A DNA stretch of 42,233 nt from a virus: the IMG/VR virus record IMGVR_UViG_3300043543_000122, positions 1 to 42,233 of that record; one strand, given 5' to 3'. The position numbers were made by a program, and so were the translations under genes. Shown here piece by piece: positions 1 to 42,233 of the stretch (the first letter of the stretch is position 1; the number at the start of each line of letters is the position of its first letter). The notes under the pieces are model-generated. The model saw nothing but the letters and a program-made list of their open reading frames with translations. It was not told the origin of the DNA and searched no databases.

Positions 1-127
1 GCATCAGCATCAGCGCTCTCACGCGAGAGTTGATCGAGCTCGCCTTGCTGCAAGCCGAGCAGCAGACCGAAGCTCAACATGATCTCAGCGCGTGCCCTTG
101 AGCGGGCGTTCCGCGCGGAACGCCCAC
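1..127. repeat. Terminal direct repeat, left copy
   Basis: Bases 1-127 are identical to 42107-42233, checked block by block. An exact overlap of 127 bases, a common maximum assembly k-mer, suggests that a circular or circularly permuted molecule was cut open by the assembler rather than a biological terminal repeat. The overlap lies inside coding sequence: the end of an RHH gene and the start of the next gene. Confidence 0.95.
3..101 (+). CDS. RHH regulator, 3' part only (full copy at 42004-42207)
   Basis: This is the last 32 codons and the stop (99-101) of the ribbon-helix-helix gene that is complete at the other end of the window. The frame is shown by the identical sequence there. It is a consequence of the terminal overlap and not a second gene. 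Confidence 0.85.
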   Translation: MSISALTRELIELALLQAEQQTEAQHDLSACP

Positions 128-444
128 TCAAGGGCTTCGTCGCCCCCGGCTTAGCGCTCAGCTACCAGCCGAGGGAATATCTAGCCATCGGGCGCGCCGA
201 CCGTCCGCCGGACGCCGACGACATCGCGCAAGTCGCAGCGCTTGCGCGCGAAGCATTCATCTTTATCGCGTGCGAGCCGCAACGCGAGGTCGTCGAGTCG
301 AACGGCGTCACCTGGCATCTTGCGCGATGGTCGCTACAACGCGAGCTAGCAGCAGACCACCTACCACGGCGAAAAGGAGAGACAACAGATGAACCCCAAT
401 CCCCTTATCCATCCCCAAAACCTGCTATATTGCGCCTCTTCTAG
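79..444 (+). CDS. Hypothetical protein, second gene of the early operon
   Basis: This 121-aa protein starts 23 bases before the RHH stop, so it is probably translated from the same mRNA. No strong ribosome-binding site is visible before ATG 79, and a large hairpin (94-135) occupies the 5' coding part, so the start is uncertain and expression may be damped. The sequence is rich in Arg, Ala and Glu, with no transmembrane segment or motif that I recognise. Its last 56 bases overlap the next gene in another frame, and the C-terminal tail is proline-rich and probably disordered. Function unknown. Confidence 0.6.
   Translation: MISARALERAFRAERPLKGFVAPGLALSYQPREYLAIGRADRPPDADDIAQVAALAREAFIFIACEPQREVVESNGVTWHLARWSLQRELAADHLPRRKGETTDEPQSPYPSPKPAILRLF
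94..135. repeat. 42-bp near-perfect palindrome
   Basis: Two 21-base arms meet between 114 and 115 (core CCGCGCGG) with a single mismatch (C103/A126). The palindrome covers the RHH stop codon and codons 6-19 of the next gene. In RNA it would form a very stable hairpin, but no T-run follows, so it is not a classical intrinsic terminator. It may be a transcript-end or pausing hairpin, a protein-binding site or a structural site; the role is unknown. Confidence 0.85.
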
Positions 445-1006
445 CGTGATTGTCGGCACTGAACGCGGCCGGCTATATTTGCTTGCGTCGAACGCCGAGC
501 AGGCTGCGAAATACGTGTGGCCCACGAAGACGCGCAAGAAGACGCGATACGTCGTGCCGCGCGAACATCTGGAAGGCATACAATCTCCAGAAGAGATCGA
601 GGCAATTGCGCATCGCTACGGCCTAAAGGATGACCGCGAACACATCTGTGATGTGCTGGAGGCTCACAAGAGCATCGCGAATGTAATCATCGAAACTGAT
701 GCCTTGCGGTGGGCGTTAACCTTCCTTTCGACGGAAGGTTATCGGACGGTGAGTATTGACAACAAAGGATTGAGCGTCGAAAGCGTGCTGCTTGGTGGAC
801 ACGCGCATTACGATGCTCGCATTCTCGTCGGTAGCCGGTCTTTGCGAGCCGCGATCGAACAAGTGCCGCGCGGCAATACAGCGATGGTGCACATCTTGCA
901 GCATCGCTACGCGCGCGTTCTGATGATCTCTCTAGTGGATCAAATCCACTACGTGCGCGATTACTACGTTGGATTCACCATCTTTATCGGGGAAGACGAG
1001 AAATGA
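389..1006 (+). CDS. Hypothetical protein, early operon
   Basis: This is a 205-aa protein. A good ribosome-binding site (AAGGAGA, about 9 nt upstream) supports ATG 389. It ends in an ATGA overlap with the initiator gene (ATG 1003), implying coupled translation. The sequence looks like a soluble alpha/beta protein with a basic stretch near residues 45-60 (KTRKKTRY). I see no signal peptide, membrane segment or catalytic signature. Its place directly before the initiator and helicase suggests an early or replication-related role, but this rests on context only. Confidence 0.75.
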   Translation: MNPNPLIHPQNLLYCASSSVIVGTERGRLYLLASNAEQAAKYVWPTKTRKKTRYVVPREHLEGIQSPEEIEAIAHRYGLKDDREHICDVLEAHKSIANVIIETDALRWALTFLSTEGYRTVSIDNKGLSVESVLLGGHAHYDARILVGSRSLRAAIEQVPRGNTAMVHILQHRYARVLMISLVDQIHYVRDYYVGFTIFIGEDEK

Positions 1007-1869
1007 CAGAGGGATACACACGAGTTCCCATCGCCTACGTGGACGAGCATCTGGCCGACCTGTCCGGCGCAGAGACCAAGGTTTTACTCGCCGTCCTGCG
1101 CAAAACAGCAGGATGGCAAAAGGAAAGCGACGAGATCAGCATCGAACAGCTTCAGCAAATGACTGGCCTTGCGAGGAACAGCGTTCGCGCTGGATTGCGA
1201 GGACTGCTAAAACGCGGGTTGGTTGTGCAGCGCGGCTATGCGGCAGGCAGCAAAGCAGCGTCTTATGCATGTGCTATCCCGTCATCTAACGGGTCAAAAA
1301 TTGACCCCCTAGAGGGTCAAAAATTGACCCCCAAAAGCACACTGGAGGACGATGGGGGGGTCAAAAATTGCCCCTCTAACGGGTCAAAAATTGACCCCCT
1401 AGAGGGTCAAAAATTGACCCCACAAAAGATAAAAGATAAAAGAAAAGATAGCGCGCGCGATGCGCGCGCACTCTCGCCCGCGCAAAACGCGAGTGGAAAC
1501 ACCCGCGACTACCTGGATCACGTGCTAGAGCGGCTGGACGGCCACGACCCAGTCGAACGCACCATCCGAACGTGGTCTCTTCCACCCCATCTGGAAGCGC
1601 AGTGTCTCGCCTTCGCCCGCATCTTCGAGGTTGCGCCGACGAAAGGCGATAAGGCACGCTGGGCGAAGGGTGCTGAGACGCTGCATGAGTTGCACTGCGA
1701 TGAAGCGCGGCTTAAAGCCGCGCGCGACGAAGCGCGCAAGGCCGGCTTGATCTGCACCTGGCCGGGCGCGCTTGTTAACCTTCAGGCTATTCGCTCGATC
1801 CGGCAGGAATACGAGCTCGTTTACGATGAGGAGAGGAACGGATATGTTCGCCAGCCGAAACGGAACTAA
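1003..1869 (+). CDS. Replication initiator, lambda-O-like, with internal origin
   Basis: This 288-aa protein has an N-terminal winged-helix-like region (about residues 5-85: YVDEHLADLSGAETKVLLAVLR, split here by its helices, then LARNSVRAGLRGLLKRGLV) resembling the N-terminal domain of phage replication protein O. A linker (about 97-150) is encoded by five iterons and contains the repeated peptides NGSKIDP and EGQKLTP. The charged C-terminal domain probably contacts DnaB, whose gene overlaps by 26 bases. Lambda O likewise carries the origin iterons inside its gene. The start overlaps the previous stop (ATGA). Homology to O is by architecture and context; the binding of the iterons is inference. 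Confidence 0.75.
   Translation: MTEGYTRVPIAYVDEHLADLSGAETKVLLAVLRKTAGWQKESDEISIEQLQQMTGLARNSVRAGLRGLLKRGLVVQRGYAAGSKAASYACAIPSSNGSKIDPLEGQKLTPKSTLEDDGGVKNCPSNGSKIDPLEGQKLTPQKIKDKRKDSARDARALSPAQNASGNTRDYLDHVLERLDGHDPVERTIRTWSLPPHLEAQCLAFARIFEVAPTKGDKARWAKGAETLHELHCDEARLKAARDEARKAGLICTWPGALVNLQAIRSIRQEYELVYDEERNGYVRQPKRN
1291..1420. other. ori: Replication origin: five palindromic iterons
   Basis: A 17-bp palindromic iteron, GGGTCAAAAATTGACCC, occurs at 1291-1307, 1314-1330, 1381-1397 and 1404-1420. A fifth copy at 1358-1374 has one change (TTGCCCC). Neighbouring copies are 23 bp apart, with one 44-bp gap between the second and third. The copy pairs lie in a longer block duplicated with an offset of 90 bp. 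The cluster lies inside the initiator gene and is followed by an A-rich tract. This matches the lambdoid origin plan of iterons plus an unwinding element inside gene O. Confidence 0.8.
1421..1450. other. A-rich putative unwinding element
   Basis: Directly after the last iteron comes a 30-base purine tract made of repeats of AAAAGAT, in an otherwise GC-rich genome. By analogy with the AT-rich block next to lambda iterons, it is the likely strand-opening site. It encodes the lysine-rich QKIKDKRKD segment of the initiator linker. Confidence 0.6.
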
Positions 1870-3154
1870 ACCAAACCTTACCGATATCACACCCATCTAC
1901 AGCGAAGAAGCCGAGCAGTCGGCCCTAGGCTCGGCCTTTATCGACCCTGAAGCTCTAGCGGTGCTGGCCGACATGCTCAGGCCTGAGCACTTCTGGGATG
2001 TGCGCCACCAATACATCTGCGAGGCGCTACTCTCGCTATTCGGGCGCGGTATTTCGGTTGACCTGCTCTCGCTTTCAGATGAGTTGCGCATACAAGGCCA
2101 CTTGGACGAAGCAGGAGGCGAGCCTTACATCGCCGAGTTGTGCTGTGCGGTGCCAACCGCGTTGCATATCAGGCGATACGCGGAAATCGTCTACCGCGAT
2201 TGGCAACGCCGCACGGCGATACGCATTGCCAGCGAGATTGCAGCGGCGGCCCATCAAGGGCACGATGATTTACCCGAATACTCCGCCGACCGGCTATCTG
2301 TGCTCACGACCGGCGCGCGGCAGATCGTATCGCTCTCGGACGCGCTTCTGCACTGCGTCTCCGACTATGACTCTGCAGGTGAGCGATTGCCGGGCATGTC
2401 CACCGGCTTAAGCGCGCTTGATCGCATCCTGGGCGGCCTGTGTCCCGGCCGGCTGACCGTGATTGCGGGCAAGCCCGGAGCAGGCAAGACCACACTGATG
2501 CTGCAGATGGCGCTATCTGCCGCGCGCGCCGGCTCGCCTGTGGTCATCGTTTCATGCGAGATGAGCGAGCCGGAAGTTTGTCGCGTGCTGCTTAGTCGCC
2601 ATTCTGGCATCAGCCTGTCCCCGTCCGATGTGCTTGCACTCGATGAGCGAATGCGTGCTGACCAGCGCCGCCGTCTGATGGATGCTGCCGACCAGGTGGC
2701 CAAAATGCCGATTGCCATCGAATACAGACCTGGCATCTCCGTCGGCCAGCTTCGACATCTGTTGCGCCATCACGCCCATCGCGGCGCAAAGCTCGCCATC
2801 GTGGACTACATCCAGCTGGTGGACGGCCGCACGCGCCGCGATCAGAGCCGCGAGCAAGAGGTGGCGGAAGTGGCACTCGCGCTCAAGACGTTGGCTGGCC
2901 AACTCGGCCTAGCCGTCCTAACCGGTTCACAGGTCAACGATGCCGGGGAGGTGCGCGAGTCTCGCGCTATCGAGCAACACGCCGACGCGCTCATCGTGCT
3001 AGACCGTGCCGATACGGGCGATGTGTTGAACCCGCCGCCAGTGCGCACGATCGAAGCGCAAATCAGGAAGAATCGCCACGGCGCGGTCGGAAAGCTACAG
3101 CTGGGCTTTCACGCGGCCAAGGCTTCGTTCGCGGAGGTGTTCGATGCCCGTTAG
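1844..3154 (+). CDS. dnaB: Replicative DNA helicase, DnaB family
   Basis: This is a 436-aa hexameric 5'-3' helicase that unwinds DNA at the phage fork. The N-terminal DnaB domain runs from about 18 to 125 (EEAEQSALGS). The RecA-like ATPase domain follows, with Walker A GKPGAGKTT at 209-217, the SCEMS element at 237-241 and Walker B IVDYIQLV at 319-326. The length fits the family (about 430-470 aa). ATG 1844 is preceded by GAGGAG at a good distance; a longer reading from 1772 would run deep into the initiator gene. The initiator probably loads it at the iterons. No primase gene is seen, so host primase is probably used. Confidence 0.93.
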   Translation: MFASRNGTKPNLTDITPIYSEEAEQSALGSAFIDPEALAVLADMLRPEHFWDVRHQYICEALLSLFGRGISVDLLSLSDELRIQGHLDEAGGEPYIAELCCAVPTALHIRRYAEIVYRDWQRRTAIRIASEIAAAAHQGHDDLPEYSADRLSVLTTGARQIVSLSDALLHCVSDYDSAGERLPGMSTGLSALDRILGGLCPGRLTVIAGKPGAGKTTLMLQMALSAARAGSPVVIVSCEMSEPEVCRVLLSRHSGISLSPSDVLALDERMRADQRRRLMDAADQVAKMPIAIEYRPGISVGQLRHLLRHHAHRGAKLAIVDYIQLVDGRTRRDQSREQEVAEVALALKTLAGQLGLAVLTGSQVNDAGEVRESRAIEQHADALIVLDRADTGDVLNPPPVRTIEAQIRKNRHGAVGKLQLGFHAAKASFAEVFDAR

Positions 3155-3392
3155 ATTCTCTAGCTACCGTGGAGATATACCCATCGTCAAGGGCCGCCCG
3201 CTTCTCTTCGTTCGCTGTCGAAGATGCGGCTTTGTGACCGTTGCGCGCTCGCCTAATGCCGAGACCGTGCGCGGATGGCGATTGCCGGAACACTGGCCGT
3301 ATGACGCACTGCAACTGGGTGCGACGGTCGAGGGCGTGTGCTACGCATGCGTCAGCGAGGCGCGCCGACCTCGCCGAAAACGCGGGCTATAA
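3144..3392 (+). CDS. Small zinc-ribbon-like protein
   Basis: This 82-aa protein overlaps the end of the helicase gene by 11 bases. It has two CxxC pairs (CRRC near residue 25 and CYAC near residue 67), a zinc-ribbon arrangement, and a very basic C-terminus (ARRPRRKRG). Such small proteins often bind nucleic acid. Its place after DnaB suggests a replication or early accessory role, but no specific function can be named. Confidence 0.7.
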   Translation: MPVRFSSYRGDIPIVKGRPLLFVRCRRCGFVTVARSPNAETVRGWRLPEHWPYDALQLGATVEGVCYACVSEARRPRRKRGL

Positions 3393-3502
3393 GGCCACTG
3401 GCGCGCGTTTTTGGGCGCGTTTAACACCGGCCGGCTATCCCGGGAGTCTTTTTTTGCCACAACGCGGCTCTACGGGCTTCCTGTGCGTCTGTGTTGCAAA
3501 AG
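3393..3502. other. Intergenic region, possible weak terminator
   Basis: This non-coding stretch follows the replication operon. It holds GC-rich palindromic words (CCGGCCGG at 3427-3434, TCCCGGGA near 3438) and a T7 run at 3449-3455. I could not draw a proper stem ending at the T-run, so a terminator here is only possible. Confidence 0.3.
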
Positions 3503-3521
3503 TTTAGAGTTTCATTAGAGT
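3503..3521 (+). promoter_or_regulatory. Direct-repeat activator box 1
   Basis: TTTAGAGTTTCATTAGAGT contains two TTAGAGT half-sites 11 bp apart, which places them on one face of the helix. It ends 13 bases before the -35 box. A 16/19-identical copy sits on the minus strand at 41957-41939, also exactly 13 bases from its -35. The shared sequence and spacing argue for a binding site of one phage or host activator. Confidence 0.65.
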
Positions 3522-3534
3522 AGTCTCTTCCTCC

Positions 3535-3562
3535 TTGACAACCGCGCTTGATATGATATGAT
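3535..3562 (+). promoter_or_regulatory. Strong sigma70-type promoter
   Basis: TTGACA (3535-3540), a 16-base spacer and TATGAT (3557-3562). It is followed by AGGAGG (3574-3579) and ATG 3587. This is the best consensus promoter on the + strand and probably drives the accessory genes that follow. Confidence 0.8.
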
Positions 3563-3586
3563 TAGGATCGAGTAGGAGGAACAGAG

Positions 3587-4549
3587 ATGAACCTAAAATT
3601 CAATCACCCAGTAAATCACCCATACCGAATCACCTACGATTCCCTCGCCGCCCTGGCCCGCCAGGGCTTGGGCAGAGGTCGCCTCAATCCCGCTGAGGCA
3701 GAGGAAGTGCGCGCCGCGGTTGAGCGCAACCAACAGCGCCAGCTTGCTCGCGAGCATGCGCCGCGCGATCCGCTGGCCGAACCCGGGCGATGGTTGCGCC
3801 ACCTTCGGGACATTCTCCAGGATGAGCGGGGCCCGATATACCGGATTCTGCACAGGTGTTATCGCATGCCGTATTCCCGCTGGGTGGATGAGGCGGGAAC
3901 GGAACTAGAGGTCAAATTTGGCGCGCCGGCCGTGTGTGCGGACGCGTCCTCAGTGTGGCATCGTAGGAAGCCCTGGCGCGCCACCAAGATGTGGTTGACC
4001 CTGACCGTGCCCGCCAATTGGCGGGGCAGCGTTCTTGCCGCTGGTCTGGCCGACGCCGGCGGCCTACTCACGCTCTCGGCAAAGCAAGTTGCCGAGGACG
4101 CCTGGGAGGCATCCTGGCTGGTTCAAGGACGCGGCTATGACTTCCGCGTCCAGCACGGATATATCGTGCGCGCCGCGGACGGCACATACGCCCACGGTCG
4201 CTCGCTCAAGGCCGCCCGCGCCATTGCCGACGGGCGCGCAAAGCTGTGGGCTGAGAAGATTCGCCAGGCACACGCGCGCAAGCGCTCCGAAGCAGAAGCG
4301 CGCCTGCGTGAGCTTGTGCGGACTATGACCAGTATGACGCGCGAGCAGATCGTCGCCGCATTCGGCGATGTGCCGATCAGCCCGCGCGATTCACTGCGCG
4401 CGGGCAACTGCCCCGATGGCACGCGCCAGTGGATCAGCCGGTGGGCCGACGGCCGCACGTCCGGCACAGTCCGCGATGCGCTCGAAACCGGCGCACCGCT
4501 GGACGAGTATCTTCTGCGAGCGATTGCCGTAGCGATCGCTCGCGCATAG
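3587..4549 (+). CDS. Hypothetical protein, first gene after a strong promoter
   Basis: This is a 320-aa protein with a strong AGGAGG ribosome-binding site. It is basic, soluble-looking and partly helical. A long charged helix runs from about 205 to 250 (ARAIADGRAKLWAEKIRQ), and a C-terminal segment around 267-290 contains DSLRAGNCPDGT, a kind of GNC-containing motif I associate with uncharacterised phage proteins. I see no membrane segment, nucleotide-binding loop or nuclease motif. Promoter strength suggests high early expression. Function unknown. Confidence 0.75.
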   Translation: MNLKFNHPVNHPYRITYDSLAALARQGLGRGRLNPAEAEEVRAAVERNQQRQLAREHAPRDPLAEPGRWLRHLRDILQDERGPIYRILHRCYRMPYSRWVDEAGTELEVKFGAPAVCADASSVWHRRKPWRATKMWLTLTVPANWRGSVLAAGLADAGGLLTLSAKQVAEDAWEASWLVQGRGYDFRVQHGYIVRAADGTYAHGRSLKAARAIADGRAKLWAEKIRQAHARKRSEAEARLRELVRTMTSMTREQIVAAFGDVPISPRDSLRAGNCPDGTRQWISRWADGRTSGTVRDALETGAPLDEYLLRAIAVAIARA

Positions 4550-4561
4550 CGGAGGTGTGCG

Positions 4562-4684
4562 ATGAATATCGGGAAAGTGATACGGCGCGTAACCAGGTTG
4601 CCACGCCCAACCCCCATTAGAGTGCCAAAACCTTTGCCTGTTACAGTTCCCGTTACCGTCCCGAACAAAGGAGGACTCTCTTAA
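4562..4684 (+). CDS. Proline-rich basic 40-aa peptide
   Basis: A short open frame with a clear ribosome-binding site (GGAGG at 4551-4555, 6 nt before ATG) starts 12 bases after the preceding stop. The product has a basic N-terminus (GKVIRRVTRLPRP) followed by alternating Pro/Val/Lys (PIRVPKPLPVTVPVTVP). Composition resembles proline-rich peptides that enter the ribosome exit tunnel, but this is only resemblance. It could also be a small structural or regulatory peptide. It was judged real because of the start signals and the compact position. Confidence 0.55.
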   Translation: MNIGKVIRRVTRLPRPTPIRVPKPLPVTVPVTVPNKGGLS

Positions 4685-4796
4685 TTCCACAACACACTGG
4701 GGCCCGGATCCGCTGGAACATGACTCGTGCGCCTTGTTGAATCAAACGAGCAGATCGAGTAATATTGCGTCGGGTTTGTCAGTTTTCTCCTTTTCG

Positions 4797-4837
4797 CGAC
4801 CAGCCGCCCGTAGTCCTACGGGCGGCCGGTCGTTTTT
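4797..4837 (+). terminator. Intrinsic terminator
   Basis: A 17-bp stem (arms 4797-4813 and 4816-4832, one mismatch) around the CCGTAGTCCTACGG core is followed by TTTTT (4833-4837). It closes the transcript from the 3.5 kb promoter and shows that the phosphoesterase downstream cannot start before it. A weak TAATAT (4760-4765) lies about 70 nt upstream. Confidence 0.88.
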
Positions 4838-4845
4838 CTAGCAGA

Positions 4846-4851
4846 TATAAT
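4846..4851 (+). promoter_or_regulatory. -10 box TATAAT for a leaderless start
   Basis: TATAAT sits 6 bases before GTG 4858, so transcription would begin at or next to the start codon. No -35 consensus is visible because the terminator stem occupies that position. The same geometry recurs at four other genes here. Confidence 0.65.
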
Positions 4852-4857
4852 CCTTGC

Positions 4858-5712
4858 GTGCACTGGTCATCTCGCCGACCTGCGCCAGACGTGCTCTTAC
4901 TCGATGTAACTTTGCGCCGAGACGAAGAGATTTACCTGATGCTCTCTTCCGACCGGCATCACGACCACCCCGCCCAGCGATCCGCACTTGAGACGCGCCA
5001 CCTAGACCTTGCGCGCGAGCGAAACGCCATCATCCTGGACTTCGGCGATCTGTGTGACGCAATGCAAGGCAGAGGCGATCCCCGCGCGTCTTACTCCGGC
5101 CTTGTCGATCAATACAAGCGCGATGAATATCTCGACTCGCTCGTAAACAGCGCCGCCGAGCGCTACGCACCTTACGCTGCCCACTTCGCGATGTTGGCGA
5201 TGGGCAATCACGAGCAAAGCGTTCTTCGTCACTACGGCACGTCTCTCACCGACCGCATCGCTGCTGCGTTGCGCGAGCGTGGCTCGCAGTGCGCTTCGAT
5301 GCCTTACGCCGGATGGGTTCGCTTGACTGTGAACACCAGCACCCCGCGCGTCGGCACGCTTACGCTGCGTTACTCACATGGGAGCGGATCGGGCGCAATG
5401 ATGAGTTTCGGGACACTGGACACCCGGCGAATGCAAAGCTACATCTCCGCCGATGTCATAGTTCAAGGCCACACGCACGACTGCTACGTTTTGCCAGTCG
5501 CACGCGAAGAACTCTCTGTGAGCGGCATCCCGCGCCGCTCCCACACCTGGCACATTCGCTGCCCTTCATACCTGGATGACTACTCCGAGCGCGGTTACTC
5601 CGCGCGCACAGGCAAGCCCCCGCGCATGCACGGTTGTGTGTGGGGACGCCTGACCGTCACCCGCACCCCGCGCCGACTCGTCGCCGGGTTTTCGCTTGAC
5701 GTTGAACCCTAG
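4858..5712 (+). CDS. Calcineurin-like metallophosphoesterase
   Basis: This is a 284-aa two-metal phosphoesterase. Motifs in order: SDRHH (31-35, the DxH block), FGDLCD (62-67, the GD block), MGNHE (115-119), SHGSG (173-177) and QGHTHD (203-208). These metal ligands are the hallmark of the superfamily, which includes DNA/RNA nucleases, phosphatases and cyclic nucleotide phosphodiesterases; the substrate cannot be told from sequence. GTG 4858 is chosen because it follows the terminator and lies 6 nt after TATAAT. ATG 4939 is unlikely since it would cut into the first metal-binding strand. Confidence 0.85.
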   Translation: MHWSSRRPAPDVLLLDVTLRRDEEIYLMLSSDRHHDHPAQRSALETRHLDLARERNAIILDFGDLCDAMQGRGDPRASYSGLVDQYKRDEYLDSLVNSAAERYAPYAAHFAMLAMGNHEQSVLRHYGTSLTDRIAAALRERGSQCASMPYAGWVRLTVNTSTPRVGTLTLRYSHGSGSGAMMSFGTLDTRRMQSYISADVIVQGHTHDCYVLPVAREELSVSGIPRRSHTWHIRCPSYLDDYSERGYSARTGKPPRMHGCVWGRLTVTRTPRRLVAGFSLDVEP

Positions 5713-5721
5713 TTTAGGCAC

Positions 5722-5736
5722 ACCTGTAATACAGGT
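5722..5736. promoter_or_regulatory. Palindromic operator over the methyltransferase promoter
   Basis: ACCTGTAATACAGGT is a perfect inverted repeat with 6-bp arms and a 3-base centre. It touches the first base of the -10 box TAGAAT, so a bound protein would block RNA polymerase. Autoregulation by the ParB-like gene product or control by a phage regulator is possible. Confidence 0.65.
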
Positions 5737-5741
5737 AGAAT
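5736..5741 (+). promoter_or_regulatory. -10 box TAGAAT for a leaderless start
   Basis: TAGAAT is 7 bases upstream of ATG 5749. No ribosome-binding site lies between them, consistent with a leaderless mRNA. The -35 position holds only TTTAGG (5713-5718), a weak match. Confidence 0.6.
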
Positions 5742-5748
5742 CAGACGC

Positions 5749-6963
5749 ATGGACATCACGCAAGCCCAATCCTTAACGTGGACAAATGACCGCGTTAGGC
5801 TGCGCGATCTCAAGCCGTGGGAGCACAACCCGCGCCAGATCAGCAAACGCGCGGCGAAACGACTACTTGACTCGTGGCGCGACTACGGGCAGGTGCAACT
5901 CGTTGTCGTGGGCCCGGACAACGAGGTATACGACGGTCACCAGCGGTTGAGCGCGCTAAAGGCTTTCTATGGCGACAGCTACGAGGTGGAAGTAAGGCGC
6001 GCATCGCTCGCCCTGACCGACGAAGAACGCCGCCGGCTTGTCATCCTGCTGCATGCCGGCGCAGTTGGGCGGTGGGATTGGGAGGCACTTAGCTCATGGG
6101 ATAGCAATGCGTTGCTTCAGTGGGGGCTAGATGAGGAGGCGCTTGCAACGTGGAAGCAAGACGTTGCAGCATTGAGTGAGTTGATAGCCTCCGACGTCGC
6201 TGAGCCCTCAGCCAGCGAAGAAGACTACTCTGAAGAGCGTGCGGCGAAGCTATTGGACAAGTGGAAAGTAGAACCTGGCCAATTGTGGAAGCTAGGGGAG
6301 CATCGGCTGCTTTGCGCTGACAGCACGCTGCGCGAAAATGTCGAGCGAGTTCTTCAAGGAGACGAGCCCAGGTTGTGGATTTTTGACCCCCCATTTGATG
6401 TGGACTATGGGCAGTTCGAGCTTCTGCCGTCTGTGGACGTGGTGGGGGTATGGCACCGCCTGAAAGGCGCCATCTTGTGGATGGCTGATACATTTCGCGA
6501 CGATCAATGGGGTGTGCATTCGCTTGTCTTCACCGGTGGGATACGCGGGCAACACAACCACACGTTGCCATGCTGTATGCACGAGAACGTCACGGTATGG
6601 CGTCGCAAGTGGTGGAATGACAAATCAGAGGCGATAGATCGCCAAGTCATCGCAGATTGCGGGTGCGAGAAAACGTCGGATGGACGGCCGATCAGTTGGC
6701 AGCAAAGCGTCGGGGGAGTGCTCGCTGCAGCTTCGATCGGCATGAGTTGGGCCAAGCCCGTAGTCGAATCTGCAATATTGATGGCGTATGTTCCGAAGGG
6801 GGCAATTGTCTGGGACTGTTGCGCGGGGAGTGGGTCGAGTCTGATTGCGGCCCATAGACACGGCCGTGTTTGGCGAGGGTGTGAGGCGCAACCCCGGTGG
6901 GTTGCACTTGCGATCGACAGGTTCCACAAAGAATTCGGCGTGGAACCTGAACTGGTTCAGTGA
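5749..6963 (+). CDS. ParB-like domain fused to a beta-class DNA methyltransferase
   Basis: This is a 404-aa protein. The N-terminal ParB/sulfiredoxin-fold domain (about 16-110) carries the GHQR motif at 63-66. The C-terminal methyltransferase has motif IV DPPF at 213-216 and the AdoMet-binding motif I DCCAGSG at 356-362; this IV-before-I order is the beta class of amino-methyltransferases (N6-adenine or N4-cytosine). Phage ParB-methyltransferase fusions without a partner nuclease usually act as orphan modifiers, which could protect phage DNA from restriction. Promoter and palindromic operator lie directly upstream. The 3' end overlaps the convergent radical SAM gene by 7 bases. Confidence 0.9.
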   Translation: MDITQAQSLTWTNDRVRLRDLKPWEHNPRQISKRAAKRLLDSWRDYGQVQLVVVGPDNEVYDGHQRLSALKAFYGDSYEVEVRRASLALTDEERRRLVILLHAGAVGRWDWEALSSWDSNALLQWGLDEEALATWKQDVAALSELIASDVAEPSASEEDYSEERAAKLLDKWKVEPGQLWKLGEHRLLCADSTLRENVERVLQGDEPRLWIFDPPFDVDYGQFELLPSVDVVGVWHRLKGAILWMADTFRDDQWGVHSLVFTGGIRGQHNHTLPCCMHENVTVWRRKWWNDKSEAIDRQVIADCGCEKTSDGRPISWQQSVGGVLAAASIGMSWAKPVVESAILMAYVPKGAIVWDCCAGSGSSLIAAHRHGRVWRGCEAQPRWVALAIDRFHKEFGVEPELVQ

Positions 6964-7793
6964 TGCTGCGTGACGTATTTGGGATTGTGATACCCTGCAG
7001 GTAGGTATGGTTGAAGGTCTTTCTTGATGTAGTGGGCCGAACCTAGTTTGTTCAGCACTTCCAAAATTTTTAGAGTGTAAGACTTCCAGTCAATGGTGTT
7101 GGTGATGGGCAAGTAATTCGCCCGCCCAACCTTGTAAAGGTCAACAAACTCGTGGGTGTGCTTGACTATCTTGATGCTCTCCTCTGTGGAGAGCGTTGGT
7201 TCTAGGCTGACCCATGTGAAGATGCCCATCTTCTTGAATCGCCGGAGCACCTCGATTCTCTCAGCAGGCAACGTCGCGCCGCGCTCCCATTTCCGGCTCA
7301 TTGCCTCGTCCAGACTGGTAAGCGTGCAGGCGAATGCGTCCCGGTCGGGGCGGAACAGGTCAGCGTCCCTGAGAGCGCGCTTTCCGCCCTTTGTTAGAGT
7401 GCAGAACCCCATGCCGTGCTCGGCAAGGGTAATCAGCACATCTCTTGTCAGCGAATTGTCTCCGGGATGGTATGGGTCGGTAGTGAACGACAACATCACT
7501 TGTTCCGTCTTGCCTGCGGCTTGGTATTTCCCGGCATCCTTTCGTAGCAGCTCCAGGAAATTCGGACGCGGCGTCGCGCCCGAATCAAATTCCTCCCGTG
7601 ATATCCTTAGCACGGAAGGAACGTAGCAGTATGAACACTTGTGGCCGCATCCCCGGTAGGGGTTCGTGGCAAGCTTGGCGTATTCGCCGGCTTGTCCTCT
7701 AGGGGCGTATATGATCGTGCACCCCTTCACGGCCCATCCTGGTTCGTCGCTGGGCCTGCTTGGCCCTATTAATTGAAGTTGTATGCTTTCCAT
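6957..7793 (-). CDS. Radical SAM protein, spore-photoproduct-lyase-like family
   Basis: This 278-aa protein has the 4Fe-4S site NPYRGCGHKCSYCY (Cys 49, 53, 56; CxxxCxxC), which defines radical S-adenosylmethionine enzymes. The CxxxCxxC with a following Tyr and the overall length fit the spore-photoproduct-lyase-like group found in bacteria and phages, most of which have no known reaction. DNA repair or base/protein modification is possible. It is the only minus-strand gene in the left two thirds of the genome. It has its own leaderless promoter and converges on the methyltransferase. Confidence 0.85.
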   Translation of the reverse strand: MESIQLQLIGPSRPSDEPGWAVKGCTIIYAPRGQAGEYAKLATNPYRGCGHKCSYCYVPSVLRISREEFDSGATPRPNFLELLRKDAGKYQAAGKTEQVMLSFTTDPYHPGDNSLTRDVLITLAEHGMGFCTLTKGGKRALRDADLFRPDRDAFACTLTSLDEAMSRKWERGATLPAERIEVLRRFKKMGIFTWVSLEPTLSTEESIKIVKHTHEFVDLYKVGRANYLPITNTIDWKSYTLKILEVLNKLGSAHYIKKDLQPYLPAGYHNPKYVTQHH

Positions 7794-7799
7794 GTAAGT

Positions 7800-7805
7800 A
7801 TTATA
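7800..7805 (-). promoter_or_regulatory. -10 box TATAAT for the radical SAM gene
   Basis: On the minus strand TATAAT (7805-7800) is 6 bases before ATG 7793, with no ribosome-binding site, as expected for a leaderless message. The divergent gene on the other strand starts only 14 bases away, so the promoter region is extremely compact. Confidence 0.65.
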
Positions 7806-7807
7806 TC

Positions 7808-8005
7808 ATGAGCAATTCCCCCCTCCAGATAGCCGCCGCTTCTCTCGTTGTCCGTGCCGTCGCTTTGATGGAACGGGCAGGGCTAGCAAATCATTTCACC
7901 GTCACCTTGCGCGTTCAGGGGCGCCAGGTTTCGGTCAAGATCGAAGCAGTCCCGGTTGGCAAGATGTTACTCGACCGGGACGTTTCTGATGATGATGACG
8001 AGTAG
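7808..8005 (+). CDS. Small acidic-tailed hypothetical protein
   Basis: This is a 65-aa protein starting MSNSPLQIAAASLVVRAVAL and ending in the acidic tail DVSDDDDE. The N-terminal half could be one amphipathic helix, with short beta strands after it (TVTLRVQGRQVSVKIEAV). It is divergent from the radical SAM gene. No clear ribosome-binding site precedes ATG 7808. Function unknown. Confidence 0.6.
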   Translation: MSNSPLQIAAASLVVRAVALMERAGLANHFTVTLRVQGRQVSVKIEAVPVGKMLLDRDVSDDDDE

Positions 8006-8012
8006 ATAGTGG

Positions 8013-8018
8013 TATCAT
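8013..8018 (+). promoter_or_regulatory. Putative late promoter -10 (TATCAT)
   Basis: GGTATCAT is followed by TCG and then CCGATAG (8029-8035), and about 60 nt later by an intrinsic terminator. A similar arrangement, GGTATAAT then CCGATAG (17460-17466) then a terminator, precedes the capsid module. This shared context is the main evidence; a -35 element is not obvious. Confidence 0.45.
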
Positions 8019-8047
8019 TGACTCGCAACCGATAGTCTCGGAACAGA

Positions 8048-8082
8048 GCGGCTGCGCGTTATGCGCGGCCGCGTTTTTTTTT
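8048..8082 (+). terminator. Intrinsic terminator directly before the lysis operon
   Basis: Arms GCGGCTGCGC (8048-8057) and GCGCGGCCGC (8063-8072) pair with one G-U, followed by nine T residues (8074-8082). The holin ribosome-binding site GGAGGTGA begins right after the T-run. A terminator this close to a start suggests attenuation or antitermination of the late operon. Confidence 0.85.
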
Positions 8083-8091
8083 GGAGGTGAC

Positions 8092-8379
8092 ATGACTTCT
8101 GATCTGCTTTCTTCCGTCGCTGGCATCATTCTCTCGCTGGCATTCTCGTATCTCCCTGGCGTGTCCGACTGGTTCTCCAGCCTAGATGGCGTTCACAAGC
8201 GCCTGATCATGGCTGGCTTGCTGCTCGTTGTTGCGGTCGGCGCATTTGGGCTGGGGTGCGCCAACGTTCTGGGCACTGTTGAGTGCTCTCGTGATGGTGC
8301 GCTTGGGCTCGCGTCCGCTTACATCAGCGCGCTAATCGCAAACCAGTCGGCGTATCAAATCACGAAGCGCCGTGGCTAG
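8092..8379 (+). CDS. Holin-like three-helix membrane protein
   Basis: This 95-aa protein has three predicted transmembrane helices at about 5-22, 38-57 and 69-88, and a basic C-terminus (TKRRG). Size, topology and place before the endolysin gene fit a phage holin, which makes holes in the inner membrane and times lysis. A strong ribosome-binding site (GGAGGTGA) lies 1-2 bases beyond the terminator T-run. It overlaps the next gene by 8 bases, so the lysis genes are translationally coupled. Confidence 0.75.
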   Translation: MTSDLLSSVAGIILSLAFSYLPGVSDWFSSLDGVHKRLIMAGLLLVVAVGAFGLGCANVLGTVECSRDGALGLASAYISALIANQSAYQITKRRG

Positions 8380-8836
8380 TGACTATGTCTTCGAGGTCGT
8401 CGTTGCCATCGTCATCGGCGCCGGCGCGCTCACATCGTTCTACATTTGGCAATACGTTGGTCTTTCGCGCAGACTCACCGAATACTATGGTGCTGAATTG
8501 GCCAAGCGGGACGCGCGCATAGCACAACTGGAGCGAGACCTCGAAGTAGCGCACCGGCAAATAGAGACGTTGATGCTGTTGATTGAGAGCTTGACCGGAA
8601 TCACAGATCGCGATGTAGAAGCGATGATCAACGGCGACCGCGAGTTGTTGAATGCGTTGTCTACCCGATTCAGTCGGGACGAGCTAGATATGTTAGCCGC
8701 TGAGATAGGCGTAGACCATGAAAATCTTTCGGGCGATACAGTGCGTGCGCGTGCGTTGTCGCTCTACGTTGCCGCAAGGCATCGCGGAAAGATACGCGCA
8801 CTACGCGCCGCTATTAAAAAGGAGAGGGGCGATTGA
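8372..8836 (+). CDS. Membrane-anchored coiled-coil protein with death-like (EAD1-type) domain
   Basis: This is a 154-aa protein starting at GTG 8372. Visible parts: one transmembrane helix (about 6-28), a charged coiled coil (about 33-75, AELAKRDARIAQLERDLEVA) and a helical C-terminal domain (about 89-152). The last has the pattern LLNALSTRFSRDELDML, then VDHENLSGDT, then ALSLYVAARHRGKIRAL. This pattern resembles the bacterial effector-associated death-like domain EAD1, known from conflict and signalling proteins of complex bacteria. It sits between holin and endolysin with overlaps on both sides (GTG inside holin; TTGA into endolysin), where a spanin or antiholin might be expected. The domain call is pattern-based. 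Confidence 0.65.
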   Translation: MASDYVFEVVVAIVIGAGALTSFYIWQYVGLSRRLTEYYGAELAKRDARIAQLERDLEVAHRQIETLMLLIESLTGITDRDVEAMINGDRELLNALSTRFSRDELDMLAAEIGVDHENLSGDTVRARALSLYVAARHRGKIRALRAAIKKERGD

Positions 8837-10440
8837 TTAGCAACGTTCCATACGTCAATCAGACGGGCAATTACGCGAAGAACGATTGCGGCCCGGCGTG
8901 TGCGCTGATGCTGGCCCGGTGGTTTGGTCGGGCGCAAAACATCACCGTCAGCGATTGGGCAAAGCAATACGACCCAGAAGACAACGGAACGACTGCCGCT
9001 GACATCATGGCAATGCTGCGCAGCGTAGGACTGACGCCCTACACGCTAGCAAATGACTATCCGCGCATCGAGCTCGTTCAATACGCAAAGTTGCCAATCG
9101 AAAACCGAATGTCGCGGACGCTGGAGACGCTGCATTGGATCGTTCGCCTCGCGGACGATCGCTACCACGATCCATACCATCGAGGGAACGACGGCGCAAA
9201 TCTGCGGGCGACAAAAGAGGTGCTGGACGCAGCGAGAATAGGAAATGGCGTGCGAATCAGCGTGCGCGAGAGGCCTATGATTGAAATCCGAACAAACCCT
9301 GATTGGCTGCGGCTGCGGTCAACGCCGAGCTCGGCAACGATGAGCAATCACATCGCTTGGATTGAGCCAGGCACGACGCTGCCAGTCCGCGAACGCGCCA
9401 AAGATGAGCGAGGGCGTTCGTGGATTCGCACGTCTTTCGCTGTGCCACGGTTGAAGTCGCCCCAATCGCAGGCCGAGGACTACGCAGTCCAAGGCTGGTG
9501 CGCAGAGTGGCTAACGCAGCCGACCGGTTCACCGCCACCGCCGCCGCAACCACCACCACCACAGCCGCCGCAACCGCCGCAACCATCGCCGACGCCACCG
9601 CCACCACAAGTGCAATCAGCACGAATGCTGCTCGGCGTCAACGTTCTCGGCAATCACCGTTACGCCGAAGAAGCCTATCGGGCTGGATGCCGATACTTTG
9701 TCTGGATGGAGGGCTTACTCGGCGCGTATGAGTTCAAGCAGAAATACCCCGATGCGACTATCGTCTACCGCAAATGGATCGAACACGGTGTTCGATTCGC
9801 CAACGGTCAGGAACTAGCCCGCTTCGTTGGCGTCGGCACTTATCCCGGCCTTGTCTACATGGGCTACAACGAGGCCGACCAATGGGGACAAGATGGCAAC
9901 GACCTGCGCGTGCGCCTCACCCAGGATGTTGAAGCGGCCCGCATTGCTCGCGAGCGTGGTGCGTTCTACATCGCCGGCAGCTTCTCGATGGGCACGCCCG
10001 ATTTCACCAATCCTGAGACGTGCCAGATCATCCGCGAAGTCGCTGCGCCGGCCTACAACAGCGGTCTGATGGGCCTCGACATGCACTTGTATTCGCCAAC
10101 GCTCAAGCACATTGAAGACCCGCGCGAGTGGCAATGGTTCGAGCGGCGATGGGAGTTCCTGTTCACGCGCTGCGGCTTCGACTCAAAGGTGCGCGCAGTT
10201 TATTGCACCGAGACTGGGCTGGACGAGGGCGGCGCAGGTGGATTCGCCGCGCGCAACGTGCCCGATGCGCAATTCGATTCCTGGTGCCGCCAATGGCTGG
10301 CGCTAAGCCGCGGGCCGATCAACGGCCAGCCGTCGCCTCTCGTTGGCGCAGCTTTGTTCCAGCTCGGCGATACCGGACGATGGGTAGGATACGATGTGCA
10401 GCGGTATCTCGGCACGCTCGCTGCTTTGTGGAGGCAATGA
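8833..10440 (+). CDS. Endolysin: C39-like cysteine peptidase plus glycoside hydrolase
   Basis: This is a 535-aa lysis enzyme. The N-terminal papain-fold domain of C39 type has NDCGPAC (Cys19), His101 in LHWIVRL and Asp113 in YHDPYH. An SH3-like wall-binding region lies at about 145-230. A proline/glutamine linker (about 233-262) leads to a C-terminal TIM-barrel-like hydrolase with GYNEAD (Asn-Glu acid/base pair of clan GH-A) and TETGLDEG (probable nucleophile). Two catalytic modules would cut peptide and glycan parts of the wall. TTG 8833 overlaps the previous stop and has GGAGAGG upstream. The GH family assignment is tentative. Confidence 0.75.
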   Translation: MISNVPYVNQTGNYAKNDCGPACALMLARWFGRAQNITVSDWAKQYDPEDNGTTAADIMAMLRSVGLTPYTLANDYPRIELVQYAKLPIENRMSRTLETLHWIVRLADDRYHDPYHRGNDGANLRATKEVLDAARIGNGVRISVRERPMIEIRTNPDWLRLRSTPSSATMSNHIAWIEPGTTLPVRERAKDERGRSWIRTSFAVPRLKSPQSQAEDYAVQGWCAEWLTQPTGSPPPPPQPPPPQPPQPPQPSPTPPPPQVQSARMLLGVNVLGNHRYAEEAYRAGCRYFVWMEGLLGAYEFKQKYPDATIVYRKWIEHGVRFANGQELARFVGVGTYPGLVYMGYNEADQWGQDGNDLRVRLTQDVEAARIARERGAFYIAGSFSMGTPDFTNPETCQIIREVAAPAYNSGLMGLDMHLYSPTLKHIEDPREWQWFERRWEFLFTRCGFDSKVRAVYCTETGLDEGGAGGFAARNVPDAQFDSWCRQWLALSRGPINGQPSPLVGAALFQLGDTGRWVGYDVQRYLGTLAALWRQ

Positions 10441-11006
10441 TGGCGATCGCAACCGACGACTTCAACCGCGCAAGTCTGGGGGCGAACTGGACGAACGCTT
10501 TAGGCGCAGTCGTTATTGATTCCAACACACGCGCTGTCTGTAGCGTGGCAGGCGAAAACGATGCGTTCTATAACGCACTAACGTTCAGTGCTGATCAGTA
10601 TGCGCAGGCTGTAGTCACACTGTCGACAGCGGATTGGGTAGGAGTATGTGTGCGTGCCAGCGCGAACAACTCCTATGTGTTTTATGGGTCAACTTCAGAT
10701 TGGGAGATAACAAGATGGGTTTCTGGGGTCGCCGGTGTTATTGCGTCAGGCTCATGGACTGCCTCGACAGGAGATGTGCTCAGGTTGGAGGTAGTGGGAA
10801 CGACACTGCGCGCGTTTCGTAATGGTGTCCTTGTGTCAATTGCAACTGATACGTCGTTGTCAACGGGCAATCCAGGAGTTTCGTTTTGGGGCACAAACGC
10901 CTCATTCAACGCTTTCGCGGATGACTGGGAAGGAGGCGATCTCTACAATGAGTTGATTGACAGGGACGTGCGATTCGCTCGCACCAATCCTGTCTATCGG
11001 ATGTGA
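10437..11006 (+). CDS. Concanavalin-A-like (LamG/DUF1080 type) surface protein
   Basis: This is a 189-aa beta-rich protein. The opening DDFNRA, the internal VGVCVRASANNSYVFYG and LRLEVVGTTLRAFRNG, and the closing FADDWEG are typical of jelly-roll domains that bind sugars and occur on phage virions. Its start codons (10437/10440) overlap the endolysin stop. It is probably a decoration, fibre or receptor-binding protein exported with the late genes. Confidence 0.65.
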   Translation: MMAIATDDFNRASLGANWTNALGAVVIDSNTRAVCSVAGENDAFYNALTFSADQYAQAVVTLSTADWVGVCVRASANNSYVFYGSTSDWEITRWVSGVAGVIASGSWTASTGDVLRLEVVGTTLRAFRNGVLVSIATDTSLSTGNPGVSFWGTNASFNAFADDWEGGDLYNELIDRDVRFARTNPVYRM

Positions 11007-11015
11007 GGAGGTAAT

Positions 11016-11456
11016 ATGCCAAGAGGAACGTATATCGGGCGACTCGACAACACCAGCGTGAGCACAGCGCGCACCCTGGTGCAACTCAACGTTGCATCAA
11101 CAGTGGCCGCGCAAGTGACTGAAGCCTATATAGATTTCAACTCGACGACATCCACGGCGATCAGAACCCGCCTCAGCAAGCGAACAACAGCTGGCACAGG
11201 CACAGCGTTTACGCCGATTAAGCTGTCCGGCGCATCGGCCGCTTCGACGGTCACGAACAACCATACAGCAGAAGGCACAGTCGGCGACGTAATCTTTGAC
11301 CGGTTCGTCAACTACGTGCCCGGCATGAACTATCTGCCGATTCCCGAAAACATGATTGAGTTAGCTCCCGGCGAGCGACTGGCGCTTGACTTTCCAACGG
11401 CGCCGGGGGCTGCTGTTACTCTCTCGGCTGGGATAATCTGGCGAGAGATAGGTTAG
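11016..11456 (+). CDS. Probable virion structural protein
   Basis: This 146-aa protein has a good ribosome-binding site (GAGGAGG before ATG 11016). It is rich in Thr, Ala, Ser and Val and lacks Cys, with alternating strands such as TLVQLNVAST and RLALDFPTAPGAAVTL. This is typical of a small beta-sandwich virion protein. It lies among surface proteins upstream of the terminase. No closer family is recognised. Confidence 0.65.
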   Translation: MPRGTYIGRLDNTSVSTARTLVQLNVASTVAAQVTEAYIDFNSTTSTAIRTRLSKRTTAGTGTAFTPIKLSGASAASTVTNNHTAEGTVGDVIFDRFVNYVPGMNYLPIPENMIELAPGERLALDFPTAPGAAVTLSAGIIWREIG

Positions 11457-11471
11457 CAGGAGGAAGAAAAA

Positions 11472-11927
11472 ATGGCTGAAATATTTACTGATGAAGGACT
11501 CGACTACATGCTGAACACCCTGTTTCGGGGCGGCACAGTAGACACGACTTTGTATCTCGGTTTGTTCACCTCGCAAACTCCAACAACTGTTCCGGCGCGC
11601 ATAGCAACCGGCGGTGCATCGCCGAGCGGATGGACGGAGATGACGGCTTCCAGCGGCACCTACGCGCGCATTGCTATCGCGACGGGTGACTGGGCTGCGC
11701 CGGCTACTAACGGCGACGGACGCCGAATCGCGCTGTCATCGCCAAAGACGTTCACAGGCTTTGTGTCTTCGGCGCCGGCTAACGGGTTCTTCATCGCTAC
11801 AAACTCGGCTTCTGGTTCTGGGGACGTTATCATCTGTTTCGCCAATTTCGATTCTGGCACAGCGCGGTCTCTGGCTACCACCAGCGATGAGTTGCGACTG
11901 ACGCCGCGCGTGCAGTTCGACGGTTAG
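11472..11927 (+). CDS. Phage structural protein, fibre- or decoration-like
   Basis: This is a 151-aa protein with GGAGGAAG upstream of ATG 11472. The opening (EIFTDEGLDYMLNTLF, then TLYLGLFTSQTPTTVPA) matches a pattern I know from many dsDNA phage genomes, where the product is annotated as a structural or hypothetical protein near head or fibre genes. It is beta-rich, without signal peptide. Exact location in the virion unknown. Confidence 0.65.
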   Translation: MAEIFTDEGLDYMLNTLFRGGTVDTTLYLGLFTSQTPTTVPARIATGGASPSGWTEMTASSGTYARIAIATGDWAAPATNGDGRRIALSSPKTFTGFVSSAPANGFFIATNSASGSGDVIICFANFDSGTARSLATTSDELRLTPRVQFDG

Positions 11928-11932
11928 CGCCG

Positions 11933-13078
11933 ATGCTCTATACGTTTCGCCGACCGGCCCGCGCTCGCCCCGTTCGTAAATCGGCACTCTTCCTTGAAGG
12001 GGGGCCGCCGATTTACGAGGAGTCGGGCGGTGCTGCTTCGGAGTGCATTGCTTCGACGCCCGACGACGCGCTGTTCTTCGTGGACGGCTCGTCGCAGAGC
12101 GCATTCGTCTCATCCGGCGCAGACGTTGGGCTATTCGTCAGCGCATCGGACGCCGCAGTCGGATCGGTGGCGTCTGGTAGCGGCTTATTGGCATTTGCTG
12201 AAGTTGGATCGGCGACGTTGGTGTGTGTGTCGTCTGCGACCGAAGCGATCATCGGCGTAGACGCATGCTCACCAATCAGCGTTGCGGAAGCAAGCGTTAG
12301 CGACACGTTCGTCGGTATAGACGCATGCTCGCCAATTGGCGTTGCGGTGGCAGGCGTCGGTGACGTTTTCGTCGGCATAGACACATGCTTCTTTCTGGTA
12401 GGCATAGCGGCGTCATCCGTGGACGCCGCGATACATGCCGAGGCTGTTCTTGCCATCCTCTCCGGCGTGGTGTCCGGCGAGGATACGCTGCAGTCTGGGG
12501 ATGGCGAGACCGGCACAGCGATCGCAATCGGATCACTATCCGGGTCGGACACAGCGACGATGAATTCAGATGGCGCGGTGGTGTTGCTGGGCGTCGCTTC
12601 GTCTCAGGACGCGGCGGCGATGGACGTGGCCGGAATCGCTATCGCCGGTCTGGTTGCATCGTCTGACGATGCTAGCGTGGCGGGCGAGGTCACCTTCGTA
12701 ATCAGCACGACAGTCGCCGGTTGCACCGACTCTCGCTTGGCGATCGAAACAGGTATCGCCAGCGTTACCGGCGACGCTGCCTGCGCCGAAGCGTTGGTAG
12801 GCGACGATTCCGGGCAGGGTGTTACCGGTGGCATTGCTACGACGGACGACGCAGGCGTTTTGTTCGTTGTCGGCGATTCAATCGCCGTTCTAAACGCATC
12901 CGTCGCGGACGCGATGACAGGAGCCGAGTTTGGACTGCTGGTGATACTGGGAGTGGCGAGTGGGTTCGATGATGTAGCGCTGCAACAGTTCTACACGATA
13001 ACACCGCGGCCATTAATCGCTACGTTGTCGCCACGCGAGCGCAACGACACACTGACGCCAAGGCAGGTGCGAAAATGA
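11933..13078 (+). CDS. Repeat-rich Ala/Ser/Gly/Asp/Val surface protein
   Basis: This is a 381-aa low-complexity protein. After a basic N-terminus (FRRPARARPVRK) it consists of repeats of about 20 residues ending in patterns such as VASSDDA, VASGED and IATTDDA. Three units near residues 107-165 are almost identical at DNA level (60-bp period). The C-terminus is different (TITPRPLIATLSPRER). Regular hydrophobic/Asp spacing suggests a beta-solenoid or fibrous protein. Fast repeat-based evolution fits a host-contact role. It overlaps the next gene by 4 bases. No strong ribosome-binding site is seen. Confidence 0.7.
   Translation: MLYTFRRPARARPVRKSALFLEGGPPIYEESGGAASECIASTPDDALFFVDGSSQSAFVSSGADVGLFVSASDAAVGSVASGSGLLAFAEVGSATLVCVSSATEAIIGVDACSPISVAEASVSDTFVGIDACSPIGVAVAGVGDVFVGIDTCFFLVGIAASSVDAAIHAEAVLAILSGVVSGEDTLQSGDGETGTAIAIGSLSGSDTATMNSDGAVVLLGVASSQDAAAMDVAGIAIAGLVASSDDASVAGEVTFVISTTVAGCTDSRLAIETGIASVTGDAACAEALVGDDSGQGVTGGIATTDDAGVLFVVGDSIAVLNASVADAMTGAEFGLLVILGVASGFDDVALQQFYTITPRPLIATLSPRERNDTLTPRQVRK
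12251..12430 (+). repeat. Three tandem 60-bp repeats
   Basis: Units begin at 12251, 12311 and 12371 and share GTCGGYATAGACGCATGCTC-like starts with growing divergence. They encode the 20-aa units beginning IGVDACSPIS, VGIDACSPIG and VGIDTCFFLV. The period is exact, so unit gain or loss would keep the frame. Confidence 0.8.
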
Positions 13079-13395
13079 CATCGCCGATTGACTATTACTT
13101 CGAGGAATCCGGCACGCTCGAATTTCTCGTCGGGTCGAGCTGGCGTCCTCGCATCCCGACGAGCAAACTTGGCACGTCGGTGTCGTCGCCGACGCTGACT
13201 ATCATGCGCGTTGCAGATGGCGCAGACGTGACGGGAACATGGTTCCCCGGCGGGACGCTGAGTGTATCGGGTGGCTACGTGGTTGTGGACACGCCGATAC
13301 AGATGCTTGCCAAGGGAGACTATCAGTTGACGTTTGCCTACAGCGTAGACGGCGCGATGCGCAAAGATCGGTTGATCATTCGCGTCGACGAATGA
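13075..13395 (+). CDS. Small Ig-like structural protein
   Basis: This 106-aa protein overlaps the previous gene by ATGA. It is beta-rich, with GTLSVSGGYVVVDTPIQML followed by GDYQLTFAYSVDGAM and LIIRVDE, a typical last strand pair of a phage Ig-like or BppU-like domain. It probably associates with the preceding fibre proteins. Function inferred from composition and location. Confidence 0.6.
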   Translation: MTSPIDYYFEESGTLEFLVGSSWRPRIPTSKLGTSVSSPTLTIMRVADGADVTGTWFPGGTLSVSGGYVVVDTPIQMLAKGDYQLTFAYSVDGAMRKDRLIIRVDE

Positions 13396-13431
13396 TTCAT
13401 TTCGTGTCAGATTTTCTGAAGGCCGAAAAAA

Positions 13432-13854
13432 ATGGGACGGAAAGCAGGATCGAAGCGGATAGACTACGAGCGACGGCTCGAGGCCGTTCGTTTGTTGCTA
13501 CTTCGCGGCGAGCCTGCCGGGAAGATATGTCAGTATATATCGCAGACGTTCCAGGTTACAGAACGTCAGGCATGGCGATATATCTCCGATGCCCGGGATC
13601 GCATCGCGCAAGTCACAGCTGAAGAGCGGAAATACCTTTACGCTGAGCATCTGGCCATCCGGCGAATGATCCGTGCGCGCGCGCTAGAGGAAGGCGACCT
13701 GCGCACCGCGCTAATGTGCGCGCAGGATGAAGCTAAATTGTTCGATCTGTATCCGGCGCAACGGTCTGAGGTGTCCGGCCCCCAGGGCGCGCCGCAGAAA
13801 GTGGTGATCGAGGTAATCGAGTATGACGCTAGTCGCAGCGATCCCCAGCGGTGA
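13432..13854 (+). CDS. terS: Terminase small subunit (probable)
   Basis: This 140-aa protein lies directly before the large terminase and overlaps it by 32 bases. The N-terminal part (about 1-60, DYERRLEAVRLLLLRGEPAG, then TERQAWRYISDARDRI) looks like a DNA-binding helix-turn-helix. A long helix follows (RRMIRARALEEGDLRTALM) suited to ring oligomerisation. Small terminases recognise the packaging site. The assignment is by position and architecture. Confidence 0.7.
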   Translation: MGRKAGSKRIDYERRLEAVRLLLLRGEPAGKICQYISQTFQVTERQAWRYISDARDRIAQVTAEERKYLYAEHLAIRRMIRARALEEGDLRTALMCAQDEAKLFDLYPAQRSEVSGPQGAPQKVVIEVIEYDASRSDPQR

Positions 13855-15061
13855 GGTCAGATACCAGGTCTGGACGCCATCGCTTCATCCGAAGCAATCG
13901 CTGATACGGAAGAGCGATGCTCGGTTCATCGTGCTCTCTTGCGGCCGGCGCTTCGGCAAAGACACGCTGGGCCACCGGCTTGTATTCGATCAATTAACGC
14001 AGCCCGGTTCTTCGTGCGCGTGGATGGCGCCAACGTATCGCATGATGCAGGCAACGTTCAAAGACTTGCAACGCTTACTTGCCCCGATCATCGTTAGGGT
14101 GAGCGCGAGCGAGCGAACTATAGAGACCGTAGGCGGTAGCCGGGTGGAAATGTGGACGCTCGGCAATGAGACAGTGCGCGGAAACAAGTATCGGCTGGTC
14201 ATTATCAACGAGGCGGCATTGGTGCCCGGGCTGAAAGCAAAGTGGGTGGAAGCAATCAGGCCAACGCTGGCCGATTATCGCGGGCGCGCAGTGATCATGT
14301 CCACGCCGCGCGGGCGCAACGATTTCTGGCACATCTACCAGACTGCAGTTTCCAATCGTGATGATGGATGGGCAGCTTACAGCTACCCAACTTGGGAAAA
14401 CCCCCACATCGCACGCGAGGAGATTGATTCAATGCGCGCCACGATGACAGAGCGCGCATTCAAGCAGGAGGTTGAGGCGCATTTCCTCGAAGACGGCGGC
14501 GCGGTCTTCCGCCGAATTAGCGAAGCGGCGACAGCGACGAGGCAAGACGCGCCAATCGAAGGCCACCGCTACATCATCGGCGTTGACTGGGGCAAGGTGG
14601 ACGATTACACCGCAATCGCGGTTCTCGACGAGACGACGCGTGAGCTGGTCTTCATGGACAGGTTCAATCGCATTGATTACGGATTCCAGCGTTCGCGTCT
14701 GTGGGAGGTCTATCGCCGTTTTGGCGGGACAGTCATTGCCGAAGAAAACAGCATCGGCTCGCCCATCATTGACGAGCTGCGACGTGAGGGAATGCCCGTG
14801 CGTCCATATCGGACGACGAATGCCAGCAAGGCAGAAGCAATAGAGGCGCTGGCGCTTGCAATTGAGAAAGGCGATCTGCGCATCATCAACGACGACGTGC
14901 TTATCAGCGAACTGTTCGCGTATCAGCAAGAGCACACGAAGTCGGGGGCGCCAAAGTATGGCGCGCCGGAAGGGATGCACGATGACTGCGTGATGAGCCT
15001 CGCTATTGCGTGGTCAATGATGGGGAAGCGCGCGAATTACGGGTTCGGGGGTGCGCAATGA
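13823..15061 (+). CDS. terL: Terminase large subunit
   Basis: This 412-aa packaging motor has an ATPase with Walker A GRRFGKDT (41-48) and Walker B LVIINE (125-130). The coupling motif STPRG is at about 160-164. The C-terminal RNase-H-like nuclease has Asp255 in GVDWGK, EEN (about 308-310) and MHDDCVM near residue 384. These are the standard acidic metal ligands. It cuts concatemers and pumps DNA through the portal. Length is typical of compact TerL proteins. Confidence 0.93.
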   Translation: MTLVAAIPSGEVRYQVWTPSLHPKQSLIRKSDARFIVLSCGRRFGKDTLGHRLVFDQLTQPGSSCAWMAPTYRMMQATFKDLQRLLAPIIVRVSASERTIETVGGSRVEMWTLGNETVRGNKYRLVIINEAALVPGLKAKWVEAIRPTLADYRGRAVIMSTPRGRNDFWHIYQTAVSNRDDGWAAYSYPTWENPHIAREEIDSMRATMTERAFKQEVEAHFLEDGGAVFRRISEAATATRQDAPIEGHRYIIGVDWGKVDDYTAIAVLDETTRELVFMDRFNRIDYGFQRSRLWEVYRRFGGTVIAEENSIGSPIIDELRREGMPVRPYRTTNASKAEAIEALALAIEKGDLRIINDDVLISELFAYQQEHTKSGAPKYGAPEGMHDDCVMSLAIAWSMMGKRANYGFGGAQ

Positions 15062-16938
15062 GCATTTGGAAAACGCTGAAGACCTACATCATCCCCGGCG
15101 AGCCCCCGCTGCGCTCAGCACCAGCCGCAAAATCGTGGCCCATCAACAATAGCTGGTTTGTCAATGCTGCGGGCAATCCAATCGTCTACGCCGACACCCC
15201 TAGCGGATGGATGGAGGCTGCACGATACAACGTATGGGCGTCCAACTGCGTCGAAGCGCGCGCCAGCGGCGTTGCGTCCGTCAGGTTCGTTGTCCGTAAG
15301 GTGGAAAGCGACGAAAACGTTGATCATCCGGTGATCGGCTTGATTGAAAAGGCAAATGACAAGTTGTTAAAGACGGAGACGAGCTATAAGGCTGGCGGTG
15401 AGCGCCAGTTGAGCATCTTTGGTGACTGGTTCACGTTGCTTGTCAGGGATTCCGCCGGCCGCGTCGTTGAGATGTTCATCTTGCCGGCGCATCGCGTTCG
15501 GCTGATTCGCGACGGATGGCGCGGCTACGTCGTGGCCTACGAGTATGAGGGCCGGACATACCCGCCGGAAGACATCGTGCGCATTTACTACCCAGCCGAT
15601 CATGATCCGATGCTTGCCCGATCTCCCACCTCTACTGCCCTCGGCGCAATCAATCGCTACAACCTGGCTGACCTGGCGCAGGAATACGTTGACCGGCGCG
15701 GCGGACGTGGCGGCGGCATCCTGTCGTTTGACGCGTCTTTTCTCAACGTAGACATAGACCGATTCATGGCAGCGTGGGACGCGGTAGCGAGCGATCCACG
15801 CAATGCAGGACGCGATGCAGCGTTGCCGCCCGGCGCAAGCTACATGACTGGCGTTTTGACGGCGCAGCAACAACAACGAGAAGAACGTAGCCGGCGACTG
15901 ATGAAGGAAATCTTCGCGGCGTATCACGTGCCACCCGCAAAAGCCGGCGACTATACCGACGCCAGCGTGCTCGCTAATGCCGAGCAGCAAGACCGGCATT
16001 TCGCGACACAGTTTCAAGTGCCGGAACTAGACATGATCACCGAGGTGTTGACTGTAGACCTCCTGTGGCGCGAGTGGCCAGACGCCAAAGATGCTGGACT
16101 GTATATCGTCCCTGTTTACGAGGACATACCGGCGTTGAACAAAGACGCGGAGTTGCAAGAGAAGATCGCGTCGGCTAAAGCTGACCGAATTGTGACGCTG
16201 CTGCAAGGCGGTGTGATCAGTCTAAATGAGGCGCGTGAGGAGATTGGCCGTGACAAAGTGGACGACGCCCGCGCAGACGACGTGCTGCTGATCCTTGGCA
16301 ACGAGACACAACAACAGCAATCAGTCATCGAACGGGATGGCAAGACAATATCGCTCAACAAATCCGAACTGACTACTGTGCGCGATGCGATGCGCGCATA
16401 CTTCCGGGGCGACATCACTGAGGCCCAGGCTCGCAAGCTAATATCGCTCGCTATTCCGGGGGCGGATGAAGAAGAAATCGCCGAGCTGCTGGCTGCTAAA
16501 TCTGTGTTGACAACAAAGCAACGCAACCGGCTAGATGATTCAGACTTCGTCATCCCGGAAACGCGATCGTTTCCAGTGCTAGATTGTCGTGACGTCGAAA
16601 AGGCCGTGAGCGCATGGGGCCGCTATCGCGGCGACGTGCCATTCGAGGAGTTCAAGCGCCGCTTGATTCGAAAAGCCCGCAAGTTAGGATGCGAAGACCG
16701 GTTGCCGGAGACGTGGCGCGAAGAGATGGCAGCCAAGGCCGACGACGAGACGATGCCCATCGTTGATTGCGTCGGCATGACGGCTGTCAACGAATGCGGC
16801 GAAGTCGTCGGCGTCGTAGATAAGGTGCATCGCTTCGGCGTCCACGACGGGATAAAGGCAACGAAATCTGATCCAGTTGTAATCGTTGATGGACGCGCGT
16901 ATCGCGCGTCAGAACTAAGGGTGATACGCGATGGCTAA
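15058..16938 (+). CDS. Portal protein with extra C-terminal domain
   Basis: This 626-aa protein begins at ATG 15058, overlapping the terL stop (ATGA). The body (about 1-400) is a HK97/lambda-type portal (PINNSWFVNAAGNP, then YPPEDIVRIYYPADHDP, then QQQQREERSRRLMKEIFAAY). Beyond about residue 440 is an extension with DFVIPETRSFPVLDCRDVEK, then FKRRLIRKARKLG (about 494-555). This is the kind of module (DUF6582-like) usually found near prohead protease or capsid proteins, followed by a short beta domain. The fusion makes this portal longer than the usual 400-500 aa. Confidence 0.85.
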   Translation: MSIWKTLKTYIIPGEPPLRSAPAAKSWPINNSWFVNAAGNPIVYADTPSGWMEAARYNVWASNCVEARASGVASVRFVVRKVESDENVDHPVIGLIEKANDKLLKTETSYKAGGERQLSIFGDWFTLLVRDSAGRVVEMFILPAHRVRLIRDGWRGYVVAYEYEGRTYPPEDIVRIYYPADHDPMLARSPTSTALGAINRYNLADLAQEYVDRRGGRGGGILSFDASFLNVDIDRFMAAWDAVASDPRNAGRDAALPPGASYMTGVLTAQQQQREERSRRLMKEIFAAYHVPPAKAGDYTDASVLANAEQQDRHFATQFQVPELDMITEVLTVDLLWREWPDAKDAGLYIVPVYEDIPALNKDAELQEKIASAKADRIVTLLQGGVISLNEAREEIGRDKVDDARADDVLLILGNETQQQQSVIERDGKTISLNKSELTTVRDAMRAYFRGDITEAQARKLISLAIPGADEEEIAELLAAKSVLTTKQRNRLDDSDFVIPETRSFPVLDCRDVEKAVSAWGRYRGDVPFEEFKRRLIRKARKLGCEDRLPETWREEMAAKADDETMPIVDCVGMTAVNECGEVVGVVDKVHRFGVHDGIKATKSDPVVIVDGRAYRASELRVIRDG

Positions 16939-17437
16939 TCTGTTGGTGGTGCGCCCGGTGCGTCTCGACGAAATGAAGGGCCGATTCACGAAAGCTCAAC
17001 GCGCCATCGTCGAGGCGATGGAAGAGGCGCTTGATGAATACGGAGAGACATTCGTCAAGGAACTGAGAAAGAAGACGCCCGTCCGCACTGGCCGGTTGCG
17101 CGAATCGGCGACGTATATCATTCGGGGCCGCGGGAAACGCGAGATGCAACTGGAGGTTCGTATAGGTGGAAAAGACGAGCCAAAACTGCTCCCGGTGTGG
17201 CTCGAATTTGGGACCGGCATCTATGGCCCGCGCCAACATCCGGTTGTGCCGCGCCGCGCCAAGTATCTGCGATTCGCCGGGCGTGGTGGCCGCATCGTCT
17301 TCGCGCGTAGCGTGCGAGGTATCAAGCCTCGGCGCTTCTTCTCGAAGACCGAAAAGGCGACCGAAAGTGCGCGCCGTCGGCTGGCAGGCCGCATTGGCAA
17401 ACTGGCCATCGAGAAGCTGACCGATCCGCGCCTGTAG
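16931..17437 (+). CDS. HK97 gp10-like neck/tail-completion protein
   Basis: This 168-aa protein overlaps the portal gene by 8 bases. KTPVRTGRLRESA (about 50-62) followed by WLEFGTGIYGPRQHP is the characteristic signature of the HK97 gp10 family of head-tail joining proteins. The C-terminus is strongly basic. In most phages this gene lies after the capsid; here it sits between portal and protease, a modest rearrangement. Confidence 0.85.
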   Translation: MANLLVVRPVRLDEMKGRFTKAQRAIVEAMEEALDEYGETFVKELRKKTPVRTGRLRESATYIIRGRGKREMQLEVRIGGKDEPKLLPVWLEFGTGIYGPRQHPVVPRRAKYLRFAGRGGRIVFARSVRGIKPRRFFSKTEKATESARRRLAGRIGKLAIEKLTDPRL

Positions 17438-17441
17438 GCGG

Positions 17442-17447
17442 TATAAT
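17442..17447 (+). promoter_or_regulatory. Putative late promoter -10 (TATAAT)
   Basis: GGTATAAT five bases after the gp10-like stop is a perfect -10 hexamer. It is followed by CCGATAG (17460-17466) and a terminator, matching the layout before the lysis module at 8013-8082. The -35 region has only CTGACC at a long spacing, so an activator or special sigma factor may be needed. Confidence 0.5.
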
Positions 17448-17476
17448 CCGAATCGAAGGCCGATAGACCTTGAATG

Positions 17477-17510
17477 AGGCGGCCGCGACAGTTGTCGTGG
17501 CCGCCTTTTG
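17477..17510 (+). terminator. Intrinsic terminator before the capsid module
   Basis: AGGCGGCCGCGAC (17477-17489) pairs with GTCGTGGCCGCCT (17494-17506) across a 4-base loop, with one mismatch, followed by TTTT. It lies about 60 nt after TATAAT and just before the protease start. Confidence 0.8.
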
Positions 17511-17522
17511 TGTTTCCAGAAG

Positions 17523-18266
17523 ATGAGCATCAAGGCGATTGACGAAATGACGTTGGACGTGCTCGGCCTGCCTTTCGGCGAGGACGAGCAAGGCCAGGTG
17601 TTCGACCGATCCACGAACATTGAGTTGCAGCCTGGCCAGACCATCCCCGTCTATTACTGGCACGGATTCGCCGAGAAGGCCAGCCGCGCCGTTGGACGCA
17701 TCGGCAAGGCGATATACGACCGCGTAGACGAGGCTGGCCATTGGTTCAAGGTCTACCTTGACCGCACGTCTGACATCGCGCGGCGCATCTACCAGGACGC
17801 CGTCGCAGGCAAGGTGCGTGCGTCATCCGACAGCGCTGCGCATCTGGTCAGGCCGGCCGGGATCGTTGGTAAGCCGGGCCGGGTGACGAGCTGGCCGATC
17901 TTTGCGCTGTCGCTCATGGATGCGACGACAGCAGACACAGCCGTAAACAAGCGCGCCATCGCGTTCGCGGCTGCAAAAGCACTAATCGAGGAATCTTCGT
18001 CCAAGGATGGCGAGTTCATCATCGCGGGCGAGGCAGCGAAGGCAGGAGCGGTGTTCGCGAAACGAAATCGCGAACGCATCGCCAAAATCCGCGCGCTGCT
18101 TGACGAGATGGTGGCAGAGTTTCCGTCCGACGACGATTCGATGACGGCTGCGACCGAGGCAGTGTTGAACAACGACTACTCGCCAGCAGCCAAGGCAAAC
18201 ATATTGGCGCTACCTCGCGAAAAAATCATCGCACTGATTGACGCGCAGATAGCGCAAATGAGGTAG
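17523..18266 (+). CDS. Putative head maturation protease
   Basis: This is a 247-aa protein directly before the major capsid gene. The N-terminal two thirds (about 10-150) include TIPVYYWHGFAE, DRTSDIARRIYQDAVAGKVR, ASSDSAAHLVR and SWPIFALSLMD, which resemble the divergent prohead proteases encoded at this position in many siphoviruses. The second half is helical (scaffold-like, LLDEMVAEFPSDDDS). It may combine protease and scaffold. Catalytic His/Ser cannot be fixed with certainty. Start ATG 17523 lies after the terminator. Confidence 0.6.
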   Translation: MSIKAIDEMTLDVLGLPFGEDEQGQVFDRSTNIELQPGQTIPVYYWHGFAEKASRAVGRIGKAIYDRVDEAGHWFKVYLDRTSDIARRIYQDAVAGKVRASSDSAAHLVRPAGIVGKPGRVTSWPIFALSLMDATTADTAVNKRAIAFAAAKALIEESSSKDGEFIIAGEAAKAGAVFAKRNRERIAKIRALLDEMVAEFPSDDDSMTAATEAVLNNDYSPAAKANILALPREKIIALIDAQIAQMR

Positions 18267-18273
18267 AAAGGAA

Positions 18274-19644
18274 ATGACAGAGGAAGAGTTGAAGGCCCTT
18301 GTCGAAGAGAGGGTCAACAAAGCTGCCGAGGAAGCGGCAAAAGCTACTGAGTCCGTCGAACAGTCGCAGGAAGCGCCGGCGATGACCAGTGAGGCTCAGA
18401 CAAAGGATTCCGACAAGCCGACGGAATTCACGGCTGACGATGTGAAACGGGCGATAGATGAAGCCGTCAAAGCTGTGGCGAAGCAGTATGAAGAGAAGTT
18501 GCGCGATGCTCGACGCCCAGCGTATGGCGTGCCAACGGTGCTTCGGCCGAAGGAAGAGCCTAAGCCGCTTTACTGGGCCGTCAAAGCCGCGTTGCACAAT
18601 CAGAGCGGATCGGTAGTGCTTCGCGACGTTCCAGATGGCGTAATGTTCACGCCGGGGGGAGGGGATGATAGCGCGATCAAAGCCTACATCCGCTACGCGC
18701 AGGCTGCCGGTGCTGATGTGCAGGGCAACATCCTATACGGCGTATCGGCGAAAGCGTTGGGCACGGCTGGCGGGCCAGGTGAACACTTCGTCGAACGCGT
18801 GAACTCGCGGCCGGTGATCGAGGCCCTTTATCAGTCGGTGATTACGCGCCAGTTGCCGGGCGTGGACATCTATCCAATGCCTGCGCTGGTATGCGATGCG
18901 CCAACGATCGCCTCGTTCACCGCCGGATGGTCTGCTGAGAACGCTGATGCGACATCCGCCGGCGATGCGGCCACCGGGCGGCGGACGCTGACCGCGCGCA
19001 ACCTCACGGCGTGGGCGGAGCTGAGCAACCAGCTTCTGGTTGACAGCAACCCAGGCATCGAACAGTATGTCCGCAACGGCCTCGCCGGTGCGATGGGTGA
19101 GGTGCATGACATCGGCGCGATTCGCGGAACCGGAACAAACAACGAGCCGACCGGGTTGTTGAACGAAACGGGAGTCAACTCGACTGCCATTGGCACCGAC
19201 AACTTCTACACCGGCGTTCTGAAAGCGGTTGGCAGGTTGGCCGCTAACAAGATCCCGTTCAGCAATATCGCAGTAATCTGCCGCCCAGAGGTTGTGACGA
19301 AGGCTACGATTACTCAGGTCGGCACCGGCGGCGACTACATCACCTCCGGCGCTCCGTTGGGTGGTTTTGCTGACAACGCCTTTACTGGGCCGGTGTCTCG
19401 TCGCCTGGGCCTGCCGGTGTTCGCCACAACGGCGCTTACGGTCACGACGAACCAGTCGTCTATCCTCGTGTTGCACTGCCCGAGCTGGACGATCGGCGAT
19501 CGCCAGGAACTGGAGATTGCTTCTAGCAACGTGGCTGGTAACGCCTTCCGGCGCAATCAGACCTACGTGCGCGCCATCATGCGTGTTGACTTCAACCTGA
19601 AGCGCGCAACGGCGCTGGAGGTGATCACCGGCTTCGCTCACTAG
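18274..19644 (+). CDS. Major capsid protein, HK97 fold
   Basis: This is a 456-aa protein with GAAAGGAA before ATG 18274. The N-terminal 100 residues are charged and helical, like the HK97 delta/scaffold domain that the protease removes. The body has typical features: PVIEALYQSVITRQLPGVDIYPMP, the mid-section LTAWAELSNQLLVDS, NEPTGLL (about 290) and the C-terminal RRNQTYVRAIMRVDFNL. It builds the icosahedral shell. A 302-aa antisense frame covers it and is rejected. Confidence 0.93.
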   Translation: MTEEELKALVEERVNKAAEEAAKATESVEQSQEAPAMTSEAQTKDSDKPTEFTADDVKRAIDEAVKAVAKQYEEKLRDARRPAYGVPTVLRPKEEPKPLYWAVKAALHNQSGSVVLRDVPDGVMFTPGGGDDSAIKAYIRYAQAAGADVQGNILYGVSAKALGTAGGPGEHFVERVNSRPVIEALYQSVITRQLPGVDIYPMPALVCDAPTIASFTAGWSAENADATSAGDAATGRRTLTARNLTAWAELSNQLLVDSNPGIEQYVRNGLAGAMGEVHDIGAIRGTGTNNEPTGLLNETGVNSTAIGTDNFYTGVLKAVGRLAANKIPFSNIAVICRPEVVTKATITQVGTGGDYITSGAPLGGFADNAFTGPVSRRLGLPVFATTALTVTTNQSSILVLHCPSWTIGDRQELEIASSNVAGNAFRRNQTYVRAIMRVDFNLKRATALEVITGFAH

Positions 19645-19718
19645 TGTCTAGGATCGTGGGGATCGGGCTTTGGGCTACGAGATGGGTTGAGCCGAGATCG
19701 CACGATAGTGGACGGTTA

Positions 19719-19753
19719 GCAGCCTCGCGGCGTTGTTCGCGCCGCGAGGCTGC
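19719..19753 (+). promoter_or_regulatory. Perfect 14-bp hairpin covering the next ribosome-binding region
   Basis: GCAGCCTCGCGGCG (19719-19732) pairs perfectly with 19740-19753 across a 7-base loop, 8 bases before ATG 19762. No T-run follows. The only Shine-Dalgarno-like bases (GAGG, 19746-19749) are buried in the stem, so it may lower connector translation relative to the abundant capsid protein or protect the 3' end of capsid mRNA. Confidence 0.7.
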
Positions 19754-19761
19754 GAAACACA

Positions 19762-20343
19762 ATGTCATACGTCACCCTTGCTGAATACAAGAGCTACATC
19801 CGCGAGCTGACGCAAGGCCAGCCTGCCGGCTACACATCAGCCGAGGATGACGCAATGCGCTTGTTCCTAGACCAGGCCCAACGTCTAATCGAGAGCAAAA
19901 CGGAACGTGTGTTCTCGGCAAAGACCGAGACGCGCTACTATCTAGCATCTGCCATCCCACTAGCTCATCCCGATACCCTGCTGCTGGACTACGACTTGCT
20001 CACTGTAACGTCGCTGGTCAACGGCAACGGAACAACGATCCCTGCTGATGGCTACTGGCTACATCCATTCAACGAGTCGCCGAAGTGGGCTATCGTCCTC
20101 AAGTCCGGCTACTCGTGGTCGTTCTCTACAGACGGCCGCGTTGCAGTTACCGGCACATGGGGATACATGGCGACGCCGAGCGATGATGTCAAGCGGGTTA
20201 CGATGCAACTGGCGTGGTGGATTCAGTCGAAACGTCTGTCGCTCGGCGATGTAACCTTGCTTGACCACGGAGCGTTCACCGTTGACGGCGCATTTCCGGC
20301 GCATATTGCCGAGTGGCTTGCCCGGCATCGCAGGAAAGTATGA
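19762..20343 (+). CDS. Head-tail connector (gp6/Ad1-like)
   Basis: This is a 193-aa protein. The opening YVTLAEYKSYIRELT and DDAMRLFLDQAQRLIESKTERVF match the helical head-completion family (HK97 gp6-like) that forms a ring under the portal. The later part carries beta strands (WAIVLKSGYSWSF). Position after the capsid gene is canonical. It ends in an ATGA overlap with the next gene. Confidence 0.8.
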   Translation: MSYVTLAEYKSYIRELTQGQPAGYTSAEDDAMRLFLDQAQRLIESKTERVFSAKTETRYYLASAIPLAHPDTLLLDYDLLTVTSLVNGNGTTIPADGYWLHPFNESPKWAIVLKSGYSWSFSTDGRVAVTGTWGYMATPSDDVKRVTMQLAWWIQSKRLSLGDVTLLDHGAFTVDGAFPAHIAEWLARHRRKV

Positions 20344-20789
20344 CGATTCAATCTATTCTCGATGCGGTGTCCGATGTCCTCATGGCCGGCGTTGGTGGGC
20401 GTGTGCGATACGTCGGCGCTCCAATCGTGCCACCGCAGGCGGTGCCGGCAGTGTATGCGGCGTGGGAGCAATCGTCGCCGACGGCAGCGACGCACAGCAA
20501 GCGCGATGACAACAACAAGTTGGTGAAATACGGCGTTGCGCGTCGCCATACCGTTCTGGTCTACGTGATCGGCGGCCCGGTTGTGGATGGCGTTGCAGCC
20601 GAAGAAGCACAACGCACCTATGCACAACAGATCATGGACACTGTTGACGCCGACGAGACGATGCGTGGTGCGACCGATGACGATCGTGTTGCGAAGGCGA
20701 GCGTCACGCGCGTCGAGCCGTGGGCAGATACGCTGAGCAACACACCGTTGTTTGGCGTCGTGGCAACGATGGAGGTGATCGAACTATGA
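20340..20789 (+). CDS. Tail terminator / tail completion protein
   Basis: This 149-aa protein starts at ATG 20340 in overlap with the connector stop. The helix at the start (TIQSILDAVSDVLMAGVGGR), then strand-rich middle and DTLSNTPLFGVVATMEVIEL at the end fit the gpU/gp9-like tail terminator family, which caps the tail tube. Place between connector and tail tube supports this. Confidence 0.65.
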   Translation: MTIQSILDAVSDVLMAGVGGRVRYVGAPIVPPQAVPAVYAAWEQSSPTAATHSKRDDNNKLVKYGVARRHTVLVYVIGGPVVDGVAAEEAQRTYAQQIMDTVDADETMRGATDDDRVAKASVTRVEPWADTLSNTPLFGVVATMEVIEL

Positions 20790-20959
20790 AAGTCAAAGCG
20801 CTCGAATACGTTCACGATATCAAGACCGACGTGCTATACACGCCGGGTGACGAGTGGGAACTAGATAGGCCGCGCGAGGTCATTGACGAGCTGGTGCGCG
20901 GCAAGGTGATAGAGATCGTCGAGGACGATCAGGAGGTATCCGATGGCATTGACAGGTGA
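20786..20959 (+). CDS. Small protein between tail terminator and tail tube
   Basis: This is a 57-aa acidic protein (KVKALEYVHDIKTDVLYTPG, then EWELDRPREVIDELVRG) starting at ATG 20786, overlapping both neighbours (ATGA upstream, 17 bases downstream). Small proteins with a DxLYxPGDxWEL-like pattern are often found just before tail tube genes. Role unknown. Confidence 0.6.
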   Translation: MKVKALEYVHDIKTDVLYTPGDEWELDRPREVIDELVRGKVIEIVEDDQEVSDGIDR

Positions 20960-21383
20960 GTTCCTGGCAAGCGACTTGACAATTGAGTATCAGGATGGCG
21001 CGGCCTACTATGCATTGACGACGTATGTCAATGAAGACGAGTTCTCGCGCACCGTCGGCGAGGCAGAGACGACCGCGCATGGCACGACGGCGCGAACGTT
21101 CATCCCTGGGCTGAAGGAATACGAGTATTCCTTCACGTTGATGCACAACAACCAGCCCCCAATAGCCGACCGGCCACAAACGCGGTTGCGCCTTCTTCTC
21201 GAAGATCGCCTGGTGCGCCTTTGGCGCATTCGGCCGAACGGAAGCGGAACGGGTCGTCCAGAGATAACGTTTGAGGCATTCGTCACCGAAATGGTGGACG
21301 ACCTGGCCAATGACGACCAACCTGTATCGAGCAGCGTAACGCTGCGCATCACCGGGCCGGTGACCTACAGCACGCAAGCGTAA
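20943..21383 (+). CDS. Major tail (tube) protein
   Basis: This is a 146-aa protein with CAGGAGGT before ATG 20943. Beta-rich, with ARTFIPGLKEYEYSFTL, PEITFEAFVTEM and PVSSSVTLRITGPV, typical of the siphovirus tail tube fold that stacks as hexamers. Directly upstream of the frameshifted chaperone genes and tape measure, the standard order. Confidence 0.85.
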   Translation: MALTGEFLASDLTIEYQDGAAYYALTTYVNEDEFSRTVGEAETTAHGTTARTFIPGLKEYEYSFTLMHNNQPPIADRPQTRLRLLLEDRLVRLWRIRPNGSGTGRPEITFEAFVTEMVDDLANDDQPVSSSVTLRITGPVTYSTQA

Positions 21384-21384
21384 T

Positions 21385-21711
21385 ATGGCGAGGAGATACA
21401 ACGCGCCACCGGATCGCGTGGAACGCATCGAAGCCGAGGGCGAGTGGGTGGATTTGTTGACGAACAATGTCAGCGTCGGCAAATTCGCAGAACTGGCCAG
21501 CGGCGCAACGGGCGTCGAGTTGAACTATCGCTTGCTTGCCTACTTGATTCGTGGCTGGTCGTTTACCGACGAGACCGGCGCATCGTTGCCGATCAACGCG
21601 GAAAACATCCGTGACAACGACGACGCGCCAGTCATTCTTGAAGTGCTGCGGAGGCTGCCGACGCTGCCTTTTTTAGCGCGTCTGTCACAGCTGACGAATC
21701 GCGAATCCTAG
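21385..21711 (+). CDS. Tail assembly chaperone G
   Basis: This 108-aa protein is translated in the zero frame and stops at 21709-21711. At codons 95-97 it contains the slippery heptamer T TTT TTA (21669-21675), where a share of ribosomes shift to -1 and make a longer GT protein. Position between tail tube and tape measure is diagnostic for the G/GT chaperones that coat the tape measure during tail assembly. Confidence 0.88.
   Translation: MARRYNAPPDRVERIEAEGEWVDLLTNNVSVGKFAELASGATGVELNYRLLAYLIRGWSFTDETGASLPINAENIRDNDDAPVILEVLRRLPTLPFLARLSQLTNRES
21669..21675 (+). promoter_or_regulatory. Programmed -1 frameshift site (T TTT TTA)
   Basis: The heptamer follows the X XXY YYZ rule in the G frame (CCT TTT TTA). 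After a -1 shift the next codon is AGC (21675-21677), and the frame stays open through ATG 21717 to the stop at 21947. It is the same heptamer as HIV-1 gag-pol. A weak stem (GTCA 21684-21687 with TGAC 21692-21695, inside CGCG pairs) follows. Confidence 0.85.
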
Positions 21712-21947
21712 TCCTAATGGCACGCGGCTTCCGATACACCGGAAACCGCACCGACCTGCTACTGGATGTTGAGATCGCGCGTGCATGCGAGCGATTAGGC
21801 AAGCTGCCGTCCGAAGTGATGGTGGAAGATGTCTATTTGCTACGTCGCACGATGGCAATCCTTGACGAATTGGATCGCATACGTGCCATGAGGAGCAATG
21901 CTGGAGGCAAAGGCTATGGCCGAGGAAAAGACCCGCATAGTCGTTGA
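21675..21947 (+). CDS. Tail assembly chaperone GT extension (T region)
   Basis: This region is reached by -1 frameshifting from the G gene, giving a fused protein of 187 aa (97 from G, 90 from here). It also contains an internal ATG at 21717 that could start a 76-aa product (MARGFRYTGNRTDLLLDVEI). The T part is basic, ends in GGKGYGRGKDPHSR and overlaps the tape measure start. In known systems T binds the tail tube protein and G the tape measure. Confidence 0.85.
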   Translation, partial: SASVTADESRILVLMARGFRYTGNRTDLLLDVEIARACERLGKLPSEVMVEDVYLLRRTMAILDELDRIRAMRSNAGGKGYGRGKDPHSR

Positions 21948-23994
21948 GGCTGTTGACAATGCCTCTGGTGTTCTTGGCGGCATTGCCGGGAAACTCGGCA
22001 GCATCGCCACCATCGCAGCCGGCGCGGCCGCAGCTGGCTTTGCTGCGCTAACCGTTGCCGTCGGGAAGTCAGTTCAGGTCGCTGCCGATTTTGAGACGGT
22101 GCTTAACCGTTTCTCTGCGGTAACTGGCGTCGCTGGTGATGCCCTCGCCGAATTCAACTCACTCGCGCTCGAATTAGGCGCGAAGACGCAATTCTCGGCG
22201 GCTCAGGCGGCCGAGGCGATGGTTGAACTGGCGAAGGGTGGCGTTACACCGGCGGCAATAGCCGCTGGCACGCTCGAACAGACGCTCGCACTCGCCGCGG
22301 CGGGCGAGCTTGAACTCGCCACTGCAGCAGAGATTACCGCAAAGCAACTGGGCGTGTGGGCCAGCACCGGAACGACGGCGGCCGATGTAGCAGACCAGCT
22401 ATCACGCGCAGCGAATGCCAGCACAGTAGACGTTGCCGGACTGGCTATGGGGCTTGCCCAAGTCGGCGGCGTTGCAAAGGTCGCTGGTCTGTCCTTCGAA
22501 GAAACGACGCAAGCGATGGCTTTGCTTGCACCGGCGTTCGGCTCTGCATCTGACGCTGGCACATCGTTCAAGACGTTTCTGAACAACCTGGTGCCGACTA
22601 GCAAAAATGCGATTGCTCTGGCAATTGAGCTTGGGCTTGCACATGAGGATGCAAGCGGCAAGGTTCGCAGCGCGTTCTTTGATGCATCTGGCTCTTTCGT
22701 GGGCATGGAACAAGCCGCCGAGTTGCTTCACAAGGCGCTATCCGGTCTGTCGCAAGAACAACGCTCGCTGGCGCTGGAAACGTTGTTTGGCACCGATGCA
22801 CAACGCGCAGCGGCGGTAATTGCAGAAGCGGGCGCAGAGGGCTACCGTCGTATGGGCGAGGCGATGTCGGCAGCGGGGAGCGCAACTGAGCAAGCCGCCG
22901 CCCGCAACCGCGGATTCAATTTCGCAATGGAATCACTCCGAGGCTCCATCGAAACCGTCTCGATCATCCTCGGACAAAAGTTCTTGCCGATCGCGACGCG
23001 AATTATCGAGCGCTTCCTGATACCGGCGGTCAACGCGTTCGGCGACTTCATCGCGCAACTGGATTCAACGCAGTCGCCGGTCAGCGACCTGGCGAATGCA
23101 TTCGACCAGCTCATGCACATCGCCGACGCCGTAGTAGATGCTGTCGTCACCAACTGGCCAGCCATCAGAACAACAATAGAACCGGTCGTGTCAGCCGTAA
23201 CGGCCATGCTCAACACAGTGCTGCTGCCAATGCTTCAATTCTTGTTGGAGCAAGCCAACAAGATCGTGGCGTTCTTCGTCGAGAACTGGCCACTGATTGA
23301 GCCGCCGGTGCGCACGGCGTTAACTGCCATTCGCGATGTAATTAAGGCTGTGCTTCCCGTTGCCGTCGAGGTATTCCGTGTATCTTTTGAAGCGATCAAA
23401 CTTGTCGTCGGCACGACGCTCGATGCGGTGTTGGCCATCATCAAGCACGTGCTGATCTTGATGAACACCGACGTCGGCGCGGAGCTTAACAAGGTCAAGC
23501 TTCTGTTCGTCAACAAGTTCAACGAGATACTTGAGTGGCTACGAAACCTTCCGAGTCGGTTCATAGAGATCGGCCGAAACATGATCAATGGCTTGATCGA
23601 AGGTCTCAAAGAGCGCATCAGGCCATTGACGGACGCGTTCGAGAAGTTGGTGCAAAACCCCTTAGAGGGGATGAAGCAAATACTTCAAATCAAGTCTCCC
23701 TCCGGCCTGATGCGCGAGATAGGGATAGACGTGGTGCGCGGATACATTGAGGGCATTGAGGCCGGTATGCGAGGCGCATCAATCGCCGACATGCTCGCCG
23801 CACCAGGGCCGGCTCTGACGCCGGCCCTGGTGCCGGCCCTGGCGGGTGGCGTAGGTGATGCTGGCGCTTTGGCACAGTCATCGCCGGTGAACGTGACGAT
23901 ACACCTTGACATCGGAGGCGAGACGATACAAACCGAGGTCATCCGCATCGTCGGCGATACCGTGCGCCGCGAGAGACTAGCACGAGGTGTGTAA
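21916..23994 (+). CDS. Tape measure protein
   Basis: This is a 692-aa protein. Start ATG 21916 has GGAGG about 10 bases upstream; ATG 21898 is an alternative. The first 50 residues hold a glycine/alanine-rich membrane-like helix. A TP901-type core follows (FETVLNRFSAVTGVAGDAL, then GAKTQFSAAQAAEAM). Residues about 380-560 contain hydrophobic helices. The C-terminal NMINGLIEGLKERIRP and IKSPSGLMREIGIDVVRGYIEGI pattern is typical. It sets tail length: roughly 690 residues predict a tail near 100 nm by the usual 0.15 nm per residue. It ends in TAATG with the next gene. Confidence 0.93.
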   Translation: MAEEKTRIVVEAVDNASGVLGGIAGKLGSIATIAAGAAAAGFAALTVAVGKSVQVAADFETVLNRFSAVTGVAGDALAEFNSLALELGAKTQFSAAQAAEAMVELAKGGVTPAAIAAGTLEQTLALAAAGELELATAAEITAKQLGVWASTGTTAADVADQLSRAANASTVDVAGLAMGLAQVGGVAKVAGLSFEETTQAMALLAPAFGSASDAGTSFKTFLNNLVPTSKNAIALAIELGLAHEDASGKVRSAFFDASGSFVGMEQAAELLHKALSGLSQEQRSLALETLFGTDAQRAAAVIAEAGAEGYRRMGEAMSAAGSATEQAAARNRGFNFAMESLRGSIETVSIILGQKFLPIATRIIERFLIPAVNAFGDFIAQLDSTQSPVSDLANAFDQLMHIADAVVDAVVTNWPAIRTTIEPVVSAVTAMLNTVLLPMLQFLLEQANKIVAFFVENWPLIEPPVRTALTAIRDVIKAVLPVAVEVFRVSFEAIKLVVGTTLDAVLAIIKHVLILMNTDVGAELNKVKLLFVNKFNEILEWLRNLPSRFIEIGRNMINGLIEGLKERIRPLTDAFEKLVQNPLEGMKQILQIKSPSGLMREIGIDVVRGYIEGIEAGMRGASIADMLAAPGPALTPALVPALAGGVGDAGALAQSSPVNVTIHLDIGGETIQTEVIRIVGDTVRRERLARGV

Positions 23995-24407
23995 TGGCCA
24001 ACAACTATGTTGAGCTATCTAACAATGGCGGCGCTAACTACTACCGCTTTGAGCTGATGTATAGCGACGATCCGACCGAGGACGTTCCCGATGTGCCATC
24101 AGAAGTCAGTGCAACGCTAGATGGGACATCGGTAATTAGCTTCGGCGCCCATCGTCGCTCGTGGGCGTTTGACGCGCGTGTGATCCGCAACGATCCGCGT
24201 TCCGGGTATGCGACGCTGAGCATTGCCAAGGGGTTCTTCAGCGCGACGACCATCGCAGAAAATCAACTCAAATTCCGCGACCGCGCAGGAACGACCTATG
24301 ACGTAGTGCTGGTCAACAAAGGCAATCCGCGCATGCGATGCCTATCAACGGATCACTACGCCGCCGACGCGGTATGGGTGATCGAATTCAGATTGAGGCA
24401 AATCTAG
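23994..24407 (+). CDS. Distal tail-like protein
   Basis: This 137-aa protein, starting in the TAATG overlap with the tape measure stop, is beta-rich with no Cys except near the end (MRCLSTDHYAADAVWVIEF). Its place after the tape measure and before a giant tail protein is that of distal tail (Dit) or minor tail proteins, but it is shorter than a full Dit. The end, VWVIEFRLRQI, looks like a closing beta strand. Confidence 0.55.
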   Translation: MANNYVELSNNGGANYYRFELMYSDDPTEDVPDVPSEVSATLDGTSVISFGAHRRSWAFDARVIRNDPRSGYATLSIAKGFFSATTIAENQLKFRDRAGTTYDVVLVNKGNPRMRCLSTDHYAADAVWVIEFRLRQI

Positions 24408-24409
24408 CC

Positions 24410-27400
24410 ATGAGGAATGTATCGTCGGCGATCACTACCGCGGAGACCGGCCCGGCGTTGCGTCCAACGCATGCACTGACAGCACGAAACGAGCTTTTGT
24501 CGTTCGCCGCGCCGACGATGCAGACCAACGCCAGCCTCGATGTCGAGGTGCCGCCATGCTTTGTGCTGCGGGCGTCAGGCAACATCGGCTACGCCACATA
24601 TCGTCATACCAACGGGACGCACTACATCCGCGTAGTGGATGTCAACGTTCCGGGAGATTTCGCGCTTTCCGCATCTGGGGCAACGACGATAGGGACGTCC
24701 GGGACGATGTATGCCATGCGGAGCGGCATGATCACCGACGCCGGCACAACGTATCTCTACACGGCATATCCTGAGAGCGGCCAGATACGTGTTAGGCGCG
24801 CCACGCTTACCAGCACCAGCAATCCGCCGTCGGTGTCGTTCGCTAACTATGGCCCGCTGTTCGGCAGTGCGTTGACGGATAGCACGACGTTTGTCAGGCG
24901 CGTCGAAGCGGTGTGCCCGACGCCGGACGGCGTGATTATCGCGGTCGGCGAGCACAGCTTCAGCAGCGGCTTGAGCACGATCACGTTTTTCTGGTTGCCG
25001 TCAACGTCCACTGCCGTGCAGCTCAATGCCATCATTCAAATGCCTCTGTCGGACGGATATACGAACTGGTATACGCACGCTCGTTACTGCACATACATCG
25101 CAGCGGCCGGCGATGGAGCGGGGCGAATATGCGTCGTTGCCAACTCGCTGGCAGACGGTCGGGCTGTGATGTTCACGGTGCAGGCCGGCATCGAGAGTGA
25201 ACTCGCGCCGGTGGTGCCGATGGACATCGAGTCGCACAATGCTTACTTCGCGGCAACGGCAATTACCAGGATTGGCAACCTGTATCACATGGCTGGGCGA
25301 ATGACGCGCCGGAACAGCGACGGAAGCGCGTTTGGCTACGACTGCTATCTCACCAGCGACGACCTCATTCATTGGTCACTTGGCGAGCGCAATCACTACC
25401 TAGTCAATCAGCGAGGAAGCGGAACGCTGCTATACCCAAGCGGCGGAAGCACTGTCTACTACGTCGGCGCCTTGCTACATACCAGCGCTCCGGCCACCTA
25501 CGCGCAGAACCCGGCTCTAGGAACGCTTGACCTGACATCGAAGATCATGTCGTGGAACGCAGACCAAGGAACCAACCGTGCCGACGCGATGGAGTGCACG
25601 CTTGCTAACGCCGACGGCGCGCTGACCGGATCGAGCGTCCTCAAGCGCGGAGCGACGCTTGTTCTTCGCACCGGCCAGGAAGGGACGCTGGCCGATTTCG
25701 CCATCTACGGCGCGGATTCGGTAGACGAACAGGTGACGACATCGGGCCGCGAAGCGATGCGCGTTCGCGCGAGGGATATTGCCGGCAAGCGGCTCGCTGA
25801 CTGGAAGTGTCCGGTAGATGCGTGGCTGGAATCCATCTCGTATCTGCAATCACAGATGACCAGCCCTGACGGACTGATCGTCAAAACGGCAAGAGACCGT
25901 GGATATACGTTCTCTTCAGGCGGCAAATTGACCTACACTGGATTGAACGATCCGCTGATCGCCTACGTGGATGCCGACCACACCGACAGCTCGCTGACGA
26001 AGGCCCTGGTGCGCTTTGGCGTGCCGAATGATTACCATTTGTCGTCATTCGGCGTGCTCGTTGGTGCAGCGGATGACGGCACTGGCCATGTCGTGTTGAT
26101 CCCGAAGGCCCATAGCTGGCCAGGGTATACGCGGCCCGGGCCGAAGATTCGTCGCCTGGCGCTGCCGGCCATTGACCCCAATGATCCTGACAAGACGGAC
26201 GCAGGCTTCAACCTCAAAGCACGCACGAACTCGATATGGGTGCAATCGGGCAATGGTGCGCTGCGCACTGCCGCCGTCGTCGGCGGTCAGGAGCGCACCG
26301 CAGCGGCGTGGCAAGCGGCTGTTGGATCGGACTACGACATCGCTGTTCGCACCGCCGGGCGTCGCGTGCAGGTCTACACCAAGGTGAACAATTACACGCC
26401 CGGCGGCACGTCGGCTAACGCTGGATGGGCGCTGCAATATGAATATCTCTTCGACTGGCGAGATCGTATGCGGCCGACGAAGCGGGCCTACGGCGGCATC
26501 GCGCTATGCACCGACGTTTTCGTCAACACCGATGCCTTTGCGCAGGCTGTCCACGACGACATCGAGGTGCAACTGACCGATGCCGACAACACGGTGTCGT
26601 TTTGGTCGTTGCTCACGACCGGCCAGAAGAATCTCGGATACGTGGATCGCATCCTCAACGTCGCGTCAACGGCTGAGCTAAACGTGGACATGTATATCCA
26701 CGCTCGCGTCCCTGGGCAGCATACTGGCATCCACCGCATCACGAGCATCACGAGTAACACCGTGTTTATCACGCCCAATCTGGGAGCTGGGATACCCGAC
26801 GGGACGACTGTCGAAATCTACGGCCAGGACGCCGGTGACGAGGCAGGCTACGCGTCGAGCGGGCAGACAAAGAAGGTGCAGGGCGGCACGGACGTGATCA
26901 CCAACCCGAAGGCAGAGAAAACGCCGCGCCTGGTATACGGTAGAGCTTTCTTCGTGAGCGAAGACAACACAGCCGGGCTGAATCGCTTCATCGCTACTGA
27001 TGGCGTGCGCCATGTGCTGCGGCAAATCAGCGGCACGACAAAGGTCGGATGGGATTTGACAAATCCGATTCCCGCTACAAACACGGCCGTCGGATCGGCG
27101 TATCCGAATGGCCTACAACACTTTTCGAGCGGCAGCGATCCTGCCGTGTGGAAGATGATTTTTCATCATGGCTACTGGTTCAGCGGGCCACCCTCGACCT
27201 ATGGGTTGCCCGACAACCTGCCGGCGCAACAATACTTCCTTGTGGACGACGAGATATGCCGATATGCCAGCACGACCTTCACTCGCCGAGGGGGCGGATC
27301 GGTGACATGGACGGTGATCCCGACCTATTACGCGCCACTAGCCGCAGCAGCGGCGGGCACGACACAACTGCGCAACTGGCGTGCCAGTGGGGGGCAGCAG

Positions 27401-28900
27401 CCCGGCGACGACTTCGGCGACATCCCTAACGCAGCCGGCTTGCTTGTCGAAGTCAGCGGCCGAAATCGCATTAATCGCGCGGAGGCAAAGCAATACTACG
27501 CCCAGAGCGTGACTAAAATCACCAACCCGTCGCCGAGCAACACCAGCTACATCACGCTAACCACAGCATACGAGCCGCCGGTTAACGGCGTTGATCCGAC
27601 TACGCTGCAAGGCTACGGCGACGTTTGCATCGTTAGCGGCCGTGGACAATTCAACTCGAAGAAGACGTCACATGCACCTGATGCGCCAGTGGTCTACTAC
27701 CCTTGCGATGCGCAGGGCAACCCGGCATCTATCAGGGTGTCGAGGCTGGACTACTACGCCGGGCGATACCTCAGCGTGCAGGATGCGATTCGCCGCATTG
27801 CAACCCTGGCTGGCCAGAGGGATGTGACATTTCGCACTCAGTTCACCACCACGACGGGTGCTTACGCCTTCACCGCAGGAACATCGCCTACGTCATTGCC
27901 GTTGCACGAAGACATAGCCAACTTCGTTCTAGACTTGAACGCTGTCATCCACACCACCGCCCGGTTGTATATTGAATTTCGCAACTATTACCGGCTTTCT
28001 ATGCGTTACTTCGCAACCGGGCGAATTCAGGTTGGCTTACAAACTACTTCAACCGACATCAGCGCGGACGGCAACGGTGACCGATGGCTTGAATACGTGA
28101 CCGTGCCGGTATCTGATCATGATTTCGCCAACGCTTACTGCGACGTTCGCCTGGTAGCCAACGACGAAACAGTTGTCGTTGAGGTGAACCGGCGACCATT
28201 GTGGACATTCAACCTGGATCACTACACGGATGGGACGAACAGCTACAAGCGGACGACTGCTGGGCCAATTCGCGTCTACTACTCTTCGTCCATCGGCGCA
28301 AACACGACTAGCGCGCTCGTCCAAGAGTTGGGCGACCCTGTGGACGGGTTCGCGGTGCGAAAGACGCAGACAGCACGAGCAGCGATAGATGACCTTGTGA
28401 AAGACCGACATATCAAGAGTCGGGCCACCGCTTCGGGCGGGATTGAGTTTGCGCAATTCCGCACGAGGGACAATGCGGGCGAGTTGCGAAAGAACCTGCT
28501 CAGGGACGAATGGCAACTCGATGACGCGCGCAACGCCGGTCATGTGCTCATCATCGGTGACAATGCCTCTGGCGAGACGATTGACGACGCGATGCTGCGT
28601 GCTGAGGGATACCGATTCGACGCCGGCGACAACCGGCGTGCGGTGATAGCTTCGCAGTGTAGGATGGAAGCCCGCCTATGGCTTCGCGACCAGCGCGAGA
28701 CGCGCAACATGCGCAGCGTGTCAGGCTACGGACGCATCGCCCCGCAGCCAGAAGACCGCGTAACGCTCGTCTACTCGCCGGGAGGCGACGTTCCATCAAA
28801 GGCAGCGTCCGAGCACGTCATCGAGGAAATCGAACTTCGCGCTGACGAAAAGAGCGTGAAGGGAACATACGTTCTGCGAGACTACGTTAGCGCGCTATAG
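24410..28900 (+). CDS. Large central tail/baseplate protein
   Basis: This 1496-aa protein starts at ATG 24410 two bases after the preceding stop. It is the largest gene. The N-terminal third has repeated beta-propeller-like strands (TYLYTAYPESGQIRVRRATL, DGVIIAVGEHSF), the middle has sandwich-like domains (KRAYGGIALCTDVFVNTDAFA), and about 1300-1496 contains the helical/strand ending AEGYRFDAGDNRRAVIASQC with VTLVYSPGGDV, as in tail hub proteins. It probably forms the tail tip and binds the host. No peptidase motif was recognised. Confidence 0.75.
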   Translation: MRNVSSAITTAETGPALRPTHALTARNELLSFAAPTMQTNASLDVEVPPCFVLRASGNIGYATYRHTNGTHYIRVVDVNVPGDFALSASGATTIGTSGTMYAMRSGMITDAGTTYLYTAYPESGQIRVRRATLTSTSNPPSVSFANYGPLFGSALTDSTTFVRRVEAVCPTPDGVIIAVGEHSFSSGLSTITFFWLPSTSTAVQLNAIIQMPLSDGYTNWYTHARYCTYIAAAGDGAGRICVVANSLADGRAVMFTVQAGIESELAPVVPMDIESHNAYFAATAITRIGNLYHMAGRMTRRNSDGSAFGYDCYLTSDDLIHWSLGERNHYLVNQRGSGTLLYPSGGSTVYYVGALLHTSAPATYAQNPALGTLDLTSKIMSWNADQGTNRADAMECTLANADGALTGSSVLKRGATLVLRTGQEGTLADFAIYGADSVDEQVTTSGREAMRVRARDIAGKRLADWKCPVDAWLESISYLQSQMTSPDGLIVKTARDRGYTFSSGGKLTYTGLNDPLIAYVDADHTDSSLTKALVRFGVPNDYHLSSFGVLVGAADDGTGHVVLIPKAHSWPGYTRPGPKIRRLALPAIDPNDPDKTDAGFNLKARTNSIWVQSGNGALRTAAVVGGQERTAAAWQAAVGSDYDIAVRTAGRRVQVYTKVNNYTPGGTSANAGWALQYEYLFDWRDRMRPTKRAYGGIALCTDVFVNTDAFAQAVHDDIEVQLTDADNTVSFWSLLTTGQKNLGYVDRILNVASTAELNVDMYIHARVPGQHTGIHRITSITSNTVFITPNLGAGIPDGTTVEIYGQDAGDEAGYASSGQTKKVQGGTDVITNPKAEKTPRLVYGRAFFVSEDNTAGLNRFIATDGVRHVLRQISGTTKVGWDLTNPIPATNTAVGSAYPNGLQHFSSGSDPAVWKMIFHHGYWFSGPPSTYGLPDNLPAQQYFLVDDEICRYASTTFTRRGGGSVTWTVIPTYYAPLAAAAAGTTQLRNWRASGGQQPGDDFGDIPNAAGLLVEVSGRNRINRAEAKQYYAQSVTKITNPSPSNTSYITLTTAYEPPVNGVDPTTLQGYGDVCIVSGRGQFNSKKTSHAPDAPVVYYPCDAQGNPASIRVSRLDYYAGRYLSVQDAIRRIATLAGQRDVTFRTQFTTTTGAYAFTAGTSPTSLPLHEDIANFVLDLNAVIHTTARLYIEFRNYYRLSMRYFATGRIQVGLQTTSTDISADGNGDRWLEYVTVPVSDHDFANAYCDVRLVANDETVVVEVNRRPLWTFNLDHYTDGTNSYKRTTAGPIRVYYSSSIGANTTSALVQELGDPVDGFAVRKTQTARAAIDDLVKDRHIKSRATASGGIEFAQFRTRDNAGELRKNLLRDEWQLDDARNAGHVLIIGDNASGETIDDAMLRAEGYRFDAGDNRRAVIASQCRMEARLWLRDQRETRNMRSVSGYGRIAPQPEDRVTLVYSPGGDVPSKAASEHVIEEIELRADEKSVKGTYVLRDYVSAL

Positions 28901-28934
28901 CTAGCATTCTCGATAATCAGCGGCACCTACAAAC

Positions 28935-31412
28935 ATGAGCAGCATCCGAAAGACAACCAGTGGGATTCTCGGTGCGATGCCGAGCAACGGCGAATCGCCG
29001 ACCGAGACAGCCGAGGTCATTGCCGTTGGCGCGGGCACGGTTGATGTTCGCACGGGCGATGGCACGGTCTATCGCCGCGTGCCACTTGCTGGCGGCGCGA
29101 CAGCAGGCGGGACGGTCGAATTCCGCATCGAGGGTGGCAAGCCTCATGCTTACGGCGCGGGTTCGGCGGGGATGGGGGGAGCGCTCATTCTCGGCGGCAG
29201 CGCCGGCGATGTCGCGCCTGGTCTCTATGTGCCGCTGACCAGGCAAATCAACACGGTCAACGGCCTGACCGGCGGCGGGATGCTCTCCAGTGACCTGACT
29301 CTACAGGTAGATAGCTCTGTCGCTCGTGCGGGGTGGCAGGTAGTGGGCGGCGGATCGCTGGGTGGCGGTGGTGGGCTGAGCGCATCGGGCATCACGATCA
29401 CGATGAACACGCCGGGCACCATCACGCCGACCAGCAGCAACAACTCGGCAATCGCCAATCACACACATGCGCTCGATGCAAACGCGGCGTGGACGTGGGG
29501 AGGCCTACACACATTCAATGCGGGTTCGCGCATTGCGAATAATCAAAGCATCGGCACGCCGACGTTTGTCAGTGGCTTCACGGGGTCTGGTTGGCGCGTT
29601 GACCACGGCATATCCACTTCCGGCCAAACATCGGCTGAGTTCGACAACCTGACCGTGCGCCAGACGATGCGCGTCTACGAGTTGTTGATCCACAAAATAC
29701 GCACGGGCAACGGATCGTATCTTTTCGCCCCCGGCGGTAAGGTCGAGTCCGTAAGTGGCACAGGCCCATACACGATCACCTTTGAGACTGACCACGGATT
29801 AGCGGTCAACGACCTCATCCGCGCGCAGAAATTTGATGCGGGCCTGGGTGGCGTGTATCAAAGCAACATGACCGTTACCGCGGTCAATTCAACGACGCAA
29901 ATCGTTGCGTCGCTGCATAGCGGCAATGCGCCAGCACGAGGATATGAGTATGCGCGAATCGGAAACACGTCGAACACCGACCGACAGGGTGGCGTTTACG
30001 TGACTAGCGACGACAGCAACGCGCCATACATAGACGTATTCGACGGCGTGACATCGTTCGCGGACTGGGGAGCGGCAAGCAAAACGCGATTAAGGCTAGG
30101 GCGGCTGAGCGGATGGGGGAGCCACTACCCAACGACGACATACGGTCTCGTCGCTGGTCAGGTCAACGGCCTGTGGATTGGTGTGGATGCGACAAACGGG
30201 TTTCGCATCATGAACAACACTACACCGATCGCGCGCTGGGACACAGCAGGCAACATCACTATCGGCGAAGTCGGTCAAAATAAGGCGAATACGTTCATTT
30301 CCGCTGGCGAGATTAGATTCAGAACAAACACGACTAGTTACATTCGTATCGCGCCGGACGGTCGTGTTGTTCTCGTGCAAGGTGAGGATGACACATCCGC
30401 GCTCAACTGGGAAACTACAGGCGGATCGCTCGTCGCCCAGGTTTACGGCGTCAGATCTGAATCTGACCAGCGCTCGTTTGCCAAAGTCGTGGCATACGGT
30501 TACCAAACGACAGCGGGTGTCATCGAACTTGTAGCGTACAATGTTCACAACACCCAGCTAACCGCGCTTCGTCTCCTCGGTGCCGAGGGTCGCATCGAGG
30601 CGATGCGATCAATGCACATCTCCGAGTCCGGCGGGGGACTGATGATCGGCACCAACTATAACGTGCCACCGAGCAACGGCATACTAACCACCGGGCAGAT
30701 ACGGTCGGGGGGATGGATGCGAGTCAATGCTACCGATGATCCCGTCAGCCCACTACACGTCAACGGCACGACAACGCTTAATGGAGCCGTCCGCATTGGC
30801 AGCACGCTTGTGCCGGAAGAAGCTCTTGATGTCACCGGCAGCATCAGGGCGTCAGCAAACATCATAGCTGTCAACGGTGAATTTACACGCGTGTATTCAT
30901 ACGATTGGTTCCGATCCTTTGGAGATACGGGTTGGTTTAGTCAGAATTACGGCGGCGGCATCTACATGACGGATTCGACGTGGATAAAAACCTACGGCAA
31001 CAAGCGTTTTTACTGCTCGGAATACATCCGTGCAGAACGCGGTTTGGTTGGCGGAAACCTTGAAGTGCCTCCCACGCGTTGTCGGTGGGTATCCGGTCTT
31101 TCCGGTGTGGGCCATGCCGCACAAGCTGCGATAAACATCACAACTGGGATGGGCACAGGATGGCAACAACTAACCAACACCAGCGTGACATACCGTGCGC
31201 GAGTTATTGGCGTGCTGGTCATCCCCGGCGTTCAGGCATTCGAAGTAAGCGCAACTCTTGTGGTAGACGTAGACACGCTAGTTGTCAATTACGACGCCGG
31301 CGGAGGAAATATCTATCGGCTTCGTATGCTTTGTGAGGGAACCGGCGTGTGGGTGCGCAGCGATTTTGCCAACTACAACGGGTTCTTCTCTGCGTTGTTA
31401 GTGTGCGTGTAG
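28935..31412 (+). CDS. Tail fibre protein
   Basis: This 825-aa protein is glycine/serine/threonine-rich. The N-terminal 70 residues form an OB-like attachment region (AEVIAVGAGTVDVRTGDGTVYRRVPL). Long beta-rich repeats follow, including TRQINTVNGLTGGGMLSSDL, a pattern common in phage fibres, and PLHVNGTTTLNGAVRIGSTL and TGSIRASANI typical of trimeric fibre shafts. The C-terminal domain (about 700-825) is probably the receptor-binding head. I see no intramolecular chaperone signature. Confidence 0.8.
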   Translation: MSSIRKTTSGILGAMPSNGESPTETAEVIAVGAGTVDVRTGDGTVYRRVPLAGGATAGGTVEFRIEGGKPHAYGAGSAGMGGALILGGSAGDVAPGLYVPLTRQINTVNGLTGGGMLSSDLTLQVDSSVARAGWQVVGGGSLGGGGGLSASGITITMNTPGTITPTSSNNSAIANHTHALDANAAWTWGGLHTFNAGSRIANNQSIGTPTFVSGFTGSGWRVDHGISTSGQTSAEFDNLTVRQTMRVYELLIHKIRTGNGSYLFAPGGKVESVSGTGPYTITFETDHGLAVNDLIRAQKFDAGLGGVYQSNMTVTAVNSTTQIVASLHSGNAPARGYEYARIGNTSNTDRQGGVYVTSDDSNAPYIDVFDGVTSFADWGAASKTRLRLGRLSGWGSHYPTTTYGLVAGQVNGLWIGVDATNGFRIMNNTTPIARWDTAGNITIGEVGQNKANTFISAGEIRFRTNTTSYIRIAPDGRVVLVQGEDDTSALNWETTGGSLVAQVYGVRSESDQRSFAKVVAYGYQTTAGVIELVAYNVHNTQLTALRLLGAEGRIEAMRSMHISESGGGLMIGTNYNVPPSNGILTTGQIRSGGWMRVNATDDPVSPLHVNGTTTLNGAVRIGSTLVPEEALDVTGSIRASANIIAVNGEFTRVYSYDWFRSFGDTGWFSQNYGGGIYMTDSTWIKTYGNKRFYCSEYIRAERGLVGGNLEVPPTRCRWVSGLSGVGHAAQAAINITTGMGTGWQQLTNTSVTYRARVIGVLVIPGVQAFEVSATLVVDVDTLVVNYDAGGGNIYRLRMLCEGTGVWVRSDFANYNGFFSALLVCV

Positions 31413-31415
31413 AAT

Positions 31416-31769
31416 ATGTGTATGTTCATCCTTGCGGTCTTCTTCGTCGTTGTTGTTGAATTGATCTACGACGACAGCTATTTTGCCCACATCTATTACC
31501 CACAAGCGTTTTCAGACAATCAAATGCGCATCGTCAGTAACGAATGCTCGCGCATAGACCATTTCACGCTTGAATGCTGGTTAGGAGACGGCAGCGACGG
31601 GAAACTGGAACTCAAAATTCGCGTGTCATGTCATACCGACCCAATTACGCTTGGCATCAGCCAACGCAGCCATACACGCGGCCAAGTATGGCAGCAAGTG
31701 ACCATTCAAAATCCACAGTCGTGTCTTACTAACCGGTTGTATTTCCCGGTCATGGAGATAGCGAAGTGA
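31416..31769 (+). CDS. Small membrane-anchored or secreted protein
   Basis: This 117-aa protein has a hydrophobic N-terminus (MFILAVFFVVVVELI) that is a transmembrane anchor or signal peptide. A Cys-containing beta-rich domain follows (four Cys between 44 and 103). TAGAAT (31410-31415) lies 6 bases before the second ATG (31422), so the real start may be there with a leaderless transcript. Located after the fibre gene; could be superinfection-related or lysis-related. Function unknown. Confidence 0.6.
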   Translation: MCMFILAVFFVVVVELIYDDSYFAHIYYPQAFSDNQMRIVSNECSRIDHFTLECWLGDGSDGKLELKIRVSCHTDPITLGISQRSHTRGQVWQQVTIQNPQSCLTNRLYFPVMEIAK

Positions 31770-31933
31770 TTAGCGAAGAGGCAATCAGGAACAAAATTGA
31801 CGCATTGCGCAAAGAGCTTGATCAGTTCATCGCGCAGGCCAACCAGCAAATCGCCGCATATCGCGCGGCGATCCAGGTCTTAGAAGAACTTGTCTCGCCG
31901 AAGGGAGAGAGCGAGCAAGGAGACGAGCAGTAA
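31766..31933 (+). CDS. Short coiled-coil protein after the fibre genes
   Basis: This 55-aa open frame starts at GTG 31766 in a GTGA overlap with the previous stop. The product is almost one helix (EEAIRNKIDALRKELDQFIA, then QQIAAYRAAIQVLEEL) with heptad spacing and an acidic tail. Too short for standard gene finders but well supported by overlap and composition. It may be a fibre-assembly or anchoring peptide. Confidence 0.6.
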   Translation: MISEEAIRNKIDALRKELDQFIAQANQQIAAYRAAIQVLEELVSPKGESEQGDEQ

Positions 31934-31950
31934 TGACCAAAAGGGGCCAA

Positions 31951-32370
31951 CTAATCGCCAGAATCTTGCGACTGTTCTGAATCACATTCTGGCAACTTGG
32001 TGACCCCAATCACCACTCGCCCGCCTTTGATTGGCTCGCCGCGTGCTAAGACATACTGAGCAAATCTAACATCGTTGACGCCGAGCGCATCCGCTACGCC
32101 GTCAAGGGCAGATTTCAACGCGCTAAACAAGCTGTCGAGGTCACGCGGTCGTCGGTCGGGCGCGTGGAACGTGATCTCGATTAAGTAGCAGGCATCGGAC
32201 GGACAACATCCAGGTGTCAATGCTTGACAGGCTAGTGTATATGCCTCAGCCTTGTATTTCTGCCTCAGATCATACGTTCCCGTCCATGATCTGCCGATCG
32301 CCCTATTGGGCATCAATTTAGGGCTGGGCCAAGATATCTCGATCCGCATATAACCCTCTCTGACGCTCAT
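31951..32370 (-). CDS. rusA: RusA-like Holliday junction resolvase
   Basis: This is a 139-aa endonuclease, last gene of the minus-strand operon. It has the RusA pattern: N-terminal strand EISWPSPKLMPNRAIGRSW, then ITFHAPDRRPRDLDSLFSALKSALDGVADALGVND, given here only in parts: RRPRDLDSL supplies the first catalytic Asp residues and GVNDVRF the second. RusA dimers cut Holliday junctions in recombining or replicating DNA. ATG 32370 overlaps the previous stop (ATGA). A partner for the RecT-like annealase at the other end of the operon. Confidence 0.82.
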   Translation of the reverse strand: MSVREGYMRIEISWPSPKLMPNRAIGRSWTGTYDLRQKYKAEAYTLACQALTPGCCPSDACYLIEITFHAPDRRPRDLDSLFSALKSALDGVADALGVNDVRFAQYVLARGEPIKGGRVVIGVTKLPECDSEQSQDSGD

Positions 32371-32579
32371 CGTCGTAGCGACCTCTCGATAAATCGCTGA
32401 AGGGCGCGTGCTCCCGCTGCAGCCGGTGCATGTTTCTGCACGGCTTGTAATGCTTGGTTGGCATTGCATGTTGCGGCGTCAAGACCCTCCAACGACAAGG
32501 CGTAGTCGACATCCTCGCTGTCCATTGACAGCCTATTGACAGCGAGACGATACAGGTTACTCAGCTCTTCTTGCGTCAT
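32367..32579 (-). CDS. Small helical hypothetical protein
   Basis: This 70-aa protein (TQEELSNLYRLAVNRLSMDS, later NQALQAVQKHAPAA) is predicted mostly helical. ATG 32579 has GAGGT upstream, and its stop overlaps the resolvase start (ATGA). Co-translation with the resolvase hints at a DNA-metabolism accessory role. No family recognised. Confidence 0.65.
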   Translation of the reverse strand: MTQEELSNLYRLAVNRLSMDSEDVDYALSLEGLDAATCNANQALQAVQKHAPAAAGARALQRFIERSLRR

Positions 32580-32597
32580 GTCTACCTCATTGATGAT

Positions 32598-32891
32598 TCA
32601 GTAAGGTTTCTGCGGCTCACTCACCTCGCAGATATAGTGACTGAAACGACCGCCGCCTCTATGCACGGCGACGAACACCTTGGCCGGCGCGTCAAGCAAC
32701 ACAGCCTGATTGATGGGCCAGTTGATTCCGGTAATTGCGGCAAGGTGCCGCTGGACAACAGCATCTCCTACCGCGCTTAACACCCCATGACGCCGATGAG
32801 TGGTGGCAAGCTCGTGGGCAAAGCGACTGACGCCGACCTGGCGCTGATAGCCGCCGCCCAGCGGGACCTTGTCGGAAACAACGTATTTCAT
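32598..32891 (-). CDS. Hypothetical protein
   Basis: This is a 97-aa basic protein with His-rich stretches (ELATTHRRHGVLSAVGDAVV) and a strand-like C-terminal part (AKVFVAVHRGGGRFSHYICEV). The ribosome-binding site is weak (GAG). It is compactly packed between neighbours, which supports it as a gene. Function unknown. Confidence 0.6.
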   Translation of the reverse strand: MKYVVSDKVPLGGGYQRQVGVSRFAHELATTHRRHGVLSAVGDAVVQRHLAAITGINWPINQAVLLDAPAKVFVAVHRGGGRFSHYICEVSEPQKPY

Positions 32892-32898
32892 CGTGATC

Positions 32899-33297
32899 TC
32901 AAGGCAAGCTGCCTGCCAGTTCCATCAAGGACACTACACAATTGAACCGCTCGCGTAGTCTAGCTCTACTAAGCGCATGGACTACCTGGGCTTTTACAAC
33001 GACATATGCCATTTTCCCAGTGGATCGCTGGATGTTCGCCGCTATGTTGAGCAATCGCAGCGATCGAATTGCATCGCGCGACAATGCTCCGTCGACCGGA
33101 TCAAGGAACTTGCCAAGTTCCTCGATCTGTGCCTTTTTCACAGCGTCCGGCACCCACTTCGTTCCACCCGGCAGGACGAAATCGTCTTGCCCGGTGGGAA
33201 GGAACGTTAGATAGACACGACGACCGAAAACCGCGTCGTCTATTTTGCCAGCATAGCCGAGCGGGTTCGTTAGGGGCGAATCGTTTTTGTTAATCAT
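32899..33297 (-). CDS. Hypothetical protein
   Basis: This 132-aa protein starts at ATG 33297 in an ATGA overlap with the upstream stop, with GGAGGGATC before it. A longer reading from 33378 is rejected because it runs into that upstream gene. Features: VFGRRVYLTFLPTG, a helix RDAIRSLRLLNIAANIQRS and a C-terminal helix LRERFNCVVSLMELAG. No family recognised. Confidence 0.7.
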   Translation of the reverse strand: MINKNDSPLTNPLGYAGKIDDAVFGRRVYLTFLPTGQDDFVLPGGTKWVPDAVKKAQIEELGKFLDPVDGALSRDAIRSLRLLNIAANIQRSTGKMAYVVVKAQVVHALSRARLRERFNCVVSLMELAGSLP

Positions 33298-33881
33298 GAT
33301 CCCTCCACGATGGAGCGGAGATACCTGAATGGCAACCAGAGGGGATATAGCCTGGCCACTTCCAGCGCCTCGCGCCACTTACCGTCTGCTGCGAGAGAGC
33401 GGCAAGCTCGTGCCGCTTTTCGAACGTCTACATCCCACGTCGCGACGCAATCCTCCGGGCATGCCTCGTCAATGCAGCGAAAGCGTCCAGCGTCTACAAA
33501 CCTGTCCCACTGCTCCTCAATCATCTGCACCGTCCACGCGCCGGGGCATGGCTCCCCACGCCGCCACGACTCTTCCTTGTAAACGTTACCACGCGCGGAT
33601 ATATGGACAAGAGCTGCCGAATCTCCGCGCTTGCGCGCGACGATCCGCCCCATTCCTCCCCGGATGGTGTATTCCCCGTCTGAGGCGTTCCAGAAATCGA
33701 ACCATTCCAGAGAGTTAAGGAGTCGCTCGATTTCGTTGTCTCGATACGCCGGCCATCTCCCTAGCGGGATGCCAGCGGCTTGATAGAAGAACTCCCTGTT
33801 ACTACGATTGAAATTCAGTCGCAAAACGGCCTCTTGGGCCTGCGCCAGGCTACCAGCCCTATCAACTAATACGATGGACAT
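33294..33881 (-). CDS. Hypothetical protein
   Basis: This 195-aa protein has a strong ribosome-binding site (AGGAGG, 8 nt before ATG 33881). Notable are three Cys within GRFRCIDEACPEDCVATWDV (about 130-150), a possible metal-binding cluster, and many Trp and Arg residues. The C-terminal helices (KAARACRSLAADGKWREALE) look like a short TPR-type hairpin. Function unknown. Confidence 0.72.
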   Translation of the reverse strand: MSIVLVDRAGSLAQAQEAVLRLNFNRSNREFFYQAAGIPLGRWPAYRDNEIERLLNSLEWFDFWNASDGEYTIRGGMGRIVARKRGDSAALVHISARGNVYKEESWRRGEPCPGAWTVQMIEEQWDRFVDAGRFRCIDEACPEDCVATWDVDVRKAARACRSLAADGKWREALEVARLYPLWLPFRYLRSIVEGS

Positions 33882-33893
33882 TTTTACTTCCTC

Positions 33894-34406
33894 CTATGGA
33901 ACGCTCCAGGTATCGGCCAAAACGACCTTGTCCTGCAGAGCTACGCGGCGCGTCTCCGGCGTGGAGATCATCGCTGCAACGCGCTGATAGCGCCCCTGCA
34001 TTCCCATCTCGCGGATAGCAGACACGATGGGCAAGCTCACCCAAACGATGCCATTGATCAGCCGAGCGGCGGCGTCGAGCGCATCAAGAATAGCCAGCGC
34101 CTCTTGAGAGAGGCGTAGAGTGACGCGGGCAAACCGAGTGCCGTGGGCGTCGCGATGGACGACGACGGCGTTTTCGCCATCCAGGCCTTCCACCTTCAGA
34201 CGTTTAGCGAGGAGGGCAATGCGCTCTGCCTCAGCCCGTGACGGCGCGTAGACAGTGCCGTCGCTGAACTTGACCGGCGAAGGCGATCCTTCGCGTGGCA
34301 AGTGGGCCGAGGTTACGAAAACAGTCACACCGTTTGCAAGGCGGTGAACGCCGCAAAAGGCGACTGGGTCAATCATTGCGTCTTCGTGTGTATTAAACGG
34401 ATTCAT
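33894..34406 (-). CDS. Hypothetical protein
   Basis: This is a 170-aa protein with GGAGGAAAC before ATG 34406 and an ATGA overlap with the 43-aa gene upstream. Order: strands (FCGVHRLANGVTVFVTSAH), a helix (RAEAERIALLAKRLKVEG), strands (NAVVVHRDAHGTRFARVTL), then helices. No known motif. Codon use is like its neighbours. Confidence 0.7.
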   Translation of the reverse strand: MNPFNTHEDAMIDPVAFCGVHRLANGVTVFVTSAHLPREGSPSPVKFSDGTVYAPSRAEAERIALLAKRLKVEGLDGENAVVVHRDAHGTRFARVTLRLSQEALAILDALDAAARLINGIVWVSLPIVSAIREMGMQGRYQRVAAMISTPETRRVALQDKVVLADTWSVP

Positions 34407-34534
34407 GTTTCCTCCAGTGAAAATGCGCCCACAAACCCAGTTATGCCACCGGTCGCGGCATTTTCATCCGCTGTGGTGAACCACCGGTTCATGGGCAACT
34501 CCTTAGATAGCGCAAGAATATCGTCGAGCATCAT
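34403..34534 (-). CDS. 43-aa hypothetical protein
   Basis: This short frame starts at ATG 34534 (ATG ATG) with AAGGAG 5 nt upstream, and its stop overlaps the next start (ATGA). The product (MMLDDILALSKELPMNRWFT, then ADENAATGGITGFVGAF) has an N-terminal helix and a glycine-rich tail. Start signal and coupling make it credible despite its size. Confidence 0.6.
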   Translation of the reverse strand: MMLDDILALSKELPMNRWFTTADENAATGGITGFVGAFSLEET

Positions 34535-34535
34535 T

Positions 34536-34892
34536 TCATCTCCTTAGCTCCCTGGCAACATCTCGCCAAGTCACACACCACAGCTTAATGCGCGAGCGTG
34601 TGTTGTCCGCGAAGTAAACCATGTAGCACATTCCACGCTCGCTCCTCACCCGGCTCAAAGAAACGCGAAAGTGATCAGGGCACCCAAAGACTTTAAAGTG
34701 GTTGCTGTTAACCTGGCGCTCATAGATGCTATCCGGTATGCATCGGCCGTTCGGGATGTAGACGGTAGCGTAAGCGTCCTCGTCCACGACACCAAATCGC
34801 CATCGGACGGCAACCTTGATGGTGCCGGTGGCGATCAGAATAACCGCTAAAACTACCGGCGCCAGAGCAAGAACCGCTGCTGCCTTTTTCAT
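34536..34892 (-). CDS. Membrane-anchored or exported hypothetical protein
   Basis: This 118-aa protein starts at ATG 34892 (MKKAAAVLALAPVVLAVILI), with a basic start and a long hydrophobic stretch: signal anchor or signal peptide. The rest is a beta-rich extracytoplasmic domain with four Cys. An upstream GTG (34910) is possible. It is one of several envelope proteins in this block, perhaps for superinfection exclusion. Confidence 0.65.
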   Translation of the reverse strand: MKKAAAVLALAPVVLAVILIATGTIKVAVRWRFGVVDEDAYATVYIPNGRCIPDSIYERQVNSNHFKVFGCPDHFRVSLSRVRSERGMCYMVYFADNTRSRIKLWCVTWRDVARELRR

Positions 34893-34911
34893 AGCAGACC
34901 CCCCGCACACA

Positions 34912-35139
34912 TTACTGCAAACGCTCTTCGTGCCTCAAGTCTTCCCAGGCCTCGCAAGCAAGCTGACGGGCTTCTTTGAGAGAGCCAGGCTCGACCATCT
35001 CCAGTAGCACGCTGTCCGTGATAAACGAATGCACGGGGGCAGCCATGCTGTATCTAGCGAAGATAGCGCTAATGCGATCGCGAATGGCGAGATCAAACAT
35101 CAGGCGATCCCACGGTCGCTTATTAAAATCGAGCTTCAT
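34912..35139 (-). CDS. 75-aa hypothetical protein
   Basis: ATG 35139 has GGAGG 6-7 nt upstream, so I prefer it to the longer reading from 35217. The product is helical and charged (MKLDFNKRPWDRLMFDLAIR, C-terminal KEARQLACEAWEDLRHEERL). No family recognised. Confidence 0.65.
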   Translation of the reverse strand: MKLDFNKRPWDRLMFDLAIRDRISAIFARYSMAAPVHSFITDSVLLEMVEPGSLKEARQLACEAWEDLRHEERLQ

Positions 35140-35213
35140 CGAAATCCTCCATTCAAGAGCCACTATAGCGCTCCCATAGTAGCCGTTGTTGACAAAAGTA
35201 GCAGCGATAAACG

Positions 35214-35384
35214 TCACGACTCATCGTCTTCACGCTGGCTAATGAGATACGCTGTCCCCCACACAGCCAGCGTCGAGCCTATCCAGATGACCAGAGCCTT
35301 ATCATCGGTGAGAGGCTCCGGCGTGAATAGCAAAAGTAGAAATATGACTATCAAATGGACGATCACAAGGAAGAAAATCATCAT
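35214..35384 (-). CDS. 56-aa protein with two transmembrane helices
   Basis: This short frame starts at ATG 35384, overlapping the stop of the upstream gene (ATGA). The product is MMIFFLVIVHLIVIFLLLLF, a short loop, then ALVIWIGSTLAVWGTAYLI and an acidic tail. Two membrane helices in 56 residues resemble small holin- or antiholin-like or exclusion proteins. Below common length cut-offs but well supported by coupling. Confidence 0.65.
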   Translation of the reverse strand: MMIFFLVIVHLIVIFLLLLFTPEPLTDDKALVIWIGSTLAVWGTAYLISQREDDES

Positions 35385-35608
35385 CTGTGCCTTTTGCCGG
35401 CGCGAACCATGATCATCGCGAGGATGACAGCGCCGGTAATCATCACAGCCGCGCAGGTCGAGATCGCCATATCGCCGACGCTTTCGTAGGCAGGATGGTT
35501 ACCGGTGTCGTCTCCGCGCGAGCCGTAGACAGCTGCACCGTATTCACCCATGAGCGCAATTTGCCAACAGTCAGGGCTAGTCTGCGACGGGTTCGGCTTG
35601 CATTCCAT
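35381..35608 (-). CDS. 75-aa protein with one transmembrane helix
   Basis: ATG 35608 has GGAGG 6 nt upstream. The N-terminal 45 residues are polar with two Cys, then DMAISTCAAVMITGAVILAM forms a membrane helix and AGKRHR a basic cytoplasmic end. Coupled to the 56-aa two-helix gene, so the two small membrane proteins may work together. Confidence 0.65.
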   Translation of the reverse strand: MECKPNPSQTSPDCWQIALMGEYGAAVYGSRGDDTGNHPAYESVGDMAISTCAAVMITGAVILAMIMVRAGKRHR

Positions 35609-35885
35609 TTTCAGCCTCCGTTGACGGCGCAATCTTCACGACAGCAATACGCTCGCCGAGTTCGGGCCACCGCCGCGAGACAGCGAGAACGATGTAGTCG
35701 CAACCAGGCATCACCTCGACGGAGTAGCCATCGCGACCGACGGTCACGCCGTCCATGTTGTTGATTACCAGCACGGCAACGATCTCGCCGCGCTTCAACG
35801 ACTCAATTGACGCTTCGCGCAGCGCGTTGCTTTCGAGGACGACCGGGGCCGCGCTTCTCTCGATCGTATTTTTCTCTCTGCTCAT
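35577..35885 (-). CDS. Hypothetical beta-rich protein
   Basis: This 102-aa protein is supported by AGGAGG about 7 nt before ATG 35885. It overlaps the upstream gene by 83 bases in another frame, an unusually long overlap. It has strands such as GEIVAVLVINNMDGVTVGRD and CDYIVLAVSRRW. Function unknown. Confidence 0.65.
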   Translation of the reverse strand: MSREKNTIERSAAPVVLESNALREASIESLKRGEIVAVLVINNMDGVTVGRDGYSVEVMPGCDYIVLAVSRRWPELGERIAVVKIAPSTEAENGMQAEPVAD

Positions 35886-36066
35886 CCGTGAGCCTCCTGG
35901 TTGTTCGCACGGGCGCATCCGGCCCGATATACACCGTGCACGTTCTTCCATTCTCTGTCCATCTATATCTCCAGTATCTCTTTCCGCGCGAGCGATATGG
36001 CGTGATCCGTGCGCCGGCTCCGACGCGCTTAGCGCCGGCGACTGCCTCGCCTAGCCATCCGGGCAA
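35803..36066 (-). CDS. Small basic protein with phage YRWTENG-type motif
   Basis: This is an 87-aa protein. The core, YRSRGKRYWRYRWTENGRTC followed by TVYIGP, is a pattern I know from small phage and plasmid proteins (an aromatic/basic hairpin ending in YIG), perhaps nucleic-acid binding. The C-terminal third is a basic tail (KRGPGRPRKQRAAR, AT-hook-like GRPRK). Only a TTG (36066) without ribosome-binding site is available as start, so the N-terminus is doubtful. Confidence 0.6.
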   Translation of the reverse strand: MPGWLGEAVAGAKRVGAGARITPYRSRGKRYWRYRWTENGRTCTVYIGPDAPVRTTRRLTDEQREKYDREKRGPGRPRKQRAARSVN

Positions 36067-36104
36067 CGAGGGCGGCGGATACGTCGGCGGCGCGGCTGCC
36101 GCCG

Positions 36105-37334
36105 CTACTGTCCACGCCGCCTCCGTTTTGGGCGCGGTGCCTCTTCAGGCTCGTCTCCGTCGCCTGCCTCATCGAACGACGGAGCACCAAGGACATCGGC
36201 TGTTTCTGCATCATCCTCGCCGATGTCCGCCTCAATGGCGGCATCTGACGCGGCGATCGTCATCGCGCCACGCGGAGCTTTCAACTGCGGCTGCTCCCGC
36301 ACGCCGCGGATAGCGAGGGCGATCCTGCTCAGCCCCGACCGAATGCTATAGATTCGGTCGGCAATGGCATCTGCGATGCTGCGTCCACCGCCGATACCCT
36401 CGCCCCACCGGATTGACGACAACACGACGTAGGCTAGACCGGCGCTAGGCATCAGCGGATACATCGCTTCGCCAACACGATCTAGGCCGGGAATAGACTT
36501 GATTCCGGTCGCCGAACTCATCGTCTCCAACGCCACGATGCCGATCGCGCCTCCGAATGCGATCATCGCCATCGTATGCAGCGGGAGCGGTTCGGCGAGA
36601 CACAACACCCTAGTGAGAGCCAGCAAGAACGACAACTCCAGGATCGCCGAAGCAAAAAACGCAATCTCGGGCGGCATGCCACGCGTCACGCCGAAGTAAA
36701 CGCCGGCAGCCCACGTGGAGACCAGCAAAATAGCCTTGAGCGCGTTGCTGGCGTAGTGACCCAGTTCGGCTAGCAAATCTCCTTCACCCTCACGTCGCCA
36801 CGCAACAACAGTGACGACGGCCGGCAAAAGCACCAAACCAGGCAGAAAGCCCGCACCAACGCGGGCGATGTTGATCACCGCGTCCGGGATGGTGACGACA
36901 TAGATTGGCTGACCGGTGGCGTCGTAGCCAACCGGTGGGCTGGTCAGCGTCACGTCCAAACCAACCAACATCACCAAAAGTGGCAACCAAAACAGGAGCG
37001 TGATGATCGCCACCGACCGCACCGGCGCGTGATCGGACAGCATCAATAGCGCTACCATCGCTACCACGACCCCAACGGTTGAAATGGGGGTGAGGATGAC
37101 CATCGGCAGCGGCAGGCCGATGGTCATCGCCAGGCGCGCCACAGATGCGCCTGCGAAGACGGCCGCGGCAATTATGACGACCGCAACGACAATCGGTGCA
37201 GCGATGCGGGCCGCGCCGGCAATTGCGCCGGCGATGCGACGGGCTGCGACGCTGGCCATGTCCCCATGCGCGCCGGGGCCGTCGGGGATATCTGGGATAT
37301 CTGGGATATCCAGATGATCCGGGATATTGTTCAT
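36105..37334 (-). CDS. Polytopic membrane protein
   Basis: This 409-aa protein starts at ATG 37334 (GGAGAAG upstream), 2 bases after the lipoprotein stop. About seven to eight hydrophobic segments lie between 40 and 330 (PIVVAVVIIAAAVFAGAS, VGVVVAMVALLML, IITLLFWLPLLVMLVGL, and so on). The N-terminus has DIPDIPDIPD repeats, and the C-terminus is an acidic then basic cytoplasmic tail (GDGDEPEEAPRPKRRRRG). Large multi-helix membrane proteins are rare in phages. Pairing with a lipoprotein suggests a membrane complex. Function unknown. Confidence 0.75.
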   Translation of the reverse strand: MNNIPDHLDIPDIPDIPDGPGAHGDMASVAARRIAGAIAGAARIAAPIVVAVVIIAAAVFAGASVARLAMTIGLPLPMVILTPISTVGVVVAMVALLMLSDHAPVRSVAIITLLFWLPLLVMLVGLDVTLTSPPVGYDATGQPIYVVTIPDAVINIARVGAGFLPGLVLLPAVVTVVAWRREGEGDLLAELGHYASNALKAILLVSTWAAGVYFGVTRGMPPEIAFFASAILELSFLLALTRVLCLAEPLPLHTMAMIAFGGAIGIVALETMSSATGIKSIPGLDRVGEAMYPLMPSAGLAYVVLSSIRWGEGIGGGRSIADAIADRIYSIRSGLSRIALAIRGVREQPQLKAPRGAMTIAASDAAIEADIGEDDAETADVLGAPSFDEAGDGDEPEEAPRPKRRRRGQ

Positions 37335-37336
37335 TT

Positions 37337-37705
37337 TCACTTCTCCATGCGCCGAGATACCGCCCGGCCGATCCATGTTGCCCAAATCAAGACGAAAATT
37401 ACCCCCAGCAACGCGACAGCGATCCACGTCGGGTCGGCATTCTGACCGCCATATGTGGCGGGTGACTGATCTTCGCCCCGTATATGTTGTTGGTGCAATT
37501 TCTGCTCCGTTGTTGGTGCAATTTCGGATACCGCGGTTGCCAAATCTAGAATGGCCAGTTGGTCGTCGTCCGTTGTTGGTGCAATTTCTGGGGTTGTTGG
37601 TGCAATTTCGGCCCCCAACCTGGCGGAGCCAGGACGGAGAGCGGCCGAGCCGTCGCTGCACCCAACGAGCAGAGCGGCGAGGGAAAGAATGACGAGCCTA
37701 TTCAT
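37337..37705 (-). CDS. Lipoprotein with C-terminal membrane helix
   Basis: This is a 122-aa protein. It starts MNRLVILSLAALLVGCSDGS, a signal peptide with lipobox LVGC (Cys16 would be lipidated). The middle carries three EIAPTT motifs, and near the C-terminus WIAVALLGVIFVLIWATWIG is a membrane helix followed by SRRMEK. Anchored at both ends, it may bridge or organise the membrane protein encoded next. ATG 37705 overlaps the RHH stop by 8 bases. Confidence 0.7.
   Translation of the reverse strand: MNRLVILSLAALLVGCSDGSAALRPGSARLGAEIAPTTPEIAPTTDDDQLAILDLATAVSEIAPTTEQKLHQQHIRGEDQSPATYGGQNADPTWIAVALLGVIFVLIWATWIGRAVSRRMEK
37486..37609. repeat. Four copies of a 17-bp repeat, not all in the same frame
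   Basis: GTTGTTGGTGCAATTTC occurs exactly at 37486-37502, 37509-37525, 37572-37588 and 37593-37609, in two pairs. Three copies read EIAPTT in the lipoprotein, but the first is shifted by 23 bases and reads QKLHQQH. Identity kept across frames suggests the DNA or RNA sequence itself is the functional unit. Confidence 0.85.
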
Positions 37706-37880
37706 CGCGGATAGACCCCCTTTTTCGCTCGTATCGTCGCAGAAAAATGTCCACGGCTCGCCTAATAACCGCGCTACGCGAAATGCCATAGCGGGTGGCT
37801 ATGGCGTCGAGTTGAACAATGGTGTCCGGAGGGACAGCCACCATCACCAACTGTTTCCTCTTACGTGTTTCACTTGGCAT
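37698..37880 (-). CDS. Ribbon-helix-helix transcriptional regulator
   Basis: This is a 60-aa Arc/CopG-type protein: a strand (KQLVMVAVPPDTIVQLD) then two helices (AIATRYGISRSAVIRRAV, DIFLRRYERK). It would bind DNA as a dimer through the strand. It is the first gene of a segment with its own TATAAT and heads the lipoprotein/membrane protein genes, so autoregulation is likely. Confidence 0.85.
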   Translation of the reverse strand: MPSETRKRKQLVMVAVPPDTIVQLDAIATRYGISRSAVIRRAVDIFLRRYERKRGSIRDE

Positions 37881-37887
37881 ATGATCA

Positions 37888-37893
37888 ATTATA
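37888..37893 (-). promoter_or_regulatory. -10 box TATAAT for the RHH gene (leaderless)
   Basis: On the minus strand TATAAT (37893-37888) lies 7 bases before ATG 37880, with no ribosome-binding site. It provides an internal promoter in the 55-base gap after the VWA gene. Confidence 0.65.
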
Positions 37894-37935
37894 CGTCATT
37901 CGAAAGTTAAATTGATTAGGCCGTTGTCTCGGTAC

Positions 37936-39261
37936 TCACCCGGATATCATCATCTCCAAGGCCGTCAAACAACTGACTGGGTCGCCGCATCCATCGGCGT
38001 ATACCACTCGCCGTCGGATGTCGTCCGGCCAGTCTGCCAGCACCTTGTGCGTATCGCGGATGCGCGGACACTCCATCTGGTTGCAACCGAACGGCGACAA
38101 CCAGAACACCCGCGGCACAAGGTGGGCGAGGCGCAGGAACGTATCCTCGCCATCGTGATCGGCGGCGATCACAATCGCTCGGATGTTTCGCTGACGGATG
38201 ATCTGCTCGTAGTCCATGTCCGACAATCCGTCGGGCATGTATTCGATCGGATTGCCGTTCGTGTGCGACACGCACACGATGTCACCTTCGCTCAGCGTGC
38301 CGTAACACGCAACGGCAAAGGCGACGACACTTCGAGATAGCCTTCCCATGCTACCCGACACGTCGGGCAGGATGAGCAAAGCCGGGCGTCCTGACTCGCG
38401 TCTGCGGTCGCTCACAGTCCACGACCGCAGATAGCCGGCCGTCTTCGCCGCAACAGCGCGCGTGTTCCATCGCGGGCCCGACCTCGTCTCGCCGTCCAAG
38501 ATCATGCGACGAAACGCGCGGCGCGCACGAGCGATCATCGCGCGGTCAACCTCTGCGTCGGCGAACCGCGCAAGCACGCCGCCGGGCGACGGATCGGGAA
38601 CACGTGACAGCTGCGACAGCGAAATGAAGGAGCGCCGGATGTTTTCCGACGCCGGCGCGCCGTCGCCAGCGGACGGAACGGAATCACACCGTTGCTGAAC
38701 ATCGCTGTCCAGCGCCCCGCTGGTGGCTTCCTCTGACGCGTGCGACGCCGCGTCGAAGGCTGTTTGCCACGCTTGGCCATCCGGCATGCTTTCCTCGCCG
38801 CCGTCGTCGCCCGACGACGAGGCGCTACCCGGATGTTGTTCGGCAATCTCAGAGTCCCGGCCTTGGCCGTTCGAGGACGAATCCTCGCCCTGAATATCAG
38901 GGGTTGACTCAGGATCGCCAGCAGAATCTTGCGACTCTGCTTGGGGTTCGCCATCCCCGGCAGAGGAATCGGTATTCTCACTAGCGTTCGCTAGAGAATC
39001 CGATTCCTTCTGCTCGAGCGCATCCGCGCTCGCCTCTGCTGGCGACGACTCGTCGTCAGCAGGGGCGAGAGGAATGCGCGATAGATAGCTCTGGATTGCG
39101 GGCGTGACGGTCTCGGAAACGTAAGCCCATACATCGCCGCGAGTTGTCACGAACAACTCCACGGTTTGACCGTCAATGACGACGGTCATGTGCTCACGCC
39201 CTGCCATCATCTGCAAGGCGTAGGGCCAACGCGCGGGATTGAGCTTGATAGTTTTACCCAC
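37936..39261 (-). CDS. VWA-domain protein, CobT/NorD-like partner of the MoxR ATPase
   Basis: This is a 441-aa protein. An N-terminal domain (about 1-75) is followed by a long acidic, Ser/Asp/Glu-rich linker (about 75-200), as in CobT. The von Willebrand A domain starts at about 290, with the metal site DVSGSMG (300-306). GTG 39261 has GGAGG just upstream and overlaps the ATPase stop by 8 bases; the longer reading from 39300 is unlikely. MoxR/VWA pairs act as chaperone or metal-insertion machines. In the archaeal virus ATV a similar pair (p618/p892) assists tail development. Confidence 0.82.
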   Translation of the reverse strand: MGKTIKLNPARWPYALQMMAGREHMTVVIDGQTVELFVTTRGDVWAYVSETVTPAIQSYLSRIPLAPADDESSPAEASADALEQKESDSLANASENTDSSAGDGEPQAESQDSAGDPESTPDIQGEDSSSNGQGRDSEIAEQHPGSASSSGDDGGEESMPDGQAWQTAFDAASHASEEATSGALDSDVQQRCDSVPSAGDGAPASENIRRSFISLSQLSRVPDPSPGGVLARFADAEVDRAMIARARRAFRRMILDGETRSGPRWNTRAVAAKTAGYLRSWTVSDRRRESGRPALLILPDVSGSMGRLSRSVVAFAVACYGTLSEGDIVCVSHTNGNPIEYMPDGLSDMDYEQIIRQRNIRAIVIAADHDGEDTFLRLAHLVPRVFWLSPFGCNQMECPRIRDTHKVLADWPDDIRRRVVYADGCGDPVSCLTALEMMISG

Positions 39262-40081
39262 GGCGCCTCCACTCGCCCCAAAGCAGGGCTGAAATATCAC
39301 CCAGCGACTTCAATGCGACTTCGTCCTGGGCATCCTTCAACAGATACCCCCGGACAAGGAGGCGCACATCATCCACGTTGCTCGCCAGTGCCATTCCGCG
39401 TAGGAGCATTGCGCCTTCCTGCAGGGACGGCGACGAGCGGCCGTTTACGCGAATCAGATTCATCGCCTTAACAACGAGCCTGATCGCGCCAACAGGCGCG
39501 CCGGTGGTCTTGCGCAGCACGTCAGCTTCGACCTCTGGCACTAAATACGGCATCTCGTATCGGAAGCACCGCCGCTGGAGCGGCTCGATCAACTCTCTCA
39601 GGCCGTTGCTGGTGATAACCACAGCGAGCTGCTGTTTATTTGCCTGCCACCGCTCGCCGTGGCGGCCGTGGACGGTTCCGCTCTGGAGAAACTCCAGCAA
39701 CAGCGCGTCGCAGTGCTCAGGTGCCTTGTCCCACTCGTCCAGGAGCAGGACAACGTGCGTGCGCCGTGAGGCCAACGTAGCGCGCAGCAACGCGCCGCGC
39801 CGATAGGTCGCGCTCAGCGGCATATCGTGGCCGCCCGCGATAGCCGCGACGCGCGCCGGGTCAACCGCGAGGAACATATCCTCGTCTGACGTCCAGTGAT
39901 GAGCATAGTATTCGACAAGCCGCCCGCCCATGCCCTCAGCGAGGGCACGAGCGAACGACGTTTTACCGACACCGGGTGCGCCGGTGATGATGACAGCGCG
40001 TACGCCGTCATCGTCGCGTTCAGCCAACAGCCGAGCGGCCAAGCGGTCAGATGGGCGGAGGGTATACCAGGGTGCAAACAT
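39254..40081 (-). CDS. MoxR-type AAA+ ATPase
   Basis: This 275-aa protein has Walker A GAPGVGKT (34-41), Walker B LLLDEWDK (112-119), sensor-1 VVITSNG and the arginine region RRCFRYEMP. This is a MoxR/CobS-type AAA+ ring ATPase that remodels partners presented by the VWA protein encoded next. Start ATG 40081 follows the upstream stop by one base; ATG 40117 inside the upstream gene is an alternative. Confidence 0.85.
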   Translation of the reverse strand: MFAPWYTLRPSDRLAARLLAERDDDGVRAVIITGAPGVGKTSFARALAEGMGGRLVEYYAHHWTSDEDMFLAVDPARVAAIAGGHDMPLSATYRRGALLRATLASRRTHVVLLLDEWDKAPEHCDALLLEFLQSGTVHGRHGERWQANKQQLAVVITSNGLRELIEPLQRRCFRYEMPYLVPEVEADVLRKTTGAPVGAIRLVVKAMNLIRVNGRSSPSLQEGAMLLRGMALASNVDDVRLLVRGYLLKDAQDEVALKSLGDISALLWGEWRRRG

Positions 40082-40082
40082 C

Positions 40083-40418
40083 TTAAGCGCGCTTGTATTT
40101 CGCGACGAAATACTCATAGTCTTCGTCTTTCGGCTGAAACTTGCCTTTGTCGCCCGGGTTTGACACCCGGTAGGCTAATTTGCAGATCAGGATTGTCGCC
40201 CTATCTGTAAGTTGCGTAGTGGCACGGCTGACCTCGATCGGAATACCGGAAATCCGCTCGATGTGCTGAGCGGTCTCTGGATAACCGACATAGCTTTGCA
40301 GGTCGCCGCGCCGATAAGCGTCGGCGACTAACCGCGCGAATTCGTCGCGGCTGATCCGCTTGAGGACATACGTTCCCTCGGCTGGCATCATTGCGGAATT
40401 CAATAGAAATGTGGCCAT
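40083..40418 (-). CDS. DUF1874 / AcrIII-1 (viral ring nuclease)-like protein, His replaced by Tyr
   Basis: This is a 111-aa protein with AAGGAGG before ATG 40418. The opening FLLNSAMMPAEGTYVLKRIS and the middle VGYPETAQHIERISGIPIEV, SRATTQL, DRATILICKL follow the DUF1874 (STIV B116) pattern. Known AcrIII-1 members cleave cyclic tetra-adenylate and switch off type III CRISPR immunity using a His in the IGHxxT motif. Here that position is Tyr46 (VGYPET). The usual EGK region is also replaced (NPGDKGKF). It may be a divergent enzyme, a cA4-binding sponge, or have another role. Confidence 0.7.
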   Translation of the reverse strand: MATFLLNSAMMPAEGTYVLKRISRDEFARLVADAYRRGDLQSYVGYPETAQHIERISGIPIEVSRATTQLTDRATILICKLAYRVSNPGDKGKFQPKDEDYEYFVAKYKRA

Positions 40419-40469
40419 TTGTTGCCTCCTTTGTTTCGCCGGCGACGCTGAATACGCCGCCGGCAGCGA

Positions 40470-41138
40470 TTACACTTCTTCTTCGGCAATCTTGCCGAGA
40501 ACTTCCCTCATCACGTCAACGTTGCCAGATCGCCACGCCTCGCGCGCCTGAACGCGCAGGGGCGAATCTTCGGGCAACTGTTTCGCGGCATCCGCTAGCT
40601 TTTGGCGGATCTCTTGCGCTTCGTCTGTTAGCGCGGGCGCAAGTTGTGGCCCGGCCACTCGCTCAGCGCCAGGAATGGTGTCTACCTCAGACTCGTCCAG
40701 CCATCCGAGACCGGCAAGGCTGAGCGTGAGACGACGCTTGGCCTTGGTCATGGCCTTCATTTCGGCGTTTGCGAGTGCATCGCCGCTCAGGCCAGCTACC
40801 GAGACCACGCCGATCTCCACATCCTCACGCCCGTCCCTGTCGCGGCCCCTAACGGTTACGATGACAAGATCGCCTCGCCACTCGATCTTCGCATCCACGA
40901 TGCCGATACCGTGGAGCGAGCGTAGCTGGTCAGCCGCCGCGCGCGTTGCGTATAGGGTTAGCTTACCGTTGAGCCGCAGATACTCGAACGGTCGCGTCAA
41001 CGGATTAAGGTTAAGAGATTCGCATACGGCCCGGTAGTATTCGAGCCGCTGCGCATCGCTTAGCTGAGCGAGGTCGCCGGAGACAAGCACACGCTCTAGG
41101 ACACTAGCGGTTACAGGGGTAGGGGATAGATCACTCAT
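40470..41138 (-). CDS. RecT/Red-beta-like single-strand annealing protein
   Basis: This is a 222-aa protein with GGAG before ATG 41138. YYRAVCESLNLNPLTRPFEY then LNGKLTLYATRAAADQLRSL, and later NAEMKAMTKAKRRLTLSLAG then LGWLDESEVDTI, follow the RecT/Red-beta layout (LNP motif, central sheet, K/R-rich helix, glycine and acidic ending). Such proteins coat and anneal single strands for phage recombination. No exonuclease partner is seen. Family membership is by pattern. Confidence 0.65.
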   Translation of the reverse strand: MSDLSPTPVTASVLERVLVSGDLAQLSDAQRLEYYRAVCESLNLNPLTRPFEYLRLNGKLTLYATRAAADQLRSLHGIGIVDAKIEWRGDLVIVTVRGRDRDGREDVEIGVVSVAGLSGDALANAEMKAMTKAKRRLTLSLAGLGWLDESEVDTIPGAERVAGPQLAPALTDEAQEIRQKLADAAKQLPEDSPLRVQAREAWRSGNVDVMREVLGKIAEEEV

Positions 41139-41140
41139 GG

Positions 41141-41518
41141 TTAAATCTCCAATACACCAGCGGCATAAGCCACTGCCTCTTCGAGCGTTTGCAGCCGCAG
41201 GAAGTATCCGTCCGGGTTGGTCACTTCGTAACTGCACAGCGACCAGCGGCCGAGCTCATCCTTTTGCACACGGATTTTTATGCTTCCCGCTCTGGGGAAG
41301 GGGCTCGTTACGCGCACGTAGGCGTGCTCGTCGAGCACGTCCACGTAGGCTTGCTCGGCGAGCGGGAGGGGAAGCAATTCGCGAATCAAACGTTCGTCTG
41401 TGGCGCGCATCCGGGCGCGTGCCTCTTCCTCGGCGGCTATCCGCGCGCGCTCCTCGGCGATGCGCTGCGCGCGGATAGCAAGACCGCGCTCGATCAGGTC
41501 GTTCAAGGTTTCGTTCAT
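41141..41518 (-). CDS. Coiled-coil hypothetical protein
   Basis: This 125-aa protein starts at ATG 41518 (AAGGAGC upstream). The first 50 residues are a charged helix (AIRAQRIAEERARIAAEEEA) and the rest alpha/beta (IKIRVQKDELGRWSLCSYEV). Second gene of the minus-strand early operon, directly before the annealase, so possibly an accessory recombination protein. No family recognised. Confidence 0.65.
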   Translation of the reverse strand: MNETLNDLIERGLAIRAQRIAEERARIAAEEEARARMRATDERLIRELLPLPLAEQAYVDVLDEHAYVRVTSPFPRAGSIKIRVQKDELGRWSLCSYEVTNPDGYFLRLQTLEEAVAYAAGVLEI

Positions 41519-41602
41519 TAGTTCGCTCCTTTCATCCACGGCGCTCCATCAAGCGCCGGTTCGGCGTAGCCGGCAGCCGCGCCGTGTTCATCGCGTGTGT
41601 CG

Positions 41603-41624
41603 GGCCCGGTGCTTGCACTGGGCC
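41603..41624 (-). other. Intergenic hairpin
   Basis: Ten-base arms (GGCCCGGTGC and GCACTGGGCC region) with one mismatch and a 2-base loop lie in the 114-base gap between two operon genes. There is no T-run on the minus strand. It may stabilise or partially terminate the first transcript. The rest of the gap holds only a 19-codon frame without support. Confidence 0.4.
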
Positions 41625-41632
41625 TGACTTTG

Positions 41633-41866
41633 CTACTGAGAGACCAGGGCTCTCAAAATCTTGGCCGCCTGCTTGGGTTTGAATGCCCGCACTATTCGTG
41701 CGGCAAGAACGAAATCACCAGCCTCGACGCATTCTCGTGCGATTTTGGCCCAATCGTCCATATAGCGGTTAACGATAATGTGGTATGCGTCAAAATTTGT
41801 GGTATTTTGCTCGAGATCGAACACGAGCCGTTCGATCTCTTTCGGATTATAGGTCAACTCGTTCAT
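41633..41866 (-). CDS. First gene of the minus-strand operon, hypothetical
   Basis: This is a 77-aa helical protein (KEIERLVFDLEQNTTNFDAY, then DDWAKIARECVEAGDFVLAA, then PKQAAKILRAL) with AAGGAG before ATG 41866. Directly behind the strongest minus-strand promoter, so an immediate-early product; such genes often encode host-takeover proteins. Function unknown. Confidence 0.7.
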   Translation of the reverse strand: MNELTYNPKEIERLVFDLEQNTTNFDAYHIIVNRYMDDWAKIARECVEAGDFVLAARIVRAFKPKQAAKILRALVSQ

Positions 41867-41897
41867 CTTATTTCTCCTTTTCGCTCTGGTATATGAT

Positions 41898-41925
41898 ATT
41901 ATATGTGCTAAAACTGTCTTGTAAA
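41898..41925 (-). promoter_or_regulatory. Main minus-strand early promoter
   Basis: TTTACA (41925-41920), a 16-base spacer and TATAAT (41903-41898) on the minus strand, about 32 bases before ATG 41866. Same spacer and same upstream box distance as the 3535 promoter. Confidence 0.8.
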
Positions 41926-41938
41926 GGGGCGCGCCAAA

Positions 41939-41957
41939 ACTCTTATCAAACTCTAAG
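41939..41957 (-). promoter_or_regulatory. Direct-repeat activator box 2
   Basis: On the minus strand CTTAGAGTTTGATAAGAGT matches box 1 (3503-3521) at 16 of 19 bases. Half-sites TTAGAGT and TAAGAGT are 11 bp apart, and the box ends 13 bases before -35, exactly as at 3521/3535. Confidence 0.65.
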
Positions 41958-41991
41958 GTAGATAAACGAACCAGAAGCGCGTATGATGATA

Positions 41992-41997
41992 TACAAT
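41992..41997 (+). promoter_or_regulatory. -10 box TACAAT for the plus-strand early operon (leaderless)
   Basis: TACAAT is 6 bases before ATG 42004. No ribosome-binding site is present. With the minus promoter at 41898-41925 it forms a divergent control region of about 70 bp. Confidence 0.6.
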
Positions 41998-42003
41998 ATA
42001 GAT

Positions 42004-42207
42004 ATGAGAAATTGGGAACAGGAAAAGATAGTCAAAAAGCACTTGGTAGGGTGCTACGTCGAACCTGAGGTCAAAAATCGCATCAAGTCGCTCGCGCGAG
42101 CGCGGCGCATCAGCATCAGCGCTCTCACGCGAGAGTTGATCGAGCTCGCCTTGCTGCAAGCCGAGCAGCAGACCGAAGCTCAACATGATCTCAGCGCGTG
42201 CCCTTGA
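42004..42207 (+). CDS. Ribbon-helix-helix regulator of the early operon
   Basis: This is a 67-aa protein. The order strand KHLVGCYVEPEVKNRIKSLA then RARRISISALTRELIELALL is the Arc/CopG fold, followed by a Gln-rich tail. ATG 42004 is preferred to 41983 because TACAAT would then give a leaderless transcript. It is the first gene of the replication operon and lies in the divergent control region, so a role as early repressor or switch is likely. The gene crosses the circular junction; its end is repeated at 3-101. Confidence 0.8.
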   Translation: MRNWEQEKIVKKHLVGCYVEPEVKNRIKSLARARRISISALTRELIELALLQAEQQTEAQHDLSACP

Positions 42208-42233
42208 GCGGGCGTTCCGCGCGGAACGCCCAC
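42107..42233. repeat. Terminal direct repeat, right copy
   Basis: Identical to 1-127. See the left copy for interpretation. Confidence 0.95.
42185..42233 (+). CDS. 5' fragment of the 79-444 gene
   Basis: Same sequence as 79-127, cut by the window end. It is not a separate gene. Confidence 0.85.
   Translation, partial: MISARALERAFRAERP

Follow-up and report, generated by a model that had tools for sequence, protein, structure and literature searches.

What does a phage protein of the DUF1874 family do when tyrosine stands where the catalytic histidine of its relatives is expected? AcrIII-1 from SIRV1 (gp29, 6SCF), AFV3-109 (2J6B) and a THSA-485A phage protein are viral DUF1874 proteins, and the characterised members of this group are ring nucleases for cyclic tetra-adenylate (cA4). 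The question is raised by P0001, a small protein encoded by virus record IMGVR_UViG_3300043543_000122, the whole of which (42,233 nucleotides) we analysed and refer to as the window. The window also encodes a terminase large subunit, a DnaB helicase and a replication O protein which, together with its origin in a virus record, identifies P0001 as virus-encoded. The reading frame begins with ATG and ends, 111 codons later, with TAA (Table 1).

Table 1. Features of the window around the P0001 gene
Feature	Position	Strand	Evidence and remarks
Tyr-type DUF1874 gene P0001, 111 aa	40083..40418	(-)	PF08960 match and predicted fold
AGGAGG ribosome-binding site	40425..40430	(-)	Sequence; 6 nt ahead of the P0001 ATG
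Residues 7-12, NSAMMP, beta1-beta2 loop	40383..40400	(-)	Same in most Tyr-clade members; L010 and L086 have NSAVI
Codon 46, TAT (Tyr)	40281..40283	(-)	Alignment; site of AFV3-109 His45 and SIRV1 gp29 His47
Residues 83-91, YRVSNPGDK	40146..40172	(-)	Retains Arg84; N87 in place of Glu; Tyr83 and Lys91 are Tyr-clade-specific
AAA ATPase	39254..40117	(-)	PF07728, 2.1e-9; 7 related phages have a homologue at this place with 87-90% identity
VWA-like protein, DVSGSMG motif	37936..39300	(-)	Sequence; downstream of AAA; 67-77% identical in 7 related phages
AAA and VWA-like pair	37936-40117		Directly follows DUF1874; 8 phages share the pair
Conserved gene upstream of P0001	40470..41237	(-)	74-77% identical in 7 related phages
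Short DNA repeat, several copies	37337-37661		EIAPTT and NCTNN peptides recur in two overlapping frames

Family membership and the position of Tyr46

The original prediction, made from the sequence alone, had P0001 following the DUF1874 pattern, and profile searches bear this out. PF08960 (STIV_B116-like) matches at 34.7 bits (E 2.1e-8; curated cut-off 26) and PHROG 5063 at 1.2e-7, and PF08960 likewise matches all 28 members of our alignment A5 at E <= 0.001. An AlphaFold2 model of P0001 reached a pLDDT of 92.3, or 89.8 with an alignment of Tyr-type proteins only, and Foldseek matched both models to 8y7f, 8y7g (with cA4), 6scf, STIV B116 (2j85) and 2j6b, with E values of 1e-8 to 3e-6 and TM scores of about 0.7-0.8. 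The predicted monomer has the DUF1874 fold; being a single chain, the model does not display the dimer geometry around Tyr46. A LisH_WDR26 Pfam match (16.7 bits against a cut-off of 27) and matches to designed-repeat PDB entries were set aside as chance helix similarity. Separately, several phage proteins of unknown function in BFVD, from Erwinia phages Kwan and phiEaH2, resemble the DUF1874 fold at 4-14% identity and are possibly a multi-copy distant branch.

The motif around residue 46 of P0001 reads SYVGYPETA. In the phmmer alignment with AFV3-109 (2j6b), Tyr46 pairs with His45 and Arg84 with Arg83. A profile made solely from 20 Tyr-type proteins finds 8y7f (1.8e-11) and 2j6b (7e-11) as well as 2j85 and 6scf, and gives the identical register where the alignment is shown. 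In both alignments Tyr46 occupies the catalytic His position exactly, as the original prediction had proposed, and the modelled fold matches that of SIRV1 gp29 (6scf). In AFV3-109, His45 stacks on a bound glycerol and forms a hydrogen bond to Glu86 of the other monomer (PMC1796864), and the equivalent His of SIRV1 gp29 and Crn2 is an essential general acid (PMC7293037; PMC12830947; PMC7371418). His52, which had been considered as a substitute active-site residue, was rejected: only 10 of the 23 Tyr-type proteins compared have it, and none of their His columns is conserved.

P0001 is a member of PF08960/DUF1874, the family of AcrIII-1 and Crn2. It should not be given either name, since a check showed that it lacks both the catalytic His and the Glu that pairs with it; it may still act on the same signal.

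A Tyr-type clade with an altered pocket

Our set of Tyr-type proteins numbers 24 and draws on phages as well as a prophage, a mobile element and a single unassigned contig. Scans of viral contigs yielded 20 relatives of P0001 at 34-72% identity, all with Tyr; they used the N-terminal pattern L[LM]NSAMM, as one of two patterns or alone, which carries no information on position 46. When Chloroflexota genomes were searched with Pfam, a search without bias toward His or Tyr, five DUF1874 genes came up: those of G004, G109 and G685 are Tyr-type, those of G228 and G484 His-type; two Chloroflexota Tyr-type rows read NSAVI in place of NSAMM. The His-type rows come mainly from a pattern containing the His, and their number is not an estimate of frequency. 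An alignment mixing His and Tyr types proved too diverse for scanning, and the prophage protein L010, used as a query in viral contigs, found only one relative that was already known.

In a tree of 42 rows a single branch divides the Tyr from the His types with support of 100/99. Support was 96/80 once residues 43-48 and 80-104 were dropped, and again 100/99 with two more genome rows. Position 46 is Tyr in 24 of 24 clade members, over large divergence, which goes well past what chance would give. Among nine close relatives dN/dS is 0.09-0.31, values that are indicative only as dS often exceeds 1, and the P0001 gene is under purifying selection. From these relatives and dN/dS values we rejected an isolated mutation, a pseudogene or a sequencing error as the source of this residue. 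On the tree, the Tyr type forms a conserved clade separate from 20 His-type proteins. The original prediction had presented a single divergent protein; divergent it is, but not alone, since many uncultivated phages carry members of the conserved subfamily to which it belongs. The Tyr is a trait of that subfamily, and this strengthens the case.

Much of the pocket has been kept. The conserved residues of AFV3-109 are Asn6, Gly44, Thr48, Arg64 and Arg83 (PMC1796864), and P0001 has all five, as N7, G45, T49, R65 and R84. Across the 24 Tyr-type rows these occur in 24 (N7), 23 (G45), 17 (T49), 24 (R65) and 22 (R84), Thr49 being replaced by Asn in the other seven. The partner of the His behaves differently: a Glu three residues past Arg84, corresponding to AFV3-109 Glu86, is found in 17 of 20 His-type but 1 of 24 Tyr-type proteins, where the position holds D in 14, N in 3 and E in 1, D or N together making up 17 of the 22 rows with a residue there. 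As residues 87-100 were aligned with gaps, single counts in this stretch are approximate. P0001 has Asn87, not Asp. By these alignments the His and its partner Glu were lost together in the Tyr clade.

Other residues have become conserved anew: Y83 (21/24), K91 (21/24), D100 (20/24), E102 (20/24) and K/R80 (23/24), of which Lys91 and Tyr83 are absent from the His clade. The stretch from residue 83 to 91 corresponds to the lid segment 81-93 of AFV3-109, which reads R-[LP]-x-EG in AcrIII-1 as against YRVxDPxxKG in the Tyr type; the alteration of the EGK segment noted in the original prediction is seen in P0001 as R84-V-S-N-P. The beta1-beta2 loop forms the cavity floor of AFV3-109 (PMC1796864). 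Clade-specific positions did not cluster significantly in the AFV3-109 cavity (3 of the top 12, p 0.34); the beta1-beta2 loop would raise this count, but it overlaps the search pattern L[LM]NSAMM and we do not claim it.

P0001 thus resembles AcrIII-1 in Pfam family, length, fold (TM about 0.75), the Asn, Gly and two Arg residues and its virus context, and differs from it in the change of His to Tyr, the change of the partner Glu to Asn/Asp and its separate clade. The best structural and profile match of the Tyr type is Crn2, including the Csx1-Crn2 fusion (8Y6Z, 8Y7F, 8Y7G). However, Crn2 has a catalytic His (His495 in Csx1-Crn2) and lies in or with type III loci, and the His-type L011 is found inside a cmr operon, whereas the cellular Tyr-type genes L010 and L086 lie in a prophage and a mobile element, respectively. 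The YddF family (DUF1874; Bacillus, Vibrio plasmids, ICEs) is of the same family and size, but the YddF-annotated members that we read keep the His. On the Vibrio aerogenes plasmid pLMG19650 (L032, 1-906) a YddF/DUF1874 gene adjoins cas1 and is likely Crn2. The PADLOC model PDLC01147, labelled Csx16, matches 20 of the 28 A5 members (best E 9.4e-27), P0001 only at E 0.001; it appears to describe DUF1874-like proteins, so the match is no evidence of Csx16, and the name may mislead annotation.

Gene neighbourhood, distribution and hosts

The probable start codon of the AAA ATPase gene is an ATG 1 nt past the DUF1874 stop (TAAG-ATG, about 40081). The order upstream gene, DUF1874, AAA ATPase, VWA is kept in seven related contigs, some of which have one extra gene between the upstream gene and DUF1874. 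The VWA-like protein has no match in Pfam, PHROGs or NCBIfam, and the upstream gene none in these or the PDB. Similar genes occur at two distant Tyr-type loci, with a VWA gene immediately upstream in L050 (1283-1849) and AAA and DUF2201 genes within about 5 kb in L053 (2526-5912). Elsewhere the neighbours include SSB (L047) and an SNF2 helicase with DNA polymerase A (L048), which suggests that these Tyr-type genes lie in a replication region.

In this analysis Tyr-type genes were seen only in uncultivated viral contigs, a prophage (L010, L083), an integrated element (L086, L091) and a short MAG contig (L005). Of the cellular ones, two lie outside type III loci: L010 belongs to a prophage, and L086 has primase and recombinase genes as neighbours. 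The L005 contig is uninformative on this point. One contig of 37392 bases (L027/G316) is probably circular or permuted despite its linear class, because its DUF1874 gene is split over both ends (6-143, 37175-37387).

Among 50,697 deposited phage records, a tblastn search with P0001 gave no match, and four other Tyr-type queries gave distant relatives only or nothing, with no Tyr-type member. The deposited viral proteins that we read have His in 10 of 10 cases (Fnu1, SRV, THSA-485A and seven more), and the seven further ones all have the Glu as well. A published survey that looked for ring nucleases in phages and type III loci dropped hits without conserved residues (PMC12409355), which suggests that surveys of this kind would lose the Tyr branch as false positives. 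We found no mention of this branch in the literature searched, most subscription papers lying outside that search.

The original prediction also implied that the host may use a cyclic-oligonucleotide defence. A Cas10 palm domain over the cut-off and with GGDD is present in all five DUF1874-bearing Chloroflexota genomes, three of them with Tyr-type genes, versus 91 of 301 genomes, giving a chance expectation of 0.30^5 = 0.0025, or 0.028 for the three Tyr-type genomes alone, in a comparison put together post hoc from a small sample with uneven MAG completeness. Strong Cas10 matches alone number 70 of 301, and G685 has only a weaker one. The window terminase found four distant matches (34-43% identity) in the 301 Chloroflexota genomes, too few to name the host. 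Support for such a defence in the host is modest and indirect. In Chloroflexota genome G228 the His-type DUF1874 gene (Crn2) lies inside a cmr type III-B operon (L082 = G228 C13, 1105-12897), which serves as a check that the DUF1874 family tracks type III systems; a CRISPR-like repeat tract adjoins this operon at about 1105-2460.

Possible functions of the Tyr-type proteins

The original prediction had suggested a divergent ring nuclease chemistry, a cA4 sponge or a new ligand, and each of these is among the readings weighed here. Our tentative reading, to which we give a rough probability of 0.45, is that P0001 acts in counter-defence, its rebuilt pocket binding or sequestering a cyclic oligoadenylate. 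By analogy with AFV3-109 and SIRV1 gp29, a P0001 dimer would form a cradle, and this would bind a cyclic oligoadenylate-type signal from the host Cas10, most likely cA4. Without the general-acid His and the partner Glu the ring would not be cut by the known His mechanism; invariant Tyr46 together with Tyr83, Arg84, Lys91 and Arg65 would most likely hold the ligand, and the protein would work mainly by sequestering the signal, with slow cleavage at most. Loss of the His alone would leave a binder, because SIRV1 gp29 with His47 changed to Ala has no catalytic activity but still binds cA4 with an affinity of about 25 nM (PMC7213978); the H495A variant of Csx1-Crn2 likewise fails to degrade cA4 (PMC7293037). 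By sequestering an immune signal the Tyr type would act in the same mode as the phage sponges Tad1, Tad2, Acb2 and Acb4, the last of which has a fold reported as unlike other sponges or nucleotide-binding proteins (PMC11722364). Some points sit less easily with sequestration. Passive binding alone might be expected to let the old His site drift, yet it is Tyr in every member; several Tyr-type contexts (L047, L048) are replication- or recombination-like; the Cas10 association is small-sample and partly post hoc; and the native role of AcrIII-1 itself is contested, as taken up below. The fixed Tyr and the new Lys, Tyr, Asp and Glu residues suggest more than passive loss, and such fixation may point to a specific chemical or ligand-recognition role.

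That role could be catalytic. RelE is a His-free RNase and offers a comparison for nuclease chemistry based on Tyr. An active ring nuclease, in which Tyr46, set by Asp/Asn87 and acting with Lys91, Arg84 and Arg65, promotes in-line attack by the 2'-OH, is unlikely but credible, and the Tyr46-Asp/Asn87 pair would perhaps replace the His-Glu pair across the dimer. The invariance of Tyr46 would fit, as would the replacement of most Glu residues by a shorter Asp or Asn beside the longer Tyr, and the Tyr-clade-specific Lys91 and Tyr83 are located within, or adjacent to, the segments lining the cavity of AFV3-109 (PMC1796864), although cavity clustering of clade-specific positions was not significant (3/12). 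As a general acid, however, Tyr is weak, and P0001 carries Asn rather than Asp at 87; in the two members whose data we read, mutating the His did away with activity (PMC7293037; PMC7213978).

More doubtful still is a role as a replication or recombination accessory, in which P0001 would bind nucleic acid, or partner the adjacent AAA ATPase and VWA protein, and have no part in counter-defence. The 1-nt spacing to the AAA gene, the AAA-VWA block conserved in eight phages, the comparable genes near DUF1874 in the distant lineages L050 and L053, and the presence of AAA_5 in 6 of 14 Tyr-type versus 1 of 13 His-type records all speak for it. Furthermore, AFV3-109 binds dsDNA weakly (PMC1796864) and acrIII-1 of SIRV shares an operon with a Holliday junction resolvase (PMC11065993). 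Most other Tyr-type loci nevertheless have no AAA or VWA neighbour, some AAA matches being tens of kb away, and the kept cyclic-oligoadenylate cradle residues and the co-occurrence with Cas10 fit signal binding better.

It is quite improbable that the pocket now serves another cyclic nucleotide, such as a CBASS-type signal, instead of cA4. Several sides of the pocket have changed within a conserved fold, and in another phage sponge family the nucleotide that is bound varies between related members (PMC11722364), but the cradle Asn, Gly, Arg and Arg are unchanged and Cas10 is present in all five DUF1874-bearing Chloroflexota genomes, in a search directed at Cas10. A decayed, non-functional relic, for which the lost catalytic His and Glu might be taken to speak, is scarcely credible given dN/dS of 0.09-0.31, a strong ribosome-binding site, an invariant Tyr over deep divergence and newly fixed residues.

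For the family as a whole, we see even odds that the Tyr type is a separate phage counter-defence family and the natural counterpart of the dead His-to-Ala AcrIII-1, acting as a cyclic oligoadenylate sponge or receptor or as a Tyr/Lys/Arg ring nuclease, and missed since the known surveys require the His. The ring-nuclease activity of DUF1874 proteins rests on the catalytic His, and here a whole clade has replaced both it and the Glu with the cradle kept under selection. In this way the Tyr clade may be a natural case of binding uncoupled from cleavage. Even for His-type AcrIII-1 it is disputed whether the protein natively acts as an anti-CRISPR (PMC11065993; a Nature 2025 exchange cited in PMC12751052), and the Tyr clade would offer a direct test of this dispute over what DUF1874 proteins natively do.
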